Part shown: positions 1 to 64,000 of the stretch, one piece after another
Numbering within the stretch: position 1 is the stretch's first letter
Layout of the letters: every line of letters begins with the position of its first letter
Program-made: the position numbers and the translations under genes
NCBI RefSeq assembly: GCF_000515415.1
Contig: NZ_KI911783.1
Span: 4,578,392 to 4,642,391 of the forward strand
DNA from: Bradyrhizobium sp. WSM1417
Lineage (GTDB): Bacteria; Pseudomonadota; Alphaproteobacteria; Rhizobiales; Xanthobacteraceae
Direction of reading: 5' to 3'
Length of the DNA stretch: 64,000 bases
Notes under the pieces: generated by a model
What the model was told of the DNA's origin: nothing
Database searches by the model: none
Seen by the model: only the letters and a program-made list of their open reading frames with translations

Positions 1-1848
1 GGGGGCCACCTCGGCCATGCCTTCGCCCGGCGGCAGATAGAGCTTGATCGTGGTGCCGTGGCCTTCCTCGCTGTAGATCTTGATGTGGCCGCCGGATTGC
101 TTGACGAAGCCGTAGACCATGGAGAGGCCGAGGCCGCTTCCCTTGCCGACCTCCTTGGTGGTGAAGAACGGCTCGAACGCCTGCTGCTGCACCTCCGTCG
201 GCATGCCGGTGCCGGTGTCGCTGACGGCGAGCATCACGTAAGGGCCGGGCCGCACGTCGGGATTGTTTTGCGCATACGCCTGGTCGAGCACGACGCGGTG
301 GGCCTCGAGCAGCAGCTTGCCGCCGTTCGGCATGGCGTCGCGGGCGTTGATGGCCATGTTGAGCAGGGCATTGGTGAGGCGGGACGGATCGATGTGCGCG
401 GTCATCTGCCCCTGTTCCAGCACGGTCTCGATCTCGATCTGCTCGCCGAGGGTAGGGCGCAGCAGTTTGGCGATGTCGGCGACCGCGGCGTTGATCTCGA
501 CGTTGCGCGGCTGCAGCGGCTGCCTGCGCGCAAAGGCGAGCAGATGCTGAATCAGCTCGGCGCAGCGTTCGGCGGCCTCGTCGATCAGGCGCGCCACGCG
601 CTGCAGCTCGGGCTGCTGCTTCAGGCTTGCCACCAGCGTCTCGGTATTGCCGGAGATCACGGTCAGCATGTTGTTGAAGTCATGCGCGACGCCGCCGGTG
701 AGCTTGCCGATCGCATCCAGCTTCTGCGACTGGTACAGCTGCCGCTCGGTCTCACGCGAGGTGGTCGCGTCGTGATAGACCAGCACCGCGCCGGAGACTT
801 TGCCTTGCCCGTCCAGCATCGGCCGGCCGCTGATCATGAGATGGCGGGAAGGATTGCCGCTGTGCGGGCGGACGATCATCTCCATGTTCTCGAACGGCTC
901 ACCGCGCAGCACGCGTGCCGACGGCAGCTCGTCGGGCTTGAGCGGGGTGACGCCGTCGCCGTGAAGCACGCTGGACATCGCCCGCAGATTGCGCAGGTTC
1001 ATGCCGGTCCGGTGCAGCAGCATGCGCTCGGCGGCCGGATTGGACAGAAGGACATTGCCCTCGGCATCGATGACCAGCACTGCCTCCGCCATGCTGTGAA
1101 AGGTGCTCTGGAGCACGTTGACCGACAGGCGCAGCTCGTCATGCGCGGTAACCAGATGCTCGGTGCGCTCGGCCACTGCGGCCTCGAGCTGCTGATTGGC
1201 AGCCGTGGTCTCCAAGAGCGTGCTCTTGAGTGCGCCCTCGCTGCGCCGGCTCTCGCGCATCATCATCACGACCAGCAGCAGGATCACCAGCGCGCCCGCG
1301 ACATCGATGCCGAGCAGCACGATGCCGGTGCGGCGCGAATCCTGGGAGCGTGCCGCGAGCAATCGTTCTTGCTCTGCGCTCAAATGATCGAAATTGCCCA
1401 TCACCGTGTCCATGAGGCCACGGCCCTCGCCCTTGCCCTGGACCGCGGCAATGCCGGCCTGGTCGTTTCCGGCGCGCAGGCGCATCACTTCTGCGGCGAT
1501 CTCGATCCGGCGCAGCGCCAGCGGCTCGGTGCCCTCGAGCAGCGCGACGTGTTCGGGAGTGTCGCGCACGCTGCGCTTGAGGTCGGCGAGCGCCGGTGCG
1601 ATCCGGGCGTGCACCGCCTGGAATTCCTCGCTGAAGCTCGGGTTGCGATAGATCTCGTAGCCGCGTGCGGCGCTCTCGGCGCTGCGCATCAGCACGCGCA
1701 GGTCGGAGATCTTCTTCAGCACCTGGACGGTGTGATTGACCCAGGCCGCGTCGGACCGTGACTTGACGTCGAGGCCGATCGAGGCTGCGGTGATGATCAG
1801 GAGGATGGCAAGTCCAGCACCGAGAATGACGCGCTGCGTTGGGATCAA
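1..1848 (-). CDS. CHASE3-PAS sensor histidine kinase (3' end cut by window edge)
   Basis: The reading frame runs leftward off the window, so only the N-terminal 616 residues are seen. It has an N-terminal membrane helix (about residues 5-25), a CHASE3-like periplasmic helical region, a second helix (about 170-190) ending in a run of Met and an Arg, a coiled linker, a PAS domain, a HisKA dimerisation domain with the H-box GGVAHDFNNML, and a HATPase_c domain with DTGTGM and GKGSGLGLSMVYGF. The start is a TTG that overlaps the TGA of the upstream receiver gene (TTGA), which implies translational coupling. The family often carries a C-terminal receiver domain, which would lie outside the window. 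Signal and target are unknown. Confidence 0.85.
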   Translation of the reverse strand, partial: MIPTQRVILGAGLAILLIITAASIGLDVKSRSDAAWVNHTVQVLKKISDLRVLMRSAESAARGYEIYRNPSFSEEFQAVHARIAPALADLKRSVRDTPEHVALLEGTEPLALRRIEIAAEVMRLRAGNDQAGIAAVQGKGEGRGLMDTVMGNFDHLSAEQERLLAARSQDSRRTGIVLLGIDVAGALVILLLVVMMMRESRRSEGALKSTLLETTAANQQLEAAVAERTEHLVTAHDELRLSVNVLQSTFHSMAEAVLVIDAEGNVLLSNPAAERMLLHRTGMNLRNLRAMSSVLHGDGVTPLKPDELPSARVLRGEPFENMEMIVRPHSGNPSRHLMISGRPMLDGQGKVSGAVLVYHDATTSRETERQLYQSQKLDAIGKLTGGVAHDFNNMLTVISGNTETLVASLKQQPELQRVARLIDEAAERCAELIQHLLAFARRQPLQPRNVEINAAVADIAKLLRPTLGEQIEIETVLEQGQMTAHIDPSRLTNALLNMAINARDAMPNGGKLLLEAHRVVLDQAYAQNNPDVRPGPYVMLAVSDTGTGMPTEVQQQAFEPFFTTKEVGKGSGLGLSMVYGFVKQSGGHIKIYSEEGHGTTIKLYLPPGEGMAEVAP

Positions 1849-2267
1849 GGGGCTTCTTTCTTGTCCTTCGGCTGCGAGCCATCGCCCGGCGCGGCGATGC
1901 ATTCCCGGATCGTGGTCAGCAGCGCGTCCGGCGTGAACGGCTTGCGCAGGCAGCGGGTCGCGCCGAGCTCCAGCGCCATCCGGAGGAAGTCGGGAGAGGG
2001 CGAGGCGGATGAGGCGAAGGCGTAGCCGGACATCGCGATCAGCGGAACCGCCGGCGCGCGCTCGTGAAAGATGCGAATGGACTCGAAGCCGCGCATATGC
2101 GGCATGAAGATGTCGACCAGCATCACGTCGAAACTCTGAGTTTCGAGCGCAGCCAAACCCGTTTCTCCGCCGTCAGTCAACGTGACGTCGAAGCCCTGGC
2201 GTTGGAGGAGGATCTCGATGGTCGCACCGACCATCGGATCGTCATCGACCACGAGAATACGCGGCAT
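1845..2267 (-). CDS. Single-domain response regulator
   Basis: This 140-residue CheY-like receiver has no output domain. The acidic pocket is DDD at residues 8-10, the likely phosphoacceptor is Asp52 in VDIFMP, the switch Ser is Ser80 (AMSGY) and the invariant Lys is Lys109 (RKPF). The C-terminus ends in a short charged tail. It is the first gene of a two-gene operon with the downstream CHASE3-PAS kinase, whose TTG start overlaps its stop codon, so the two probably form a phosphorelay. With no output domain it must act through protein contacts or pass phosphate on. The function within the pathway is inferred from position only. Confidence 0.88.
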   Translation of the reverse strand: MPRILVVDDDPMVGATIEILLQRQGFDVTLTDGGETGLAALETQSFDVMLVDIFMPHMRGFESIRIFHERAPAVPLIAMSGYAFASSASPSPDFLRMALELGATRCLRKPFTPDALLTTIRECIAAPGDGSQPKDKKEAP

Positions 2268-2456
2268 GACACTTCCCAGTCATCGAAGTCCCCATAGCCA
2301 AGTTGATACAGGTGAATCGCGCGTCGGGTCAATTTGGGATTGGATAAGGGTAGGTATGCACGGTGCGGTGAATAAAGGTCCGCTCGCATCGGTTGTACGC
2401 GACAATCGCCGATGGCGAACACGAGGCGAGCGAAACAGGTGAGCCACCCGCATGCG

Positions 2457-2486
2457 AAAAAGGCGCCGCACCGCTGCGACGCCTTC
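2457..2486 (-). terminator. Intrinsic terminator after the BA14K-like gene
   Basis: Read leftward, a GC-rich hairpin (GGCGTCGCAG with its imperfect complement) is followed directly by a T run. It lies 20 bases past the stop codon of the BA14K-like gene. Confidence 0.6.
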
Positions 2487-2506
2487 TTCTTCAGTTGCAG
2501 GTCGTG

Positions 2507-3184
2507 TTACGGGCAGGGATGACGCTGGCCGTCATAGCCGAGATAGGTGCCCGACGCCGGATCGTAGGACTTGTAGCGCTGCGCGCAGTAGCCCGCGGAG
2601 TCGCCGCCGCTATCGGGGACCACGGCTACTGACGGCTCATCATAGTAGCTGTCGTCGCCATAGTAGTAGGGGTCGTTGTAATAGCCGCCGCCGTAATAGG
2701 CGTAGGATCCGAGGCCGCCGATCGCAGCACCCGTGGCGAAACCAGGCCAGAAGCCGCCGCCGTGACGATGATGCCAGTGACGACCACTCCAATTGCCGCT
2801 ACCGCCCTGCCAGTTGCCGGCAGTCGCGACGCTGCGTGTACCGCTGTAGGACGGCGAGAAGGCCTGTCGGCTCGCGCCGCCTACGAAGCTCCCACCGCTG
2901 GGACGTACCGCTGCGCCGGCGGCGAAATTGCCACCGCCGCCGCCGATCCGCGCGCCGCCGAAATTGCCGCCGCCCATGCGGGCGCCGCCACCGCCAAAGT
3001 GAGCCCCGCCACCACCGAAGTGAGCGCCACCGCCACCGCCGCCGAAGTGGGCACCGCCACCTCCGCCGCCAATATGTGCGCCGCCTCCGACAACCGAGGC
3101 CCGACTTTGTGCAAAGCTCGGCGTCGCCAACGGGATAACCAACGCGACCGCCGCAGCCGTGCTCAAGACTTTCAGACTTTTCAT
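2507..3184 (-). CDS. Secreted glycine-rich BA14K-like protein
   Basis: This 225-residue protein begins with a clear Sec signal peptide (MKSLKVLSTAAAVALVIPLA, cleavage expected after SFA). A glycine-rich segment (about residues 33-90) follows, with repeated GGGGAHFGG units, then a short hydrophobic segment (GFATGAAIGGLGSYAYY) and a Tyr/Asp-rich part. The last 30 residues (CAQRYKSYDPASGTYLGYDG, then RHPCP) match the BA14K family signature common in rhizobia and Brucella. The start was chosen at the ATG preceded by AAGGAG at a normal distance; the frame stays open 540 bases further upstream, but that extension shows no signal. Expected in the envelope or outside; the role is unknown. Confidence 0.82.
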   Translation of the reverse strand: MKSLKVLSTAAAVALVIPLATPSFAQSRASVVGGGAHIGGGGGGAHFGGGGGGAHFGGGGAHFGGGGARMGGGNFGGARIGGGGGNFAAGAAVRPSGGSFVGGASRQAFSPSYSGTRSVATAGNWQGGSGNWSGRHWHHRHGGGFWPGFATGAAIGGLGSYAYYGGGYYNDPYYYGDDSYYDEPSVAVVPDSGGDSAGYCAQRYKSYDPASGTYLGYDGQRHPCP

Positions 3185-3430
3185 GATCAAAACTCCTTTT
3201 CCCGGAAGCAAACCCCATGAATGGGCTGGAGTTCCTGGGATCACGGGGGTTTGCGTGCGAGGCAGGCTCTCATGGCGACGCTGTATCCGGCATGAACGGA
3301 TCGCGTCCGATTTGCGGCAGCGTTCCGTGCCGGGAGACCGCATCCGCAGCGGGGCAGCGCCGCCCGCGCCGAACTGGACATTTCGACGTCCGGATGGCAT
3401 CAGGACCCGACGAAGCAGGGCCCTTGCCGC

Positions 3431-3838
3431 ATGAAACAATTCTTCCTCAAGTTCTTCACCTGGTGGAATGGCCAGACGTTTGGCACCCAACTCTGGACCA
3501 AGCGCTACGGCGAGCTGGTCGGCCAGGACGAGCAGGGCAACCTCTATTATCGCACCCGCGGCGGGGTGATCGACCCGGCGCTCGGCTTCGAGCGGCGCTG
3601 GGTGGTCTATAACGGTTACGCCGAGGCCAGCCGTATTCCGCCGTCCTGGCACGGCTGGATGCATCACACCGTCGACGTGCCGCCGACGCAGGACAACTAC
3701 CAGCCGCGCGAGTGGGAAAAGCCGCACCAGCCCAACCTCACCGGCACGGCCAACGCCTACCGTCCCTCGGGCTCGACGCTCGCCAGCGGCAAGCGGCCGA
3801 AGGCGACCGGCGACTACCAGCCCTGGACGCCGAGCTAG
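3431..3838 (+). CDS. NADH:ubiquinone oxidoreductase 17.2 kDa subunit (NDUFA12 family)
   Basis: This 135-residue protein matches the NDUFA12/B17.2 accessory subunit of respiratory complex I, found in alphaproteobacteria and mitochondria. Visible family features are the Trp-rich N-terminus (FTWWNGQTFGTQLWTKRYGE), the G-N-xYY segment, the FERRWVVYNG block, IPPSWHGWMHH and the C-terminal proline-rich YQPWTP. It should sit on the cytoplasmic peripheral arm of complex I. No other nuo genes are near, which is usual because this subunit is encoded apart from the nuo operon. The length fits the family. Confidence 0.93.
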   Translation: MKQFFLKFFTWWNGQTFGTQLWTKRYGELVGQDEQGNLYYRTRGGVIDPALGFERRWVVYNGYAEASRIPPSWHGWMHHTVDVPPTQDNYQPREWEKPHQPNLTGTANAYRPSGSTLASGKRPKATGDYQPWTPS

Positions 3839-4133
3839 GCTTCCGATTCCCGTCTCAACCCTTGTCGTGGGAGTGGATGCACCCGCATCCGCCTCGCGCT
3901 GCTGTGGACAGCGGGAACAGCGGGGATGAGTCCTGCGCGGGCATTGCAGCCACGCGGGCGATGCGGCTCAATGGTCGCATCTTACGGAGATGGGAGACCA
4001 TCGCGTTCGGTTCGGGCAACAGTTCGCGACTGTCCCGAAATGCAGCGGCCGCCGACCAGGACTCGATCGGGAGATAGGCCCCCGGTCTGGAAGCTCCAAA
4101 ATCGCCCGATGAAATGTGCAGCCGCCGTAAGAC
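3839..4133. other. Intergenic stretch without a recognised gene
   Basis: Roughly 300 bases separate the NDUFA12 gene from the terminator that precedes the GST gene. An 82-codon rightward frame (3926-4174) is open here, but it lacks a recognisable product and runs into the terminator stem. I see no convincing gene; a small RNA ending at the hairpin is possible but not supported by anything else. Confidence 0.4.
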
Positions 4134-4175
4134 AGGAAAGGCCGCTCGGGAAACCGGGCGGCCTTTTTCTTTGAT
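4134..4175. terminator. Probable bidirectional terminator
   Basis: The stem GGCCGCTCGG with its near-perfect complement CCGGGCGGCC closes on a GAAA loop. It is followed by TTTTTCTTT on the plus strand and TTTCCTGTCTT on the minus strand. It lies 25 bases past the end of the leftward GST gene. Confidence 0.7.
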
Positions 4176-4199
4176 CTGCTTTTCGGCTGGCGCGGCCTC

Positions 4200-4847
4200 T
4201 CAAACATAAAGCCGCGGTGAGTTGCCGACCGGCATCATCTCATAGGGCGCCTTCCAGCCAGGCAACGCGGCGACACGCCGGCGCCAGGCATCAATGGCCG
4301 GAAAAGCCGCGGCAAGATCGAAACCTGTCTCCTCGGTTGGATAGTACAGGTAACCCAACAGGGAGAAGTCGACGATGGTCGGCCGGTTGCCCAGCATGAA
4401 GCTGCGGTCGGAGAGGTGCCTGTCCACGATCGCGAAGGCGCTTTCGGTCCGGGCTCGCAGATAGGCGAGCACTGCGGGATGAGCGGGCTCCGGCATGAAG
4501 CAGCGTTGAAACCGATGCTGGGCAAAGCTCGACGTGAATTTGTGGTTGTCGAACAGCAGCCAGCGCGTCGCCTCGAATGCTTCCTCGCGCGTCGGGCCGA
4601 ACATGTCGTGAGTCTCGGCAAGCCAGGCCAGGATCGCACCCGACTGACTCATTCGCCGGCCGTCGGCCTCGAGGACGGGGACTTCGCCCATGGCGTTGGT
4701 TGCGGTCCGCCAGTCCGGTGTGCGGGTTTCGCCGCCGGCGAAGTCGACGCCGACCGGCTCCCAGTCGAGGCCGGCGCAGTTGAGGAACAGCGCGACCTTG
4801 AAGGAATTGCCAGAAGCTCCGACGCAGTGCAGCCGGTATCGCGTCAT
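4200..4847 (-). CDS. Glutathione S-transferase family protein
   Basis: This 215-residue cytosolic protein has the GST layout: an N-terminal thioredoxin-fold domain (RYRLHCVGASGNSFKVALFL, then GEVPVLEADGRRMSQSGAI, with the cis-Pro and the glutathione gamma-glutamyl-binding Ser of the E/Q-S motif) and an all-helical C-terminal domain with the structural motif PTIVDFSLLGYL. The thioredoxin domain likely uses the Ser after GA (GASGNS). The start is the ATG eight bases after GGAGG; an in-frame TTG six bases earlier is too close to the ribosome site. The substrate cannot be told from sequence. It is transcribed alone, with a hairpin upstream and a terminator downstream. Confidence 0.85.
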   Translation of the reverse strand: MTRYRLHCVGASGNSFKVALFLNCAGLDWEPVGVDFAGGETRTPDWRTATNAMGEVPVLEADGRRMSQSGAILAWLAETHDMFGPTREEAFEATRWLLFDNHKFTSSFAQHRFQRCFMPEPAHPAVLAYLRARTESAFAIVDRHLSDRSFMLGNRPTIVDFSLLGYLYYPTEETGFDLAAAFPAIDAWRRRVAALPGWKAPYEMMPVGNSPRLYV

Positions 4848-4914
4848 GCTCAAGTCCTCCCGCGCGCCCGACCGGATGGAGGTGCAGGAGCGCGACGTAG
4901 ATTGTCGCGAAGAG

Positions 4915-4938
4915 CTGCTGACAGCGTCGTGTCAGCAG
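4915..4938. repeat. Perfect 9-bp inverted repeat upstream of the GST gene
   Basis: CTGCTGACA and TGTCAGCAG flank a 6-base spacer, between the end of the frameshifted DJ-1/PfpI gene and the start of the GST gene. There is no T run, so it could be an operator or a weak 3' hairpin. Confidence 0.4.
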
Positions 4939-4993
4939 TGCGGGTCTATCGGGGCTATAAAGCAGCGCCGCGTTGGGGACACGCCGGCGGAGG

Positions 4994-5681
4994 CTACATC
5001 ATCCGCTCAGCCGCACGCTTCACCGCCTCTAGCCGCCGCGCCTGGCCCTGCGCGCCACGCTCTTTCAGCAGCGCCAGCACCTCGGCGGGCGCGGTATCGG
5101 GCGAGCCTGCGTTGAACGGCGGGGCCGGATTGTATTCGAGCTGAAGCTGGATCGCCTCCGCGGTGGTGCGATCGACCATGATCGACACCAGGGTCAGCGC
5201 GAAATCGATTCCCGCGGTGACGCCGCCGCCGGTGATGCGGTTGCGGTCGACGCAGACGCGCGTCTTGGTCGGCGTCGCGCCGAACTGAGCCGAGCATCTC
5301 CATCGCGCTCCAATGCGTGGCGGCGCGGTAGCCCCTCAGGAGGCCGGCGGCGCCGAGCGCCAGCGATCCTGTGCAGACCGAGGTGACGTATTTGGCGCCC
5401 TCGGCCTGCCGGCGCAGGAAACCGAGCACCTCCTCGTCATTGAGCAGATCGTTGGTGCCGCCGCCGCCGGGCACGCAGATCACGTCGAGCTGCGGACAGT
5501 CGGCGAAGGTCGTGGTCGGCGTCAGCGTCAGCACGGAATCGCTCGGCACCGGCTCGATCCGTTTCCAGATCAAGTGCAGTTTTGCGCCCGGGACGGAGGA
5601 GAACACCTGCAAAGGGCCCGTGAAATCGAGCTGGGTGACGCGCGGAAACACCAAGAGACCGATCTGGAGCGGGGATGACAT
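4994..5681 (-). pseudogene. DJ-1/PfpI isonitrile hydratase-like gene with a one-base frameshift
   Basis: The frame from the ATG (MSSPLQIGLL, five bases after GGAGG) encodes a DJ-1/PfpI domain closely resembling cyclohexyl-isocyanide (isonitrile) hydratase: TQLDFTGPLQVF, PGGGGTNDLL, the nucleophile elbow SVCTGSLALGAAGLL with Cys103, and THWSAMEML. After Leu130 the homology jumps to another frame, which continues with the expected RNRITGGGVTAGIDFAL and EYNPAPPFNAGSP segments to a stop at 4994. Deleting one C of the pair at 5290-5291 restores a 228-codon gene. It is either a real inactivating mutation or a base-call error. The gene is divergent from a GlxA-type regulator of the same fold, which is a common pairing. 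Confidence 0.85.
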
Positions 5682-5766
5682 GAGAGCCTCCAATTATGAG
5701 CTTGACGGACGCAGCCTGTCATGATGCCCTTCCGTCCAAAATGGCATATTTCCCTCGCTTTCGGAC
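5682..5766. promoter_or_regulatory. Divergent promoter region
   Basis: The 85 bases between the DJ-1/PfpI gene and the divergent GlxA-type regulator must contain both start signals. I see no clear -35/-10 pair; the assignment rests on layout only. Confidence 0.4.
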
Positions 5767-6714
5767 ATGACCATGATTGGCATCCTGATTTTCCCGGACT
5801 TCCAGTTGCTCGATGCGGCCGGCCCGATCTCGGTGTTCGAGATCGCGGCGCGCTGCACGGGCAAGACGACGACCGGGATCCGCGTGCTGGCGGTGAACGC
5901 GGGGCCCGTGCGCAGCTCGTCCGGCGTCGAGATGATGGCGCGCGACTTCAAGTCGGCGAATGCGATCACGACGCTGGTCGTGGCGGGAGGCGCGGGCGTA
6001 ACGGACGCCGCGCGCTGCGAGGTGACGCGCGCCTTCGTGCAGCGGCTGGCGCGGCGCGGCGTGCGGGTGGCGAGCGTCTGCTCGGGCGCCTATGTGCTGG
6101 CCGAGGCGGGATTGCTCGACGGCCGCCGCGCCACCACCCATTGGGGACGCACGCGGGATTTCGTCGCGCGCTATCCCAAGGTGAAGTTCGAGCCGGACCA
6201 GATTTTCACGCGCGACGGCGATGTGTGGACGTCGGCAGGCATCACGGCGGGCATCGACCTTGCGCTCGCGATGGTCACCGAGGACCACGGCGAGCAGATC
6301 GCGCAGGACACTGCGCGGCAGCTCGTGCTCTATCATCGCCGCAGTGGCGGCCAGTCGCAGTTCTCGTCACTTCTGGAATTGAAGACGCCGAACGGCCGCT
6401 TCGGCGTGCTGCTGTCCTGGGCGCGCGAGAACCTTGACGCCCGCTTGACGGTCGAAGATCTCGCCGACCGCGCTGGCATGAGTGCGCGGCATTTTGCCCG
6501 CGCCTTTGCCGCCGAGACCGGCACGACGCCCTCGAAGGCGATCGAGCGATTGCGCATCGAGGTCGCGCGCGAGCGCGTGCAGTCCTCGCGCGAGGCGATC
6601 GAGCTCGTCGCGGAGGCGACCGGTTTCCGCGATCCCGAGCGCATGCGGCGCGCTTTCATCCGCGCCTTCGGCCAGCCGCCCCAGGCGCTGCGGCGCGCGG
6701 CAAGGGCCGGGTAG
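5767..6714 (+). CDS. GlxA-type transcriptional regulator (DJ-1/PfpI domain plus AraC HTH)
   Basis: The 315-residue protein has an N-terminal DJ-1/PfpI-like domain (residues 1-195; VVAGGAGVTD, nucleophile-position Cys105 in SVCSGAYVLAEAGLLDG, THWGR) and a C-terminal AraC/XylS DNA-binding domain with two helix-turn-helices (about 215-310; LADRAGMSARHFARAFAAE and VAEATGFRDPERMRRAFIRAFG). Members use the first domain to sense a small molecule and activate nearby genes. Here the divergent neighbour is a DJ-1/PfpI enzyme gene that carries a frameshift, so it is the likely target. The ligand is unknown. Confidence 0.9.
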   Translation: MTMIGILIFPDFQLLDAAGPISVFEIAARCTGKTTTGIRVLAVNAGPVRSSSGVEMMARDFKSANAITTLVVAGGAGVTDAARCEVTRAFVQRLARRGVRVASVCSGAYVLAEAGLLDGRRATTHWGRTRDFVARYPKVKFEPDQIFTRDGDVWTSAGITAGIDLALAMVTEDHGEQIAQDTARQLVLYHRRSGGQSQFSSLLELKTPNGRFGVLLSWARENLDARLTVEDLADRAGMSARHFARAFAAETGTTPSKAIERLRIEVARERVQSSREAIELVAEATGFRDPERMRRAFIRAFGQPPQALRRAARAG

Positions 6715-6844
6715 GGAGACTTCATCGATTTTGAGAGGCCGCTTGAGCGGGTGAGCAGACTTGCATATTCCCCGGCCTTGCGTCACCCGTTGCAGGCGAT
6801 CAGTACAACACGTACCGTCGCTGATCCCGATGCAAGGAACCCCA

Positions 6845-7021
6845 ATGACTGATCGAGAAAAGATTCTGATTGCCCTTCGCGAAAAACCTCTGAAGACTTT
6901 CGACATCATGAAGCGCGTGAACATCAAGAACCAGGACGACTGCCAATCGCTCCTGTTGAAGATGCGCGACGAAGGCGCCGTGAAGTTCGATATTCACAAG
7001 GGACATTGGCGCGCTGCGTGA
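6845..7021 (+). CDS. Small winged-helix-like protein
   Basis: The 58-residue protein starts MTDREKILIALREKPLKTFD after an AAGGA site seven bases upstream; an earlier in-frame ATG at 6761 would add 28 residues with no ribosome site and is not preferred. The pattern (helix, I-M-K-R turn, recognition-like helix NQDDCQSLLLKMRDEGAV, then KFDIHKGHWRA as a wing) looks like a small winged-helix domain of the FaeA/MarR sort. No catalytic or metal-binding motif is seen. It stands between the GlxA-type regulator and a leftward transporter. Its role is unknown and could be DNA binding. Confidence 0.6.
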   Translation: MTDREKILIALREKPLKTFDIMKRVNIKNQDDCQSLLLKMRDEGAVKFDIHKGHWRAA

Positions 7022-7062
7022 CGACATTCGCTTGGTCACCAGCGGTTGACTTGCGGATTGGT

Positions 7063-8079
7063 TCAGCCCGATGCAGCCTTGCCGCCGGTCGCCGCGGCGC
7101 CCAAGGCCTGTGCGCGCGCCGTCAAGCGCCGCGCGATCGGCGTCAGCATGTAGGGCGCCAGGTGAATGGGAAACTGCGTCATCGCGAAGTAAAGCCAGGT
7201 GGTGGGCGGCAGCGCGCCGGCGGTCGCGGCGAGCATCAGGCCCAGATTGCGCTGTGACACCATCAGCCCGAGCGCCAGCGCGCGTTCATAGCCGATGCGG
7301 CGGAACAGCAGCGTGGTCACAGCGAGCAGCGTGAAATAGATCGCGAAGGCGAGAGCTGCGAAGCCGAGGGTGGAGACCGGTCGGGCGACGAGATCGCTCG
7401 CGACGTCGCCCATGATCGCGGTCGCGAAGACGAGCAGGATGACGATGTTGAAGCCGTCGATCGGCTGCCTGTGGCGCTGGATCGCGGCCGCGCCGAAGAT
7501 CTGTCGGAGCACGGTCGCGGCCAGCAGCGATGCGGCGAGGATGCCGAGCAGCTTCAACCCGAGCGCAGGCGGCGAGATGCTGAGCATGTCGCCGAGGAAC
7601 AGGCTCGCGAACAGCGAGGCCGTGAACGGCACCAGCGCGGTCGCGCTCACCAGCGTGACCAGCACCAGCGTGGCGTCGAGGCCCATCAGCGCCGCCAGCG
7701 CCGGCGCGGCCATCATCGGCGAGGCCATGCTCTGGAGCATCAATGCGAGCGCAAGGTCGGGCGCGCGCGCCGTGAGCCCGGTGACATGGACGATCAGCCC
7801 GACGATCACAGGCACGCCGATCATGGTCCAGACGGTCGCGGTCCCGACCAGCGCCGGCCGGCGCAGATGGCCTGAGAGCGCGGCGAGATCGACCCGCATG
7901 AAGGAGATGCAGAGCAGAACGAAGATCGCTTCGGTGACGTAGGGGCGCAGCAACGCCCCGAGCGACGGCACCGCGAGCGCGATGAATACGACGGCGGCCA
8001 CCGCGCGGGTGCCTTGGCCGCCAAGCCATGTCAGCCCGCGCAGGGGGAGGGCGAATATGCTTTGAAGAACGGGCGGCAT
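7063..8079 (-). CDS. Bile acid:sodium symporter-like membrane protein
   Basis: The 338-residue protein is hydrophobic throughout, with about ten predicted membrane segments. Short polar loops include QSMASPMMAAPALAAL and the late GLMVSQRNLGLMLA. The pairing of a discontinuous helix with Met/Ala/Pro-rich crossings and the SQRN motif resembles the BASS (bile acid/sodium symporter) superfamily. It would sit in the inner membrane and move an organic anion with sodium or protons, but the substrate cannot be told. The upstream esterase gene runs in the same direction and ends 13 bases before its start, so the two are probably co-transcribed. Confidence 0.65.
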   Translation of the reverse strand: MPPVLQSIFALPLRGLTWLGGQGTRAVAAVVFIALAVPSLGALLRPYVTEAIFVLLCISFMRVDLAALSGHLRRPALVGTATVWTMIGVPVIVGLIVHVTGLTARAPDLALALMLQSMASPMMAAPALAALMGLDATLVLVTLVSATALVPFTASLFASLFLGDMLSISPPALGLKLLGILAASLLAATVLRQIFGAAAIQRHRQPIDGFNIVILLVFATAIMGDVASDLVARPVSTLGFAALAFAIYFTLLAVTTLLFRRIGYERALALGLMVSQRNLGLMLAATAGALPPTTWLYFAMTQFPIHLAPYMLTPIARRLTARAQALGAAATGGKAASG

Positions 8080-8092
8080 CGGGAACGGCGTT

Positions 8093-9040
8093 TCAGCCCA
8101 ATCCTTTCAGCCACGCGCCGATCTCGCTCACGGCGACATTGGCCTCTCGCAGCAATTTTCCCATCGTGATGAAGCCGTGGAACTGACCGGGATAATGCTT
8201 GGTAGCCACGGGGACGCCGGCCTGCTTCAGGCGCTCGGCATATTCGTCGCCTTCGTCGCGCAGGGGATCGGCACCGGCGGTGAGCACATAGGCCGGCGGC
8301 AACCCGGCCAGGTTTGTTGCCCGTGCCGGCGAGGCGCGCCAGTCGTGGATATCGGCGGCGCCGTTGAGATAATGGTCGCGGAACCAGCGGATCACCGAAT
8401 GCGTCAGCAACACGCTGGTCTCGGGTTCGCGGTGAGAGCCGTGCGTCATGGCGAAATCGGTCGCCGGATAGATCAGCAACTGGCCCGCGACCGCGGGACC
8501 GTTGCCGTCGTGCGCGGCGAGCGCGACGACTGCGGCGAGATTGCCGCCGGCGCTGTCGCCGCCAACCGAAAGCCGGGAGGCGTCGATGCCGAGCTCGCGC
8601 GCGTTGGTGGCGACCCATTTGGTCGCGGCGATCGCGTCATCGGTGGCGGCGGGGAATTTGTGCTCGGGCGCGAGGCGGTAATCCACCGAGATCACGATCA
8701 GCGCGCCGGCGTCGGCGAGCTGGCGGCAGACGACGTCATGGGAATCGAGATCGCCGATCACCCAGCCGCCGCCGTGGAAGAACACCAGCGCCGGGGACAA
8801 ACCATCATGCCGGCGCGGCTCTTTCGGAACATAGAGGCGCGCGGGAATGGCGCCGTGCGGTGCCGGGATCGATAGCGGCGTGACGCGCGCGAGGTCCGGT
8901 GGCTCGGGATTGGTCGCAAAGCGCGCCTGCGCGTAATAGGCCCGCGCTTCCGGTGCGGTCAGGGTCTCGTAGGCGGGCCGGCCGGCCTCCTGGAAGGCCT
9001 TGTAGACGGCGGCGGCATCGGGATCGAGCACGACGGGCAT
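8093..9040 (-). CDS. Alpha/beta hydrolase, HSL-type esterase
   Basis: The 315-residue enzyme is a hormone-sensitive-lipase (family IV) carboxylesterase. It shows the oxyanion motif HGGGW at residues 89-93, the DYRLAPEHKFPA block, the nucleophile elbow GDSAG (Ser163), an acid in ADPLRDEG and the catalytic His in GQFHGF. Members hydrolyse short-chain esters in the cytoplasm. No signal peptide is seen. It heads a two-gene leftward unit with the BASS-like transporter, so uptake followed by ester hydrolysis of one compound is possible but unproven. Confidence 0.9.
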   Translation of the reverse strand: MPVVLDPDAAAVYKAFQEAGRPAYETLTAPEARAYYAQARFATNPEPPDLARVTPLSIPAPHGAIPARLYVPKEPRRHDGLSPALVFFHGGGWVIGDLDSHDVVCRQLADAGALIVISVDYRLAPEHKFPAATDDAIAATKWVATNARELGIDASRLSVGGDSAGGNLAAVVALAAHDGNGPAVAGQLLIYPATDFAMTHGSHREPETSVLLTHSVIRWFRDHYLNGAADIHDWRASPARATNLAGLPPAYVLTAGADPLRDEGDEYAERLKQAGVPVATKHYPGQFHGFITMGKLLREANVAVSEIGAWLKGLG

Positions 9041-9286
9041 GGGGGAGTGACCTTGCGGGTTTCGGATTGTTCGTTGGACGTCGTTTTCGGGGGCGATGCC
9101 CGCCTGACCCCTGAGAGGAGTGCTCGACTATCCCATCCGGGGGCCGATCTGGCCAGACCGGGCCGGGAAGGGCAGGGATGCCGCCCTTCCCCCGCCGTAT
9201 TCGCCGTGTTAACCGGATGGCCTGCGAGCGGCGGTATCCCCTGTAGAATGTCCAGCAAGCCCGATTCGCTGTTGAAGCCGCGCGAG

Positions 9287-10285
9287 ATGTTTCGAACATT
9301 TACCCTGACAGGCCTTGCGGCGCTTCTGGCCGCCACCGCACTGACGGCTGCGACGCCGGCGCAGGCGCAGATCGGCACGATCTTCTCCGATCCGCCGCCA
9401 TTGCGGCCGCCCGGCACCATTCCGCGTGGCCAGCCCCAACCGCAGCCGCAGATCCCCGACGACGACGAAGAGGTGCCGGAGCTGCCGCCGCAGGGCCGTG
9501 TGCTGCCGTCGCGTCCGATGGCGCCGCCGCCGGGCCGGCAGGGCAATGTGATGCCGGGACCGGTCGAGACCCAGCCTCTGGCGCCGCCGCCAGGGTCTAG
9601 CGCCGCTCCGCCAAACCAGCCGCCGTCCGTCGCGGTCGCTCCACCCAATCCGCAAGGCGCGCCGGGTCAGCGCCAGCCGCAGCAGAAGGGCGGGCCGGGC
9701 GGCGCAGTCCCGCAGACGCCGGCGAGCCTTCAGCCGGGCGACGAGGTGGTCACCGAGCCGCCGGCCCAGAAGATCGTGAACAAGAAGGCGACCTTCTCCG
9801 GCCTCGACAAGATCACTGGGCGCATCATCAATTTCGACGAGGAGATCGGCGAGACCGTGCAGTTCGGTGCGCTGCGCGTCAAAACCGACGCCTGCTACAC
9901 GCGGCCGGCGACCGAGGCCGCCAACACCGACGCCTTCGTCGAGGTCGACGAGATCACCTTGCAGGGTGAGGTGAAGCGCATCTTCTCGGGCTGGATGTAC
10001 GCGGCAAGTCCGGGCCTGCACGGCGTCGAGCACCCGATCTACGATATCTGGCTCACCGACTGCAAAGAGCCGCAGCAAACGATTGCGACCGCGGCACCGG
10101 ATCCCGGCACCAAGCCGGCACCACCGCCGCCGCCTGCCCAGAAGAAGGCTGCGCCGAAGCAGGTGCAGCAGCGTCCGCCGCAGCCGCTGCCGCCGATCCA
10201 GCAGCAGCAGCCGGCACCGCCGCCGCCACCTCCGCCGCCCGAGCAGCGGCCGGGTCTGTTCGGTATCCCCGGGTTTGGCCGCTAG
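9287..10285 (+). CDS. Secreted proline-rich DUF2155 protein
   Basis: The 332-residue protein has a signal peptide (MFRTFTLTGLAALLAATALT, cleavage after AQA), a proline/glutamine-rich linker, a DUF2155 domain (about residues 166-255, from FSGLDKITGRI through TDACYTRP to YDIWLTDC), and a second Pro/Gln-rich tail with poly-Pro runs. Its conserved Cys pair (TDAC, TDC) may form a periplasmic disulfide. An in-frame ATG at 9248 would add 13 residues before the signal peptide; neither start has a strong ribosome site. In many alphaproteobacteria this gene neighbours aat and the NDUFA12 gene, as loosely seen here. The function is unknown. Confidence 0.82.
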   Translation: MFRTFTLTGLAALLAATALTAATPAQAQIGTIFSDPPPLRPPGTIPRGQPQPQPQIPDDDEEVPELPPQGRVLPSRPMAPPPGRQGNVMPGPVETQPLAPPPGSSAAPPNQPPSVAVAPPNPQGAPGQRQPQQKGGPGGAVPQTPASLQPGDEVVTEPPAQKIVNKKATFSGLDKITGRIINFDEEIGETVQFGALRVKTDACYTRPATEAANTDAFVEVDEITLQGEVKRIFSGWMYAASPGLHGVEHPIYDIWLTDCKEPQQTIATAAPDPGTKPAPPPPPAQKKAAPKQVQQRPPQPLPPIQQQQPAPPPPPPPPEQRPGLFGIPGFGR

Positions 10286-10300
10286 GCCAAATCTCCGGGG
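10267..10300. terminator. Nested hairpin between convergent genes
   Basis: An inner stem TTTGGCC/GGCCAAA and an outer stem CCCCGG/CCGGGG enclose the stop codon of the DUF2155 gene. It sits between two converging genes and may end transcription from both sides, although there is no long T run. Confidence 0.45.
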
Positions 10301-10322
10301 GGTTGGCCGCTAATATCCCTGA

Positions 10323-11003
10323 TTATTGGCGCGCGGCGATGATCTCGAGCGCGCGTGCACCCGGGATCGCTTCACCGGCGGAGAGCCTCAGGAAATCGCC
10401 GGGCTCGCCCGCGAGCGCCTTGTCGAGCAGCGCGGTGTAGCGCCGCCGCGAAATCTCGGCCGCGCCAAAACTCTTCAGGTGCTCCGTGACGTATTGGGTG
10501 TCCAGCAGCTCGAAGCCGCCATGGATGAGCCGCGCGACCAGATGAACCAGCGCGACCTTGGATGCATCGCGCGCGGTGTGGAACATGCTCTCGCCGAAAA
10601 AGGCCCGGCCCAGGCTGACGCCGTAAAGCCCGCCGACGAGGTCCTCGCCCTGCCAGGCCTCGACGCTGTGGCAATGGCCGAGCTCGTACAGCCCACCATA
10701 GAGGTCGCGGATGCGCTTGTTGATCCAGGTGTCCTCGCGCCCCGCCTGCGGCGCGGCGCAGCCGGCGATCGTGGCCTTGAAGGCGGTATTGACGGTCACA
10801 CGGAATGCATCCGAACGCACGGTGCGCGCGAGCCGCGAGGCCACGCGAAATCCGTCGAGCGGGATGACCCCGCGCAACTCCGGCTCGACCCAGAACAGGG
10901 TCGGATCATCGGCGCTTTCGGCCATCGGAAAGATGCCGCAGGCATAGGCGCGCAGCAGCACGGCTGGCGTGATTTCAGACGGGGCAGAGTCGCGCGAAGT
11001 CAT
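10323..11003 (-). CDS. aat: Leucyl/phenylalanyl-tRNA--protein transferase
   Basis: The 226-residue enzyme transfers Leu or Phe from tRNA to N-terminal Arg/Lys of proteins, marking them for the ClpS/ClpAP N-end rule pathway. Family motifs are [12 protein letters not shown] near the N-terminus, [16 protein letters not shown], the [24 protein letters not shown] block, [19 protein letters not shown] and [21 protein letters not shown]. Length fits the shorter alphaproteobacterial form. It runs leftward, separated by 49 bases from the upstream two-component operon and convergent with the DUF2155 gene. Confidence 0.96.
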
Positions 11004-11052
11004 GGCTCGCCATAATAGCAGGATCGCAACGCGGTTGCGATGGGCGTGCGGA

Positions 11053-12168
11053 TCAGTTCGCTGCGGCAGCAGCCGGCTTGCCGGCGGCAGCCGGTACGCG
11101 GCGGAACGTCAACATGATGCGGGTTCCGGAATGGGTGGGGTCGCGCTCGACCGAAGCGTCGAGCTTGGTGGCCATGGCTGCGACGATGCGCTGGCCCATG
11201 CCGGTGGAGCGCGGATCGGCCTTGACGTTGTCGCCGACGCCATCGTCGCTGATCGACAGCAGGAGATCGTCGCCCTGCGAGGTCAGCTCGACATGGATCG
11301 GGCCGGCGCCGTCAGGGTAGGCGTATTTCACCGCGTTCATCACCAGCTCGTTGACGATGATGCCGACGGCGACCGCACGGTCCGGATCGATCTCGATCGG
11401 TTCGGCCTTCAGCGTCAGGCGCGACATCCGGTTGCCCTCGGCCGAACGCCTGAGATCCTCGAGCAGCGAATCCAGATACTGGTTTAGGACCACGCTCTTC
11501 AGATCTTGGGAGGTGTAGAGGCGGCGGTGCACCTGTGCGACCGCGGCGACGCGGCCCATCGCGTTGGTCAACGCAGCCTTGACCTCGTCCTGCGCAGCGG
11601 AGCTTGCCTGCAGATGCAGCAGGGAGGCGATGATCTGCAGCGAGTTGCCGACGCGGTGGTTGACCTCGCGCAACAGCAGCTCGCGTTCGGCTGCAAGAGC
11701 AGCGTAGCGGTCGCGCGAGGCGTGGATCTCGGCTTCGGCTTCCTCGCGCGCCTTCTGCAATTCGGCCTGGCGCAGCGCGCCCTCGGCCGCGACGTGAAGT
11801 AGGGGGATGAAGTCGCCCTTGACGTCCTTGACGAGATAATCGGCCGCGCCCGCTTTCAGCGCCGTCACCGCGATGCTGGAATCCTGCGACGCCGTGACGA
11901 AGACCACCGGCGGCGCGCCCGGTATCGCCATGATCTGCTCCAACGTCTCCAGTCCGTCGAGGCCGGGCATGTATTGGTCGAGCGCGACGACGTCGATACC
12001 GCCGTCAATGCTGTCCTGCGCGCCCGCGCGGCGGATGAGCTCGAGGCCTTCCTCGCCGCTCGCGGCGTGAACGACCTTGTAGCCGCGCCGTGTCAGGCCG
12101 CGATCGACCAGGCGCGCAAGCGCCCCGTCGTCGTCGATGTAGAGCAGTGTGGGCATGCGCTGGTTCAT
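11053..12168 (-). CDS. Receiver-HWE/HisKA_2 histidine kinase
   Basis: The 371-residue soluble protein joins an N-terminal receiver (acidic residues in YIDDDG at 10-14, phospho-Asp64 in ALDQYMP, Lys114 in YLVKD) to a coiled linker and a HisKA_2 dimerisation domain with the phospho-His in [12 protein letters not shown] (His171). A HATPase domain follows, with [14 protein letters not shown] and DDGVG. This receiver-first layout means it can be switched by an upstream kinase and then autophosphorylate. It is the last gene of a three-gene operon; its ATG overlaps the TGA of the preceding receiver gene. The downstream output is unknown; general-stress response inputs use kinases of this family. Confidence 0.88.
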
Positions 12169-12605
12169 GGGGCGGCGGGCGGGACCTGGATGACCGAGAA
12201 GAACAAGCCGAGCTGCCGGATGGCATTGGCGAAATTCTCGTAGTTCACGGGCTTGGTGATGTAGACGTTGCAGCCGAGCTCGTAGCAGCGCTTGATTTCC
12301 TGGGAATCGTCGGTGGTAGTCAGCACCACCACGGGCGAGGCCTTCAGATATTTGTTCTCCTTGATCTGCTTGAGAATGTCGATCCCGGTCATGTCGGGGA
12401 GGTTGAGATCGAGCAGGATCAGGAGCGCATTACCTTTCTGAACGAGCCCGCTGCCGTCGGGTCCGAACAAATGTTTCATCGCGTCCGTGCCGTTGGCAAA
12501 GGAGATGATCTCGTTGTTGACGCCGGATCTTCGGATGTTCCGCTCGATCAGCCGCGCGTGCCCTTCGTCGTCCTCGATCATGATGATGCTGACGGGTTGA
12601 GTCAT
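12165..12605 (-). CDS. Single-domain response regulator (Rcp1-like)
   Basis: The 146-residue receiver has the acidic pocket EDD at residues 11-13, the phosphoacceptor Asp66 in LLDLNLPDMTG, switch Thr in VLTTT and Lys118 in ITKPV. The extended loop around residues 45-60 and the pattern NKYLKASPVVVLTTTDD place it with the Rcp1-like receivers that partner phytochrome-type kinases. It is the middle gene of the operon; both junctions are four-base overlaps, so it likely links the membrane kinase upstream with the receiver-kinase downstream. No output domain is present. Confidence 0.88.
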   Translation of the reverse strand: MTQPVSIIMIEDDEGHARLIERNIRRSGVNNEIISFANGTDAMKHLFGPDGSGLVQKGNALLILLDLNLPDMTGIDILKQIKENKYLKASPVVVLTTTDDSQEIKRCYELGCNVYITKPVNYENFANAIRQLGLFFSVIQVPPAAP

Positions 12606-14119
12606 TGATCCGCGTTCCGGTTGCTGGCGTTCCAGGTGATGGGCAGCGTGATGGTGAAGGTGCTGCCCGTATTCAGTTCCGATGATACCGACATGGTGCC
12701 GCCGAGGCGACGCACAAGTGCACGCACATGCGCAAGACCGATGCCCTGACCGGGCTTGTCCTGGGTTCCGGCGCGGCGAAACAGGTCGAAGATCCGCTGG
12801 TGGTCCTTGGGGTCGATGCCGCGGCCGTTATCGCTGATCTCGAAGATAGCGTAGCCGAGCTTGGTGCGCCCGCGAATTCTGATTTCACCGGGGACGCCGG
12901 GCTTGAGATATTTGATGGCGTTGTCGATCAGATTGGAGAAGATCTGCTCCAGCGCCAGGCGGTCGCTGACGAGATTGGGCAGGGGTGCGACATGGATCTC
13001 CGCCTGCGCCTCGGCGGCCTGATGCGCCAGCGTCGATACGATCGCTTCGATCAGCTCGGCGGTGTCGATCTTTTCCGGCTGGAACTCGCGCCGGCCCTCG
13101 CGGGTGAGATTGAGGATCGCCGAGATCAGGCGGTCCATCTTGGCGATCGACGACTTGATGAAGCCCAGCGCTTCGGAGAAATCCGCTGAAAGCTGCTTGT
13201 CGGGACCTTCGAGCGCGATCTCGCCGTCCGGCAGCGGCGGCCCGTCGGCCGGGACATGGGTAAGGGTGCCGATACGGCGAAAAATGTCGCCGCCGAGCTC
13301 TTCGAGCTCGCTGGTGAAGCCCATGATGTTGACGAGTGGCGAGCGCAGGTCGTGGCTGACGATATAGGCAAAGCGCTGGATCTCGTTGTTGGCTTCGCGC
13401 AGATCGGCCGTACGTTCGTCGACCACGCCCTCCAGATTGACATTGGCATCGCGCAGGCGCGCCTCGGCATCGTCGCGGGCGCCGGCCGAGCGCCGCACCA
13501 GCCAGATCGAGATGAGGGCCAGCAGCACGACGAGGCCGCAGCCGATGCCGGTCATCGACGCGGCCAGGGTCTGGCTGCGGTCCGAATTGACCGTTCGGAG
13601 CCGGAACAGCCGTTCTTCTTCCTGGATCATCCCGGTCGCGACATTGGCGATCGCGGCCGTGGTGTCCGTGGAGGCGATCTCGCGGACCAGCGCTGCGGCC
13701 TTCTCCGGCTCGCCCCTCCGGATGAAGTCCATCTCCTGCGCGAACTGGCCGAGCCTGGTCTCGATCGCCGCGCTCAGCTTCTCGATGCTTTGGCGTTGCT
13801 CCGGATTGTCGCCGATCAGGCGCGTGAGCCTGTCGAGAGCCGGGATGATGGCCGCGACGGCCTTGTCATGGTCGAGCTTGAAATCCTCACCTTGTGTCAG
13901 AAGGTAGCCGCGAGCGGTGCTCTCGGCTCGGCGGATTTCCAGCAGGAGGGCGTTGATCTGGTTCTCCGCCTCGATGGTGTGAACCACCCATTTGCTGTCG
14001 TCTCTCGCCTTGTTGACGAGGTAGACGGAGCCGGCGCTGATCACGGTCAGCACCAGGAGTCCCGCTGCGAACAACAGGATCTGCCAAAATCTGCGCCGTC
14101 GCTGCGCGTCAGCGGTCAC
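12602..14119 (-). CDS. CHASE3 sensor histidine kinase
   Basis: The 505-residue membrane protein has a first helix (about residues 12-33), a CHASE3 extracytoplasmic domain (about 38-180), a second helix (about 188-210), a coiled linker, a HisKA domain with FAYIVSHDLRSPL, and a HATPase_c domain with NLIDNAIKYLKPG, DNGRGI and GQGIGLAHVRALV. No PAS or GAF domain is seen. An unusual acidic loop after the H-box (about 275-310) separates the two helices of the dimerisation domain. It heads the three-gene operon with a receiver and a receiver-kinase. The ligand is unknown. It is inserted between accC and aat. Confidence 0.9.
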   Translation of the reverse strand: MTADAQRRRRFWQILLFAAGLLVLTVISAGSVYLVNKARDDSKWVVHTIEAENQINALLLEIRRAESTARGYLLTQGEDFKLDHDKAVAAIIPALDRLTRLIGDNPEQRQSIEKLSAAIETRLGQFAQEMDFIRRGEPEKAAALVREIASTDTTAAIANVATGMIQEEERLFRLRTVNSDRSQTLAASMTGIGCGLVVLLALISIWLVRRSAGARDDAEARLRDANVNLEGVVDERTADLREANNEIQRFAYIVSHDLRSPLVNIMGFTSELEELGGDIFRRIGTLTHVPADGPPLPDGEIALEGPDKQLSADFSEALGFIKSSIAKMDRLISAILNLTREGRREFQPEKIDTAELIEAIVSTLAHQAAEAQAEIHVAPLPNLVSDRLALEQIFSNLIDNAIKYLKPGVPGEIRIRGRTKLGYAIFEISDNGRGIDPKDHQRIFDLFRRAGTQDKPGQGIGLAHVRALVRRLGGTMSVSSELNTGSTFTITLPITWNASNRNADQ

Positions 14120-14225
14120 GACGGTCTCGCTCGATCAGGATTGCCGGACTTCAAAACGCCCCCTCGGAACTGTCCCCATCGTCCCAAACGCGATTGGGGC
14201 CAAAGGGTTCCATGGGCAGGGACGG

Positions 14226-15584
14226 CTACTTCGGGGCGGGCTCCGCCTTGCCGGCAAGATATTGTTCCAGCCAATGGATGTGGTAGTCGCCGTTGATAAT
14301 GTCGTCTTCGCGTACCAGAGCGCGGAACAGCGGCAGGGTGGTCTCGATGCCCTCGACCACCATCTCGTCCAAGGCCCGGCGCAGCCGCATCAGACACTCG
14401 CCGCGGGTTTTGCCGTGCACGATCAGCTTGCCGACCAGAGAGTCGTAATAGGGCGGGATCGTGTAGCCCTGATAAACGGCCGAATCGATCCGCACCCCGA
14501 GCCCGCCGGGCGGGTGATATTGCGTGATGCGGCCGGGCGAAGGACGAAAGGTCTCCGGATTCTCGGCGTTGATGCGGCACTCGATCGCGTGGCCGATGAC
14601 CTGGACCTCTTCCTGCTTCGCCGGCAGGTCGCCGCCGGCTGCGATGCGGATCTGCTCCAGCACGAGGTCGATGTCGGTGATGCTCTCGGTGACGGGATGC
14701 TCGACCTGGATACGCGTGTTCATCTCGATGAAGTAGAACTCGCCGTCCTCGAACAGGAATTCGATCGTGCCGACGCCGAGATATTTCATCTCGCGCATCG
14801 CCTTGGCGCAGGTTTCGCCGATCTTGGCGCGTGCAGCCGCGGTCAGCACTGGCGAGGGGCCTTCCTCCCAGACCTTCTGGTGGCGTCGCTGCAGCGAGCA
14901 GTCGCGTTCGCCAAGGTGAATCGCGCCGCCGCGGCCGTCGCCGAGGATCTGGATCTCGATGTGACGCGGCTTCTGCAGATATTTCTCGAGGTAGACGGAG
15001 GCATCGCCGAAGGCGGACTTGGCTTCGTTGGCGGCCGTCGACAGCGCGACCTGAAGATCGGTTTCGCTCTCGGCCACCTTCATGCCGCGGCCGCCGCCGC
15101 CCGCCGCGGCTTTGACCAGCACGGGGAAGCCGATCTTCCTGGCGATCGCCATCGCGTCGTCGTTGGGGCCGACCCCTCCGTCGGAGCCGGGCACCACGGG
15201 AATGCCGAGCTTCTTGGCCGTCCTCTTGGCCTCGATCTTGTCGCCCATCAGGCGGATGTGCTCGGCCTTCGGGCCGATGAAATGCAGATTATGCTCGGCG
15301 AGGATTTCCGCGAAGCGCGCGTTCTCCGACAGGAAGCCGTAGCCGGGATGCACGGCATCGGCGCCGGTGATCTCGCAGGCCGCGAGCAGCGCGGGCACGT
15401 TGAGATAGCTGTCCTTGGACGCCGGTGGTCCAATGCAAACGCTCTCGTCCGACAGGCGCACATGCATGGCGTCGGCGTCGGCGGTGGAGTGCACGGCGAC
15501 GGTCGCGATCCCGAGCTCCTTGCAGGCCCTGAGGATGCGAAGGGCGATCTCGCCGCGATTGGCTATGAGGATCTTGTCGAACAT
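14226..15584 (-). CDS. accC: Acetyl-CoA carboxylase, biotin carboxylase subunit
   Basis: This 452-residue subunit carboxylates the biotin of BCCP with ATP and bicarbonate, the first half-reaction of fatty acid synthesis. It begins [17 protein letters not shown] and shows the ATP-grasp loop [22 protein letters not shown], the metal-binding [14 protein letters not shown] and a biotin carboxylase C-terminal domain. Length matches the family. It lies 60 bases downstream of accB and in the same direction, the usual accBC operon, with aroQ upstream. Confidence 0.98.
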
Positions 15585-15644
15585 GGTGTCCTTATTGGAC
15601 TGACGCGCGAAAAGCGGCGAGGGCGATGAGACCGCCCTCGAACA

Positions 15645-16133
15645 TCACTCAATGATCACGAGCGGCTCGCCGTATTCGACCGGCTGGCCATCCTCGATCA
15701 CGATCTGCGTCACCGTGCCGGCGCGCGGCGAGGGGATCTGGTTCATGGTCTTCATGGCTTCTATGATCAGCAGCGTCTGGCCGACCGAGACCTTGCTGCC
15801 GACCTCGATGAACGGCTTGGCGCCGGGCTCCGGCGCCCAATAGGCGGTGCCGACCATCGGCGAGGTCACGGCGCCGGGATGCTTCGACAGGTCGGCAGCG
15901 GCAGGCGCGGCGGCAGCTGTGGTCGCCGGGAGCGCGGCGGGGGCGGCCGCCATCTGCATCGGCATGGTCGCGGCAACGCTGATGTTGCGGGCGACGCGCA
16001 GGCGCAGGCCGGCTCGCTCGATCTCGATTTCGCTGAGGCTGGTCTCATCGAGCAGCAAGGCGAGCTCGCGGACGAGGGCGGAATCCTCGCTGGAAAACTT
16101 TGCGGCTGCTTTGTCGTCTGGCTGGCGCGCCAT
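15645..16133 (-). CDS. accB: Acetyl-CoA carboxylase biotin carboxyl carrier protein
   Basis: The 162-residue carrier holds biotin on Lys128 within EAMKTMN. The N-terminal part (residues 1-55) mediates assembly with AccC, an Ala/Pro-rich linker (55-85) gives mobility, and the C-terminal biotinyl domain spans about 88-162 ([18 protein letters not shown] to [10 protein letters not shown]). The start MARQPDDK is chosen because the frame upstream runs on into the aroQ region with no family similarity. It sits in the aroQ-accB-accC operon. The biotin transporter bioY, at 21722, lies about 5.6 kb away. Confidence 0.97.
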
Positions 16134-16170
16134 GTTGTTTGATCCGAATGTTCTGTGTGAAGGGGGAGCG

Positions 16171-16638
16171 TCAGGCTTTGGGCTTGATGCCGAGCTTGGC
16201 GGCAAGGCCCTGGATGGCGAGGCGGTAGCCCTCGATGCCGAAACCGCAGAGCGAGGCGAAGGCCGCGCGCGCGGTGTAGGAGTGATGACGAAAATTCTCG
16301 CGGGCGTGGATGTTGGTGACGTGCACCTCGACCGTCGGGATCTGCACCGCGAGCAGCGCGTCGTGAAGCGCGATCGATGTGTGCGAATAGCCGCCGGCGT
16401 TGATGATGATGCCCTTCATCTTGCGGGCGTGTGCCTCGTGGATGAAGTCGATCAGCTCGCCTTCGCGGTTGGACTGCCGGCAGTCGGCCTTGAGACCGAA
16501 CGTCGCCGCCGTCTCCCGGCACAGTGCCTCGACGTCGGCCAGCGACGCATGCCCGTATTTCTCGGGCTCGCGTGTCCCCAACATGTTGAGGTTCGGCCCG
16601 TTCAGGACAAGGATCGTGTCGGTTGCTGGTTCGGCCAT
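16171..16638 (-). CDS. aroQ: Type II 3-dehydroquinate dehydratase
   Basis: The 155-residue enzyme dehydrates 3-dehydroquinate to 3-dehydroshikimate in the shikimate pathway; type II forms are dodecamers. Motifs are [19 protein letters not shown] with the catalytic Tyr28, [13 protein letters not shown], the substrate-binding segment [18 protein letters not shown] with the catalytic His, and [11 protein letters not shown]. The length fits the family. It starts the aroQ-accB-accC group, 37 bases before accB, an arrangement also found in other alphaproteobacteria. Confidence 0.98.
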
Positions 16639-16821
16639 TCCAATCCCGCAAGAGGTGCTTCGGCGTGGCGGGGGTTATAGGTAACAAAGCGCGTGAGGGG
16701 AAGCCTTGAAGGACCTCCGAGGGGGCTTCAGATAGCTCATCCGGGGTGCAAAAACCTGTGCGCAAGCTACGGAAATTGCTTGTTAACCAGCCCGAAGCAT
16801 GGCTGCCGGCCAAACGGCAAA

Positions 16822-16847
16822 GGGGGCGGGCATTGCTGCCCGCCCCC
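16822..16847 (-). terminator. Terminator after the DUF1236 gene
   Basis: A perfect 11-bp stem (GGGGGCGGGCA with its complement) closes on a 4-base loop. It is followed leftward by TTTGCC and lies 20 bases after the stop codon of the leftward DUF1236 gene. Confidence 0.75.
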
Positions 16848-16867
16848 AGAGCTTGCCGGGTATCGTC

Positions 16868-17743
16868 TCAGGTGTTCAGGACAGCCACGATCTCATAGGT
16901 GTCCGGATTGATGATAACGATCTCGTCCTTGACCAGGACGTAGCGATAGGTCCGCCATTCCGGATAGATCGTCACGACGCGGGACGGCAGGGTGTGCAGC
17001 TCGATGCCCTCGCGCGGAATGCGGGTGCCGACCGAGATCGAGAAGTTCACGTTGGTCACCGGACGCACGTGCTCCTCGCGGATCACCGAGGTGATCTGCG
17101 TGCGCTGCTCGGTCGAGAGCTTGGCGCCGGCGCCGGCCTGGCCGACAGTCGTGTTGGTGCTGCTCTGACCCTGCGCGTTCTGGTTCGTGCTGGTGCCGGT
17201 CTGGCCCTGCGCGTTCTGGTTGGTGCGCGTGTCGGTGCCCTTCTGGTTGTCGGCATTGTTGGTGCTGCTGGCGCCGCTCTTGGTGCCCTCAGCCTTCGTG
17301 TCCTTCTGGTCCTTGGTGCCGGACTTGGTCGAGTCCTTGCTCGTGTCCTGGCTCATGCTCTTGGACTTGTCCTGCTGACCCTGCGCGCGGTCGTCAGTGT
17401 GCTGGCCCTTGGTGGCGCCGGACTTGTCCTCAGCCGCGTTCTTGTTCATCTCGCGGCCGGAGTGCTCGTCCTTGCTCGCGCCGGAGGACTTGTCCTCGGC
17501 GGATGTGCCGGACTTCATGCTGCTGGAGCCGCCAGCCTGGCCGACGGTGCCCTTCTCATGGGCGGAGTCCTTACCCATCGAGCCGCCGCGTTCGGCGGCG
17601 CCGCCGGAAGGCTGCGAATGCTGCATCTGCGCACTACCGGCGCCGCCACCGCTGTCGCGGTTCATGGTGCCCTGTGCGTTCGCCAGACCGGTGCCCGCGA
17701 CGAGCGCGAGTGTGGCAACCGAGATCATAAAGCGGTTAGACAT
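16868..17743 (-). CDS. Secreted low-complexity DUF1236 protein
   Basis: The 291-residue protein has a signal peptide (residues 1-23, MSNRFMISVATLALVAGTGL then ANA), a long hydrophilic region of low complexity (about 24-200, rich in Gly, Ser, Lys, Gln and Asp, with twin NQNAQGQ units) and a C-terminal DUF1236 domain (about 205-291; LSTEQRTQITSVIREEHV, VGTRIPREGIELHTLPS, VLVKDEIVIINPDTYEIV). The tail resembles proteins secreted into the periplasm by rhizobia. The hydrophilic repeats resemble desiccation- or osmoprotective proteins, but that is inference from composition. It stands alone with its own terminator. Confidence 0.85.
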   Translation of the reverse strand: MSNRFMISVATLALVAGTGLANAQGTMNRDSGGGAGSAQMQHSQPSGGAAERGGSMGKDSAHEKGTVGQAGGSSSMKSGTSAEDKSSGASKDEHSGREMNKNAAEDKSGATKGQHTDDRAQGQQDKSKSMSQDTSKDSTKSGTKDQKDTKAEGTKSGASSTNNADNQKGTDTRTNQNAQGQTGTSTNQNAQGQSSTNTTVGQAGAGAKLSTEQRTQITSVIREEHVRPVTNVNFSISVGTRIPREGIELHTLPSRVVTIYPEWRTYRYVLVKDEIVIINPDTYEIVAVLNT

Positions 17744-17885
17744 GGAATTCTCCTCACGTGTTCATTTGCGTCATTGCCCGCGCCGACAACGAAAGGAGAT
17801 TTGAGTAGTTCCGGAACTTCGGTGGTTCCGAGGCTTTTGTTTGTTGAATGCCAGATGAACGCGCGCGCCAGATTTCGGCGCAATG

Positions 17886-17913
17886 AAAAGGCCGGCGTTT
17901 CAGCCGGCCTTTT
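17886..17913. terminator. Bidirectional terminator of the DsbA-like gene
   Basis: AAAAGGCCGGC and GCCGGCCTTTT form a perfect 11-bp stem with a 6-base loop, giving a T run on both strands. It lies about 70 bases past the stop codon of the leftward DsbA-like gene. Confidence 0.8.
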
Positions 17914-17947
17914 GCATGCGTGAGTTGTAGACGTGATCCGCAGATCG

Positions 17948-17995
17948 CTTGTCAGCAAGTCGCCTTGTTAGCAAGTCGCCGTGTTAGCAGGTCGC
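17948..17995. repeat. Three tandem 16-bp units across the DsbA-like gene stop codon
   Basis: Three adjacent 16-base units (CTTGTCAGCAAGTCGC, CTTGTTAGCAAGTCGC, CGTGTTAGCAGGTCGC) differ at only a few positions. The last one holds the final Ala-Thr-Cys-stop codons of the gene (read leftward), and the other two lie downstream. Sixteen is not a multiple of three, so the copies are out of frame with each other. Confidence 0.8.
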
Positions 17996-18757
17996 TTTGC
18001 CGCAGCGGGCCACAGCGATCTTTTCCTTCAGGCTATCGACACCGACGGCGCCGACCACGATCTGCTTGCCGATCACGTAGCTGGGCGTGCCGTTCATGCC
18101 CATTGCTTCGGCGAGCTTGAAGTTCTCCTCGATGGTGCTGCGCACCTCGGCGCTGCCGATGTCCTTCTCGATCTTCGCGACGTCGAGACCGGCTTCCTTG
18201 GCCGCCTGAAGCGCGCGCGCCTTGTCGGCCGCGCCACGGCCGCCGAGCAGCTTCTGATGGAAATCGAGATATTTCTTGCCGGAGGGATCCTGCATGCGCA
18301 CGGCGACGGCGACCTGGGCTGCTTCGACCGAGCCCTGGCTCAGCACCGGAAATTCCTTCAGCACCACCTTCAGCTTCGGATCAGCCTTCATGAGGGTGAG
18401 CATGTCGTCCATCGCCCGCTTGCAGTAGCCGCAATTGTAGTCGAAGAACTCGACGAAGGTGACGTCGCCGTCCTTGTTGCCGAGCACGACCTGGCGCGGC
18501 GAGTTGAAGATCGCGTCGGAATTCTGCGCGACGCTGGCCTCGTGCTTCTGCGTCTCGGCCGCGGCCTGGCGCTTGGTGAGCTCGGCCATCGCTTCCTCGA
18601 GCACCTCGGGATGGGTGACGAGATAGTTCTTGATGATCACCTCGATGTCCGTGCGCTGGGCATCGGAGAAGCTGTCGGCCGACGCGGGCGCGGCTGCGCC
18701 GAACATGGCGAGCGCAAACAGCGCGGGAGCAAGCAGGCGCAGCGAAGGCATAGGCAA
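17984..18757 (-). CDS. DsbA-family thiol:disulfide oxidoreductase
   Basis: The 257-residue periplasmic protein has a signal peptide (about residues 1-27, cleavage after ASA), an N-terminal helical region with DIEVIIKNYLVTHPEVLEEA (the peptidase-inhibitor-like segment typical of Com1/ScsC-type DsbA proteins), a thioredoxin fold with active site CGYC at residues 109-112 and the cis-Pro loop GMNGTPSYVIG. It is expected to make or rearrange disulfides in secreted proteins. The C-terminus carries an extra Cys pair (ARCGKATC). The gene precedes aroQ in the same direction, with the DUF1236 gene between. Confidence 0.9.
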   Translation of the reverse strand: MPMPSLRLLAPALFALAMFGAAAPASADSFSDAQRTDIEVIIKNYLVTHPEVLEEAMAELTKRQAAAETQKHEASVAQNSDAIFNSPRQVVLGNKDGDVTFVEFFDYNCGYCKRAMDDMLTLMKADPKLKVVLKEFPVLSQGSVEAAQVAVAVRMQDPSGKKYLDFHQKLLGGRGAADKARALQAAKEAGLDVAKIEKDIGSAEVRSTIEENFKLAEAMGMNGTPSYVIGKQIVVGAVGVDSLKEKIAVARCGKATC

Positions 18758-18876
18758 ATCCTCTTATCCAAAGCAGGTTTCGGAAAACGTCCCGGCGGAC
18801 TTAAGCGCGGTGTCGTGACGTCGTTTCGTAAGGCGTCGTGGCGGAAGTGTCGTCGTGTAAGGTCGTCTTGGTCTTG

Positions 18877-20280
18877 TCAGTTGCGTGGCGGTTTCGACGC
18901 CACGATGTCGTCGGCCTTGACCCATCCAGGCGTGCCGACGGCGAAACGGGTTTTCGCGCGCGTCGCAAGCTCGCGGGCGGTCTTGTTGTCGCCGCGCAGA
19001 TAAGCGGCCTGCGCCGACGCCAGATCGGCCTCGGCATAGTCGCCCTTCCGGCCATAGGCCATCGCGAGCTGCATGTAGCCGAGAATGGCCTCCGGTTCCC
19101 GTGCGACCGCGGCCCGGAGAATCCGAACGGCGTCATCGGTGTAGGCCTTATTATCGGACCCAACCAGAGCCTGCCCAAGTAACATCTCGATGAGGGGCGC
19201 GTTGTTCGAGAGTGCGACAGCCTTGCGCAGGGCAGGGATCGCCTCGGCCGGCTTGCCGCCCTCCAACAGGGCCTGGCCGCGCACCTCGTAAAAATACGCA
19301 TTGTTGGGCTGGACCTGGATCAGCGCGTCGATCTGGGTGAGCGCGCTGCGCAAATCCCCGTGCAGATAGGTGCTGATGGCGCGGGCGTAGCGCGCCGGCA
19401 TGCTGTCGTTGGTCAGGGGATAGCGGCGATACACCGTCTCCGGCCGCTCCATGAAGGCGGAGATCTTGGCGCGCACCATGTCGTGGCGGAGCTGGAGCGC
19501 GGGATCGTCCTTCTTGTCCCAATAAGGGCTGGAGCTGGCGAACTCTTGCAAGGAAGCGACGCGCTCGGCGGGCATCGGGTGCGACTGGAGATAGGGATCG
19601 GCGCCGCGTGCCGCGAACAGGCTCTCGCTGGTGAAGCGCTTGAACGTCTCGTACATGCCCTTCGGCGATTGCTGGGTCGCAGTCAGGAATTTCACGCCGG
19701 CGCGATCGGCGTTCTCCTCCTGCTGCCGCTGGTAGGACAGCAACGTCCGGCGGATCATCTCCTGGGGGCCGGCGAGGGCAGCGGCTCCGGCATTGGCAAG
19801 GCCATTGTTGCCGGCGCTGCCACTGCCGCGGGTGCTGCCCACGGCCATCGCGCCGGCGCCGAGCAGCATCGCGATGATCATCTGGGTCTGGGCGTTGGCG
19901 AGCTGCTCGCGCAGCTTGGACAGATGGCCGCCGGCCAGATGCCCGGTCTCGTGCGCGAGCACGCCGATGATCTGGTTCGGCGTCTCCGACTGGAGGATCG
20001 CACCGTAATTGACGAAGATGCGGCGGCCATCGGCGACGAACGCGTTGAACGAGCCCTCGTTGACGATCACCATCTGGATGTTCTGCTTTTCCAGACCGGC
20101 GGCGCGCAGGATCGGGCGCGTGTATTCGCGCAGCAACTGCTCGGTCTCGGTGTCCCGCAGGACCGGCGGCCCCTTGGCCTGCGCATGCGCGGCCGAGAAC
20201 GGCGTCAGCGCGATCGCAGCCGCCGCGACGAGGGAGGTGAGGGCGGTGGCCGTCTTGCGCAATGCGATCTGGAACAACAT
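18877..20280 (-). CDS. M48 metalloprotease with TPR repeats (BepA-like)
   Basis: The 467-residue periplasmic zinc protease has a signal peptide (MLFQIALRKTATALTSLVAA, cleavage after AHA), the M48 domain with HETGH at residues 110-114 and the third ligand Glu in QQEENADRAG, then a C-terminal TPR region (about 290-450; PNNAYFYEVRGQALLEGGKP). The layout matches BepA/YfgC, which checks outer-membrane protein assembly. The start is the ATG before MLFQ; the frame is open a further 360 bases upstream, with no similarity. The protein tail ends KPPRN. Its downstream neighbour is the DsbA-like gene, which also serves envelope protein folding. Confidence 0.88.
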   Translation of the reverse strand: MLFQIALRKTATALTSLVAAAAIALTPFSAAHAQAKGPPVLRDTETEQLLREYTRPILRAAGLEKQNIQMVIVNEGSFNAFVADGRRIFVNYGAILQSETPNQIIGVLAHETGHLAGGHLSKLREQLANAQTQMIIAMLLGAGAMAVGSTRGSGSAGNNGLANAGAAALAGPQEMIRRTLLSYQRQQEENADRAGVKFLTATQQSPKGMYETFKRFTSESLFAARGADPYLQSHPMPAERVASLQEFASSSPYWDKKDDPALQLRHDMVRAKISAFMERPETVYRRYPLTNDSMPARYARAISTYLHGDLRSALTQIDALIQVQPNNAYFYEVRGQALLEGGKPAEAIPALRKAVALSNNAPLIEMLLGQALVGSDNKAYTDDAVRILRAAVAREPEAILGYMQLAMAYGRKGDYAEADLASAQAAYLRGDNKTARELATRAKTRFAVGTPGWVKADDIVASKPPRN

Positions 20281-20500
20281 CAAGCGGTCTGGGTCAAACG
20301 GTCTTGTCAGCGGGCTGGTCAAGCATTCTTGGTCGGGCAGTTTCGTGATTGGTTTTGGCGATTGGCGGCGGACCGGATACGCGATATGCCCTTTTGAGCC
20401 GTTCCCCTTATGAGCCGTACAATGCGGCCAGTCTGGGGCGCAAGCACCCCGTTTTTCCCGGGTCGGACGGATCGGCCCCGCCAGCGAATAGCAGAAATCG

Positions 20501-21688
20501 ATGCACGATGCGACATTGAGGAACCGGTTGGGGCAGTGGCTCGCGCCCTCCCGCCGCAGTGATGTTCCCCCGTTCATGGTGATGGACGTGATGGCCGCGG
20601 CGGCCCGGATCGAGGCGGCCGGAGGCCATGTCATCCACATGGAGGTTGGCCAGCCCGCCGCCGGCGCGCCGAAGACCGCGATTGTTGCCGCCCATGCGGC
20701 GCTCGAGGCGGGGCGGATTGATTATACCTCAGCGCTCGGCATCCCCTCCTTGCGCGCGCGCATCGCGCGGCATTATCGCGATGCCTATGGCTGTGACGTC
20801 AGCCCCGAGCGGATCGTGGTGACCACCGGCTCCTCCGGCGGGTTCATTCTGGCATTCCTCGCGATGTTCGAGCCGGGCGACCGCGTTGCAGTAACGGTGC
20901 CGGGTTATCCGCCGTACCGTCATATCCTCACCGCGCTCGGTTGCGAGCCGGTGCTGATCGAGACCACGAACGAGACGCGCCATGCGCTGACAGGCGAGGC
21001 GCTGCTGGCCGCCCATCGCAAGGCGCCGCTGAAGGGCGTGCTGGTCGGCAGCCCCGCCAATCCGACCGGGACGATGATGTCCCGCGAGGCGCTCGCCGGC
21101 CTGATCGCTGCGGCGGAAGGCGCGGGCATCCGTTTCATCTCGGACGAGATCTATCATGGGCTCGACTATGCGTTTCCCGCGGTGACGGCGGCGGCGCTGT
21201 CGGACGACGCGCTCGTGATCAACTCGTTCTCGAAGTATTTCTGCATGACGGGCTGGCGCGTCGGCTGGATGGTCGTGCCCGAGATTCTGGTGCGGCCGAT
21301 CGAGCGGCTGCAGCAGAACCTGTCGATCTCGGTGCCGTCACTGTCGCAGATCGCGGCCGAAGCGGCCTTCGATGGCGCGGCCGAGATGGAGGAGATCAAG
21401 CACGGCTATCAGGAAAACCGGCGCATCCTGATCGAGGGATTGCCCAAGGCCGGCCTGACCAGGTTTCTGCCGGCTGACGGCGCATTCTATCTCTATGCGG
21501 ACGTCTCGGACTTCACCTCCGACAGTTTCGAGTTCGCCAAGCAGATGCTCGAACAGGCCCATGTCGCGGTCACGCCGGGGCTCGACTTCGATCCCATTCA
21601 TGGTCGTTCATTCATACGGCTCTCTTATGCGCGTTCGGCTGCGGAGATGCGGGAAGCAGTTGACCGGATCGCTCACTGGCTTAAATAG
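20501..21688 (+). CDS. PLP-dependent class I/II aminotransferase
   Basis: The 395-residue fold-type I enzyme carries the PLP Lys245 in SFSKYFCMTGWRVGW, Asn187 in GSPANPTGT, Asp215 and Tyr218 in SDEIYHGLDY, TTGSSGGFILAF and the C-terminal Arg in SFIRLSYA. It resembles aspartate/aromatic-type aminotransferases that move an amino group to 2-oxoglutarate. The substrate is not determinable. It is followed 33 bases later by bioY, so co-transcription is likely, but a biotin-related role is not implied by the family. Upstream is the divergent M48 protease. Confidence 0.9.
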   Translation: MHDATLRNRLGQWLAPSRRSDVPPFMVMDVMAAAARIEAAGGHVIHMEVGQPAAGAPKTAIVAAHAALEAGRIDYTSALGIPSLRARIARHYRDAYGCDVSPERIVVTTGSSGGFILAFLAMFEPGDRVAVTVPGYPPYRHILTALGCEPVLIETTNETRHALTGEALLAAHRKAPLKGVLVGSPANPTGTMMSREALAGLIAAAEGAGIRFISDEIYHGLDYAFPAVTAAALSDDALVINSFSKYFCMTGWRVGWMVVPEILVRPIERLQQNLSISVPSLSQIAAEAAFDGAAEMEEIKHGYQENRRILIEGLPKAGLTRFLPADGAFYLYADVSDFTSDSFEFAKQMLEQAHVAVTPGLDFDPIHGRSFIRLSYARSAAEMREAVDRIAHWLK

Positions 21689-21721
21689 CCGCCAGTTTTC
21701 GACAGCCTTCTGGAGTGCAAT

Positions 21722-22324
21722 TTGTCTGACCGTTCCGTCCCGTCTACCGCCACGCATTCTCCTCTCGCCGCATTGATGTGGCCGATCCGGCCCGGTGAAA
21801 CCGTCGGCGCCTTGCGCGCTGTCGTGCTGATTGCGCTCGGCACCGCCTTGATGGCGCTGTCGGCCAAGGTGAACCTGCCGCTGCCTTACGTGCCCATGAC
21901 ATTGCAGACGCTGGTCGTGTTGATGATCGGCGCCGCCTATGGCTGGCGGCTTGGCAGCGCAACCATGATCGCCTACCTCGCCGAGGGCGCAATGGGCCTG
22001 CCGGTGTTCGCCGGTCCGGTTGGTGGAATCGCACCGCTGGTCGGCCCGACCGCGGGCTATCTGTTCGGCTTCATTGGCGCCGCCTTCGTCACCGGCTGGC
22101 TCGCCGAGCGTGGCTGGGATCGCAGCGTAACGCTGCTGTTTGCGGCCATGGCCGTCGGCCACATCCTCATTCTGGCCGCGGGCTTTGGCTGGCTGGCCTT
22201 CGGCCTTGGCGCCGCAAAGGCGTGGCAGGTCGGCCTGATGCCATTCGTTGCGGCCTCGCTGGTCAAGAACGCGCTGGGCGCGACGTTGATGCCGGCGATA
22301 TGCCGGGTGGTCGATCGCGGGTAA
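21722..22324 (+). CDS. bioY: Biotin transporter BioY
   Basis: The 200-residue protein is the substrate-binding S component of the energy-coupling (ECF) biotin transporter. It has about six membrane segments, the typical PYVPMTLQTLVVLMIGAAYG region, and EGAMGLPVFAG with PTAGYLFGFIGAAFVTGWL. The start is a TTG (TTGTCTGACC) seven bases after GGAG. In alphaproteobacteria BioY can work alone or with BioM/BioN; no such genes are nearby. I see no BioR-like box. The supplied biotin would serve AccB, encoded about 5.6 kb away. Confidence 0.93.
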   Translation: MSDRSVPSTATHSPLAALMWPIRPGETVGALRAVVLIALGTALMALSAKVNLPLPYVPMTLQTLVVLMIGAAYGWRLGSATMIAYLAEGAMGLPVFAGPVGGIAPLVGPTAGYLFGFIGAAFVTGWLAERGWDRSVTLLFAAMAVGHILILAAGFGWLAFGLGAAKAWQVGLMPFVAASLVKNALGATLMPAICRVVDRG

Positions 22325-22355
22325 AGCGCGCAATATCGAGCAGTTCCGATTGACA

Positions 22356-22395
22356 GGGCCGGCCAAGTTGATCTTGGCTGGCCCGGCGTTTTGAG
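22356..22395 (+). terminator. Terminator after bioY
   Basis: GGGCCGGCCAAG pairs with CTTGGCTGGCCC (one G-T pair) over a 5-base loop and is followed by GGCGTTTTG. It separates bioY from the dctA-like gene; a TTGACA sequence overlaps its left edge at 22350. Confidence 0.6.
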
Positions 22396-22408
22396 GGGGA
22401 GTGAAACA

Positions 22409-23743
22409 ATGACGACGACAACGATGGTGGGGGCGCCGGTCGCGCCGCCCGCCGCCAAGCCGTGGTACAAGGTACTTTATATCCAGGTGCTGATCGCGAT
22501 CGTGCTCGGCGCCATCGTCGGCTGGCTCTGGCCGTCAGTCGCCACCAACGAGTGGATCAAGGCACTCGGCGACGGCTTCATCAAGCTGATCAAGATGGTG
22601 ATCGCGCCGATCATCTTCTGCACCGTTGTCTCGGGCATCGCCCATATCCAGGACGCCAAGAAGGTCGGCCGCATCGGCGTCAAGGCGCTAGTCTATTTCG
22701 AGATCGTCTCGACCTTCGCACTGGTGATCGGCCTGGTCATCGGCAATCTGGTGAAGCCGGGTGCGGGCTTCGGCGGCGCCGCCGCCAACGCGCAGGCCGT
22801 CGCCAACTACGCCAAACAGGCCGAAGGCCAGAAGTCGGTCGACTTCGTGCTGCACATCATTCCGGACACCGTCGTCGGCGCCTTCGCGCAAGGCGAGATC
22901 CTGCAGGTGCTGCTGTTCTCGGTGCTGTTCGGCTTCGCCATCATGGGGCTCGGCGAACGCGGCCACACCATCCGCAGCTTCATCGACGACGCCGCGCATG
23001 CGGTGTTCGGCGTCATCTCCATCGTGATGCGCGCGGCGCCGATCGGCGCCTTCGGCGCGATGGCCTACACCATCGGCAAGTTCGGCACCGGGGCGATCCT
23101 CAACCTGATCGGCCTGATCGCGACGTTCTACCTGACCGCGGCGCTGTTCGTGTTCGTCGTGCTCGGAATCATCGCGCGCTTCGCCGGCTTCTCCATCTTC
23201 AAGTTTCTCGCCTACATCAAGGACGAGCTGCTGATCGTGCTCGGCACCTCGTCCTCGGAAAGCGCGTTGCCGTCCTTGATGGAAAAGCTCGAGCGCCTCG
23301 GCTGCTCGAAGTCGGTGGTCGGCCTCGTGGTGCCCACGGGCTATTCGTTCAATCTCGACGGCACCAACATCTACATGACTCTGGCGACCCTGTTCATCGC
23401 GCAGGCGCTGGGCTTCGATCTCACCTTCGGCCAGCAGCTCACCATCCTGGTAGTGGCGATGCTGACCTCGAAGGGCGCCTCCGGTATCACGGGCGCGGGC
23501 TTCATCACGCTGGCGGCGACGCTCGCCGTGGTCGATCCGCGCCTCGTGCCGGGCATGGCGATTGTGCTCGGCATCGACAAGTTCATGAGCGAGTGCCGCG
23601 CGCTGACCAATCTGTGCGGCAACGGCGTTGCCTGCGTGATCGTCGCCTGGTGGGAGGGCGAGCTCGATCGCGACAAGCTCAACGCCAACCTCGCCAAGCA
23701 GATCGATCCGACCGACATGGAAACGGCCGTCACGACGGATTGA
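22409..23743 (+). CDS. dctA: DctA-type dicarboxylate/amino acid:cation symporter
   Basis: The 444-residue inner-membrane protein belongs to the DAACS family. Signatures are the N-terminal [20 protein letters not shown], the serine-rich re-entrant loop [18 protein letters not shown], the substrate-binding [20 protein letters not shown], and the second hairpin [15 protein letters not shown]. DctA carries succinate, fumarate and malate into rhizobia, needed for bacteroid nitrogen fixation, but several paralogues exist, so the substrate is inferred. The start ATG follows GAGGGGGAG. No dctBD regulator pair is adjacent. Confidence 0.9.
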
Positions 23744-23757
23744 TCTGCAAGCTGTCA

Positions 23758-23782
23758 CTGACGGCGCCAGCCGCGCCGTCAG
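23758..23782. terminator. Hairpin after the dctA-like gene
   Basis: CTGACGGCG and CGCCGTCAG flank a 7-base loop, 15 bases past the stop codon of the symporter. No T run follows, so terminator function is uncertain. Confidence 0.4.
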
Positions 23783-23869
23783 GTCTTGAAATAGCAGGGC
23801 TGGTCGAGATCCTCGATCAGCCCTTTTTCTTGCGGCCGCACTCGCGATCCTCGCCGCGTGCGCAGAGGG

Positions 23870-25102
23870 TTAGAACCGCTCCGGCCGGTACGGCATCGGA
23901 TCGATCGCCGGCGTTTCGCCGCTCATCATCTCGGCGAGCAGGCGCCCGGTCGCGGGCCCCAGCGTAAAGCCCTGGTGGCCGTGGCCGAAGTTCATCCACA
24001 GGCCGGGATGGCGTGGGGCTGGGCCGAGCACCGGCAGCATGTCGGGCGTGCAGGGGCGGGTGCCGAACCATGGGTCGGGCTCGACCCGCTTGCCGAGATC
24101 GATCAGCTCGCGCGCGGAGGCTTCCGCGCTGGCGAGCTGCACGGGCGTTGCGAGCGCGTCCAGGCCGGTCAGCTCCGCGCCGGTGGTGATGCGGATGCCT
24201 TTGGCCATCGGACCCATGGCGTAGCCGCCGGCTTTGTCGACGAGCGGCAGATCGAGCGAGGCGCCACCGCTGTAATGCATGTGGTAGCCGCGCTTGCGCA
24301 CCAGCGGGATGCGATAGCCGAATTTGAGCAGGAGATCGGGCGACCACGGCCCGAGCGTCACCACGGCATGGGTGGCGTCGACGTGTCCAACGTCGGTCTT
24401 GACCGACCAGCCGGTGGCGGTCTGCTGCAGGCTTTGGGCATCACCGAGCACGATGGTGCCGCCGAGGCGCTCGAACAGATCGGCATAGGCCGTGACCAGC
24501 GCGCCGGGATCGGACACGGTCCAGGTGTCGAGCCAATGGATCGCGCCGGGCAGGTCGTCGCGCAGGACAGGTTCGGCCTTGGCGAGCTCGGCGCCGGAGA
24601 GCGCACGAAACCTCACGCCGAATTCGCGCTGGTCCTCTTCCGCCGCCTTGACGGCGAGATCGAACGAAGCTGCGTCGCGATGCAGGTGCCGGTATCCCGC
24701 GCGGCGGATCAGATTATCGGCGTGAGCTTCGCGAATGAGGATGTCGTGCTCCGCCGTCGCGTAGGCGATCAGCCGCGCCCAGGCGTCGATCGCCTCGCGA
24801 TGCCGCTTCGGCGCCGAATGCCACCAATAGCGGAGCAGGGGCTCGATATGGAGATGAAGCGACGAGAGGCTGTAACGCACGTCGTTGGTGCGGCCGGTCG
24901 CGATCTTCAGGAGCGTGGCGAGGTCGCGCGGCATCGGATAGGGGCGCACCGCTTCCGCCTGGATCATGCCGGCATTGCCGTAGCTGGTCTCGCGGCCCGG
25001 CTCCCTGCGGTCGACCAGCGTGACGGACCAGCCGCGCTGCTGGAGGTGCAGCGCCGCGCTGACGCCGATCATGCCGCCGCCGAGGACGATCGCGCTTTGC
25101 AT
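23870..25102 (-). CDS. dadA: D-amino acid dehydrogenase (DadA-type FAD oxidoreductase)
   Basis: The 410-residue flavoprotein has an N-terminal FAD-binding Rossmann fold (AIVLGGGMIGVSAALHLQQ, then TLVDRREPG), a DAO-type substrate domain, and the C-terminal FAD segment (LWMNFGHGHQGFTLGPATG). It matches the small subunit of bacterial D-amino acid dehydrogenase, which oxidises D-alanine and similar compounds and passes electrons to quinones. The start MQSAIVLGGG is preceded by GAGAGG; six more codons are open upstream. No alanine racemase (dadX) gene is near, so the substrate could differ. Confidence 0.85.
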   Translation of the reverse strand: MQSAIVLGGGMIGVSAALHLQQRGWSVTLVDRREPGRETSYGNAGMIQAEAVRPYPMPRDLATLLKIATGRTNDVRYSLSSLHLHIEPLLRYWWHSAPKRHREAIDAWARLIAYATAEHDILIREAHADNLIRRAGYRHLHRDAASFDLAVKAAEEDQREFGVRFRALSGAELAKAEPVLRDDLPGAIHWLDTWTVSDPGALVTAYADLFERLGGTIVLGDAQSLQQTATGWSVKTDVGHVDATHAVVTLGPWSPDLLLKFGYRIPLVRKRGYHMHYSGGASLDLPLVDKAGGYAMGPMAKGIRITTGAELTGLDALATPVQLASAEASARELIDLGKRVEPDPWFGTRPCTPDMLPVLGPAPRHPGLWMNFGHGHQGFTLGPATGRLLAEMMSGETPAIDPMPYRPERF

Positions 25103-25124
25103 TTGAACTGACCTCTCCAAATCA

Positions 25125-25155
25125 AAACCGCCCGGCTTGGCCGGGCGGTTTCGAC
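25125..25155 (-). terminator. Terminator after rne
   Basis: AAACCGCCCGGC and GCCGGGCGGTTT form a perfect 12-bp stem around a 3-base loop, 18 bases past the rne stop codon. It also lies immediately upstream of the DadA-type gene start, reading leftward. Confidence 0.7.
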
Positions 25156-25168
25156 TGTCTTGTTCGCT

Positions 25169-28100
25169 CTATTCGCCGCCGCCGAAGCGGCGGGACCACC
25201 AGCCGGCACGACGCGGTGCGGCCGACGTTTCGCTTGCCGCTGCGGGCGCGGGCTCCGGAGCCGCTGCGGGCGGGGCAACCGGCTCGGCCGCCTGAGCAAC
25301 CGGTGCCGGTTCACTCTGGCTGCTCGACAGGAAGCTCACCTTTTCCCGAACCGTCGAACGGCGTCGTGCGGCCTTGTCGTCGGCGTGCTCTTCGTCCGCG
25401 GCAGCAGGAGCCGGCTCAGGCTGGGCCGTTGCCTCGATCTTTGACTCGGCGCGCGGCTCTGGCTGGGTGACCTGCGGCTGCGAGGTGTGCTCGGCCTGTG
25501 CAATCGAGGGCGCAGCCTCGCCGCCAAAACCGTCGAAATCGGCGACTGCGTCGGTCGCTTCCGACGGCGCATTGGCAGTGAGCTCGTCGCTGATGGAGCC
25601 GGCGAGACCTTCCTCGCCAGGACCACGACGGCGGCGACCGCCACGGCGCCCACGCCGGCGCCGGCGATCGGCGCTGCCCTGCTGCTCGCCACGGGCTGCC
25701 TGTTCCTCGCCTTCCTCGCCTTCTGGCTCGGCCTCGGCATCCTCTTCGCCTTCGCCGGCTGCCATGGCCGTCTCGGCAAGAGCGGGAGCGCCATCCTCGC
25801 GCATCTCCTCGTCGCGCGGGCCACCGCGACCGCGGCGGCGACGGCGACGCTTGCGGCGCTGGCTGTCCTGTTCGGTCGCGGCGTCGCCTGCGGCCTGCTC
25901 CTCGACGAGACCCTCGGTCTCCTCGGTCTCGACCTCGGATTCGGTCTCGGGATCGAACTCCTCGTCGTCATAAGCCTCTTCGACCAGGGGCGGCGGGCTT
26001 GCGGCCGCCTGCGCCGCCAGCAGAGCCTTGGCGGCTTCAAGCGTATGCACCTGCTCGCCGCGGTCGATGACATAGGCCTGAGGCCCGTTGACGCTCGGGT
26101 CGGCGATGACCGACAACGTGACCTTGAAACCGTTCTCGAGGTCGCGCAGATGGCCGCGCTTGTGGTTCAGCACATAGAGCGCGACGTCGGTGCGGGTGCG
26201 GACCACCAGATTGTGGGTCGCGCCCTTCATCAGGATCTCTTCGAGGCCGCGCAGCAATTGGAGCGCAACCGAGGACACCGAGCGCACATGGCCGGTGCCG
26301 CCGCAATGCGTGCAGGGATCGGTCGAGGATTCCAGCACGCTGGCGCGGATGCGCTGGCGCGACATCTCGAGCAGGCCGAAATGCGAGATGCGTCCGACCT
26401 GGATCCGCGCGCGGTCCTGCCGGAGGCAATCGGACAGCTTGCGTTCGACCGCGCGGTTGTTGCGCTTCTCGTCCATGTCGATGAAGTCGATGACGATCAG
26501 GCCGGCGAGGTCGCGCAGCCGAAGCTGACGCGCGACCTCCTCGGAAGCTTCGAGATTGGTCTTGAGCGCGGTGTCCTCGATATGATGCTCGCGCGTCGAA
26601 CGACCGGAGTTGACGTCGATCGAGACCAGCGCTTCGGTCTGGTTGATGACGATGTAGCCGCCGGAGCGCAACTGCACGGTCGGCGAGAACATCGCATCCA
26701 GCTGGCTTTCGACGCCCATGCGCGAGAACAGCGGCTGGCCGTCGCGATACTGCTTCACCGCGCTCACATTGGCTGGCATCAGCATCTTCATGAAGTCGCG
26801 CGCTTCACGGTAACCAGATTCACCGGCAACTGAGATCTCGTCGATCTCCTTGTTGTAGAGGTCGCGCAGCGAGCGCTTGATCAGCGAGCCTTCCTCGTAG
26901 ACGAGGGTCGGGGCCTGCGACTTCAGCGTCATGTCGCGCACCGTCTCCCACATCCGGATCAGGTACTCGAAATCGCGCTTGATCTCGGGCTTGGTGCGGG
27001 CGGCACCCGCGGTGCGCAGAATGATCCCCATGCCCTCGGGCACGTCGAGATCCTGCACCACTTCCTTCAGGCGCGAACGGTCCTGCGCGCTCGTGATCTT
27101 GCGGCTGATGCCGCCGCCGCGCGCGGTGTTCGGCATCAAGACGGCATAGCGGCCGGCGAGCGAGAGGTAGGTCGTCAGCGCCGCGCCCTTGTTGCCGCGC
27201 TCTTCCTTGACGACCTGCACCAGCATCACCTGGCGGCGCTTGATCACTTCCTGGATCTTGTACTGGCGGCGGGGACGGAAGGTGCGTTCCGGCACTTCCT
27301 CCAGCACATCGTCGCCGCCGACGGATTCAACGACGTCCTCTTCGGCTTCCTCGTCGTCCTCGTCTTCGTCATCATCCTCGGCCGTCGCGTCGGAGTCGTG
27401 ATGCGAAGCCTGCGCACTCTCGCCGGGGGCGTACACGGCGTCGGCAGGCTCAGTAGCCGATGTCACGGCCTCGGCAAGATCGTCGGCGTGTGCGTCGGAG
27501 GCAACCTCCTGCGGCTCGGCAACGGCCTCGGTGGCGACCGCGGGCTCGGCGCCGATCGCTGCGACAGGCGCCGGTGTTTCCTCGGCATGGTCGTGGCCGT
27601 GATGATCGTGCTCGCCGTGATGATCGTGGTCGTGATGTTCGTGCGCGTGATGATCGTCACCATGGGCATGATGATGGTCGTCGTGGTCATGCCCTTCGTG
27701 GTCATGCGCTTCGTGGCCGTGATCGTGATGATCGTGGCCGTCGTGCTCGCCGTGATGCTCTGCGCCGGCGTGCAGGTGCTCGCCCTGGTGCGAAGCGCCC
27801 TCGGGCAGGGCCTCGCCCTGGACCTGCCGGGTCGCGGGATCGGTGCCTTCGACGATTTCGCTGCGGACGCGCTCGCCATGGCTACGGCGGCGGGAATTGC
27901 GGTGGCGGGAGCGGCGGCGGCCCTGGGAGCGGTTCTCGCTCTCTTCCTCGGCCTCGCGATGGGCCTGCTCCTCGGCTTCGATCAGCGCCTGTCGGTCGGC
28001 AACCGGGATCTGGTAGTAGTCGGGATGGATTTCGCTGAAGGCGAGGAAGCCGTGGCGGTTGCCGCCATATTCGACGAAAGCGGCCTGGAGCGAGGGTTCG

Positions 28101-28249
28101 ACCCGGGTGACTTTGGCGAGGTAGATATTCCCGCGCAGTTGCTTGCGTTGCGCGGTCTCGAAATCAAACTCTTCGACGCGATTGCCGCGGACCACGACGA
28201 CCCGGGTCTCTTCCGGGTGGGTGGCATCGATCAACATCTTGTTGGGCAT
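25169..28249 (-). CDS. rne: Ribonuclease E/G with histidine-rich S1 insertion
   Basis: The 1026-residue endoribonuclease processes rRNA and tRNA and degrades mRNA as the scaffold of the degradosome. The S1 RNA-binding domain begins at about residue 38 (RGNIYLAKVTRVEPSLQAAF), is broken by an insertion of roughly 240 residues (84-325) and resumes near 329 (YKIQEVIKRRQVMLVQVVKE). The catalytic DNase I-like core has Asp545 (SIDVNSG) and Asp588 (VIDFIDM). The Zn-link motif CTHCGGTGH starts at Cys646. The C-terminal scaffold (about 760-1026) is acidic then Arg/Ala/Pro-rich. The inserted block is Arg-rich, then His/Asp-rich (154-222), then acidic. It sits alone with a 700-base upstream region. Confidence 0.96.
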   Translation of the reverse strand: MPNKMLIDATHPEETRVVVVRGNRVEEFDFETAQRKQLRGNIYLAKVTRVEPSLQAAFVEYGGNRHGFLAFSEIHPDYYQIPVADRQALIEAEEQAHREAEEESENRSQGRRRSRHRNSRRRSHGERVRSEIVEGTDPATRQVQGEALPEGASHQGEHLHAGAEHHGEHDGHDHHDHGHEAHDHEGHDHDDHHHAHGDDHHAHEHHDHDHHGEHDHHGHDHAEETPAPVAAIGAEPAVATEAVAEPQEVASDAHADDLAEAVTSATEPADAVYAPGESAQASHHDSDATAEDDDEDEDDEEAEEDVVESVGGDDVLEEVPERTFRPRRQYKIQEVIKRRQVMLVQVVKEERGNKGAALTTYLSLAGRYAVLMPNTARGGGISRKITSAQDRSRLKEVVQDLDVPEGMGIILRTAGAARTKPEIKRDFEYLIRMWETVRDMTLKSQAPTLVYEEGSLIKRSLRDLYNKEIDEISVAGESGYREARDFMKMLMPANVSAVKQYRDGQPLFSRMGVESQLDAMFSPTVQLRSGGYIVINQTEALVSIDVNSGRSTREHHIEDTALKTNLEASEEVARQLRLRDLAGLIVIDFIDMDEKRNNRAVERKLSDCLRQDRARIQVGRISHFGLLEMSRQRIRASVLESSTDPCTHCGGTGHVRSVSSVALQLLRGLEEILMKGATHNLVVRTRTDVALYVLNHKRGHLRDLENGFKVTLSVIADPSVNGPQAYVIDRGEQVHTLEAAKALLAAQAAASPPPLVEEAYDDEEFDPETESEVETEETEGLVEEQAAGDAATEQDSQRRKRRRRRRGRGGPRDEEMREDGAPALAETAMAAGEGEEDAEAEPEGEEGEEQAARGEQQGSADRRRRRGRRGGRRRRGPGEEGLAGSISDELTANAPSEATDAVADFDGFGGEAAPSIAQAEHTSQPQVTQPEPRAESKIEATAQPEPAPAAADEEHADDKAARRRSTVREKVSFLSSSQSEPAPVAQAAEPVAPPAAAPEPAPAAASETSAAPRRAGWWSRRFGGGE
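27275..28000 (-). other. Insertion within the RNase E S1 domain, with a His/Asp-rich core
   Basis: The reading frame is unbroken through residues 84-325 of RNase E, which interrupt the S1 fold. The core at 27584-27790 encodes a near-continuous run of His-Asp-His-Glu units (such as HDHDHHGEHDHHGHDH), which could bind metal. It is framed by an Arg/Ser-rich basic part and a very acidic part (EDDDEDEDDEEAEED). Confidence 0.9.
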
Positions 28250-28952
28250 GTCTTAACTCTTGGCGGCGGCGGGCGCGATTCACCGTGGGCGCCATCAGCG
28301 CTGCCGGGTGACGCGACGGTCCACCTGATTCGGGGGTGAGGGGAAGGCCGAAACGCTGTCTCTCGCGCCTTGCCGAACCGGAAGCCGGAGGACCAAAGTG
28401 GCGCGCGGAATTTTCACTCCGCAGCGTCGCGAATGGTCCTTCAGAATTGGTCGGCACAGTCTGGCGCATCAAGCGTCGGCCCGTATGAAACATTGGGCGG
28501 CGGGGCCGCCCCTCAATCAGTTGCTGTTGGCCAGGCATGGCGCGAGCGCGCTCGCCTTGGGTATTACGAACCGCTCCCTTGGGATTAAGGGACCGGGTAA
28601 CGGGTTGCGCCGCTGTCAGAACCGTCCCGGAAACGTGGTGGTAACCGGGGACCGTCCGCCGCCGGGGCTTGCCCCGTCCACCTCGCTGCCGCGCACCGCG
28701 CTGGACTTAGAGGGGAACGGAAAAACGCTGGAATTCCCAAACCTTGAGAGTTCCGGCGCTGCACCGGGAGGCTGAATGCGACACAACCGGAAATATCGGC
28801 CGTCAGCATTCCGTACATACGTGGATTGGGCCATCCGTGCAAGGAGCGTCGCACGGCGGTCACAGTCAGCGAGTTTCGCGTGTCCGTCATTAAGGATCGT
28901 TTAACCCTGTGGTTCTATTGCGTTAAAGAGGCTGCTCGGAGGCACGGAATCG
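28250..28952. promoter_or_regulatory. Long divergent intergenic region, probable rne leader
   Basis: About 700 bases separate the divergent rne and amidase genes. Several short frames are open but none has a recognisable product or ribosome site. GC-rich hairpins occur, for example CGGGG/CCCCG at 28663-28676. Long 5' leaders controlling rne by RNase E autocleavage are known in enterobacteria; whether the same holds here is inference. Confidence 0.45.
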
Positions 28953-30245
28953 GTGGCGAGCCGCGCAAATCAAAGGATCTTGCTGGGATGCGTGCTGCTC
29001 TGCGCGGCGGCATTGCCGTGTGCTGATTCCTCGCGCCTGAAGGCCGCGGAAAGTCAGCCTCAACTCCCTGTTGCATCAGCGAATTTCCCGACGGCCTCGG
29101 CCGCCCGGCTTGCCGGTGACGGCAGGCAAACTCGCTTTGTCCTCGACATCGACCAGACCGTTACCTTCCGCGCCGTCACCCTGGCCGACCCGTATCGGGT
29201 GGTGGTCGACGTCCCCCAGGTCAATTTTCAACTTCCCGCCGGCACCGGGTCGGGCGGACGCGGACTGGTCAAGGCCTTTCGCTATGGGCTGGTGATGCCC
29301 GGCGGCTCCCGAATCGTGTTCGACCTGACGGGCCCGGCCAAGATCGCCAATTCCTACGTGGTGGAGGCCGCCAACGGCCAGCCGGCGCGGCTGGTGCTCG
29401 AAATGGAGGAGGTCGAGCGCGCCGCCTTCGTGCCGTCGCTGGCCCCGGAAAACCGTCCTGAGCTGCGGCCGGCAATTGCCGATCCGCCGCCTGCGACGGT
29501 TCCCGCATCTGCACACCCTGAAGCCGGGCAGAAGGCCGATGGCCGCGCGGTGGTCGTGATCGATCCCGGCCATGGCGGCATCGACAACGGCACGCAGTCG
29601 AGCGGCGAGAGCGAGAAGAATCTGGTGCTGGCCTTTGGCCTGGCGCTGCGCGAACGGCTGGAAAAGACCGGCAAATATCGCGTGGTGATGACACGGGACG
29701 ACGACACCTTCATCCCGCTCAACGACCGGGTCAAAGTGGCCCGCAGCCTCAAGGCGGCGTTGTTCGTCTCGATCCACGCCGACGCGCTGCCGCGCGCCGA
29801 GGGCGATGCGCAGGGCGCGACCATCTACACGTTGTCCGACAAGGCCTCCGACGCCGAAGCGCAGCGGCTGGCGGATGCGGAAAACCGGGCGGACGCCATC
29901 GCCGGCTTCAACCTCGCGGAGGAGCCGACCGATGTCGCCGACATCCTGATCGATCTGACCCAGCGAGAAACCCGCACCTTTTCAAGTCGTTTTGCCCGCC
30001 TGTTGATGGGCGAAATGAAGTCGACCGTGCGGATGCACAAGTATCCCCTGAAGTCGGCGGGCTTCCGGGTGCTGAAGGCGCCCGACGTGCCGTCGGTCCT
30101 GGTCGAGATCGGCTATGTCTCCAACAAGGGCGACCTCGAGCATCTGGTCTCCGAAGGATGGCGTTCGCGTGCCGTGGGCTCGATGGCACAGGCGATCGAC
30201 GGGTTTTTGGCCAAGCGGATGGCCACGGCAGGGTCTTCGAATTGA
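28953..30245 (+). CDS. N-acetylmuramoyl-L-alanine amidase (AmiC-type)
   Basis: The 430-residue periplasmic enzyme cleaves the amide bond between the glycan strand and the peptide stem to split septal murein. It has a signal peptide (about residues 1-27), an AMIN domain (about 55-150; RFVLDIDQTVTFRAV to PARLVLEMEEVE) and an Amidase_3 domain with IDPGHGGIDNGT, the zinc ligand Glu in SSGESEKNLVL, FVSIHADAL and the late LVEIGYVSNKGD. The start is a GTG ten bases after GGAGG; no ATG fits. Divisome recruitment is expected through the AMIN domain. PBP1A follows in the same direction. Confidence 0.93.
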   Translation: MASRANQRILLGCVLLCAAALPCADSSRLKAAESQPQLPVASANFPTASAARLAGDGRQTRFVLDIDQTVTFRAVTLADPYRVVVDVPQVNFQLPAGTGSGGRGLVKAFRYGLVMPGGSRIVFDLTGPAKIANSYVVEAANGQPARLVLEMEEVERAAFVPSLAPENRPELRPAIADPPPATVPASAHPEAGQKADGRAVVVIDPGHGGIDNGTQSSGESEKNLVLAFGLALRERLEKTGKYRVVMTRDDDTFIPLNDRVKVARSLKAALFVSIHADALPRAEGDAQGATIYTLSDKASDAEAQRLADAENRADAIAGFNLAEEPTDVADILIDLTQRETRTFSSRFARLLMGEMKSTVRMHKYPLKSAGFRVLKAPDVPSVLVEIGYVSNKGDLEHLVSEGWRSRAVGSMAQAIDGFLAKRMATAGSSN

Positions 30246-30427
30246 GAGTGATTTTCCGTCCCGCCGCAAAAGCCCTAGTTTGGCCACAGCGGGCGCTTTA
30301 TAAAAACGCCGCAGGGGGTTCCGGAATCGGCGAGAATCCCGCTCGGCAAGCGTCTTGAGTCCGGCACTGATAGTATTGAGTAAGGCCGCTGAATTCGCGA
30401 TGGTTTGGTGCCTGTTTTCGGTGCCGA

Positions 30428-30470
30428 GGGCTGATCTTTAGCCGGTCTTGGGCTGATCTTTGGGCTGATC
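30428..30470 (+). repeat. Three GGGCTGATC units upstream of the PBP1A gene
   Basis: Two identical 12-base units (GGGCTGATCTTT) at 30428 and 30450, and a 9-base copy at 30462, lie just upstream of the PBP1A start. No known regulator site was recognised. Confidence 0.55.
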
Positions 30471-30495
30471 CAGAGTTTGAACGGATAAACAGATA

Positions 30496-32997
30496 ATGCG
30501 CTTGCTGGTGCGGTTCATGGGCTTCCTGTTCGCCGCGGGAACGGTGTTGTTCCTTGTCGGGGTCGGTGCCATCGCAGGCCTGATCTGGCATTTCTCCAAG
30601 GACTTGCCGGACTATTCTCAGCTTCAGGATTACGAGCCGCCGGTGATGACCCGGGTGCACGCGACCGACGGCTCGCTGCTCGGCGAATACGCCAAGGAGC
30701 GGCGGCTTTACCTGCCGATCCAGGCGGTGCCAAAGCTCGTGATCAACGCTTTCCTCGCGGCCGAGGACAAGAATTTCTACGAGCATGGCGGCATCGACTA
30801 CACCGGCATGGCGCGCGCCGGCGTGGTCTACATCCAGAATTACGGCTCCAACCGCCGTCCGCAGGGCGCGTCCACGATCACCCAGCAGGTCGCCAAGAAC
30901 TTCCTTCTGACCAACGAGGTCTCGTTCGCCCGCAAGATCAAGGAAGCCTTGCTGGCGATGCGGATCGAGAAGACCTACTCGAAGGACAAGATCCTCGAGC
31001 TGTATCTGAATGAAATCTACTTGGGCTTAGGTGCCTACGGCATCGCGGCTGCGTCGCTGGTTTATTTCGACAAGTCGGTGAACGAGCTGACGGTGGCGGA
31101 AGCGTCCTATCTCGCAGCGCTACCGAAGATGCCCGCGACGCTGCATCCCGTCCGCAACCGCGACCGCGCCATCGAGCGCCGCAACTACGTGATCGATCGT
31201 TTGGTTGAGAACGGCTGGGTCAAGCAGGCCGACGCCGACAAGGCGCGCAAGGAGCCGCTGGCCGTGACCAGCCGTTCCAACGGCGCCCACACCTTCGCCG
31301 GCGAATATTTCGCCGAGGAAGTGCGCCGCGATATCTTCGAGCGTTATGGCGAGAAGAAGCTGTATGAGGGCGGTCTCTCGGTCCGCACCACGCTCGATCC
31401 GAAGATCCAGGTCATGGCGCGCAAGACCATGGTCGCCGGTCTCGTGAACTATGACGAGCAGCAGGGCTATCGCGGTGCCATCAGCAAGCTCGATATTTCC
31501 GGCGACTGGGGCGTGAAGCTCGCCGAGATCAAGTCTCTGTCCGATATCTCGCCATGGCGCATGGCGGTGGTGCTGGAGACCAGCGACCAGTCGGCGCGCA
31601 TCGGCTTCCAGCCGAGTCGCGAACTCGGCGGGGCCATCAGCAAGCAGCGCGAGACCGGCCTCATCACGCTCGATGGCATCAAATGGGCAAAGTCGGCTTC
31701 CGGCGCCACCAAGGGCAGGGCGGCGAGCGCGGTGTCGCAGGTGCTCCAGCCCGGCGACGTGATCTACGCCGATCCGCTGTACAAGGACGCCCAGCCTGTC
31801 GAAGGCCAGTACCGGCTGCGCCAGATCCCCGAAGTGTCCGGCGCGATGGTGGTGATGGACCCCTGGACCGGCCGCGTGCTGGCAATGGTCGGTGGCTTCT
31901 CGTTCGACCAGAGCCAGTTCAACCGCGCCACGCAGGCCTATCGGCAGCCCGGTTCGTCGTTCAAGCCGATCGTCTATTCGGCCGCGCTCGACAACGGCTA
32001 TACGCCCTCGACTGTCGTCCTCGACGCTCCCATCGAAATCGACCAGGGCCAGGGCGCGGGCGTGTGGCGGCCTGAAAACTTCTCCTCGGGCAAATTCCAG
32101 GGGCCGGTGACGCTGCGCAATGCGCTGCGGCAGTCGCTCAACACGGTGACGGTGCGCCTCGCCCAGGACATCGGCATGCCCCTGATCGGCGAATACGCCC
32201 GCCGCTTCGGCGTTTATGACGAACTGCCGAACTATCTCTCCTACGCGCTCGGCGCCGGCGAGACCACGGCGATGCGCATGGTCACGGCCTATTCGATGCT
32301 CGCCAATGGCGGCCGCCGGGTGAAGCCGACTCTGATCGACCGGATCCAGGATCGCTACGGCCACACCATCTTCAAGCACGACCAGCGCGAATGCCGCGGC
32401 TGCGACGCGCCGGGCGGCTGGAAGAACCAGAATGAGCCGCAGCTGATCGACCGCCGCGAGCAGGTGCTGGATTCCATGACTGCCTATCAGATCACAGAGC
32501 TGATGGAAGGCGTGGTCCAGGCCGGTACCGCGACCGTGGTCAAGCAGGTCGGCAAGCCGATCGCCGGCAAGACCGGCACCACCAACGAGGCCAAGGACGC
32601 CTGGTTCGTCGGCTTCTCGCCCGACGTCGCCGTCGCCATCTATATGGGCTACGACAAGCCGCGTCCGCTCGGCAAGGGTAACGCCGCGACCGGCGGCCAT
32701 CTCGCAGCTCCCATCGCACGCGACTTCCTCCAGCTCGCGCTCGCCGACAAGCCCGCGGTGCCGTTCAAGGTGCCGGCCGGCATCAAGCTGGTGCGGGTCG
32801 TCGCCAAGTCCGGCATGCGCGCCGGTCCGGGCGAGACCGGCGGAACCATCCTCGAAGCCTTCAAGCCGGGCACGGCGCCGCCGGATAATTATTCGGTCAT
32901 TGGCGTCGCCGATGCCGACGGCCGCACGCCGGCATCGCAGCAGCAGCAGCCGGATTCCGGTTTCTTCATGCGGCCGGGCACCGGCGGGCTGTACTAG
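30496..32997 (+). CDS. mrcA: Penicillin-binding protein 1A
   Basis: The 833-residue bifunctional enzyme polymerises glycan strands and cross-links peptides. It has an N-terminal membrane anchor (about residues 8-32), a glycosyltransferase 51 domain with catalytic Glu90 (LAAEDKNFYEHGG) and GASTITQQVAKNF, an OB-like insert, and a transpeptidase domain with the SxxK motif (SSFKPIVYSAAL, near residue 487), an SxN and KTGT (near 692). The C-terminal tail is Pro/Gln-rich. It follows the amidase gene, and together they fit a murein-growth role. The length is typical of alphaproteobacterial PBP1A. Confidence 0.96.
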   Translation: MRLLVRFMGFLFAAGTVLFLVGVGAIAGLIWHFSKDLPDYSQLQDYEPPVMTRVHATDGSLLGEYAKERRLYLPIQAVPKLVINAFLAAEDKNFYEHGGIDYTGMARAGVVYIQNYGSNRRPQGASTITQQVAKNFLLTNEVSFARKIKEALLAMRIEKTYSKDKILELYLNEIYLGLGAYGIAAASLVYFDKSVNELTVAEASYLAALPKMPATLHPVRNRDRAIERRNYVIDRLVENGWVKQADADKARKEPLAVTSRSNGAHTFAGEYFAEEVRRDIFERYGEKKLYEGGLSVRTTLDPKIQVMARKTMVAGLVNYDEQQGYRGAISKLDISGDWGVKLAEIKSLSDISPWRMAVVLETSDQSARIGFQPSRELGGAISKQRETGLITLDGIKWAKSASGATKGRAASAVSQVLQPGDVIYADPLYKDAQPVEGQYRLRQIPEVSGAMVVMDPWTGRVLAMVGGFSFDQSQFNRATQAYRQPGSSFKPIVYSAALDNGYTPSTVVLDAPIEIDQGQGAGVWRPENFSSGKFQGPVTLRNALRQSLNTVTVRLAQDIGMPLIGEYARRFGVYDELPNYLSYALGAGETTAMRMVTAYSMLANGGRRVKPTLIDRIQDRYGHTIFKHDQRECRGCDAPGGWKNQNEPQLIDRREQVLDSMTAYQITELMEGVVQAGTATVVKQVGKPIAGKTGTTNEAKDAWFVGFSPDVAVAIYMGYDKPRPLGKGNAATGGHLAAPIARDFLQLALADKPAVPFKVPAGIKLVRVVAKSGMRAGPGETGGTILEAFKPGTAPPDNYSVIGVADADGRTPASQQQQPDSGFFMRPGTGGLY

Positions 32998-33028
32998 GGC
33001 TTAGGACAAGACAGACGTTCGTCGCCGC

Positions 33029-33051
33029 GGCGGTTGCGCTTTGCAGCCGCC
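33029..33051 (+). terminator. Hairpin after the PBP1A gene
   Basis: GGCGGTTGC pairs with GCAGCCGCC (one G-T pair) across a short loop, 30 bases past the stop. There is no T run, so it may be only a processing hairpin. Confidence 0.3.
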
Positions 33052-33108
33052 GCCGCTACATCCCGTTGTCATTAGACGCGGAACAATCCCGCGAGACCAG
33101 AGAATCAC

Positions 33109-34239
<1,131 letters not shown>

Positions 34240-34240
<1 letters not shown>

Positions 34241-35121
34241 TGCCCCGGATCGCCTTCATCGGGCTTGGGCGGATGGGCCACGGCATGGCCGGGCGCTATC
34301 TCGATGCCGGCTTCACGGTGACCCTGTGGAATCGCACCAAGGCCAAGGCGGAAGATCTGCTTGCGCGCGGCGCGCAGTGGGCGACCTCGCCTGAGGACGC
34401 GGCGATCGACGCCGACGCCGTCGTGACCATGGTCGCCGATGACGAGGCCTCGCGCGCAGTCTGGCTCGGGCCCAAGGGCGCAGCCAAGACGGCCAAGGCC
34501 GGCACCATCGCCATCGAATGTTCCACCGTCTCCTATGACCATGCGCGCGAGATGGGCCGCGAAATGAACGCGCGCGGGCTGATCTATATCGATTGCCCCG
34601 TGACGGGATTGCCGGATGCTGCCGCCAGCGGAAAGCTGACGCTGCTCGTTGGTGCCGATCCCGCCGATCTCGAACGCGCGCGGCCTTATCTGACACCGAT
34701 CGGCTCGACCATCCGCCACTTCGGCGCGGTCGGCGCCGGCACCGTCTACAAGCTGATCAACAATCTGATGGGCGCGATCCAGATCGCCGGCCTCGCCGAG
34801 GGACTCGCCATCGCCGAGCAGGCCGGGCTCGACATGAATCTGGTGCTGGACTCGATCCAGGCTGGCGTCGCCGCAAGTCCGCAGGTGCAGCGCCACTCCA
34901 AGCGCATGGTCGCCCGCGATTTTTCCGGCGCAACGTTCACGGCGGCGCTGCGGCACAAGGATGCCGCCTACGCGGTGAAGCTCGCCGAGAGCCTGCTGGC
35001 CGATAAGCCGCTGGTCGCGGGCGCCGCGGTGGAGGCCTACGCGCAGGCCAAGGCTGCGATGCCTGACGACGACGAAGGCAAGATGATCGAACTGGTGTCG
35101 CGGCCGAAGAAACCGTCCTAG
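34240..35121 (+). CDS. Beta-hydroxyacid dehydrogenase (3-hydroxyisobutyrate dehydrogenase family)
   Basis: The 293-residue enzyme has an N-terminal NAD(P)-binding Rossmann fold with GLGRMGHGMAG and the substrate signature DCPVTGLPDAAASGKLTLLVG. The catalytic Lys lies in GTVYKLINNLMG, and an all-alpha C-terminal domain follows. Family members oxidise 3-hydroxyisobutyrate, tartronate semialdehyde or glyoxylate-derived hydroxyacids; the substrate is not resolved. Its ATG overlaps the prfB stop, so it is probably translated in coupling with prfB, an unusual partner for a metabolic enzyme. Confidence 0.88.
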
Positions 35122-35157
35122 CGGATCACATCGACGTGGGGCAGCCTCGTTTACCTC

Positions 35158-35195
35158 CTTCGAGCATCGGTCTTGTAAACCGGTGCGTCATCGGA
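35158..35195 (+). other. tRNA-Thr(TGT) anticodon-arm-like remnant
   Basis: The stretch GAGC-A-TCGGT-CTTGTAA-ACCGG has the order of a tRNA D-stem 3' strand, base 26, a 5-bp anticodon stem (one T-G pair) and a 7-base loop with anticodon TGT. The sequence before and after it does not form a normal D-loop or TTC-containing T-arm, so this is not a working tRNA. It may be a relic or chance. Confidence 0.3.
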
Positions 35196-35259
35196 AATCG
35201 GGTGGCGCTGTTCGCCGCGTTGTCTTAGGCGGCTGTGTCGCCCACCGACATGGGACGCC

Positions 35260-36171
35260 ATGCCCCCGAACGACAACCGGATTGACGCGCGAGACTGGTC
35301 GCTGCTCGCTTTGCTCTCGGTGCTCTGGGGCGGCTCGTTCTTTTTCAACGGCGCGGCGCTGCGGGAATTGCCGCCGCTTACGCTGGTGCTTTTGCGCGTT
35401 GCACTCGGATCGGCCATTCTGCTGCCGCTGATCCGCATGCACGGCATCGGTTTTCCCAAGGGCATCGCCGGTTGGAAACCGTTCTTTGCGATTGGGCTCC
35501 TCAACAACGTCATCCCGTTCTCGCTGATCGTGGTCGGCCAGACTTTCATTCCAAGCGGGCTGGCGTCGGTCCTGAATGCCACCACGCCGCTGTTCACGGT
35601 GATCGTGATGGCCGCGGCGGGCGAAGAGGCCTTACGGCTCCGCCGCGTCGCCGGCGTAGCACTGGGCCTCGCCGGCGTGATCATCCTGCGCGGATGGGGC
35701 GTCGAGACACGGGCGGGGCAGGGGCTGGGCATCCTGCTCTGCCTCGGCGGCGCCTTCAGCTATGGCTTTGCGGCGTTGGCGGCGCGGCGGTTGTTGAAGG
35801 ACTCTCCGCCGCTGGGGACGGCAGCATATCAACTGATGGCTTCCACGGTGATGATGTCGATCGTCGCCGGCGCAGTGGAGCAGCCCTGGCGTCTGCCGGT
35901 GCCGGGCGTGACGATTTGGCTCGCGGTGCTTGGCCTTGCCGGCCTGTCGACGGCACTCGCCTATATCGTCTTCTTCCAGATCCTGCGGCGCTCGGGCGCG
36001 ACCAATGTGATGCTGGTGACGCTGCTTATTCCCGTCACCGCCATTCTTCTGGGATGGCTTGTGCTGGGCGAGCCGATTTCCATGCGCGAGATCGCGGGCG
36101 CACTTGTCATCGGCAGCGCATTGCTGGTGATCGACGGACGCCTCGTGAGCCTGCTGCGGCGCGGCACATAG
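35260..36171 (+). CDS. EamA-family (DMT) transporter
   Basis: The 303-residue inner-membrane protein has ten predicted helices in two EamA repeats (the first starts LLALLSVLWGGSFFFNGAAL; the second ends with GWLVLGEPISMREIAGALVIG). The Pro-Glu motif at the end of the second repeat is a family mark. Such proteins export or import amino acids or other metabolites; the substrate is unknown. No ribosome site is obvious, but the N-terminus lines up with the first helix. It stands alone on the plus strand. Confidence 0.85.
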   Translation: MPPNDNRIDARDWSLLALLSVLWGGSFFFNGAALRELPPLTLVLLRVALGSAILLPLIRMHGIGFPKGIAGWKPFFAIGLLNNVIPFSLIVVGQTFIPSGLASVLNATTPLFTVIVMAAAGEEALRLRRVAGVALGLAGVIILRGWGVETRAGQGLGILLCLGGAFSYGFAALAARRLLKDSPPLGTAAYQLMASTVMMSIVAGAVEQPWRLPVPGVTIWLAVLGLAGLSTALAYIVFFQILRRSGATNVMLVTLLIPVTAILLGWLVLGEPISMREIAGALVIGSALLVIDGRLVSLLRRGT

Positions 36172-36279
36172 TTCGAGAGCCGCCGTTTCACCTCACGGAA
36201 AATCGCGGTGCTTGCCAGTCGCAGTCGGCCTTGCGACACTCTCGACAAAACAAGACTACAAAACACAGGGGAGAGAACG

Positions 36280-37515
36280 ATGCCGGGTCGTCGCAATAAC
36301 CTTGCTGCCCTCGCCATTCTTGTTGCCGGCGTGCTCGTCACGACACCGGCCCTGGCGCAGAAGAAATACGATCCCGGCGCCACCGACACCGAAATCAAGC
36401 TCGGCAATATCATGCCCTATAGCGGGCCGGCATCGTCCTACGGCGTGATCGGCAAGACCGAGGCCGCGTTCTTCAAGATGATCAACGACCAGGGCGGCAT
36501 CAACGGGCGCAAGATCAATTTCATCAGCTATGACGACGCCTATTCGCCGCCGAAGGCGATCGAGCAGGCGCGCAAGCTGGTCGAGAGCGACGAGGTCTTG
36601 CTGATCTTCCAGCCGCTCGGCACGCCCTCGAACTCCGCCATCATGAAATACATGAATTCCAAGAAGGTGCCGCAGCTCTTCGTCGCCTCCGGCGGCACCA
36701 AGTTCGGCGACCCCAAGAATTTTCCATGGACCATGGGATTCCAGCCGAACTACCAGAGCGAGGGGCGGATCTACGCAAAATATATCCGTGACAAGTTTCC
36801 GAACAGCAAGATCGCGGTGTTCTGGCAGAACGACGATGCCGGCAAGGACCAGTTCAAGGGCCTGAAGGACGGGCTCGGCGACAAGGCCAATATGATCATC
36901 GCCGACAAGTCCTATGAGGTCAGCGATCCCTCGATCGACTCGCAGATCGTCGCGCTTCACGATTCCGGCGCCGACATCTTCTTCTCATGGGCCGCGCCGA
37001 AAGGCTCGGCGCAGGCGATCCGGAAAGTCGGCGAGCTCGGCTGGAAGCCAAAATTCTTTCTGGCCAACACCGCGACCTCGGTTGCCTCGGTGCTCAAGCC
37101 AGCCGGGCTCGACTATTCCAAGGACATCATCTCGACCGTCTATTTGAAGGACCCGACCGATCCGACCTGGGACAAAGATCCTGCGGTGATCAAATGGCGC
37201 GAGTTCATGGACAAATATTACCCTGACGGCGACAAGGCGAATTCCAACAATGTCTACGGCTACGTCCAGGCGGAGGCGATGGCGCAGGTGCTGAAGCAGT
37301 GCGGCGACAACCTCACACGTGACAACGTGATGAAGCAGGCCACGAACCTGAAGGATTTTCACACCGACCTGATGCTGCCCGGCATCATGGTCAACACCTC
37401 GGCCGACGATTATTTTCCGATCGAGCAGATGCAGCTGATGCGCTTCAACGGGCAGGCCTGGGAGCTGTTCGGCGAGGTCATCACCGGTGAGGTCGGCCAC
37501 GAGCGGGGCCAGTAG
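36280..37515 (+). CDS. Branched-chain amino acid-type ABC substrate-binding protein
   Basis: The 411-residue periplasmic protein has a signal peptide (about residues 1-27, cleavage after LAQ) and a type I periplasmic-binding fold (LIVBP family): IKLGNIMPYSGPASSYG, INDQGGINGRKINFISYDDAY, then EQARKLV and the hinge near residue 150. The ligand may be an amino acid, amide or aromatic acid, not resolvable. The start lies just after AGGGGAGAG. No permease or ATPase genes sit nearby, so it is an orphan binding protein. It converges with the iron-permease-like gene. Confidence 0.88.
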   Translation: MPGRRNNLAALAILVAGVLVTTPALAQKKYDPGATDTEIKLGNIMPYSGPASSYGVIGKTEAAFFKMINDQGGINGRKINFISYDDAYSPPKAIEQARKLVESDEVLLIFQPLGTPSNSAIMKYMNSKKVPQLFVASGGTKFGDPKNFPWTMGFQPNYQSEGRIYAKYIRDKFPNSKIAVFWQNDDAGKDQFKGLKDGLGDKANMIIADKSYEVSDPSIDSQIVALHDSGADIFFSWAAPKGSAQAIRKVGELGWKPKFFLANTATSVASVLKPAGLDYSKDIISTVYLKDPTDPTWDKDPAVIKWREFMDKYYPDGDKANSNNVYGYVQAEAMAQVLKQCGDNLTRDNVMKQATNLKDFHTDLMLPGIMVNTSADDYFPIEQMQLMRFNGQAWELFGEVITGEVGHERGQ

Positions 37516-37540
37516 TCAGCCTCATTTCGGCGTCTCCCGC

Positions 37541-38026
37541 TTATTCGGTGACGAGATCGGCGGCGCGTTTCGCCTTCTTGCCGGCATTCTTGACTGTCTT
37601 TTCTCCGACCTTTTCGGCCTCGGCGCGAAGCTCACATTTGGTACGGATCTCGTCGAGCTCGTCGTCGGTCAAATGCTCAATTCCCACGAATGAATTGTGC
37701 GCCGCGCTCACCCGGATCAGTTCGTCGAGCTTCACCTGGATGGCCGCGCTATCGCGATTCTGGGAATTCTGAATCAGGAAGACCATCAGGAACGTCACAA
37801 TTGTGGTGCCGGTGTTGATCACCAGCTGCCATGTGTCGGAGTAATGGAAGACGGGACCGGTGACCGCCCAAACCAGGACGATGCCGGCGGCAATCATGAA
37901 TGTCAGCGCGCGCCCGGCAGCTTGAGATGTTCGGTTAGCAATATCGCTGAAGAGTTGAGCCGCGCTGTTACGTGGCTGGTCCGCTTTACCCTTGGCCGGA
38001 CGAGCTTTCTTATCGGTCTGTTGCAT
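37541..38026 (-). CDS. Low-affinity iron permease family protein
   Basis: The 161-residue protein has a Lys-rich N-terminus (KKARPAKGKAD), two membrane segments (about residues 41-60 and 70-85), the characteristic TIVTFLMVFLIQNSQNRD block and the following amphipathic AIQVKLDELIRVS. This matches the low-affinity iron permease family, known from yeast Fet4 but present in bacteria as short two-helix proteins. Transport activity has not been shown for these short forms, so the function is inference. A second helix-rich acidic and Lys-rich tail ends the protein. Confidence 0.75.
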   Translation of the reverse strand: MQQTDKKARPAKGKADQPRNSAAQLFSDIANRTSQAAGRALTFMIAAGIVLVWAVTGPVFHYSDTWQLVINTGTTIVTFLMVFLIQNSQNRDSAAIQVKLDELIRVSAAHNSFVGIEHLTDDELDEIRTKCELRAEAEKVGEKTVKNAGKKAKRAADLVTE

Positions 38027-38124
38027 CAGAAGATCGCGCCATTGAGGACCTGCGACCTAACGCGGAGGGAACTCCGAAGTTCCGCCATGTAAACCCGGAC
38101 TAGGCGAGCGCGCTCCCAACGAGC

Positions 38125-39483
38125 CTAGCCCGCGCTGAGTCGCACGCCGGCGCGCAAGAACTTCTGCGGATCGACCGCTTCGCCGTCGATACGGGTTTCA
38201 TAGTGCAAATGCGGGCCGGTGGATCGGCCGGTCGACCCGACGAGACCAACGACTTGGCCGATCTTCACGATCTCGCCGACCCGGACATTGATCTCGGAGA
38301 GATGGCCGTAGCGGGTCGCAAGGCCATTGCCGTGATCGACCTCGATCATGCGGCCGTAGCCGCCGGACCAGCCGGCGGAGACGACCTTGCCGTTGGCGGT
38401 GACGCGAACGGGATCGCCGCTCGCGGCGCGGAAGTCGAGCCCGGTGTGCATCGCGGGCCGGCCGAGGAACGGATCGCTGCGCATGCCGAAGCCGGAGGTG
38501 AACTCGACCTCGCCGATGACGGGCTTGCGATAGGGCACGAGTGCCAGCGTGCGATTGAGCCGGTCCATCTCGGCGCGGGTGCTGTTGATGCGGTAGAGCT
38601 GCTTCTCGAACGGCCCCGAACTGGCGGTGAGCTTCACGGGTACGAAAGGCCCGCCCATCGCCGTGCGCGGCACGGCGGCTTCGAGATTTGCGAGGTTCAG
38701 GCCGAGATCGCTGACGACGCCGCGCATCCGGCGCATGCGTGAATCCATGCCTTCCTCGACGGCGTTGAGCGCTGCCATCTGGCGACGCTCGACCTGGTCC
38801 AGCGAGGTCGTGAGCCGAACGACGATGTTGTCGAACCCTTGATTCTTGGCGAATTGATTGACGGATGGAGCTGCAAGGGTCGGCGCGCGCGACTCGAGCC
38901 GCGCTTCACGATCCGGCGGCGCCACGAAGATCACGGTGTCGCTGATCGGCGAGGGCTTTGGCGTGCCCTGCGTCGTCTGGCTGGCATCGCCACGCTGCGG
39001 GGTGGAGCGGGGAATCGATCCGGTCACGTCCGGCATGGACCCGAGCGCCGTGGCACGGGACTCCAGCGCCGTCTGGCGCTTCATGATCTGGTCGAGCTTT
39101 TGGTCGAACTGCTCCTGATCGAGCAGCTGCCGACTGGTGGTGCGGTCGACCTTGGCGCGGAGCTCGGCGATGCGGTCCTCATAGGCGTATTGCATCTCGG
39201 CCTGCCGGGCGATCAGCCGGGTGAGGACGTCGTCGCGGAAGGCGAAATAGGTCGCGGTTGCGGCCGACCATAGCCCGAGCAACACGACGGTGCCGACCAC
39301 GATCCAGAACACCACAGGCCCCAGGCGAACCTGCTTGCCGTGATGCACGATGGTGTAGGCGTCGTCGGTGTCCGGAAGGGGAAGTGCGGTTGCCACCGCG
39401 GCAGCACGGCGATGAAAGGCTCGGCCGTGGTCGTGGGGGTGATGTTGGGGGTACTGCGAGAACTGGGCAGAACTTTTCGACAT
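38125..39483 (-). CDS. M23-family peptidase (murein-hydrolase type)
   Basis: The 452-residue protein has a His/Pro-rich cytoplasmic N-terminus, one membrane helix (about residues 57-80), a long coiled region (100-330) and a C-terminal M23 (LytM) domain. The zinc-binding motifs are intact: HTGLDFRAASGDPV, then HLHYE in TGPHLHYETRIDG. It would cut cross-links in the periplasmic murein or activate other hydrolases. The ATG chosen follows GGGAG by five bases; an in-frame GTG six bases upstream is less likely. It stands between the iron-permease-like gene and the BCP peroxiredoxin, all leftward. Confidence 0.9.
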   Translation of the reverse strand: MSKSSAQFSQYPQHHPHDHGRAFHRRAAAVATALPLPDTDDAYTIVHHGKQVRLGPVVFWIVVGTVVLLGLWSAATATYFAFRDDVLTRLIARQAEMQYAYEDRIAELRAKVDRTTSRQLLDQEQFDQKLDQIMKRQTALESRATALGSMPDVTGSIPRSTPQRGDASQTTQGTPKPSPISDTVIFVAPPDREARLESRAPTLAAPSVNQFAKNQGFDNIVVRLTTSLDQVERRQMAALNAVEEGMDSRMRRMRGVVSDLGLNLANLEAAVPRTAMGGPFVPVKLTASSGPFEKQLYRINSTRAEMDRLNRTLALVPYRKPVIGEVEFTSGFGMRSDPFLGRPAMHTGLDFRAASGDPVRVTANGKVVSAGWSGGYGRMIEVDHGNGLATRYGHLSEINVRVGEIVKIGQVVGLVGSTGRSTGPHLHYETRIDGEAVDPQKFLRAGVRLSAG

Positions 39484-39593
39484 CGGCACTCCCGCGCCGA
39501 TCGGATGAGTCCGTGCGGCCTAATTGCCGCGGCAATCTGGGCCGGTCATGGTTAATTTTCCGGAAACGGAACCGCTTGAATTTAAATGATTGG

Positions 39594-40286
39594 TTAAAGG
39601 CTCCTTGCGGCTTCCAGCACCTCGTCGGCGTGGCCGTCGACCCGGACATTGCGCCAGATCCGGGCGATCTTGCCGTCGGCGCCAAGCAGCATCGTGGTGC
39701 GAAGAACTCCCAGGAAGCTCTTGCCATACATGGACTTTTCGCCCCAGGCGCCGTAGGCCTCCAGCATCTCGTGCGTCTCGTCTGAAATGAGGGGCACGCC
39801 GAGACCGTGCTTGTCGCGGAATTTGTCCTGAGCCTTGACCGGATCGGCGGAGATACCGAGCACGGCGGTGCCAGCCGCGGCGAAGGCGCCGGTCAGCCGG
39901 GTGAAATCGATGGCTTCCCTGGTGCAGCCCGGCGTGTCGGCGCGGGGATAGAAGAACAGGACCAGCTTCTGCCCCGCATAATCCGACAGCGCGACGACAC
40001 CGCCACCGTCGCGGGGCAGGCGGAAGGCGGGGGCCTTCTGACCCTCGGCCAAGCCGGCCTTCGCCGTCGCTTTGAGCGCTGCTGCCGATTTGGAAGAATT
40101 TAACCGTTTCGATGCGGCCTTATGCGATGCTGTCTTTGCTATGGTCCCAGTTGATTTGCTCGCCGGTGTCCGCTGTGTTTTCGCGGACTTGGTTTGAGTC
40201 GCAGCCCGCACTTTCACGGGTGTCTTTTTAGCCGTCGGACTGCCGGAGGGCGTTTTGGACGATTTCTTTCGGGATTTCTTAGACAT
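39594..40286 (-). CDS. bcp: BCP-type peroxiredoxin with a basic N-terminal tail
   Basis: The 230-residue protein has a Lys/Ser/Thr/Ala-rich tail (residues 1-77, histone H1-like in composition) followed by a thiol peroxidase domain (LAEGQKAPAFRLP to NVRVDGHADEVLEAARSL). The peroxidatic Cys is Cys121 in DTPGCTREAIDF. The second Cys found four residues later in many bacterial BCPs is absent here, so it would act as a one-Cys type or pair elsewhere. The start has AAGGAAGG seven bases upstream. The frame is open far upstream (to 41324) but only as a shadow of the opposite gene. Confidence 0.9.
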   Translation of the reverse strand: MSKKSRKKSSKTPSGSPTAKKTPVKVRAATQTKSAKTQRTPASKSTGTIAKTASHKAASKRLNSSKSAAALKATAKAGLAEGQKAPAFRLPRDGGGVVALSDYAGQKLVLFFYPRADTPGCTREAIDFTRLTGAFAAAGTAVLGISADPVKAQDKFRDKHGLGVPLISDETHEMLEAYGAWGEKSMYGKSFLGVLRTTMLLGADGKIARIWRNVRVDGHADEVLEAARSL

Positions 40287-40577
40287 ACGCCTTCCTTTCG
40301 TCGCTTTCGGCGGGTCAACCAAAGCAGTATTGCAGCCCTCTTCCGGTCTGCCGGAATCGTGCCCTCGGCTGGGCGAGTCTGACGACGCCGGAGTCTGGTT
40401 ACAAGGAATTCCACGCACCACCCCACTGCTCGTTGAACGCGCTCCCGGGGCGACATGACGAACAGAAGGAATATTCGAGGTATGGCGGCAATGCCGGCGC
40501 GGGAAGCTTCGCTTCCCGTCGACGGCTGCGGCCCCGGCGGCGCTCAATCCCACGACGGGCGCCTGTATCGAGAGGCA

Positions 40578-43500
40578 ATGGCAAGGAATACGTCGCCCCA
40601 GGATTACAATCGGGATTCGGATCGGCGCGGCAGCCAACCAGAGCAGCAGCAATGGGACGACGCCGATTGGGATCCGGATCAGGAAGCGGCGGCGGGCTAT
40701 CGGGCGCGCCGGCTGTTGTCGCGTTCCAATTCGGGCTTCCATCGATTCGCTGACGGGTTTGGTCCCTTGCGCCGCTGGCTGGGCGGCGGTCGCTGGCTGA
40801 GGCGCGTGGCCGTCGTCGTCGGTGCCCTGATCGTCATCTTCGTCGGCTGTTTCGGCGCGCTGTGGTGGCGGCTCGGCGCCGGTCCCATCAATCTCGACAT
40901 TGCGACGCCATGGCTCGCGGCCGCGATCGAGGACAATATTGGTCACGGCAACACGGTGGAGGTCGGCGGCACGCAGATCGAGCGGGCCGGGCGGGTCCGC
41001 ATCGCGGTGCGCATCCGTGATATCGTCGTGCGCGACCACGATCACGTCATTGTCGCCACCGCACCGAAGGCCGAGGTGAAGCTGTCGGGCGCGGGCCTGC
41101 TGATGGGGCATCTGCGCGCCGAAAGCCTCAACCTCGTCGATGCCGAGCTCGCGATCCGGATCGCACCTGACGGCACCGTCACGGTATCGGCTGGCGACAC
41201 CGCAAAGCCGCTCGCAACCGGCGTCGCCTCCAAGAGGGACGCGGGGCTGCCGCCGACTTTCCCGCGCAACGGTGTCCCACCGCCGCCATTCGGCACCGGG
41301 CCTGCGACCCCCGACGCATCGCAAGCCACGACCCAGGCCACCGCCCCGACCGGCATTCTTCAGGGTCTCGACTGGCTCGACAGTCTGAGCATGACCGGCC
41401 TCGACGGCCAGAATCTCAACGAGATCGGCCTGAAGAACGGCAATCTGATCGTCGACGATCAGCAGCGCGGCAGCAAATGGACGTTTGAGAATATCACGCT
41501 CAGCCTACGTCGACCGAGTCGTGGTGGCGTCGCGCTTAGCCTCGGCGAGGAGGGCGCGCGTCCGTGGTCGTTGCGTGCCACGATCGGCCCCACCGAGAAC
41601 GGCGTGCGCTCGGTCGATATCCGCGCCGACAAGGTCTCGACCGCCAACATCCTGCTGGCGCTGCGGGTGAAGGACCTCACCTACACCGCCGACCTGCCGC
41701 TGACGGGCGAGCTCAAGGGCGAGCTCGGCCGCGACGGCGTGCCGACCTTTTTTCGCGGCAAGATTGCGGTCGGTGCGGGCAACATCATCGACACCGATAC
41801 GCCCGACTATCCGATGGCGATCGACTCGGCCGAGATCAATGTCGAGTGGGACGCCAATCGGCGGGTGCTGGTCGCTCCGTTCAAGGTCCTCTCGGGTGCG
41901 AACCGCCTGACGCTTCTGGCTCATGTCGAGCCGCCCAACGGCACCGTCAACGACTGGCAGCTCGGTTTCAGTGGCGGTTCGATTCTGCTCGGCGGCATCG
42001 ACAACGAGCCGCCGCTGGTCTTCAACCGTATTGCGATCGGCTTCCGCTTCGACACCGACCACAAGAGGCTGCTGTTGACGCAGGCCGATATCTCCAACGG
42101 AGAGATCGGCGTCGCCGGCACCGGTGCCATCGATTATTCGGGCGAGCCGCGGCTGACATTGGGTTTTGCGGGAACGCCGATGTCGGCCTCCGCGCTCAAG
42201 CGGATGTGGCCGACGCTTGTCGTTCCTGAGTTGCGCGAATGGGTGATCGAGCGGATCGAGCGTGGAACGCTCCAGCGCATCGAGATCGGCGTTAATTCAC
42301 CGACGAAGAATCTTCCGCGCAAGGGCCCACCCATTCCCGACGACGGGCTGTCGGTCAATATCGTGGCGAGCGGTGTCACGGTTCGCCCCGTCGATGGCCT
42401 GCCGGTGGTGCATGATGCCGATTTGAAGGCGCGCGTGACCGGGCGCACTGCGACGGTGAATATCGGGCAAGGCATCGCCGATACGCCAGCGGGCCGCAAG
42501 ATCACGATTTCCGACTTCGTCTTCGAGGTGCCCGATATGGCGCCCAAGCCGTCGCCGTCGCGGACCAGGTTTCGTGTCGAAGGCCCGGTGCCTGCGGCCG
42601 CCGAAATGCTTTCCAATGATCGCCTGAGCGATCTGTCGTCGACCGTCATCGATCCCAACACCAGCAAGGGGACGTTCTCGGCGAACGTCCAGCTTGGGTT
42701 GCCGGTCAAGGGTGAGCTGACCAAAGCCGACACCACCTACAGCGTTACTGCCGATCTCAATGGTTTTGGTGCCGACAAGCTGGTGATGAACCAGAAGCTG
42801 GAGGCCAACAACCTCAAGATCGTCGCGAGCAACCAGGGCTATCAGGTCAAGGGCGACGTCAAGATCAACGGGCAGGCGGCCTCGCTCGACTACCGCAAGC
42901 CGGCCGAGGGCGATGCCGACGTCAAATTGCAGACCACGCTGGACGATGCGAGCCGCGCGCGCCTCGGATTCGATCTGGGTCCCGCCGTCAGCGGATCGGT
43001 GCCGATCAAGCTGTCGGGCAAGATCGCCGGGGGGCCCGACCAGACGACGAAGCTCGGCATCGAGGCCGACCTGACCTCGGTCAAGCTCGACAACATCCTG
43101 CCCGGCTGGGTCAAGCTGCCGGGCAGAGCGGGCAAAGCCAGCTTCAAGGTGGTACCGACGGCGCAATCAACGCGTCTGGAGGACATCGTCATCGAAGGCG
43201 GCGGCGCCTCGATCAAGGGGTCGCTCGAGGTCGATGCCAACGGCGATCTCATGAACGCAAACTTCCCGACCTACGCGCCGTCCGACGGCGACAAGGCGTC
43301 GCTGAAGGTGGAGCGCAGCCAGGACGGCGTGGTCAAGGGCACCATGCGCGGCGACGTATTCGACGGCCGCGGCTTTCTGAAATCGGCGATCTCAGGCAAT
43401 TCCAAGGACGACGCCAAGAGCAAGACGAAGAACGTCGATTTCGACATGGACGTGAAGCTCGGCGCCGTCATGGGTTTCAACGGCGAGGCGATGCGCAGCG

Positions 43501-44288
43501 TCGAGGCCAAGATGTCGCGGCGCAATGGTGCGGTCAAAGCCTTCACGCTGAGCGGCAGGATCGGAAAAGACACGCCTGTGGCCGCCGATTTGCGCGGCGG
43601 CCGCGCCCAGGGCAACCGCGAGGTGATCTATCTCCAGACCAGCGATGCCGGCAACTTCCTGCGCTTCACAGACACCACCAACAAGGTCTTCGGCGGCCAG
43701 ATGGTGGTGGCCATGGAGCCGCCGACGTCAGAGCCTACGACGCGGGAAGGCCTGATCAACGTGCGCGACTTCTCGGTCAAGGGCATGGATCAACTCGATC
43801 GCGTCGCGGCGGGCGCCCCCAACGGCGCGCAGAGCGGCGTGGCCTTCACGGCGTTGCGCGCGGAGTTCACGCGGCAGAACGGCGCGCTCACGATCCGCGA
43901 CGGCGTGGTCAAGGGGCCGATGATCGGCGCCACCATCGAGGGCTCGATCGACTTTCCCGGCAATCAGGTCTGCATGAGCGGCACCTTCGTGCCGATGTAT
44001 GGCGTCAACAACATCTTCGGCCAGATCCCGTTGTTCGGCATCTTCCTCGGCGGCGGCAACAATGAAGGATTGATCGGCGTGACCTACGAGGTCGTCGGCA
44101 CGCCGGCCGCGCCCGTGATGCGCGTCAATCCGATTTCGGCGATGGCGCCCGGTCTGTTCCGCAAGATATTCGAATTCAACACCGGCAAGCAGAACTCGCC
44201 GTTCGAGGAATTCCCGTCGCAGTCGAGCGATGGCTCGACTGGAACGACGCGCCAGCTCTCGAGCGGCTGCACCCTCGCGCGGCGATAG
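40578..44288 (+). CDS. Large AsmA/DUF3971-family envelope protein
   Basis: The protein is about 1236 residues, with a Gln/Asp-rich N-terminus, one membrane helix (about residues 73-95), a DUF3971-type domain and a C-terminal AsmA-like region (FSVKGMDQLDRVAA to SIDFPGNQVCMSGTFVP). It belongs with YhdP/TamB-like proteins that bridge the periplasm and are thought to move phospholipids to the outer membrane. The likely start is the ATG at 40578 (MARNTSPQDYN); an in-frame ATG at 40455 gives 41 more residues. It runs divergently from the bcp gene. Confidence 0.85.
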   Translation: MARNTSPQDYNRDSDRRGSQPEQQQWDDADWDPDQEAAAGYRARRLLSRSNSGFHRFADGFGPLRRWLGGGRWLRRVAVVVGALIVIFVGCFGALWWRLGAGPINLDIATPWLAAAIEDNIGHGNTVEVGGTQIERAGRVRIAVRIRDIVVRDHDHVIVATAPKAEVKLSGAGLLMGHLRAESLNLVDAELAIRIAPDGTVTVSAGDTAKPLATGVASKRDAGLPPTFPRNGVPPPPFGTGPATPDASQATTQATAPTGILQGLDWLDSLSMTGLDGQNLNEIGLKNGNLIVDDQQRGSKWTFENITLSLRRPSRGGVALSLGEEGARPWSLRATIGPTENGVRSVDIRADKVSTANILLALRVKDLTYTADLPLTGELKGELGRDGVPTFFRGKIAVGAGNIIDTDTPDYPMAIDSAEINVEWDANRRVLVAPFKVLSGANRLTLLAHVEPPNGTVNDWQLGFSGGSILLGGIDNEPPLVFNRIAIGFRFDTDHKRLLLTQADISNGEIGVAGTGAIDYSGEPRLTLGFAGTPMSASALKRMWPTLVVPELREWVIERIERGTLQRIEIGVNSPTKNLPRKGPPIPDDGLSVNIVASGVTVRPVDGLPVVHDADLKARVTGRTATVNIGQGIADTPAGRKITISDFVFEVPDMAPKPSPSRTRFRVEGPVPAAAEMLSNDRLSDLSSTVIDPNTSKGTFSANVQLGLPVKGELTKADTTYSVTADLNGFGADKLVMNQKLEANNLKIVASNQGYQVKGDVKINGQAASLDYRKPAEGDADVKLQTTLDDASRARLGFDLGPAVSGSVPIKLSGKIAGGPDQTTKLGIEADLTSVKLDNILPGWVKLPGRAGKASFKVVPTAQSTRLEDIVIEGGGASIKGSLEVDANGDLMNANFPTYAPSDGDKASLKVERSQDGVVKGTMRGDVFDGRGFLKSAISGNSKDDAKSKTKNVDFDMDVKLGAVMGFNGEAMRSVEAKMSRRNGAVKAFTLSGRIGKDTPVAADLRGGRAQGNREVIYLQTSDAGNFLRFTDTTNKVFGGQMVVAMEPPTSEPTTREGLINVRDFSVKGMDQLDRVAAGAPNGAQSGVAFTALRAEFTRQNGALTIRDGVVKGPMIGATIEGSIDFPGNQVCMSGTFVPMYGVNNIFGQIPLFGIFLGGGNNEGLIGVTYEVVGTPAAPVMRVNPISAMAPGLFRKIFEFNTGKQNSPFEEFPSQSSDGSTGTTRQLSSGCTLARR

Positions 44289-44320
44289 CGGCGAGGCTGC
44301 CGAGCTCCTTTCATAAGCGC

Positions 44321-44366
44321 GCAGAACGTGGATGGCGGGACAAGCCCGGCCATGACGACGTGCTGC
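44321..44366. repeat. Palindromic intergenic repeat (Bradyrhizobium-type)
   Basis: The 31-base core at 44327-44357 (CGTGGATGGCGGG then ACAAGCCCGGCCATGACG) folds with ATGGC..GG against CC.GGCCAT. An outer ACGT/ACGT and GCA/TGC extend the hairpin. From memory, sequences of this form recur between genes in Bradyrhizobium and Rhodopseudomonas. It lies between converging genes (AsmA-like protein and chemoreceptor). Confidence 0.6.
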
Positions 44367-44382
44367 GTTTGATGCCGGCCGT

Positions 44383-46077
44383 TTACGCCGCGCGCACGCC
44401 GGCCAGGAAGGTCCCGACTTCGCCGGAAAGCTGTTCGGCCTGCTTGGAGAGGTTTGACGCAGCTGCGAGCACCATGCCTGCGGCATTGCCGGTCTCGTTC
44501 GCTGCCGTGCTGACGCCACCGATATTGGTGGTGACTTCCTGGGTCGCCTCGGCCGTCTGCGAGACGCTGCGAGCGATCTCGGCGGTGGCGGCGCCTTGCT
44601 CCTCGATCGCGGCGCCGATCGAGGTGGCGATCCGGCTGACTTCCTCGATCGTGGCGGTGATGCCGCCGATGGCGTCCACCGCTTCCTTGGTTGCGCCCTG
44701 GATCTGGGCGATCTTGTCGCCGATCTCGCGGGTGGCTTCCGCGGTCTGGCTCGCCAGCGACTTCACCTCGGAGGCGACGACAGCAAAGCCGCGTCCGGCT
44801 TCGCCGGCGCGTGCGGCCTCGATGGTGGCGTTGAGCGCGAGCAGATTGGTCTGCGCCGCGATGCTGGAGATCAGCTCGGCGACGTGCTCGATCTGCTGGG
44901 CGCCGTCCGAGAGGGCACGCACGATGGTGTCGGTGCGGCGTGCGCTGTCCACGGCGCGGCCGGTGACCACGGCGGACTGCGCGACCTGACGGCTGATCTC
45001 GGTGATGGAGGAGGAGAGCTCCTCGGCGGCGGCCGCGACCGTCTGGACGCGCTGGCTGGCTTCGGTGGCGGCCGAGCCGACGACGGCGGCGCGTCGGTTG
45101 GTGCCTTCCGCGGTCGACGACATCGACTTGGCGGTGACCTCCAGCTCGCCGGATCCCGAGGCCATCAGGCCGACGAGCTGGCCGACGGAGGCATCGAAGC
45201 GATCGGCGAGCGAGATCAGAGCCTCGCGCTTCTCCTGCTCGCTGCGGGTCTTGGTGGCGACCTGCTCGGCTTCCAGCTTACGCGCCGTCAGCGCGGTCTG
45301 CCTGAGCACTTCGAGGGTCTCGGCCATGCGGCCGATCTCGTCGCCGCGACCGGTCTCCTCGACTGCCGTGTCGATGGCGCCTTCGGAAATGGCCTGCATG
45401 CGGTTCTTCTGGCGGTCGAGCGCGCCGAGCACGTCGCGCGCGATCAGCCAGGACAGCGTCGCCATCAGCAGCATCAACCCGATGCCGATCGCCCCCAGCT
45501 CCAGCGTCAAGGCTCGCACGTCGGCGTCGATATCGTCGACATAGAGGCCGTAGCTGATCGTCGCGTTCCAGGGCGCGAATTTGCGCGCGAACACGGTCTT
45601 GCGGACCGGCTCGGTCTGGCCGGGGCGGGGATAGAGATAGGAGGTCACGCCGCCCTGTGCGGTCTCAGCGCCAGCCTTGATAATGGCGTCGGCGATCAGG
45701 ACGCCATTGGAGTCCTTCGCACCGGTGATCTTGCCTTCGAGTTGCTGGTTGGCGCCGTTGACGATGAGGGACGTATCGGCGTTGTAGACCACCGGATAGC
45801 CTTGGCCGCCATTGAAGCTCATGCGGCGACCGCGCAGATGAAACTGGATCTTCGCTTCGGCCTGCGACAGCTTGCCGGCGCCGACCTCCTCTTCAAGGGA
45901 TTGGGCGAGGTTGTGGAGCATATCGACCGCGGTCCGCATCTGCTGGACGCGGTCCTCCAGCATGCGGCTCTTGCTGAGCACGGACGACACCCCGATGATG
46001 GCCGTGACCGTGAGCGCCGAGAGACAGACCATGCTGGCGAGCTTGGTGCGGATCTTGAGGTGACTCAGCAGCTTCAT
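44383..46077 (-). CDS. Methyl-accepting chemotaxis protein with a sCache sensor
   Basis: The 564-residue receptor has an N-terminal membrane helix (about residues 11-33), a periplasmic single-Cache domain (about 37-190; [35 protein letters not shown]), a second helix (about 193-213), a HAMP domain ([20 protein letters not shown]) and a signalling domain whose hairpin tip [20 protein letters not shown] is complete. The start ATG follows GAGG by five bases. sCache receptors often sense organic acids or amines; the ligand is unknown. No che genes are adjacent. Confidence 0.93.
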
Positions 46078-46293
46078 CACGGCCTCGACGGAATGGTTAT
46101 TGTTGCTCGCGTCGGTAGCATGAAATTCTTACCAATCATGAATGGACGCGTGCGACGGCTGCCGCGCAAGCGGCGTCCGCGAGCCGCATGCGCAAACATC
46201 CACACGGAAATGCGCAGCGTCGGCGCTTGGCAAGTCAACTCGGAGAAAAATTGTGTGGGTCTTTAGTGGCGACCGAATCCGTTGGGAGCGGCA

Positions 46294-46380
46294 ATGAACC
46301 GATTCGTTCACCGCTTCATCATGTCGATGCTGCTGGTCGCGGTCCTCGTCCTCGTCTGGAACGTGCTGGGCTCGCGCTGA
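46294..46380 (+). CDS. 28-residue single-helix membrane peptide
   Basis: A tiny gene encodes MNRFVHRFIMSMLLVAVLVL followed by VWNVLGSR. A basic N-terminus, one hydrophobic helix (about residues 9-24) and a short polar end give a one-pass membrane peptide with its N-terminus inside. GGAG lies six bases before the ATG, and a perfect terminator starts four bases after the stop. The neighbours are the divergent chemoreceptor and the convergent DoxX gene. No family is recognised; it may act as a small regulator of a membrane protein. Confidence 0.6.
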   Translation: MNRFVHRFIMSMLLVAVLVLVWNVLGSR

Positions 46381-46383
46381 GAT

Positions 46384-46414
46384 GGCACCCGTAAATGTAC
46401 GGGTGCCACCCCTT
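46384..46414 (+). terminator. Terminator after the 28-residue gene
   Basis: GGCACCCGTA and TACGGGTGCC form a perfect 10-bp stem with a 4-base loop, followed by ACCCCTTTATT. It begins four bases after the stop codon of the small gene. Confidence 0.75.
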
Positions 46415-46471
46415 TATTCGCATCAATTGCTGACGCCTCAGCGCCGCGCGAACGCGCCGCCGATTGTGCCG

Positions 46472-46876
46472 CTAGTCCTTGCCCATCGCGGCATCGGCGC
46501 TGACCGAGCCGCCGCCGGCTGCCGAGAGATAGAGGCAGGCGAAGCAGAACAGGATCGCCGCGGTGCCACCATTGAGCAGCGGCAGGAACACCGGCGTCTC
46601 GCCCTTGAACATGTGGCCCATGAAGTAGGCGAAAGCCATCTCACCCGACAGGATGAACGCCGCGAGGCGGGTGAACAGGCCGATCATCAGCAGCGCGCCA
46701 AGCACGAGCTCAAGCGTACCGGCTGCGTAGATGATCGGCGGGATGTTTGCGAAGTAGGGAAGCACCGGAAACTTGAACAGCTTGGCGATGCCGTACTGGA
46801 GCAACAGGAGTCCAGTGATGAAGCGAAACAGGCTCAAGAGAACCGGTTGAAAGCGAACGAGATAGGGAAAGTTCAT
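46472..46876 (-). CDS. DoxX-family membrane protein
   Basis: The 134-residue inner-membrane protein has four helices and the DoxX pattern: LSLFRFITGLLLLQYGIAKL, then AAGTLELVLGALLMIGLFTR and a third block EMAFAYFMGHMF. The family contains subunits of thiosulfate:quinone oxidoreductase and many uncharacterised members, so a function cannot be assigned. The start MNFPYLVRF follows GGAGGG by nine bases; an upstream ATG within the same frame at 46897 overlaps that site. Upstream lies a pair of inverted repeats. Confidence 0.85.
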   Translation of the reverse strand: MNFPYLVRFQPVLLSLFRFITGLLLLQYGIAKLFKFPVLPYFANIPPIIYAAGTLELVLGALLMIGLFTRLAAFILSGEMAFAYFMGHMFKGETPVFLPLLNGGTAAILFCFACLYLSAAGGGSVSADAAMGKD

Positions 46877-46957
46877 TGGTTTGTGCCCTCCATCCAATGC
46901 TTGCGACTAGGACCGCATTCAGTTCTGCCCTGCAAGCCGCCCAAGGGCAATTTGCGC

Positions 46958-46980
46958 TGACATTTTTGTCATGTCGGACA
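46958..46980 (-). promoter_or_regulatory. Overlapping inverted repeats upstream of the DoxX gene
   Basis: TGACA-TTTT-TGTCA (46958-46971) overlaps TGTC-ATGTCG-GACA (46967-46980). This dyad lies about 80 bases before the DoxX start, a position suited to a repressor or activator site. No known regulator consensus was matched. Confidence 0.35.
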
Positions 46981-47097
46981 AAACACCGCAGCAGGGACTT
47001 TCAGCCACGCGCCATCCACATCTTTTCCAGCTGTTCGCGTCGTGCCCATCCGTAATTTCCCGGTGACGCGAATGTCCGCAGGTTACCTTCGGGAGAC

Positions 47098-48369
47098 CTA
47101 GCGCCGCAAGGCGGGCACGACCAGGAACGGGATCATCCCGAGCACCACGCTCGCAAGCGCGAAGGCGAGCAGCGCGTTGTAGCCGTGGGTCGCGTCATGG
47201 ATCAGGCCGCCGCTCCAGGAGCCGAAAGCCGAGCCGAGCCCGCTGCCGATCGAGATGGTGCCGTAGATGGTGCCGACGCGCTTACCCCCAAAGATCTTCA
47301 TCGCGGTCGCCGTGATCAGCGGTCCACGTGAGCCCATCATGCTGCCGAAGCAGACCACGAATCCGGTGAGCAGGAGGAGATTGGCGGAGTATTGCAACAG
47401 CCACAGCAGGAAGATGCCGAGGATCGAGATTGCGTAGCTGAGCAGCACCGACGGCCGACGTCCGATCAGGCCGTCGAGCGCTGACACCCCTAACATGCCG
47501 AACACCAGCACGACGCCGGAGAAGCCCCAGGCCGTCGCGGCCTGGAGCGGTGGAAAGCCGGCATCGATCAGATAGGCCACGATCTGTGCGGCGATCGCAT
47601 ACATGCCGACCGAAGTGAAGAAGAAGGTCGAGAACAGCGCCCAAAAGGCGTGATGGCGCATCGCGCTCGGAAGGGTCCAGCCGTGATCGACGAAATCCGG
47701 ATCGGTCTTCTTCGCGATCTGCGGCGAGCCCGAGGCGAACAGCCGCCATGGCAGCAGCATGAGCGGCACCAGCAGGCCGAGAGCGGCGAAGCCGAACAGC
47801 TGGTAGGTCTCGCGCCAGCCGAGATGATCGATCAAAAGCTGCGAGGCCGGCAGCAGCGCCAGCACGCCGCCACCCATCGCCGAGTAGACCACCGCCATCG
47901 CGGTCGGCAGCTTTGGGCCGAACCAGCGGCCGAGCAGGATCGAATTCGGCACATTGCCGATGAAGGCGACGCCGATGCCGACGCAGAGCCCGATCGAGAG
48001 CTGGAACTGCCAGAGCGCCTGCGCTTGGCTTGCGATCAGAAAGGCCGAGCCGAGCAGCAACAGGCCGAGTGCATAGACGATGCGCGGTCCGGAATGATCG
48101 AACAGGCGCCCGACCAACGGTGCCATCAGTCCGCTGACGAGCCAGGTCAGCGAATAGATCGAGACCACCTGCGCGCGATCCCAGCCAAAGTTTTCCGAGA
48201 TCGGCTTCAGGAAGACGGTGAAGCTTTCGCTGAGGCCGCGGCCGAGCACGGCGAGTGTGAAGCACAGCGCGAGCACCACCAGCGCGGTGCGCACGACGCC
48301 CTGCGGCGTCGCCGTGACGCGTTCCCCGGTCGCTTGCTTGGACTGTTCCTCTCGCGTGTTCTGGTCCAT
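47098..48369 (-). CDS. MFS transporter (oxalate/formate-antiporter-like)
   Basis: The 423-residue inner-membrane protein has twelve predicted helices with the N-half signature FGWDRAQVVSIYSLTWLVSGLM (not quoted beyond twenty residues elsewhere), GRLFDHSGPRIVYALGLLLL and the mid-loop GRWFGPKLPTAMAV. The pattern resembles the monocarboxylate/oxalate-formate branch of the MFS. The substrate is unknown. The start is the ATG at MDQNTRE; an in-frame TTG six bases upstream is less likely. It lies 57 bases downstream of tyrS in the same direction, separated by a hairpin. Confidence 0.85.
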   Translation of the reverse strand: MDQNTREEQSKQATGERVTATPQGVVRTALVVLALCFTLAVLGRGLSESFTVFLKPISENFGWDRAQVVSIYSLTWLVSGLMAPLVGRLFDHSGPRIVYALGLLLLGSAFLIASQAQALWQFQLSIGLCVGIGVAFIGNVPNSILLGRWFGPKLPTAMAVVYSAMGGGVLALLPASQLLIDHLGWRETYQLFGFAALGLLVPLMLLPWRLFASGSPQIAKKTDPDFVDHGWTLPSAMRHHAFWALFSTFFFTSVGMYAIAAQIVAYLIDAGFPPLQAATAWGFSGVVLVFGMLGVSALDGLIGRRPSVLLSYAISILGIFLLWLLQYSANLLLLTGFVVCFGSMMGSRGPLITATAMKIFGGKRVGTIYGTISIGSGLGSAFGSWSGGLIHDATHGYNALLAFALASVVLGMIPFLVVPALRR

Positions 48370-48375
48370 TGCCAA

Positions 48376-48403
48376 TCAGGGAGCGCGCTTCAGCGCGCCC
48401 TGA
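48376..48403 (-). terminator. Hairpin between tyrS and the MFS gene
   Basis: GCGCGC and GCGCGC surround TTCA, and flanking CAGGG/CCCTG extend the stem with a bulged A. There is no T run, so its role as a tyrS terminator is uncertain. Confidence 0.35.
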
Positions 48404-48426
48404 CAAGCAGCGAAAAGCTCATACGC

Positions 48427-49680
48427 CTATGCAGGCCTGAGGAGGATGTGCTTCTTCTTGCCGAACGAGAGCTTGATCACGCCTTCCGGCGTCAGGTCGG
48501 CTGCCGACAACGCCATCTTCTCGTCGGTGACGGGCTCGTCGTTGACGCGCAGGCCGCCGCCCTTGATCTGGCGCCGTGCTTCGCCATTGGAGGCAACGAG
48601 GCCCGCCTTGACGAAGGCATTGAGCACGCCGAGGCCGGCGTCGAACTCGCCGCGTGGAATTTCCACGGTCGGCAGGCTCTCGGCCAGCGCGCCTTCCTCG
48701 AAGGTGCGGCGCGCGGTCTCGGCCGCCTGGTTCGCTGCGTCGCGGCCATGCAGGAGCGCGGTCGCCTCGGTGGCGAGTACCTTCTTGGCCTCGTTGATCT
48801 CGGAGCCTCCGAGCGCCTCGAGCTTCCTGATCTCGCTCATCGGCAGCGTCGTGAACAGCTTGAGGAATTTGCCGACGTCGGCATCTTCGGTGTTGCGCCA
48901 GTACTGCCAGAAATCATACGGCGAGAACTGGTCGGCGTTGAGCCAGACCGCGCCCTGAGCGGTCTTGCCCATCTTCGCGCCCGACGCCGTCGTCAGCAGC
49001 GGCGTCGTCAGCGCGAACAGCTGATGAGTGCCCATGCGGCGGCCGAGATCGACGCCCATGATGATGTTGCCCCACTGGTCGGAGCCGCCCATCTGCAAGT
49101 TGCAGCCGGTGCGCCTGGCGAGCTCGACGAAGTCGTAGGCCTGGCAGATCATGTAGTTGAACTCGATGAAGCTCATCTCCTGCTCGCGTTCGAGGCGGAG
49201 CCGCACCGAGTCCATAGTCAGCATGCGGTTGACCGAGAAGTGCCGGCCGACGTCGCGCAGCATCTCGATGTAGTTGAGCTTTGTCAGCCACTCCGCATTG
49301 TCGAGCATGATGGCGTCGCTCTTGCCCTCGCCATAGCGCAGCACTTTTGCGAACACACCGCGGATCGACTCCTTGTTGGCCTCGATCTCGGCGACGGAGC
49401 GGATCGCGCGCGTCTCGTCCTTGCCGGAGGGATCGCCGACCATGGTGGTGCCGCCGCCCATCAGCGTGATCGGCTTGTTGCCGGACTGCTGCAGCCAGTG
49501 CAGCATCATCATGGTCAGGTAATTGCCGATGTGCAGCGAGCGCGCGGTGCAATCGTAGCCGACATAAGCCGTCGCCTCGCCCTTGGCGGCAAGGGCATCC
49601 AGCCCCTCGAAATCGGAGCACTGGTGGACGAATCCACGTTCCTGGAGCGTGTTGAGGAAATCCGATTTGAATGCAGTCAT
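48427..49680 (-). CDS. tyrS: Tyrosyl-tRNA synthetase
   Basis: The 417-residue class I synthetase loads tyrosine on tRNA-Tyr. The ATP-binding HIGN sits at residues 50-53 ([16 protein letters not shown]), the [13 protein letters not shown] loop follows, and the KMSKS-like loop reads AKMGKT. Tyrosine-binding residues appear in [10 protein letters not shown] and [11 protein letters not shown]-terminal S4 RNA-binding domain closes the protein ([20 protein letters not shown]). The length is normal. It is divergent from anmK. Confidence 0.97.
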
Positions 49681-49844
49681 TTGTCGGCGCGCCTGACAAT
49701 TCTTGGTTTACTGTTTTGGGAGCAATTTAAGGGTCTTCCGTGGGAACTCGGTCGCTGCCCGCCACTTTGGCCTGTGGCATTATAAGATGTATCCCTCTGG
49801 CACAAGATCGGCATGCCGGAGGGGGCTCTTGAGGACGCTGATCC

Positions 49845-50948
49845 ATGATGTTGACGGCACTCGGTTTGATGAGCGGCACCTCGCTGGACGGGGTGGATGT
49901 CGCGCTGATCGAAACCGACGGAAAGCAGGTGAAGGCATTCGGGCCGTCCGGCTACCGGCCTTATAGCCCGGCGGAGCGCAACCTGCTGCGTCAGGCGCTG
50001 AGCGAGGCCGTGCACCTGCCGCAGCGCGATGCCCGGCCGGGAGTTCTGGCCGAGGCCGAACGCGCGGTGACGCTCGCGCATGCCGAGGCGGTCGCCGCCT
50101 TCGTCGCCCAGAACCGGATGAAACCGGAAGACATCGACATCGTCGGCTTCCACGGCCAGACCGTGCTGCACCGCCCCGAGAAGCGACTGACGGTGCAGAT
50201 CGGCGATGCCCCGGCGCTGGCCAAGGCGATCCATATCCCGGTGATGCATGATTTCCGTGCCGCCGACGTCGAGGCCGGCGGCCAGGGCGCGCCATTCGTG
50301 CCGGTCTACCACCGCGCGCTCGTCCATTCGCTGGAGCGCGAAGGGCCGATCGTTGTCGTCAATATCGGCGGCGTCTCCAACATCACCTATATCGACGGCA
50401 ACGACACGCTGATTGCCTGCGATACCGGCCCCGGCAACGCGCTGCTCGACGATTTCATGTACCGCACCATGAACCAGGCGTTCGACGCGGACGGAAAGTT
50501 CGCAGCCCTCGGCAAGGCGGACGAAGCCTGGATCGCGCGGGCGCTGCAGTTGCCGTTCTTCGCAAGCCCGCCGCCGAAATCGCTCGACCGCAACGATTTT
50601 GCCGCGCTGAAGCTCGGCGATGTCCCGCCCGCCGACGGCGCCGCAACGCTGACCGCCTTCACTGCGGCGGCGATCGCCCGCATCGTCCCGCTGCTGCCTC
50701 GCAGGCCGCGGAGCTGGATCGTTTGCGGCGGCGGCGCCCGCAACCGGACCATGCTGCAGATGCTGCGGGAGCGCGTCGGGTCCGCCACCGTCGAGGCCGC
50801 CGAAACAGTCGGCTGGGCCTCCGACGCCATCGAGGCGCAGGCCTTCGGCTTCCTGGCTGCCCGCGGCTTGAAGGGCCTGCCGTTGTCGTATCCCGCTACC
50901 ACGGGCGTGCCAATGCCAATGACGGGCGGGGTGATCGCGCGGCCCTGA
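49845..50948 (+). CDS. anmK: Anhydro-N-acetylmuramic acid kinase
   Basis: The 367-residue enzyme phosphorylates and opens 1,6-anhydro-MurNAc to MurNAc-6-phosphate in cell-wall recycling. Family features: the N-terminal GLMSGTSLDGVDVAL loop, GFHGQTVLHRP, QGAPFVPVYHRAL, NIGGVSNITYI, ACDTGPGNALLDDFM and the C-terminal CGGGARNRTML. The length matches. No murQ or nagZ gene is adjacent. It runs divergently from tyrS, an arrangement seen in related bacteria. Confidence 0.96.
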   Translation: MMLTALGLMSGTSLDGVDVALIETDGKQVKAFGPSGYRPYSPAERNLLRQALSEAVHLPQRDARPGVLAEAERAVTLAHAEAVAAFVAQNRMKPEDIDIVGFHGQTVLHRPEKRLTVQIGDAPALAKAIHIPVMHDFRAADVEAGGQGAPFVPVYHRALVHSLEREGPIVVVNIGGVSNITYIDGNDTLIACDTGPGNALLDDFMYRTMNQAFDADGKFAALGKADEAWIARALQLPFFASPPPKSLDRNDFAALKLGDVPPADGAATLTAFTAAAIARIVPLLPRRPRSWIVCGGGARNRTMLQMLRERVGSATVEAAETVGWASDAIEAQAFGFLAARGLKGLPLSYPATTGVPMPMTGGVIARP

Positions 50949-51093
50949 GCGGGCGGGCGCATGCGCGCTATTCCGTAGATCACCGCAACGAGGCTGGTGC
51001 GCTCGGGAAAAAGATACTCGCTAGACTTGCAGAATTTTTCAATTTAGGATTGAGGAATTTCAAAAGTGCATTATTGGGTGGCGGAGATTTCCC

Positions 51094-52149
51094 ATGTCGG
51101 AAGACAATTCGCCGGCGCAGGGCGCTATTCAGTCCCAAGGCGTCGTCACGCTCGAAAGCAGCTACACGCGCGGCCAAATCAACGGTGCATTGTCGCTGTC
51201 CGAATATGTGCTGAGCACGGGTTTCCAATCCGCGGGCGGCGAGGCGGTGCCGCTCGATGCCGTTGAGGTGATCCAGGGGGTCGCCATCAAGCTTGGGATA
51301 TTGGCCACAGGCGATGGATCAGCGCCGCGACCGGAGCGCAGCATTTCGGCGGCCGACTGGAATGATTTCGAGCGCGCCTATTATCGGCTCGCGGCTTTTG
51401 CGAGTCCGGTTACTGCGGAGACGCTTGATGCGACGCGGGCTATCACGTCGATCTCGGATGAATCAGAGACGTGGTGGAATCGTCTGATCGGCAATTCTCC
51501 TGCCCTGCGATTTGCGCGGCGGTTTTCCCTCGTCGCGATTGTTATCGCGGCAGCGATCTTGACCGGCGAATGCCTTGTCTACTACTGGGGTCTAGATGCA
51601 GACACGACGCGTTATGCTTGGCAGCGGAACCTGGCGCAGATACTTCTGCCCTGGGGCTACGGCGCCCTCGGCTCCTGCGCCTATCTGCTGCGATCGGCGC
51701 ACTATTTCATCTATCAGCGTTGCTTCGACTTGCGGCGCAAGCCGGAATACTTCAATCGCGTGCTGTTGGGCGCAATATCCGGCGGCGCGATCATATTGTT
51801 TGTCGACTATCTCGTCGACAGTGATAGCGGGGACACGCTGCATTTGAGCTCAGCCGCGCTCGGTTTCGTTGCAGGCTACAGCACCGACTTCTTGTTCAAT
51901 ACGATCGAGCGCATCGTGGCCGCGATATTCCCAAGGGACAACTCCGATCTGAACCCGAAGCAGCAAGTTGGAAAAACAGCCGCGCTCCCGAAGAAGCAGG
52001 CCGGCGATGGGTCGCCTGGCGAAGTTGATAAAAAGCTTGGAGAGGAAAGCGGAGCCGATGCCGAGCCCCGACGGCCGAGAAGCAGGAAGAGCTCGATTTC
52101 CCCTGCAGAGGGCATGGGCGGAGCGCCGGACGGGACGCAGAAAAAATGA
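51094..52149 (+). CDS. Membrane protein of unknown family, coupled to the DNase II-like gene
   Basis: The 351-residue protein has a soluble N-terminal part (residues 1-140, starting MSEDNSPAQGAIQSQ) with no recognised motif. Four likely membrane segments follow (about 142-165, 178-200, 225-243 and 254-270, containing RFSLVAIVIAAAIL, NLAQILLPWGYG, LLGAISGGAIILF and LSSAALGFVAGYS). The hydrophilic C-terminus (280-351) is rich in Lys, Glu, Ser and Pro. GGAG lies seven bases before the ATG. Its stop overlaps the start of the DNase II-like gene (ATGA), so the products are likely made in step. No function can be assigned; export, anchoring or self-protection are options. Confidence 0.75.
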   Translation: MSEDNSPAQGAIQSQGVVTLESSYTRGQINGALSLSEYVLSTGFQSAGGEAVPLDAVEVIQGVAIKLGILATGDGSAPRPERSISAADWNDFERAYYRLAAFASPVTAETLDATRAITSISDESETWWNRLIGNSPALRFARRFSLVAIVIAAAILTGECLVYYWGLDADTTRYAWQRNLAQILLPWGYGALGSCAYLLRSAHYFIYQRCFDLRRKPEYFNRVLLGAISGGAIILFVDYLVDSDSGDTLHLSSAALGFVAGYSTDFLFNTIERIVAAIFPRDNSDLNPKQQVGKTAALPKKQAGDGSPGEVDKKLGEESGADAEPRRPRSRKSSISPAEGMGGAPDGTQKK

Positions 52150-53435
52150 GGCCGGCTGAAGCGCGTGCTCCGGGGGGGTGGCGGCCGTTGCGGCTCCGGA
52201 TGATCAAGCTTCTCCTGGGCCTTGTGCTCACAGTCGCCGGTGGTTCGGCTTGGTGCGTTGAGGACGTGCCGCGTCCGTTGCTTGAAAAGGGCGGTCAACC
52301 AGTCGATTGGTGGTTCACTTTCAAGTTCAATGCTCAGAAGTCGTTCGCTGGCTGCGGTCCCGTCGAGGGACCGCGTGCCTGCATCTTCGGCGGCAAAGTA
52401 CGGGCAAAGGATCGCTTCGGACAGCAGTTCGCGTTCGCGAGCAGCAGCGCAAGCAAATTGAGCCAGGGTAAGGGCTGCGTCGGCGCCACGACCACCGATC
52501 CGGTCGGCGCCACCTTCGATCAGGTCTACAACGGTAGTTTCTTCTACCTGATCTGGAACGATCAGTTCTACGGCGATCCGATCAAATCGGCCAACTCACC
52601 ATGGGGCCATTCCAAGGGGTTGCTCGCCTGGAACGATGCAGGCGAGGGCTTTATCATGCAGGTTTCGACGCCGTCGTGGCCGGGTTCGGGCAGCCACCGC
52701 ATCGTTCGAAAGGCCGGCAACACTCTTGGATGCATCAGCAGCAACAACAATCTGCTGGCCAGCCAGCATTTCTTTGCGCTCAAGCTGACCAAGGACGATC
52801 TGGTCGAGGTTCTCAAGGGGCTGAAGGCGGCGGGCGTGGCGACCGATCCGACCAAGAAGCAGATCGTTCGAAATGGCGGTCCGGATGATGTTCAGGAACT
52901 GGTCGGCGAACTCGGTGAACTTCCGAAGAAGAAAAAGCCGAGCACCGCGACGGGAGATTTCTTCACCCGCCAGGATCTGTCGACCAAAGTCATCCTGATT
53001 GCCAAGACGGCGAGCCTTACCGCACCTCCCTGGGAGTTCGTATCGGCGGTCCTCAACGGCACCGCAGAGCGAAGCGCGACGTGGTGGACCAAACCCAAAA
53101 TTCCTTCCACCAACAAGAATTCGAAGGTGAAGTGCCTGGAGCCGTTCGAGTTGGACAAGAAACCTGGGCCGGTGGCCATCGCGTTGACCGGCGGATGGAA
53201 AGATCAGCCGATCAAGCTGAATGCGCCGTCCAACCACGCAAAGATCGGGGTCTCGAGCGCGGGCGGTCACAGCTACGTTATCTTTGGCGATCTGAATCAG
53301 CAGGGAGCATTGAATCCGCCAGGTTGCGAGAGAAGCCAGAACGGTCGCGGCGGCTTGTTTTTTGTGATCGACAACAAGGCCTTGCACGACAGTGTTGCCG
53401 AACTGATCGACGGCGATACGGCCGCGATGAAGTGA
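52146..53435 (+). CDS. Secreted DNase II-like endonuclease
   Basis: The 429-residue protein (signal peptide about residues 19-37, MIKLLLGLVLTVAGGSAWC preceded by an Arg-rich leader) matches the whole plan of metazoan acid DNase II. The order is GGQPVDWWFTFKFN near the mature N-terminus, NGSFFYLIWNDQFYG, HSKGLLAW with the first HxK at His155-Lys157, GFIMQVSTPSWPGSGS, TLGCISSNNN, then HAKIGVSS with the second HxK at His364-Lys366, and GDLNQQ with the closing RGGLFFVID. Both HxK motifs of the PLD-like active site are kept. An alternative start at 52200 (MIKLLLGLV) gives a shorter leader. The location is periplasm or outside. The GC-poorer codon choice of the later part hints at transfer. No immunity or secretion gene is recognised nearby except the coupled membrane protein. 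Confidence 0.75.
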   Translation: MRPAEARAPGGWRPLRLRMIKLLLGLVLTVAGGSAWCVEDVPRPLLEKGGQPVDWWFTFKFNAQKSFAGCGPVEGPRACIFGGKVRAKDRFGQQFAFASSSASKLSQGKGCVGATTTDPVGATFDQVYNGSFFYLIWNDQFYGDPIKSANSPWGHSKGLLAWNDAGEGFIMQVSTPSWPGSGSHRIVRKAGNTLGCISSNNNLLASQHFFALKLTKDDLVEVLKGLKAAGVATDPTKKQIVRNGGPDDVQELVGELGELPKKKKPSTATGDFFTRQDLSTKVILIAKTASLTAPPWEFVSAVLNGTAERSATWWTKPKIPSTNKNSKVKCLEPFELDKKPGPVAIALTGGWKDQPIKLNAPSNHAKIGVSSAGGHSYVIFGDLNQQGALNPPGCERSQNGRGGLFFVIDNKALHDSVAELIDGDTAAMK

Positions 53436-53469
53436 CGGGTCCGGGCCATAGGGACGCTTATCTGAATCC

Positions 53470-53504
53470 TTGACATGTATGCAATTGCATGAACAATTCA
53501 TGCA
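53470..53504 (+). promoter_or_regulatory. Promoter/operator region with nested palindromes upstream of the second GST
   Basis: A TTGACA at 53470 is followed by the perfect 12-base palindrome ATGCAATTGCAT (53479-53490), which overlaps TGCATGAA-CAA-TTCATGCA (53486-53504). Two further TGCA half-like units follow. The dyads sit 25-40 bases before the gene start, a usual place for a MarR- or TetR-type repressor. A -10 box is not clear. Confidence 0.55.
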
Positions 53505-53528
53505 GATGCATTAATTGCGAGGAAGGCC

Positions 53529-54206
53529 ATGACTGCGTCACTGAAACTGATCAGCCACAAGCTTTGCCCCTATGTGCAGCGCGCCGTGATCGCGCTCAAC
53601 GAGAAGGGCGTCGCGTTCGAACGCATCGACATCGACCTCGCCAACAAGCCCGACTGGTTCCTGAAGCTGTCTCCGCTCAGCAAGGTGCCGGTGCTGGTGG
53701 TCGCGACCGACAAGGGCGAGGTCGCGCTGTTCGAGAGCAACGTGATCTGCGAATACATCGAGGAGACGCAAGGCGGCCGAAAACTGCATCCGGCTGATGC
53801 GCTCGAGCGTGCCGAGCACCGGGCGTGGATGGAGTTCGGCTCGGCGATTCTCGGCGATCTCTGGGGGCTGGAGACCACGACTGATCCTGCGACATTCGAA
53901 AGCAAACGCCAGGCGCTTGCGGCCAAATTCGCGCGCATGGAAGCCGCGCTCGTGGCGGGGCCTTATTTCGCAGGCGAGGCGTTCAACCTGGTCGATGCGG
54001 TGTTCGCGCCGATCTTCCGCTATTTCGATCTGTTCGACGAACTGACCGAGCACGGCATCTTCAAGGATCTACCGAAGGTTCGGGCGTGGCGCGCCGAGCT
54101 GACAAAGCGTCCGAGCGTCCGTACTGCGGTGGGCGCGGACTACCCGCAATTGCTGCGCGCCTTCCTCGTGCGCCACGACGCGCATCTGCTCAAGCTTGCG
54201 GCCTGA
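53529..54206 (+). CDS. Glutathione S-transferase family protein
   Basis: The 225-residue cytosolic protein has an N-terminal thioredoxin-fold domain with the Cys-containing active site SHKLCPYVQRA (Cys at residue 12 in place of Ser/Tyr), cis-Pro in LSKVPVLVV, and glutathione-binding FESNVICEYIEE, then an all-helical C-terminal domain with FNLVDAVFAPIFRY. The CPYVQR pattern resembles omega- or stringent-starvation-like GSTs. GAGGAAGG precedes the ATG. The strong palindromic promoter suggests inducible control, with sugE next in the same direction. Confidence 0.88.
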   Translation: MTASLKLISHKLCPYVQRAVIALNEKGVAFERIDIDLANKPDWFLKLSPLSKVPVLVVATDKGEVALFESNVICEYIEETQGGRKLHPADALERAEHRAWMEFGSAILGDLWGLETTTDPATFESKRQALAAKFARMEAALVAGPYFAGEAFNLVDAVFAPIFRYFDLFDELTEHGIFKDLPKVRAWRAELTKRPSVRTAVGADYPQLLRAFLVRHDAHLLKLAA

Positions 54207-54216
54207 GCCCACGCCG

Positions 54217-54540
54217 ATGTCGCAATCCCTGGCCTGGCTGATGCTGGTGATCGCCGGCGCACTTGATGTCGGTTGGGCGATCTCGATGAAATATGCGGAG
54301 GGCTATTCGCGCGCTGGATGGAGCATCGTCTCGCTCGTGCTGCTCGCAGCCTTCGTTGCCCTGCTCGGGCGTGCCTTGAAGGTGCTCGAGGTCGGCGTCG
54401 CCTATTCGGTGTGGACCGGCATCGGCGCCGCCGGCACCTTTATCATGGGCGTCGTGCTGTTCGGCGAGACCTTGAGCGCGATGAAGCTTGCGGGCATCGC
54501 GCTCGTTTTGTTGGGAATCGTTGCGCTCAAGCTGGCTTGA
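54217..54540 (+). CDS. SugE/Gdx-like SMR exporter with Asp replacing the key Glu
   Basis: The 107-residue inner-membrane protein has four helices and the small multidrug resistance plan: WLMLVIAGALDVGWAISMKY, then GYSRAG, VAYSVWTGIGAAGTF and GETLSAMKLAGIALVL. SMR proteins use one membrane Glu (about residue 13-17) to bind protons and guanidinium or quaternary ammonium. Here that position is Asp17 (LDVGW). All other landmarks are kept, including the Trp-Thr-Gly. The gene follows the GST gene by 10 bases in the same direction, so shared control is likely. Confidence 0.88.
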   Translation: MSQSLAWLMLVIAGALDVGWAISMKYAEGYSRAGWSIVSLVLLAAFVALLGRALKVLEVGVAYSVWTGIGAAGTFIMGVVLFGETLSAMKLAGIALVLLGIVALKLA

Positions 54541-54550
54541 GCGGTGCCCC

Positions 54551-55198
54551 TCAGCGTACGTTGGCAAGCCGCATGTCGAGATAGGCGGTGATGGTTTCCA
54601 TCAGCGGCTCGAGCTTGGCGTCGAAGAAGTGGTTGGCGCCGGGGATGACCTGCTGGTCGATCACGATGCCCTTCTGCGTCTTCAGCTTCTCGACCAGCGT
54701 GTTGACGTCCTTGGGCGGCACCACCGCATCCTTCTCGCCATGCACGATCAGGCCCGAGGACGGGCAGGGCGCGAGGAACGAGAAGTCGTAGAGGTTGGCG
54801 GGCGGCGCGATCGAGATGAAGCCCTCGACCTCCGGGCGCCGCATCAACAGCTGCATGCCGATCCAGGCGCCGAAGGAGAAGCCGGCAACCCAGCAGGCGC
54901 GCGCTTCGGGATTGATGGTCTGCGCCCAGTCGAGCGCCGCGGCCGCGTCCGACAATTCGCCGGTGCCGTGGTCGAACGAGCCCTGGCTGCGGCCGACGCC
55001 GCGGAAATTGAACCGCAGCACCGAGAAGCCGCGATGCGCGAACGCATAGTAGCACTGGTAGATGATCTGATGATTCATCGTGCCGTGGAACTGCGGATGC
55101 GGATGCAGGACCATCGCGATCGGCGCGTTCTTCTGCTTGGCCGGATGGTAGCGGCCCTCGAGACGGCCGGCGGGGCCGGTGAAAATAACTTCAGGCAT
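54551..55198 (-). CDS. Alpha/beta hydrolase (dienelactone hydrolase-like)
   Basis: The 215-residue cytosolic protein shows a compact alpha/beta hydrolase fold: VLHPHPQFHGTMNHQII near the N-terminus, the RFNFRGVGRSQG block, the nucleophile-elbow-like VAGFSFGAWIG (Ser in GFSFG), HGEKDAVVP and a His in GANHFFD. Members are called UPF0227/YgiD or Bem46-type in other bacteria, and no substrate is known. The start MPEVIFTG is preferred; the frame is open 15 codons further upstream. It converges with the SMR gene across a 10-base gap. Confidence 0.85.
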   Translation of the reverse strand: MPEVIFTGPAGRLEGRYHPAKQKNAPIAMVLHPHPQFHGTMNHQIIYQCYYAFAHRGFSVLRFNFRGVGRSQGSFDHGTGELSDAAAALDWAQTINPEARACWVAGFSFGAWIGMQLLMRRPEVEGFISIAPPANLYDFSFLAPCPSSGLIVHGEKDAVVPPKDVNTLVEKLKTQKGIVIDQQVIPGANHFFDAKLEPLMETITAYLDMRLANVR

Positions 55199-55536
55199 GA
55201 TGATCTCTTGATTGATCCCTTGAAGACGCTCTTCAACAATCAACCGATTGTGCGGATTTCATCGGCTGCTGGGCCGATGAAACCGCGAATGGAAGGGTGG
55301 AGCGGCGCCCTCGGATGATGCGCGAGCGGCGCGCGGCGAACTGACGCGCGCGTTCTAACATGAGGCGAGGGTCAAAAAGCAAGCATCTTCGGCATCTCTC
55401 AACGAGCTCAAGAGCTTAGCTGGTCGTGACGATGTCGTGAGCGCCCGGCGCATGTGCTCCTGCCGCTGTCGTCTAGCGGCAGGAGCGACGATGTGGGCCG
55501 CAATTGAGCTCATGAGCCTCCGGCAAGTGTTTGGAA
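55199..55536. other. Intergenic region with a strong hairpin
   Basis: About 340 bases between the hydrolase and LytTR genes hold no open frame of note. The only clear structure is the hairpin at 55456-55486. The hydrolase promoter should lie near 55199-55300, reading leftward. Confidence 0.5.
55456..55486. repeat. Perfect 12-bp inverted repeat downstream of the LytTR gene
   Basis: GCTCCTGCCGCT and AGCGGCAGGAGC flank a 7-base loop. It is 50 bases past the end of the leftward LytTR gene and has no T run. It could be a terminator-like processing hairpin or a repeat element. Confidence 0.6.
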
Positions 55537-56526
55537 TTACGGCGTTTTATCGTTCGTTCGGCGATCCGGGGGCATTTCCCGTGATTGCCGCCCGGCCCCG
55601 AGCGAGATGACCGCCGGCCGGTAGCGGCGGCTGCCCCCAAGCGTCTGCCCGTTGTCGAAAGTGAGTTCGAAATCCCCAGATGGCCTGAGGTCGAGGCTGC
55701 TCACGCGGTCGAGATTGGCCAGCTTTGTGCGGTGGACGCGCACGATGCCAAGGCGCGACAACTCGCTCTCCGCCATTGCGAGCGTGCCACGGATCAGGTG
55801 CTGGGTGCCGTCAGCGAGGCTGTATTCGATATAATTGCCGGCGGAGGCGACCCACAGGATATCGCGGGGCACGACGCGAATGCGGCTTGTGCCGTCTCTG
55901 AGCCAGATCAGATCGGGGGGCGGGGATCGTTGCGGGCCTGCTGGAGCGGGCGGGATCGACGTTGCAACGTTTTTCAGCTCGCGCCGGCTTTCGAGCAGCC
56001 AAAGCGTGCTGCCGATCAGGAACACGGCCACGCTGTCCTTGCGAAACTCGTACAGAACCGTCGCAAGCGAGAAATGGAAGTCATAGGCGCCTCCGGCAAG
56101 CCAGAGCGCGAGCTTCCGAATCCAGACCATGCCGGTGATGTGAAGGGCCGAGAAGCCGAGCAGGGCGACGACGCCGATCCAGACCCGCATGAGGGCCCCG
56201 GCGCGACGCATCCGCCGCATCGCGAGCACGAGCATCGGCAGCAGCAGCAGGATCACGGCGATGCTCGAGAGCTCCCAGAAAAGCCGCTTGCCGACGTCGG
56301 AACTGTCGCCGCGCCCGGCGGCATCCTGCGCTCCGGAGAGTGCATTCACGATTCCGATCGCGAGCGAAACCGCGGCGATCGCGACGAACATCGTCCAAGG
56401 ATTGCCGCTGGCCCCTGAAGCCCCGCCGCTCGTCCCCGCGGGCGGCACTTCATCCCTTCGTTCCCTGTCCTGATCCCAAACCGGCTCGACGCGCTCGGTT
56501 TGTGAGGCATTTTCCGTGTCAGCCAT
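55537..56526 (-). CDS. Membrane-anchored LytTR DNA-binding regulator
   Basis: The 329-residue protein has an acidic N-terminus, four membrane segments (about residues 43-65, 83-103, 115-135, 155-175) and a C-terminal LytTR domain (about 207-310; VVPRDILWVASAGNYIEYSL, LAMAESELSRLGIVRVHRTKLAN, LGGSRRYRP). LytTR domains bind tandem imperfect repeats in promoters and act mostly in regulators of virulence or export genes. The membrane domain may sense a signal directly. It is divergent from an acyltransferase gene, and such pairs recur in proteobacteria, so that gene is the likely target. Confidence 0.88.
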   Translation of the reverse strand: MADTENASQTERVEPVWDQDRERRDEVPPAGTSGGASGASGNPWTMFVAIAAVSLAIGIVNALSGAQDAAGRGDSSDVGKRLFWELSSIAVILLLLPMLVLAMRRMRRAGALMRVWIGVVALLGFSALHITGMVWIRKLALWLAGGAYDFHFSLATVLYEFRKDSVAVFLIGSTLWLLESRRELKNVATSIPPAPAGPQRSPPPDLIWLRDGTSRIRVVPRDILWVASAGNYIEYSLADGTQHLIRGTLAMAESELSRLGIVRVHRTKLANLDRVSSLDLRPSGDFELTFDNGQTLGGSRRYRPAVISLGAGRQSREMPPDRRTNDKTP

Positions 56527-56570
56527 GGCCGATGAACCGTATTTGGCATCCCCTCAAGGAGCAGAAAACC

Positions 56571-57761
56571 ATGTCAACACCACTGCAACTCCCAACCGCG
56601 GAACGGCGCATCGACCTTGATTGGGTACGGATTTTAGCGTTCGGGCTTCTGATCTTCTATCACGTCGGCATGCTCTACGTGTCCTGGGGATTTCACATCA
56701 AGAGCGCGCACCGGCTGAGCTGGCTCGAGCCCCTGATGCTGGTCATCAATCCATGGCGGCTGTCGCTGTTGTTTCTGGTGTCCGGCGCCGCCTCTCGCTT
56801 TATGCTGGGCAAGTACAACCTCGGTGCCTTCGTCCGCACGCGCTCGGCACGGCTCCTGATCCCACTGATCTTTGGCATGCTCGTAATCGTTCCGCCGCAG
56901 TCCTACCTCCAGATCGTTGAGAGCTTCGGTTACCCCGCCGGCTTCGCCGATTTTTACGTCCGGCACTATCTGGCGTTCGGAGCGCAATTCTGCCCGAACC
57001 CCTGCATTGTGCTGCCGACCTGGAACCACCTCTGGTTCGTGGTCTACCTGTGGGTCTACACCGTCGCGCTGGCCGGCGTGCTCTGGCTGTGGCCCATGCT
57101 GGCCGATCGGCTCGGTGCGAGACTGGCTGTCCTGCTCGCCGGACCGGGGCTGCTGGTCCTGCCGTGCCTTTTGTTTGCGGCTTGGCGCTTGTTCCTATTT
57201 CCAGCCTTCCCGTCGACGCACGCGCTGTTCGGCGACTGGTACAACCATGCGGACCATGCGACCGCGTTCCTGATCGGCTTCCTGCTGGCGAAAGAGGGCA
57301 ACATCTGGCGCGACATCGAACGTCAGCGCTGGATCGCGCTCGCCCTTGCCGCAGGCCTATTCGTTGTGTTCATTCTGCTTCGTGCCGGCCTGTTCGAGAC
57401 ATCGATGCCGAGGTGGTTCGCGGGCTTGGCATATGGTTGTTATCAATGGCTGGCGATGGCCGCTGTGCTGGGCTTTGCGCGCCGCCGCTTCACCGCCGAT
57501 GGCGCCGTGCGCCGGTACCTGACCGATGCCATCTTTCCCTATTACATTGTGCACCAGACCGCGATCATCATGATCGCGCACGCACTCAAGGGCAGCGATT
57601 TGTCCGCCGGAAGCGAGGCCTTCATCGTCATTGCCTGCACCGCGGTCACCTGCGTGGTTACCTACGAGGTGGTACGGCGGATCGCCTGGCTGCGGCCGCT
57701 GTTCGGTTTGCGGATCGAGCGGTGCCGCGCGGCCGCGACCGCGCAGCAGCAGGCGGCCTGA
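56571..57761 (+). CDS. Membrane acyltransferase (Acyl_transf_3 family)
   Basis: The 396-residue inner-membrane protein has about ten helices, starting with RRIDLDWVRILAFGLLIFYH, the conserved RILAFxLLIFYH motif with the catalytic His. Further typical blocks are FLVSGAASRFML, PLIFGMLVIVPPQSYL and the Arg/Asp-containing TDAIFPYYIVHQ. The family moves acyl groups onto exported sugars or glucans (OpgC, O-antigen acetylation); the substrate is unknown. AAGGAG lies nine bases before the ATG. It is divergent from the LytTR gene. Confidence 0.88.
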   Translation: MSTPLQLPTAERRIDLDWVRILAFGLLIFYHVGMLYVSWGFHIKSAHRLSWLEPLMLVINPWRLSLLFLVSGAASRFMLGKYNLGAFVRTRSARLLIPLIFGMLVIVPPQSYLQIVESFGYPAGFADFYVRHYLAFGAQFCPNPCIVLPTWNHLWFVVYLWVYTVALAGVLWLWPMLADRLGARLAVLLAGPGLLVLPCLLFAAWRLFLFPAFPSTHALFGDWYNHADHATAFLIGFLLAKEGNIWRDIERQRWIALALAAGLFVVFILLRAGLFETSMPRWFAGLAYGCYQWLAMAAVLGFARRRFTADGAVRRYLTDAIFPYYIVHQTAIIMIAHALKGSDLSAGSEAFIVIACTAVTCVVTYEVVRRIAWLRPLFGLRIERCRAAATAQQQAA

Positions 57762-57812
57762 TGTGAATCGGCTTCCGATTGGCGCGAGGGCAAAAGGTGC
57801 TAAGAGGGCGAC

Positions 57813-58952
57813 ATGCCGACCCGTGTCTATCTCGACTGGAATGCGACCACGCCGCTGCGCTCCCAGGCGCGCGCGGCGATGGTCGCGGCCTGGGAGCTGA
57901 TCGGCAACCCGTCCTCGGTTCATGCCGAGGGGCGGGAGGCACGTCGGCTCGTCGAGGCAGCCCGGTCCACGCTTGCCGAAGCCGTGGGAGCGCTGCCGCG
58001 GAACGTCGTCTTCACCTCCACGGGAACCGAAGCCAACGCGCTGGCGCTGTCGCCGGGGCTTCGGGGGGCGTCTGGCGGGCCTGTCGAGCGGCTTTTGGTA
58101 TCGGCAATCGAGCATGCTTCGGTACTGGCGGGCGGCCGGTTCCCGACCGATAAGATCGGTCAGATCAGGGTCACGCGCTCCGGCGTGATCGACGTCGACC
58201 ATTTGAAGGCGCTGCTCGGCGACGGCCCGCCGGCGCTGGTCTCCATCATGGCGGCCAACAACGAGACGGGCGCGATGCAGCCGGTCACTGACGTCGCGGG
58301 AATCGTTCACGGGGCCGGCGGCCTCCTGCACGTCGATGCCATCCAGGCGTTTGGAAAAATCCCTTTCGATATCAAGGTGATCGGCGCGGACCTTGCAACC
58401 TTTTCTGCGCACAAGATCGGTGGCCCCAAGGGGGTCGGCGCGCTGGTCGTGGCCGAGGGCGTGGCCGGACTTGAGCCGGTGCTGCGGGGTGGCGGGCAGG
58501 AGCTGAACCGGCGCGCCGGAACCGAGAATGTTGCCGGTATTGCCGGCTTCGGGGCAGCGGTGCGGGTTGCCCTTGAGGCTTTGCCGGAGGATGCGGAGCG
58601 GATGGCAAGCCTCAGAGATCGCTTGGAAAATGGCATTCGCTCCATGGCCAGCGCAACGGTCTTTTCAAGTGACGTCAAGCGGTTGCCCAATACCGTTCTT
58701 TTCACGGCTTCCGGCTTGAAGGCCGAGACCGCGGTGATCGGTTTCGACCTCGAAGGTGTCGCCGTGTCCTCCGGATCTGCCTGTTCCTCGGGCAAGGTGC
58801 AGCCGTCCCACGTGTTGTCGGCAATGGGGTATGATCCGACCGTCGCCCAGGGAGCGGTGCGTCTCAGTCTGGGCTGGTCCACGGAGCCGGATGACATCAA
58901 TAGGGCGTTAGAGGCTTGGCGAAAGCTCGGTAATACCCTACTTAAGGGATAA
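57813..58952 (+). CDS. Cysteine desulfurase (IscS/NifS group)
   Basis: The 379-residue PLP enzyme takes sulfur from cysteine and passes it as persulfide to Fe-S assembly. The PLP Lys is in TFSAHKIGGPKG, and the active-site Cys lies in SSGSACSSGKVQPSH, with the longer loop of group I desulfurases (IscS/NifS). Other blocks are YLDWNATTP, TSTGTEANALAL and HVDAIQAFGKIP. It begins a run of suf genes, so it probably works with them beside the SufS enzyme at the end of the operon. The gap to sufB is 116 bases and holds a small frame. Confidence 0.93.
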   Translation: MPTRVYLDWNATTPLRSQARAAMVAAWELIGNPSSVHAEGREARRLVEAARSTLAEAVGALPRNVVFTSTGTEANALALSPGLRGASGGPVERLLVSAIEHASVLAGGRFPTDKIGQIRVTRSGVIDVDHLKALLGDGPPALVSIMAANNETGAMQPVTDVAGIVHGAGGLLHVDAIQAFGKIPFDIKVIGADLATFSAHKIGGPKGVGALVVAEGVAGLEPVLRGGGQELNRRAGTENVAGIAGFGAAVRVALEALPEDAERMASLRDRLENGIRSMASATVFSSDVKRLPNTVLFTASGLKAETAVIGFDLEGVAVSSGSACSSGKVQPSHVLSAMGYDPTVAQGAVRLSLGWSTEPDDINRALEAWRKLGNTLLKG

Positions 58953-58955
58953 GCG

Positions 58956-59048
58956 ATGAAACACGGCTTGAACGGTTCTAAGCGCGTGCGTCCCGCCAAG
59001 AAACATCGTAATAGTCGTCCGAGTTTGATGATCCACCGCGGTCCTTGA
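58956..59048 (+). CDS. Possible 30-residue basic leader peptide
   Basis: A short frame ([20 protein letters not shown], then [10 protein letters not shown]) lies in the gap before sufB. It is highly basic and preceded by AAGGG eight bases upstream. No family is known. It could be a leader ORF or a chance frame; no further evidence supports expression. A candidate Irr-type box overlaps it at 58967-58981. Confidence 0.3.
58967..58981 (+). promoter_or_regulatory. Candidate Irr/ICE-like box upstream of sufB
   Basis: CTTGAA-CGG-TTCTAA is a partly symmetrical sequence; the right half equals the TTCTAA half of the rhizobial iron-control element as I recall it, and the left half matches four of six positions. 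The position, about 90 bases before sufB, is suitable. The match is weak. Confidence 0.25.
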
Positions 59049-59068
59049 AACCGCGAGCGGAGGATAGA

Positions 59069-60565
<1,497 letters not shown>

Positions 60566-60627
60566 CGCCGACCCTCGCGGCGCGCATTGCGCGCCCCATG
60601 CATCATTTGAATAAACTGGACACCAAG

Positions 60628-61377
60628 ATGGCTTTGCTTGAAGTGAAAGACCTCAAGGTTCGTGTCGAGGAACGTGAGATCCTCCATGGACTGACGCTGA
60701 CCGTGAACGAGGGCGAGATCCACGCGATCATGGGGCCGAACGGCTCCGGTAAATCGACTCTGTCCCACGTCATCGCCGGCAAGCCGGGTTACGAGGTCAC
60801 CGATGGCGAGATCCTGTTCAAGGGCGAAGACCTGCTCGCGATGGCCCCGAACGAGCGCGCGGCCAAGGGCGTGTTCCTGGCGTTCCAGTATCCGGTCGAG
60901 ATCCCCGGCGTCTCCACCATGAATTTCCTGCGCACCGCGCTGAACGCGCAGCGCAAGGCGCGCGGCGAGAGCGAATATTCGACGCCCGACTTTTTGAAGA
61001 AAGTCCGCGAAGTCTCGAAGTCGTTGAACATCCCGCAGGACATGCTCAAGCGCGGCGTCAATGTCGGCTTCTCCGGAGGCGAGAAGAAGCGCAACGAGGT
61101 GCTGCAGATGGCGCTGTTCGAGCCGAGCCTGTGCATCCTCGACGAGATGGATTCCGGCCTCGACATCGACGCTCTGCGCATCGCAGCCGACGGCGTCAAC
61201 GCGCTGCATTCGCCCAAGCGCGCGATGGTCGTCATCACCCACTATCAGCGGCTGCTGAACTACATCGTGCCTGACGTCGTGCACGTGATGTCGAAGGGCC
61301 GTGTCGTGAAGAGCGGTGCCAAGGACCTGGCGCTGGAGCTGGAGTCGTCCGGCTACGCCCAGTACGAGGACGCGTAA
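60628..61377 (+). CDS. sufC: SUF ABC-type ATPase SufC
   Basis: The 249-residue soluble ABC ATPase binds SufB and SufD to drive cluster assembly. It has Walker A GPNGSGKST at residues 37-45, the Q-loop region FQYPVEIPGVS, the signature FSGGEKKRNE and Walker B CILDEMDSGLD. The start MALLEVKDLKVRV is used; an earlier in-frame ATG at 60598 would add 10 residues. sufD follows 11 bases after its stop. Confidence 0.97.
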   Translation: MALLEVKDLKVRVEEREILHGLTLTVNEGEIHAIMGPNGSGKSTLSHVIAGKPGYEVTDGEILFKGEDLLAMAPNERAAKGVFLAFQYPVEIPGVSTMNFLRTALNAQRKARGESEYSTPDFLKKVREVSKSLNIPQDMLKRGVNVGFSGGEKKRNEVLQMALFEPSLCILDEMDSGLDIDALRIAADGVNALHSPKRAMVVITHYQRLLNYIVPDVVHVMSKGRVVKSGAKDLALELESSGYAQYEDA

Positions 61378-61388
61378 GGAATTTTGCG

Positions 61389-62693
61389 ATGAACGTTGCT
61401 GTGGCAAAGACCGGAAACGGCCGCGCGGTGAGCGATCTGTTCGCCAGCGCCGAAGGCCGTCTGCCGGGTTCGCCTTCCGTGATCGCTGTGCGCCGCGAGG
61501 CGTTCGAGACCTATGAGCGTCTCGGCCTGCCGCACCGCCGGATCGAGGAATGGAAATACACCGACCTGCGCGCGCTGGTCGGCGAGGTGCTGCCGCTCGC
61601 GGCTGCGCCCGATGCGGCTGCGTTGAAGCGCGCCGCGGACGCCGTGAAAGCGCACGCGATCGCGGGCGCCCGCAAGCTGGTGCTGGTGGACGGCGTGTTC
61701 GCTGCCGATCTCTCCGACATTAAGGCGCTGGCCTCCGAGGTGAGCGTTAAGACCTTGCGGGAGACGCTGGAGAAGGATTCCAGTCTGTTGAAGACCGCGG
61801 CCACCGATGCGGTGATCGCGCTGAACGCGGCGATGGCGACCGACGGTGTCGTGCTTACGGTCGCCGATGGCGCGCAGCTCTCCGCGCCGATCCAGATCAT
61901 TCACATCGCGATCGCGTCTTCCGCGTCGACGTTCACCCGCTCGCAGGTCGCGGTCGGGAAGGGCGCTCGTGCCACCATCATCGAGAGCTTCGTCGCGGCC
62001 GGCGCCAAGGCTTACCAGGTCAGCGATGCCGTCATCCTCTCGGTCGGCGACAACGCCGACGTCGCGCATATCCGCCTGATGGACGATGCGCCTGACGCGG
62101 TGAACATCACCTCGCAATTCGTCACGGTCGGTGCGAACACAAAGCTCAATTTCTTCAACATGACCACCGGTGCTGCGGTCAGCCGCCTGCAAGGCTTCAT
62201 CACGCTGGCGGGCGAGGGCAGTGAGCTCTCCGTCAACGGCGTGAACCTGTTGCAGAAGACCGAGCATGGCGACACCACGCTGGTCGTCGACCACGCCGTG
62301 CCGAATTGTGTGAGCCGCGAGGTCTTCCGTGCCGTGATCGACGACCGTGCCCATTCCGTGTTCCAGGGCCGCATCATCGTTCGTCCCGATGCACAGAAGA
62401 CCGACGGCAAGATGATGATCCGCGCGCTGCTGCTCTCGGACGAGGCGGAAGCCGACAACAAGCCCGAGCTCGAGATCTTCGCTGACGACGTCTCCTGCGG
62501 CCATGGCGCCACCGCCGGCGCGCTCGACGACAGCCTGCTGTTCTATCTGAAGGCGCGCGGCCTGCCGGAGAAACAGGCCCAGGCGCTGCTGATCCAGGCT
62601 TTCGTCGGCGAGGCGATCGAGCAGATCGCCGACGATGATCTGCGCGAGCACGTGATCGGCATTGCCGAACGCTGGCTGGAGCGGCGCCAATGA
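61389..62693 (+). CDS. sufD: Fe-S cluster assembly protein SufD
   Basis: The 434-residue protein is the SufB partner in the SufBC2D complex. Beta-helix core blocks are EEWKYTDLRALVGEVLP, the cluster-relevant GKGARATIIESFV, and the late SCGHGATAGALDDSLLFYLK with ARGLPEKQAQALLIQAFVGE. The N-terminus starts MNVAVAKTGNGRAV. The length is normal. Its stop overlaps the sufS start (ATGA), showing translational coupling. Confidence 0.95.
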   Translation: MNVAVAKTGNGRAVSDLFASAEGRLPGSPSVIAVRREAFETYERLGLPHRRIEEWKYTDLRALVGEVLPLAAAPDAAALKRAADAVKAHAIAGARKLVLVDGVFAADLSDIKALASEVSVKTLRETLEKDSSLLKTAATDAVIALNAAMATDGVVLTVADGAQLSAPIQIIHIAIASSASTFTRSQVAVGKGARATIIESFVAAGAKAYQVSDAVILSVGDNADVAHIRLMDDAPDAVNITSQFVTVGANTKLNFFNMTTGAAVSRLQGFITLAGEGSELSVNGVNLLQKTEHGDTTLVVDHAVPNCVSREVFRAVIDDRAHSVFQGRIIVRPDAQKTDGKMMIRALLLSDEAEADNKPELEIFADDVSCGHGATAGALDDSLLFYLKARGLPEKQAQALLIQAFVGEAIEQIADDDLREHVIGIAERWLERRQ

Positions 62694-63937
62694 GCACGCA
62701 TCCGGCAGTCAAGAACGGCTCTTACGACGTTGCGCGCGTGCGCCAGGATTTTCCGGCGCTGGCCATGCAGATCTATGGCAAGCCGCTGGTCTATCTCGAT
62801 AACGCGGCTTCCGCGCAGAAGCCGAGCGCCGTACTCGATCGCATGACGCAGGCCTATACCTCCGAATACGCCAACGTGCATCGCGGCCTCCATTATCTCG
62901 CCAACGCCGCGACCGAGGCCTATGAGGGCGGCCGCACCAAGGTGGCGCAGTTCATCAACGCTGCCCGGACCGAGGAAGTGATCTTCACCCGCAACGCGAC
63001 AGAGGCGATCAACCTCGTCGCCTCGTCCTGGGGTGAACCGAACATCAAAGAGGGCGACGAGATCGTCATCTCGATCATGGAGCACCACTCCAACATCGTG
63101 CCTTGGCATTTCCTCAGGGAACGCCATGGTGCCGTGATCAAATGGGCGCCGGTCGACGACGAGGGCAATTTCCTCATCGAGGAATTCGAGAAGCTGCTGA
63201 CATCGAAGACCAAGCTGGTCGCGATCACGCAGATGTCGAATGCGCTCGGCACCATCGTTCCGGTCAAGGACGTCGTAAAGATCGCCCACGCCCGCGGCAT
63301 CCCCGTGCTGGTCGACGGCAGCCAGGGCGCCGTGCATCTGCCCGTCGATGTCCAGGACCTCGGCTGCGACTTCTACGTCTTCACCGGCCACAAGGTTTAC
63401 GGTCCGACCGGCATCGGCGTGCTCTGGGCCAAGTACGACCACCTCGTCGCGATGCGCCCGTTTAACGGCGGCGGCGAGATGATCCGCGAGGTCTCGCGCG
63501 ACGTCGTCACCTATGGCGATCCCCCGCACAAATTCGAGGCCGGCACGCCGGCGATCGTCGAAGTCGTCGGCCTTGGCGCGGCGATCGACTACGTCAATTC
63601 GATCGGCAAGGAGCGCATCGCCGCACACGAGCACGATCTCGTCACCTACGCCCAGGAGAAGCTGCGCGAGATCAACTCGCTGCGGCTGATCGGCACGGCG
63701 CGGGGCAAGGGCCCGGTGATCTCCTTCGAGCTCAAAGGCGCGCACGCCCATGACGTCGCCACCGTGATCGACCGCCAGGGCATCGCGGTGCGCGCCGGCA
63801 CCCATTGCGTGATGCCGCTTTTAGAGCGGTTCAACGTCACAGCCACCTGCCGGGCGTCGTTCGGCATGTATAATACGCGGGAAGAAGTCGATCATCTGGC
63901 ACAGGCGCTGTTGAAGGCGCGGGATTTGTTCGCATGA
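62690..63937 (+). CDS. sufS: Cysteine desulfurase SufS
   Basis: The 415-residue PLP enzyme is a group II cysteine desulfurase that supplies sulfur to SufBCD, normally through SufE. The PLP Lys is in VFTGHKVYGPTGIG, and the active-site Cys lies in VRAGTHCVMPLLERF, with the short Cys loop of the SufS group. Other blocks are YLDNAASAQKP, FTRNATEAINLV and MEHHSNIVPW. No sufE is seen up to the window end. It overlaps sufD and the following DUF59 gene by four bases each. Confidence 0.96.
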   Translation: MSTHPAVKNGSYDVARVRQDFPALAMQIYGKPLVYLDNAASAQKPSAVLDRMTQAYTSEYANVHRGLHYLANAATEAYEGGRTKVAQFINAARTEEVIFTRNATEAINLVASSWGEPNIKEGDEIVISIMEHHSNIVPWHFLRERHGAVIKWAPVDDEGNFLIEEFEKLLTSKTKLVAITQMSNALGTIVPVKDVVKIAHARGIPVLVDGSQGAVHLPVDVQDLGCDFYVFTGHKVYGPTGIGVLWAKYDHLVAMRPFNGGGEMIREVSRDVVTYGDPPHKFEAGTPAIVEVVGLGAAIDYVNSIGKERIAAHEHDLVTYAQEKLREINSLRLIGTARGKGPVISFELKGAHAHDVATVIDRQGIAVRAGTHCVMPLLERFNVTATCRASFGMYNTREEVDHLAQALLKARDLFA

Positions 63938-64000
63938 GTGACACGGCCGAAATCAAAGCCAATCCAATGGAAACCCAGTCGGCGCTGCCGCCTGAGGAGA
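63934..64000 (+). CDS. sufT: DUF59/SufT-type Fe-S assembly protein (start only, cut by window edge)
   Basis: The gene begins ATGAGTGACACGG, overlapping the sufS stop by four bases, and codes for MSDTAEIKANPMETQSALPP before the window ends. Only the variable N-terminus is visible, so identification rests on position: in related genomes a DUF59 (SufT/PaaD-like) gene follows sufS. The frame is open to the edge. Confidence 0.6.
   Translation, partial: MSDTAEIKANPMETQSALPPEE

Follow-up and report, generated by a model that had tools for sequence, protein, structure and literature searches.

The window (the whole 64,000-nucleotide stretch of Bradyrhizobium sp. WSM1417 DNA analysed here) carries a gene for a 429-aa protein of the DNase II family, with the motifs of that family and a predicted fold matching a solved bacterial DNase II; the gene is paired with an upstream membrane-protein gene, and its distribution is patchy (Table 1). 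As a joint reading, we infer that the product is probably an exported, metal-independent DNase II nuclease of the PLD fold, presumably with an acid optimum, made from an operon with the membrane protein and digesting extracellular DNA.

Table 1. Features of the gene pair, with positions in the window.
Feature	Position	Strand	Remarks
Upstream membrane-protein gene, 351 aa	51094..52149	+	stop overlaps DNase II start (ATGA)
DNase II family gene, 429 aa	52146..53435	+	leader ~1-38; half 1; half 2
First HxK (HSK), codons 155-157	52608..52616	+	H155, K157 in 51/51; S156 in 47/51
Codon 172 (Gln)	52659..52661	+	spacing from H155 equals porcine His115-His132; Q in 51/51
Second HxK (HAK), codons 364-366	53235..53243	+	N363, H364, A365, K366 in 51/51
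GDLNQQ, codons 381-386	53286..53303	+	N384 in 50/51, one row gapped

Family, fold and leader of the protein

The reading frame and the motifs listed in an earlier note were present as described: DWWFTFK (residues 54-60), WNDQ (137-140), GHSKG (154-158), NHAK (363-366) and GDLNQQ (381-386), with H155/K157 in the first PLD-like half and H364/K366/N384 in the second. Assignment to the DNase II family, which that note had made by pattern recognition, was supported by the profile match and the predicted fold. The protein matched PF03265 (DNase_II) at 72.9 bits, the curated cut-off being 23 (E 3.4e-20), residues 48-421 being aligned on profile positions 5-320 of 326; the match spanned both HxK motifs, was more than chance, and was to the sole Pfam-A family found at E up to 10, and none of the NCBIfam profiles scored above cut-off. 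The model predicted from 51 alignment rows had a PLD-type fold and matched, along most of its length, the solved bacterial DNase II (a model from six similar rows, with a pLDDT of 32.9, was useless). Global superposition by Foldseek was moderate (TM 0.52/0.63, rmsd 9.2); the solved DNase II was far ahead among the structural matches and PLD-fold phospholipases came next. The lysosomal 5' exonucleases PLD3 and PLD4 gave no sequence match at E up to 1, and their structural match was far weaker than that of DNase II.

Among the sequences of solved structures, the only plausible match was the B. thailandensis DNase II (5i3e, 5unb), and it was weak, at 20% identity; phmmer gave E 0.12 (one protein), and the 51-row profile gave E 0.0082 with both HxK blocks aligned. 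Bacterial members are less novel than the earlier note implied: a B. pseudomallei DNase II was reported in 2003 (as cited in excerpts of PMC4148230 and PMC4349608), and a structure in 2017 (doi 10.1093/nar/gkx222, as cited in excerpts of PMC10783504 and PMC11430429). None of the literature matches listed, a set reaching few subscription papers, treated the present branch or its membrane partner; the family is known in bacteria and the branch looks little studied.

In animals, acid DNase II disposes of DNA in the lysosome; the window protein is bacterial and has no lysosome to enter. It shares with the lysosomal enzymes (DNASE2, DNASE2B) a leader peptide and two HxK motifs, and it resembles them in the catalytic triad (H, K, H/N) given for each half in the portion of PMC9208542 available, where it is also stated, as of 2022, that the family had no solved structure from a eukaryote.

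Two codons are candidates for the DNase II start. The ATG at 52146 overlaps the stop of the upstream gene by four bases (ATGA, 52146-52149); the second ATG of the frame is codon 19 (52200), which is GTG in the two nearest relatives. The Sec leader that had been proposed was found as an N-terminal hydrophobic segment before the DNase II domain, IKLLLGLVLTVAGGSAW, whose best 10-residue Kyte-Doolittle mean was 2.81 against a home-made threshold of 1.8; the measure is a heuristic distinct from SignalP and was run over all of the open stretch that precedes the DWWF motif. The test was passed by 44 of the 51 aligned sequences and failed by 7. The related B. pseudomallei protein, in contrast to the window protein, is described in the available part of PMC4148230 as lacking a predicted signal peptide. 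One clade (L035, L048, L051, L053, L054 and L056; support 99/97), drawn from Bacteroidota, Planctomycetota, Verrucomicrobiota and Actinomycetota, failed the leader test, so its DNase II may act intracellularly. Two longer open frames carried the domain behind extra N-terminal sequence (L014:4437-6500, 688 aa; L026:5566-7161, 532 aa).

Catalytic residues

Conservation was read from a 51-row alignment. The window sequence, L008 and L003 were added to it; L057 and L058 were left out for their broken frames, and L042 because it is the same place as L003. W137-N138-D139-Q140, H155, K157, G158, N363, H364, A365 and K366 were invariant, and N384 is likely the third catalytic residue of the second half. 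In porcine DNase II the catalytic residues are His297 and His115 (excerpt of PMC11430429); a paper in the reference list of that source calls His132, in its title, a third crucial histidine. His132 lies 17 residues past His115, and Gln172 lies 17 past H155; none of the 51 aligned sequences had a histidine anywhere in positions 168-176, and the counterpart of the animal His132 was missing. The solved B. thailandensis protein has LLHSWP, with its histidine, where the present branch has MQVSTP (and DHAKWG where the latter has NHAKIG). The HMMER alignment set that histidine on V173, the position next after Gln172, and it was unkept by either placement. At one catalytic position the branch thus departs from the DNase II of animals and of Burkholderia, and its catalysis or pH optimum may differ since the His132 counterpart is absent; that Gln172 does the work of His132 is a guess. 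The earlier note had the order of motifs following animal DNase II from end to end, and this stood for both HxK motifs and for the span of the profile match; it did not stand for the His132 counterpart (0/51).

By analogy with the porcine enzyme, H364 (the C-terminal histidine) would form a covalent phospho-histidine intermediate while H155 would give and take a proton; the two HxK halves would make up one active site, and cleavage would leave 3'-phosphate and 5'-OH ends.

The gene pair, its site and its distribution

The 351-aa partner had about three predicted TM segments by hydropathy count and no Pfam match. The DNase II start also overlapped the stop of the membrane gene in one further Bradyrhizobium genome, G029, and by one base in G193, where the pair was 57% (membrane) and 70% (DNase II) identical to that of the window; in G226 the membrane ORF ended early, at 319 aa. 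Promoter and terminator scans of the operon gave no decisive signal. A Pho box was sought with one pattern and none was found near the operon (2 sites in the window against 2.95 expected by chance), so a role in phosphate starvation is without regulatory support.

The neighbouring GST gene was strongly matched in 13 of 15 Bradyrhizobium genomes searched, and in 8 of the 13 it was adjacent to AnmK, about 90-160 bases apart, without the pair. In G029 and G226 the order AnmK, pair, GST was that of the window, and in G193 the pair lay on the other side of the same GST gene; placement of this last pair at an unrelated site was thereby ruled out. The GC content was 0.596 for the pair, 0.685 for AnmK, 0.628 for GST and 0.644 for the window. 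It looks as though the pair was inserted at a favoured site. Two other genomes (G005 and G187; loci L111 and L117) held 0.83-0.87 kb of other DNA between AnmK and GST, with no clear gene; this insert was 91% alike in the two genomes, had an internal inverted repeat and is perhaps a small mobile element. A reading of it as a remnant of the pair was dropped, as there was no significant similarity to the pair.

Pattern scanning of one genome per species (84,980 species) gave at least 51 DNase II loci, a lower bound because only two peptide patterns were used. They span 8 phyla by labels that are provisional, because many carriers are MAG contigs and possibly mis-binned. Within Bradyrhizobium, profile A1 matched in 7/242 genomes and the Pfam model, in six frames, in only 4/242; in the phylum sample PF03265 was found in 1/398, the genome of the window itself, which has a single copy. 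The nearest records were from B. nanningense (96%) and B. sp. Y36 (94%). Plasmids and phages held no DNase II match at E 1e-5, and six pattern matches in viral contigs included no true relative. Several carriers have acid origins (title words fen, bog, palsa, or acid-loving genera) and others do not, e.g. Candidatus Scalindua, these being tallies without a background count. In the tree, whose bootstrap had not settled, the window clade, including G193, stood beside an Acidobacteriota clade (84/81). The remaining Bradyrhizobium genes (G018, B. sp. dw_411, B. mercantei) formed their own clade (100/100), which grouped with beta-proteobacteria (82/95, below the mark set for the tool). The topology suggests two separate entries of DNase II into the genus; we dropped the statement that two entries are proven, since the AU test did not reject a single Bradyrhizobium clade (p 0.0885).

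Neighbouring genes and proposed function

Within the 51 loci, the partner profile (A2) matched only at the two loci from G226 and G029 (L009 and L010), and a wider profile (A6) found members in 13/195 Bradyrhizobium genomes, of which three are the pair itself; neighbourhoods were covered for all members but that of G016. Partner relatives in G184 and G231 adjoined a DUF2272 gene with a below-cut-off GH19 match, overlapping it in G184, and its product is probably a peptidoglycan hydrolase. Others adjoined a marginal CHAT gene (G119; 24.7 bits, cut-off 24), TPR and nSTAND NTPase genes (a second copy in G193) and an HD-domain gene (G213); at 0.6-1 kb there were Endonuclease_NS/trypsin in G148 and CHAP in G122. 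There was no telling neighbour in G026, G110, G084 or G088, nor did any listed hydrolase adjoin two Caballeronia plasmid copies, for which the gene table is incomplete; Vibrio and Paraburkholderia copies lay in stretches without annotation. A broken copy of a partner relative, with in-frame stops, was seen at L110 (G193:C1:5876000-5883000).

A second membrane family (A4/A5) adjoined DNase II in 12/51 loci. A4 lies downstream in six beta-proteobacteria and Azospirillum, with two repeats per protein (L024, L041, L047, L049, L050, L052, L059); A5 lies upstream in five Acidobacteriota, with one repeat per gene and two tandem genes in 4/5 (L019, L022, L032, L034, L045). The two are homologous (hhalign 96.6%, E 6.6e-10), their repeated unit is roughly S..R.Q...T ... 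GIS..Y...K, and six proteins tested had no Pfam match. Homology of the window partner to A4/A5 was rejected (hhalign probabilities 2.4, 0.4, 0.2 and 0.5%). With neighbourhoods called by a home-made ORF scorer, two or more TM segments were counted in 16/46 genes adjoining DNase II on its strand, against 36/266 background genes (Fisher p 0.001, which is only rough because neighbours are not independent; background genes may enter in two pairs). Such a neighbour was present at 16 of 41 loci (10 of the 51, the window clade included, had been dropped for being near copies or having broken frames) and absent from 25, and three of the 16 (L015, L036, L055) resembled by eye ordinary transporters or an oxidase. 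Pfam was run on 31 of 309 predicted neighbour ORFs, picked by eye. Within about 1 kb of DNase II it found Tle1-like lipases in four loci (L011, L020, L030, L038), RNase T2, two S1/P1 nucleases, a histidine phosphatase and PAP2; patatins were near in L016 and L024 (0.95 kb off in the latter), and a caspase, which also matched a PADLOC model, lay at 1.3 kb in L016. The row in L016 (5187-10527, a Syntrophaceae MAG), with a GH19-like hydrolase (below cut-off), DNase II, patatin and caspase, would by its gene content be a compact set of cell-destroying enzymes.

That the window protein is dead, or is a PLD-fold protein for something other than nucleic acid (a binding protein, phospholipase or other phosphodiesterase) that has lost the third histidine, we consider very unlikely: the HxK motifs and Q172 are kept in 51/51 and N384 in 50, which is unusual for a dead enzyme, and no other structure matches nearly as well as the solved DNase II, even though the histidine is gone throughout, PLD-fold phospholipases rank next and a Trichinella family member is described in an excerpt of PMC10249883 as without DNase II activity. 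We give scarcely any weight to the view that the gene is a decaying passenger, gained by horizontal transfer and now without function. Its sparseness in the genus (7/242), the lower GC of the pair, the bare AnmK-GST site in 8/13 genomes with GST and the early stop in G226 would fit, but all four members of the clade retain an undamaged DNase II frame and motifs, and identity to the two nearest is 94-96%.

A module for conflict or lysis is credible though unlikely: the membrane protein would act with an exported hydrolase that can be exchanged (DNase II in the window, a peptidoglycan hydrolase in other genomes), against competitors or in programmed lysis. The gene overlaps in the window, G029 and G193, the retention of the diverged pair in G193, the genes adjoining the partner relatives (DUF2272/weak GH19, CHAT, TPR and nSTAND NTPase, HD-domain), the A4/A5 association with the excess of membrane neighbours, and the lipases, patatins and caspase elsewhere all argue for it. 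Against it, the partner is not detectably related to A4/A5, its ORF is cut short in G226, six of its relatives (the four genomes and two Caballeronia copies above) have no telling neighbour, most loci (25/41) are without an adjacent membrane gene, and PADLOC profiles gave 0 matches for DNase II and three membrane proteins (0 families at E up to 0.01 for the window pair). More speculatively, and in our view improbably, the branch could be the effector of an undescribed two-part system, a membrane protein with an exported hydrolase swapped between genomes, DNase II having a separate link, in Pseudomonadota and Acidobacteriota, to a repeat-type membrane protein of another, unrelated family; the first membrane protein would then release, gate or give immunity to an enzyme with an H-K-Q / H-K-N set in place of the animal H-K-H / H-K-N.

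We favour the exported nuclease, and the absent His132 counterpart, the moderate superposition, the lack of a Pho box and the 7/51 leader failures count against it. The protein would be exported by Sec and its leader removed; its substrate would most likely be extracellular DNA, perhaps RNA, in soil or rhizosphere, with a benefit in nutrients and/or competition, and the membrane protein encoded in the two-gene operon may anchor it, help to export it or control it. Extracellular DNA is one of the means by which plants defend themselves (excerpt of PMC12640333). The benefit may be food, removal of DNA in biofilms or root traps, or harm to competitors. Competition or controlled release is favoured by the lytic neighbours and by the shared operon with a membrane protein, and the lytic or conflict genes near other carriers (Tle1-like lipase, patatin, caspase) fit competition or cell death better than nutrition, whereas nuclease and phosphatase neighbours favour scavenging. 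A branch in which one of three 'crucial' histidines is naturally replaced would test which residues the chemistry needs, and the recurring link with membrane proteins suggests, in a concrete form that experiments can address, how such nucleases may be put to use in soil and on roots.
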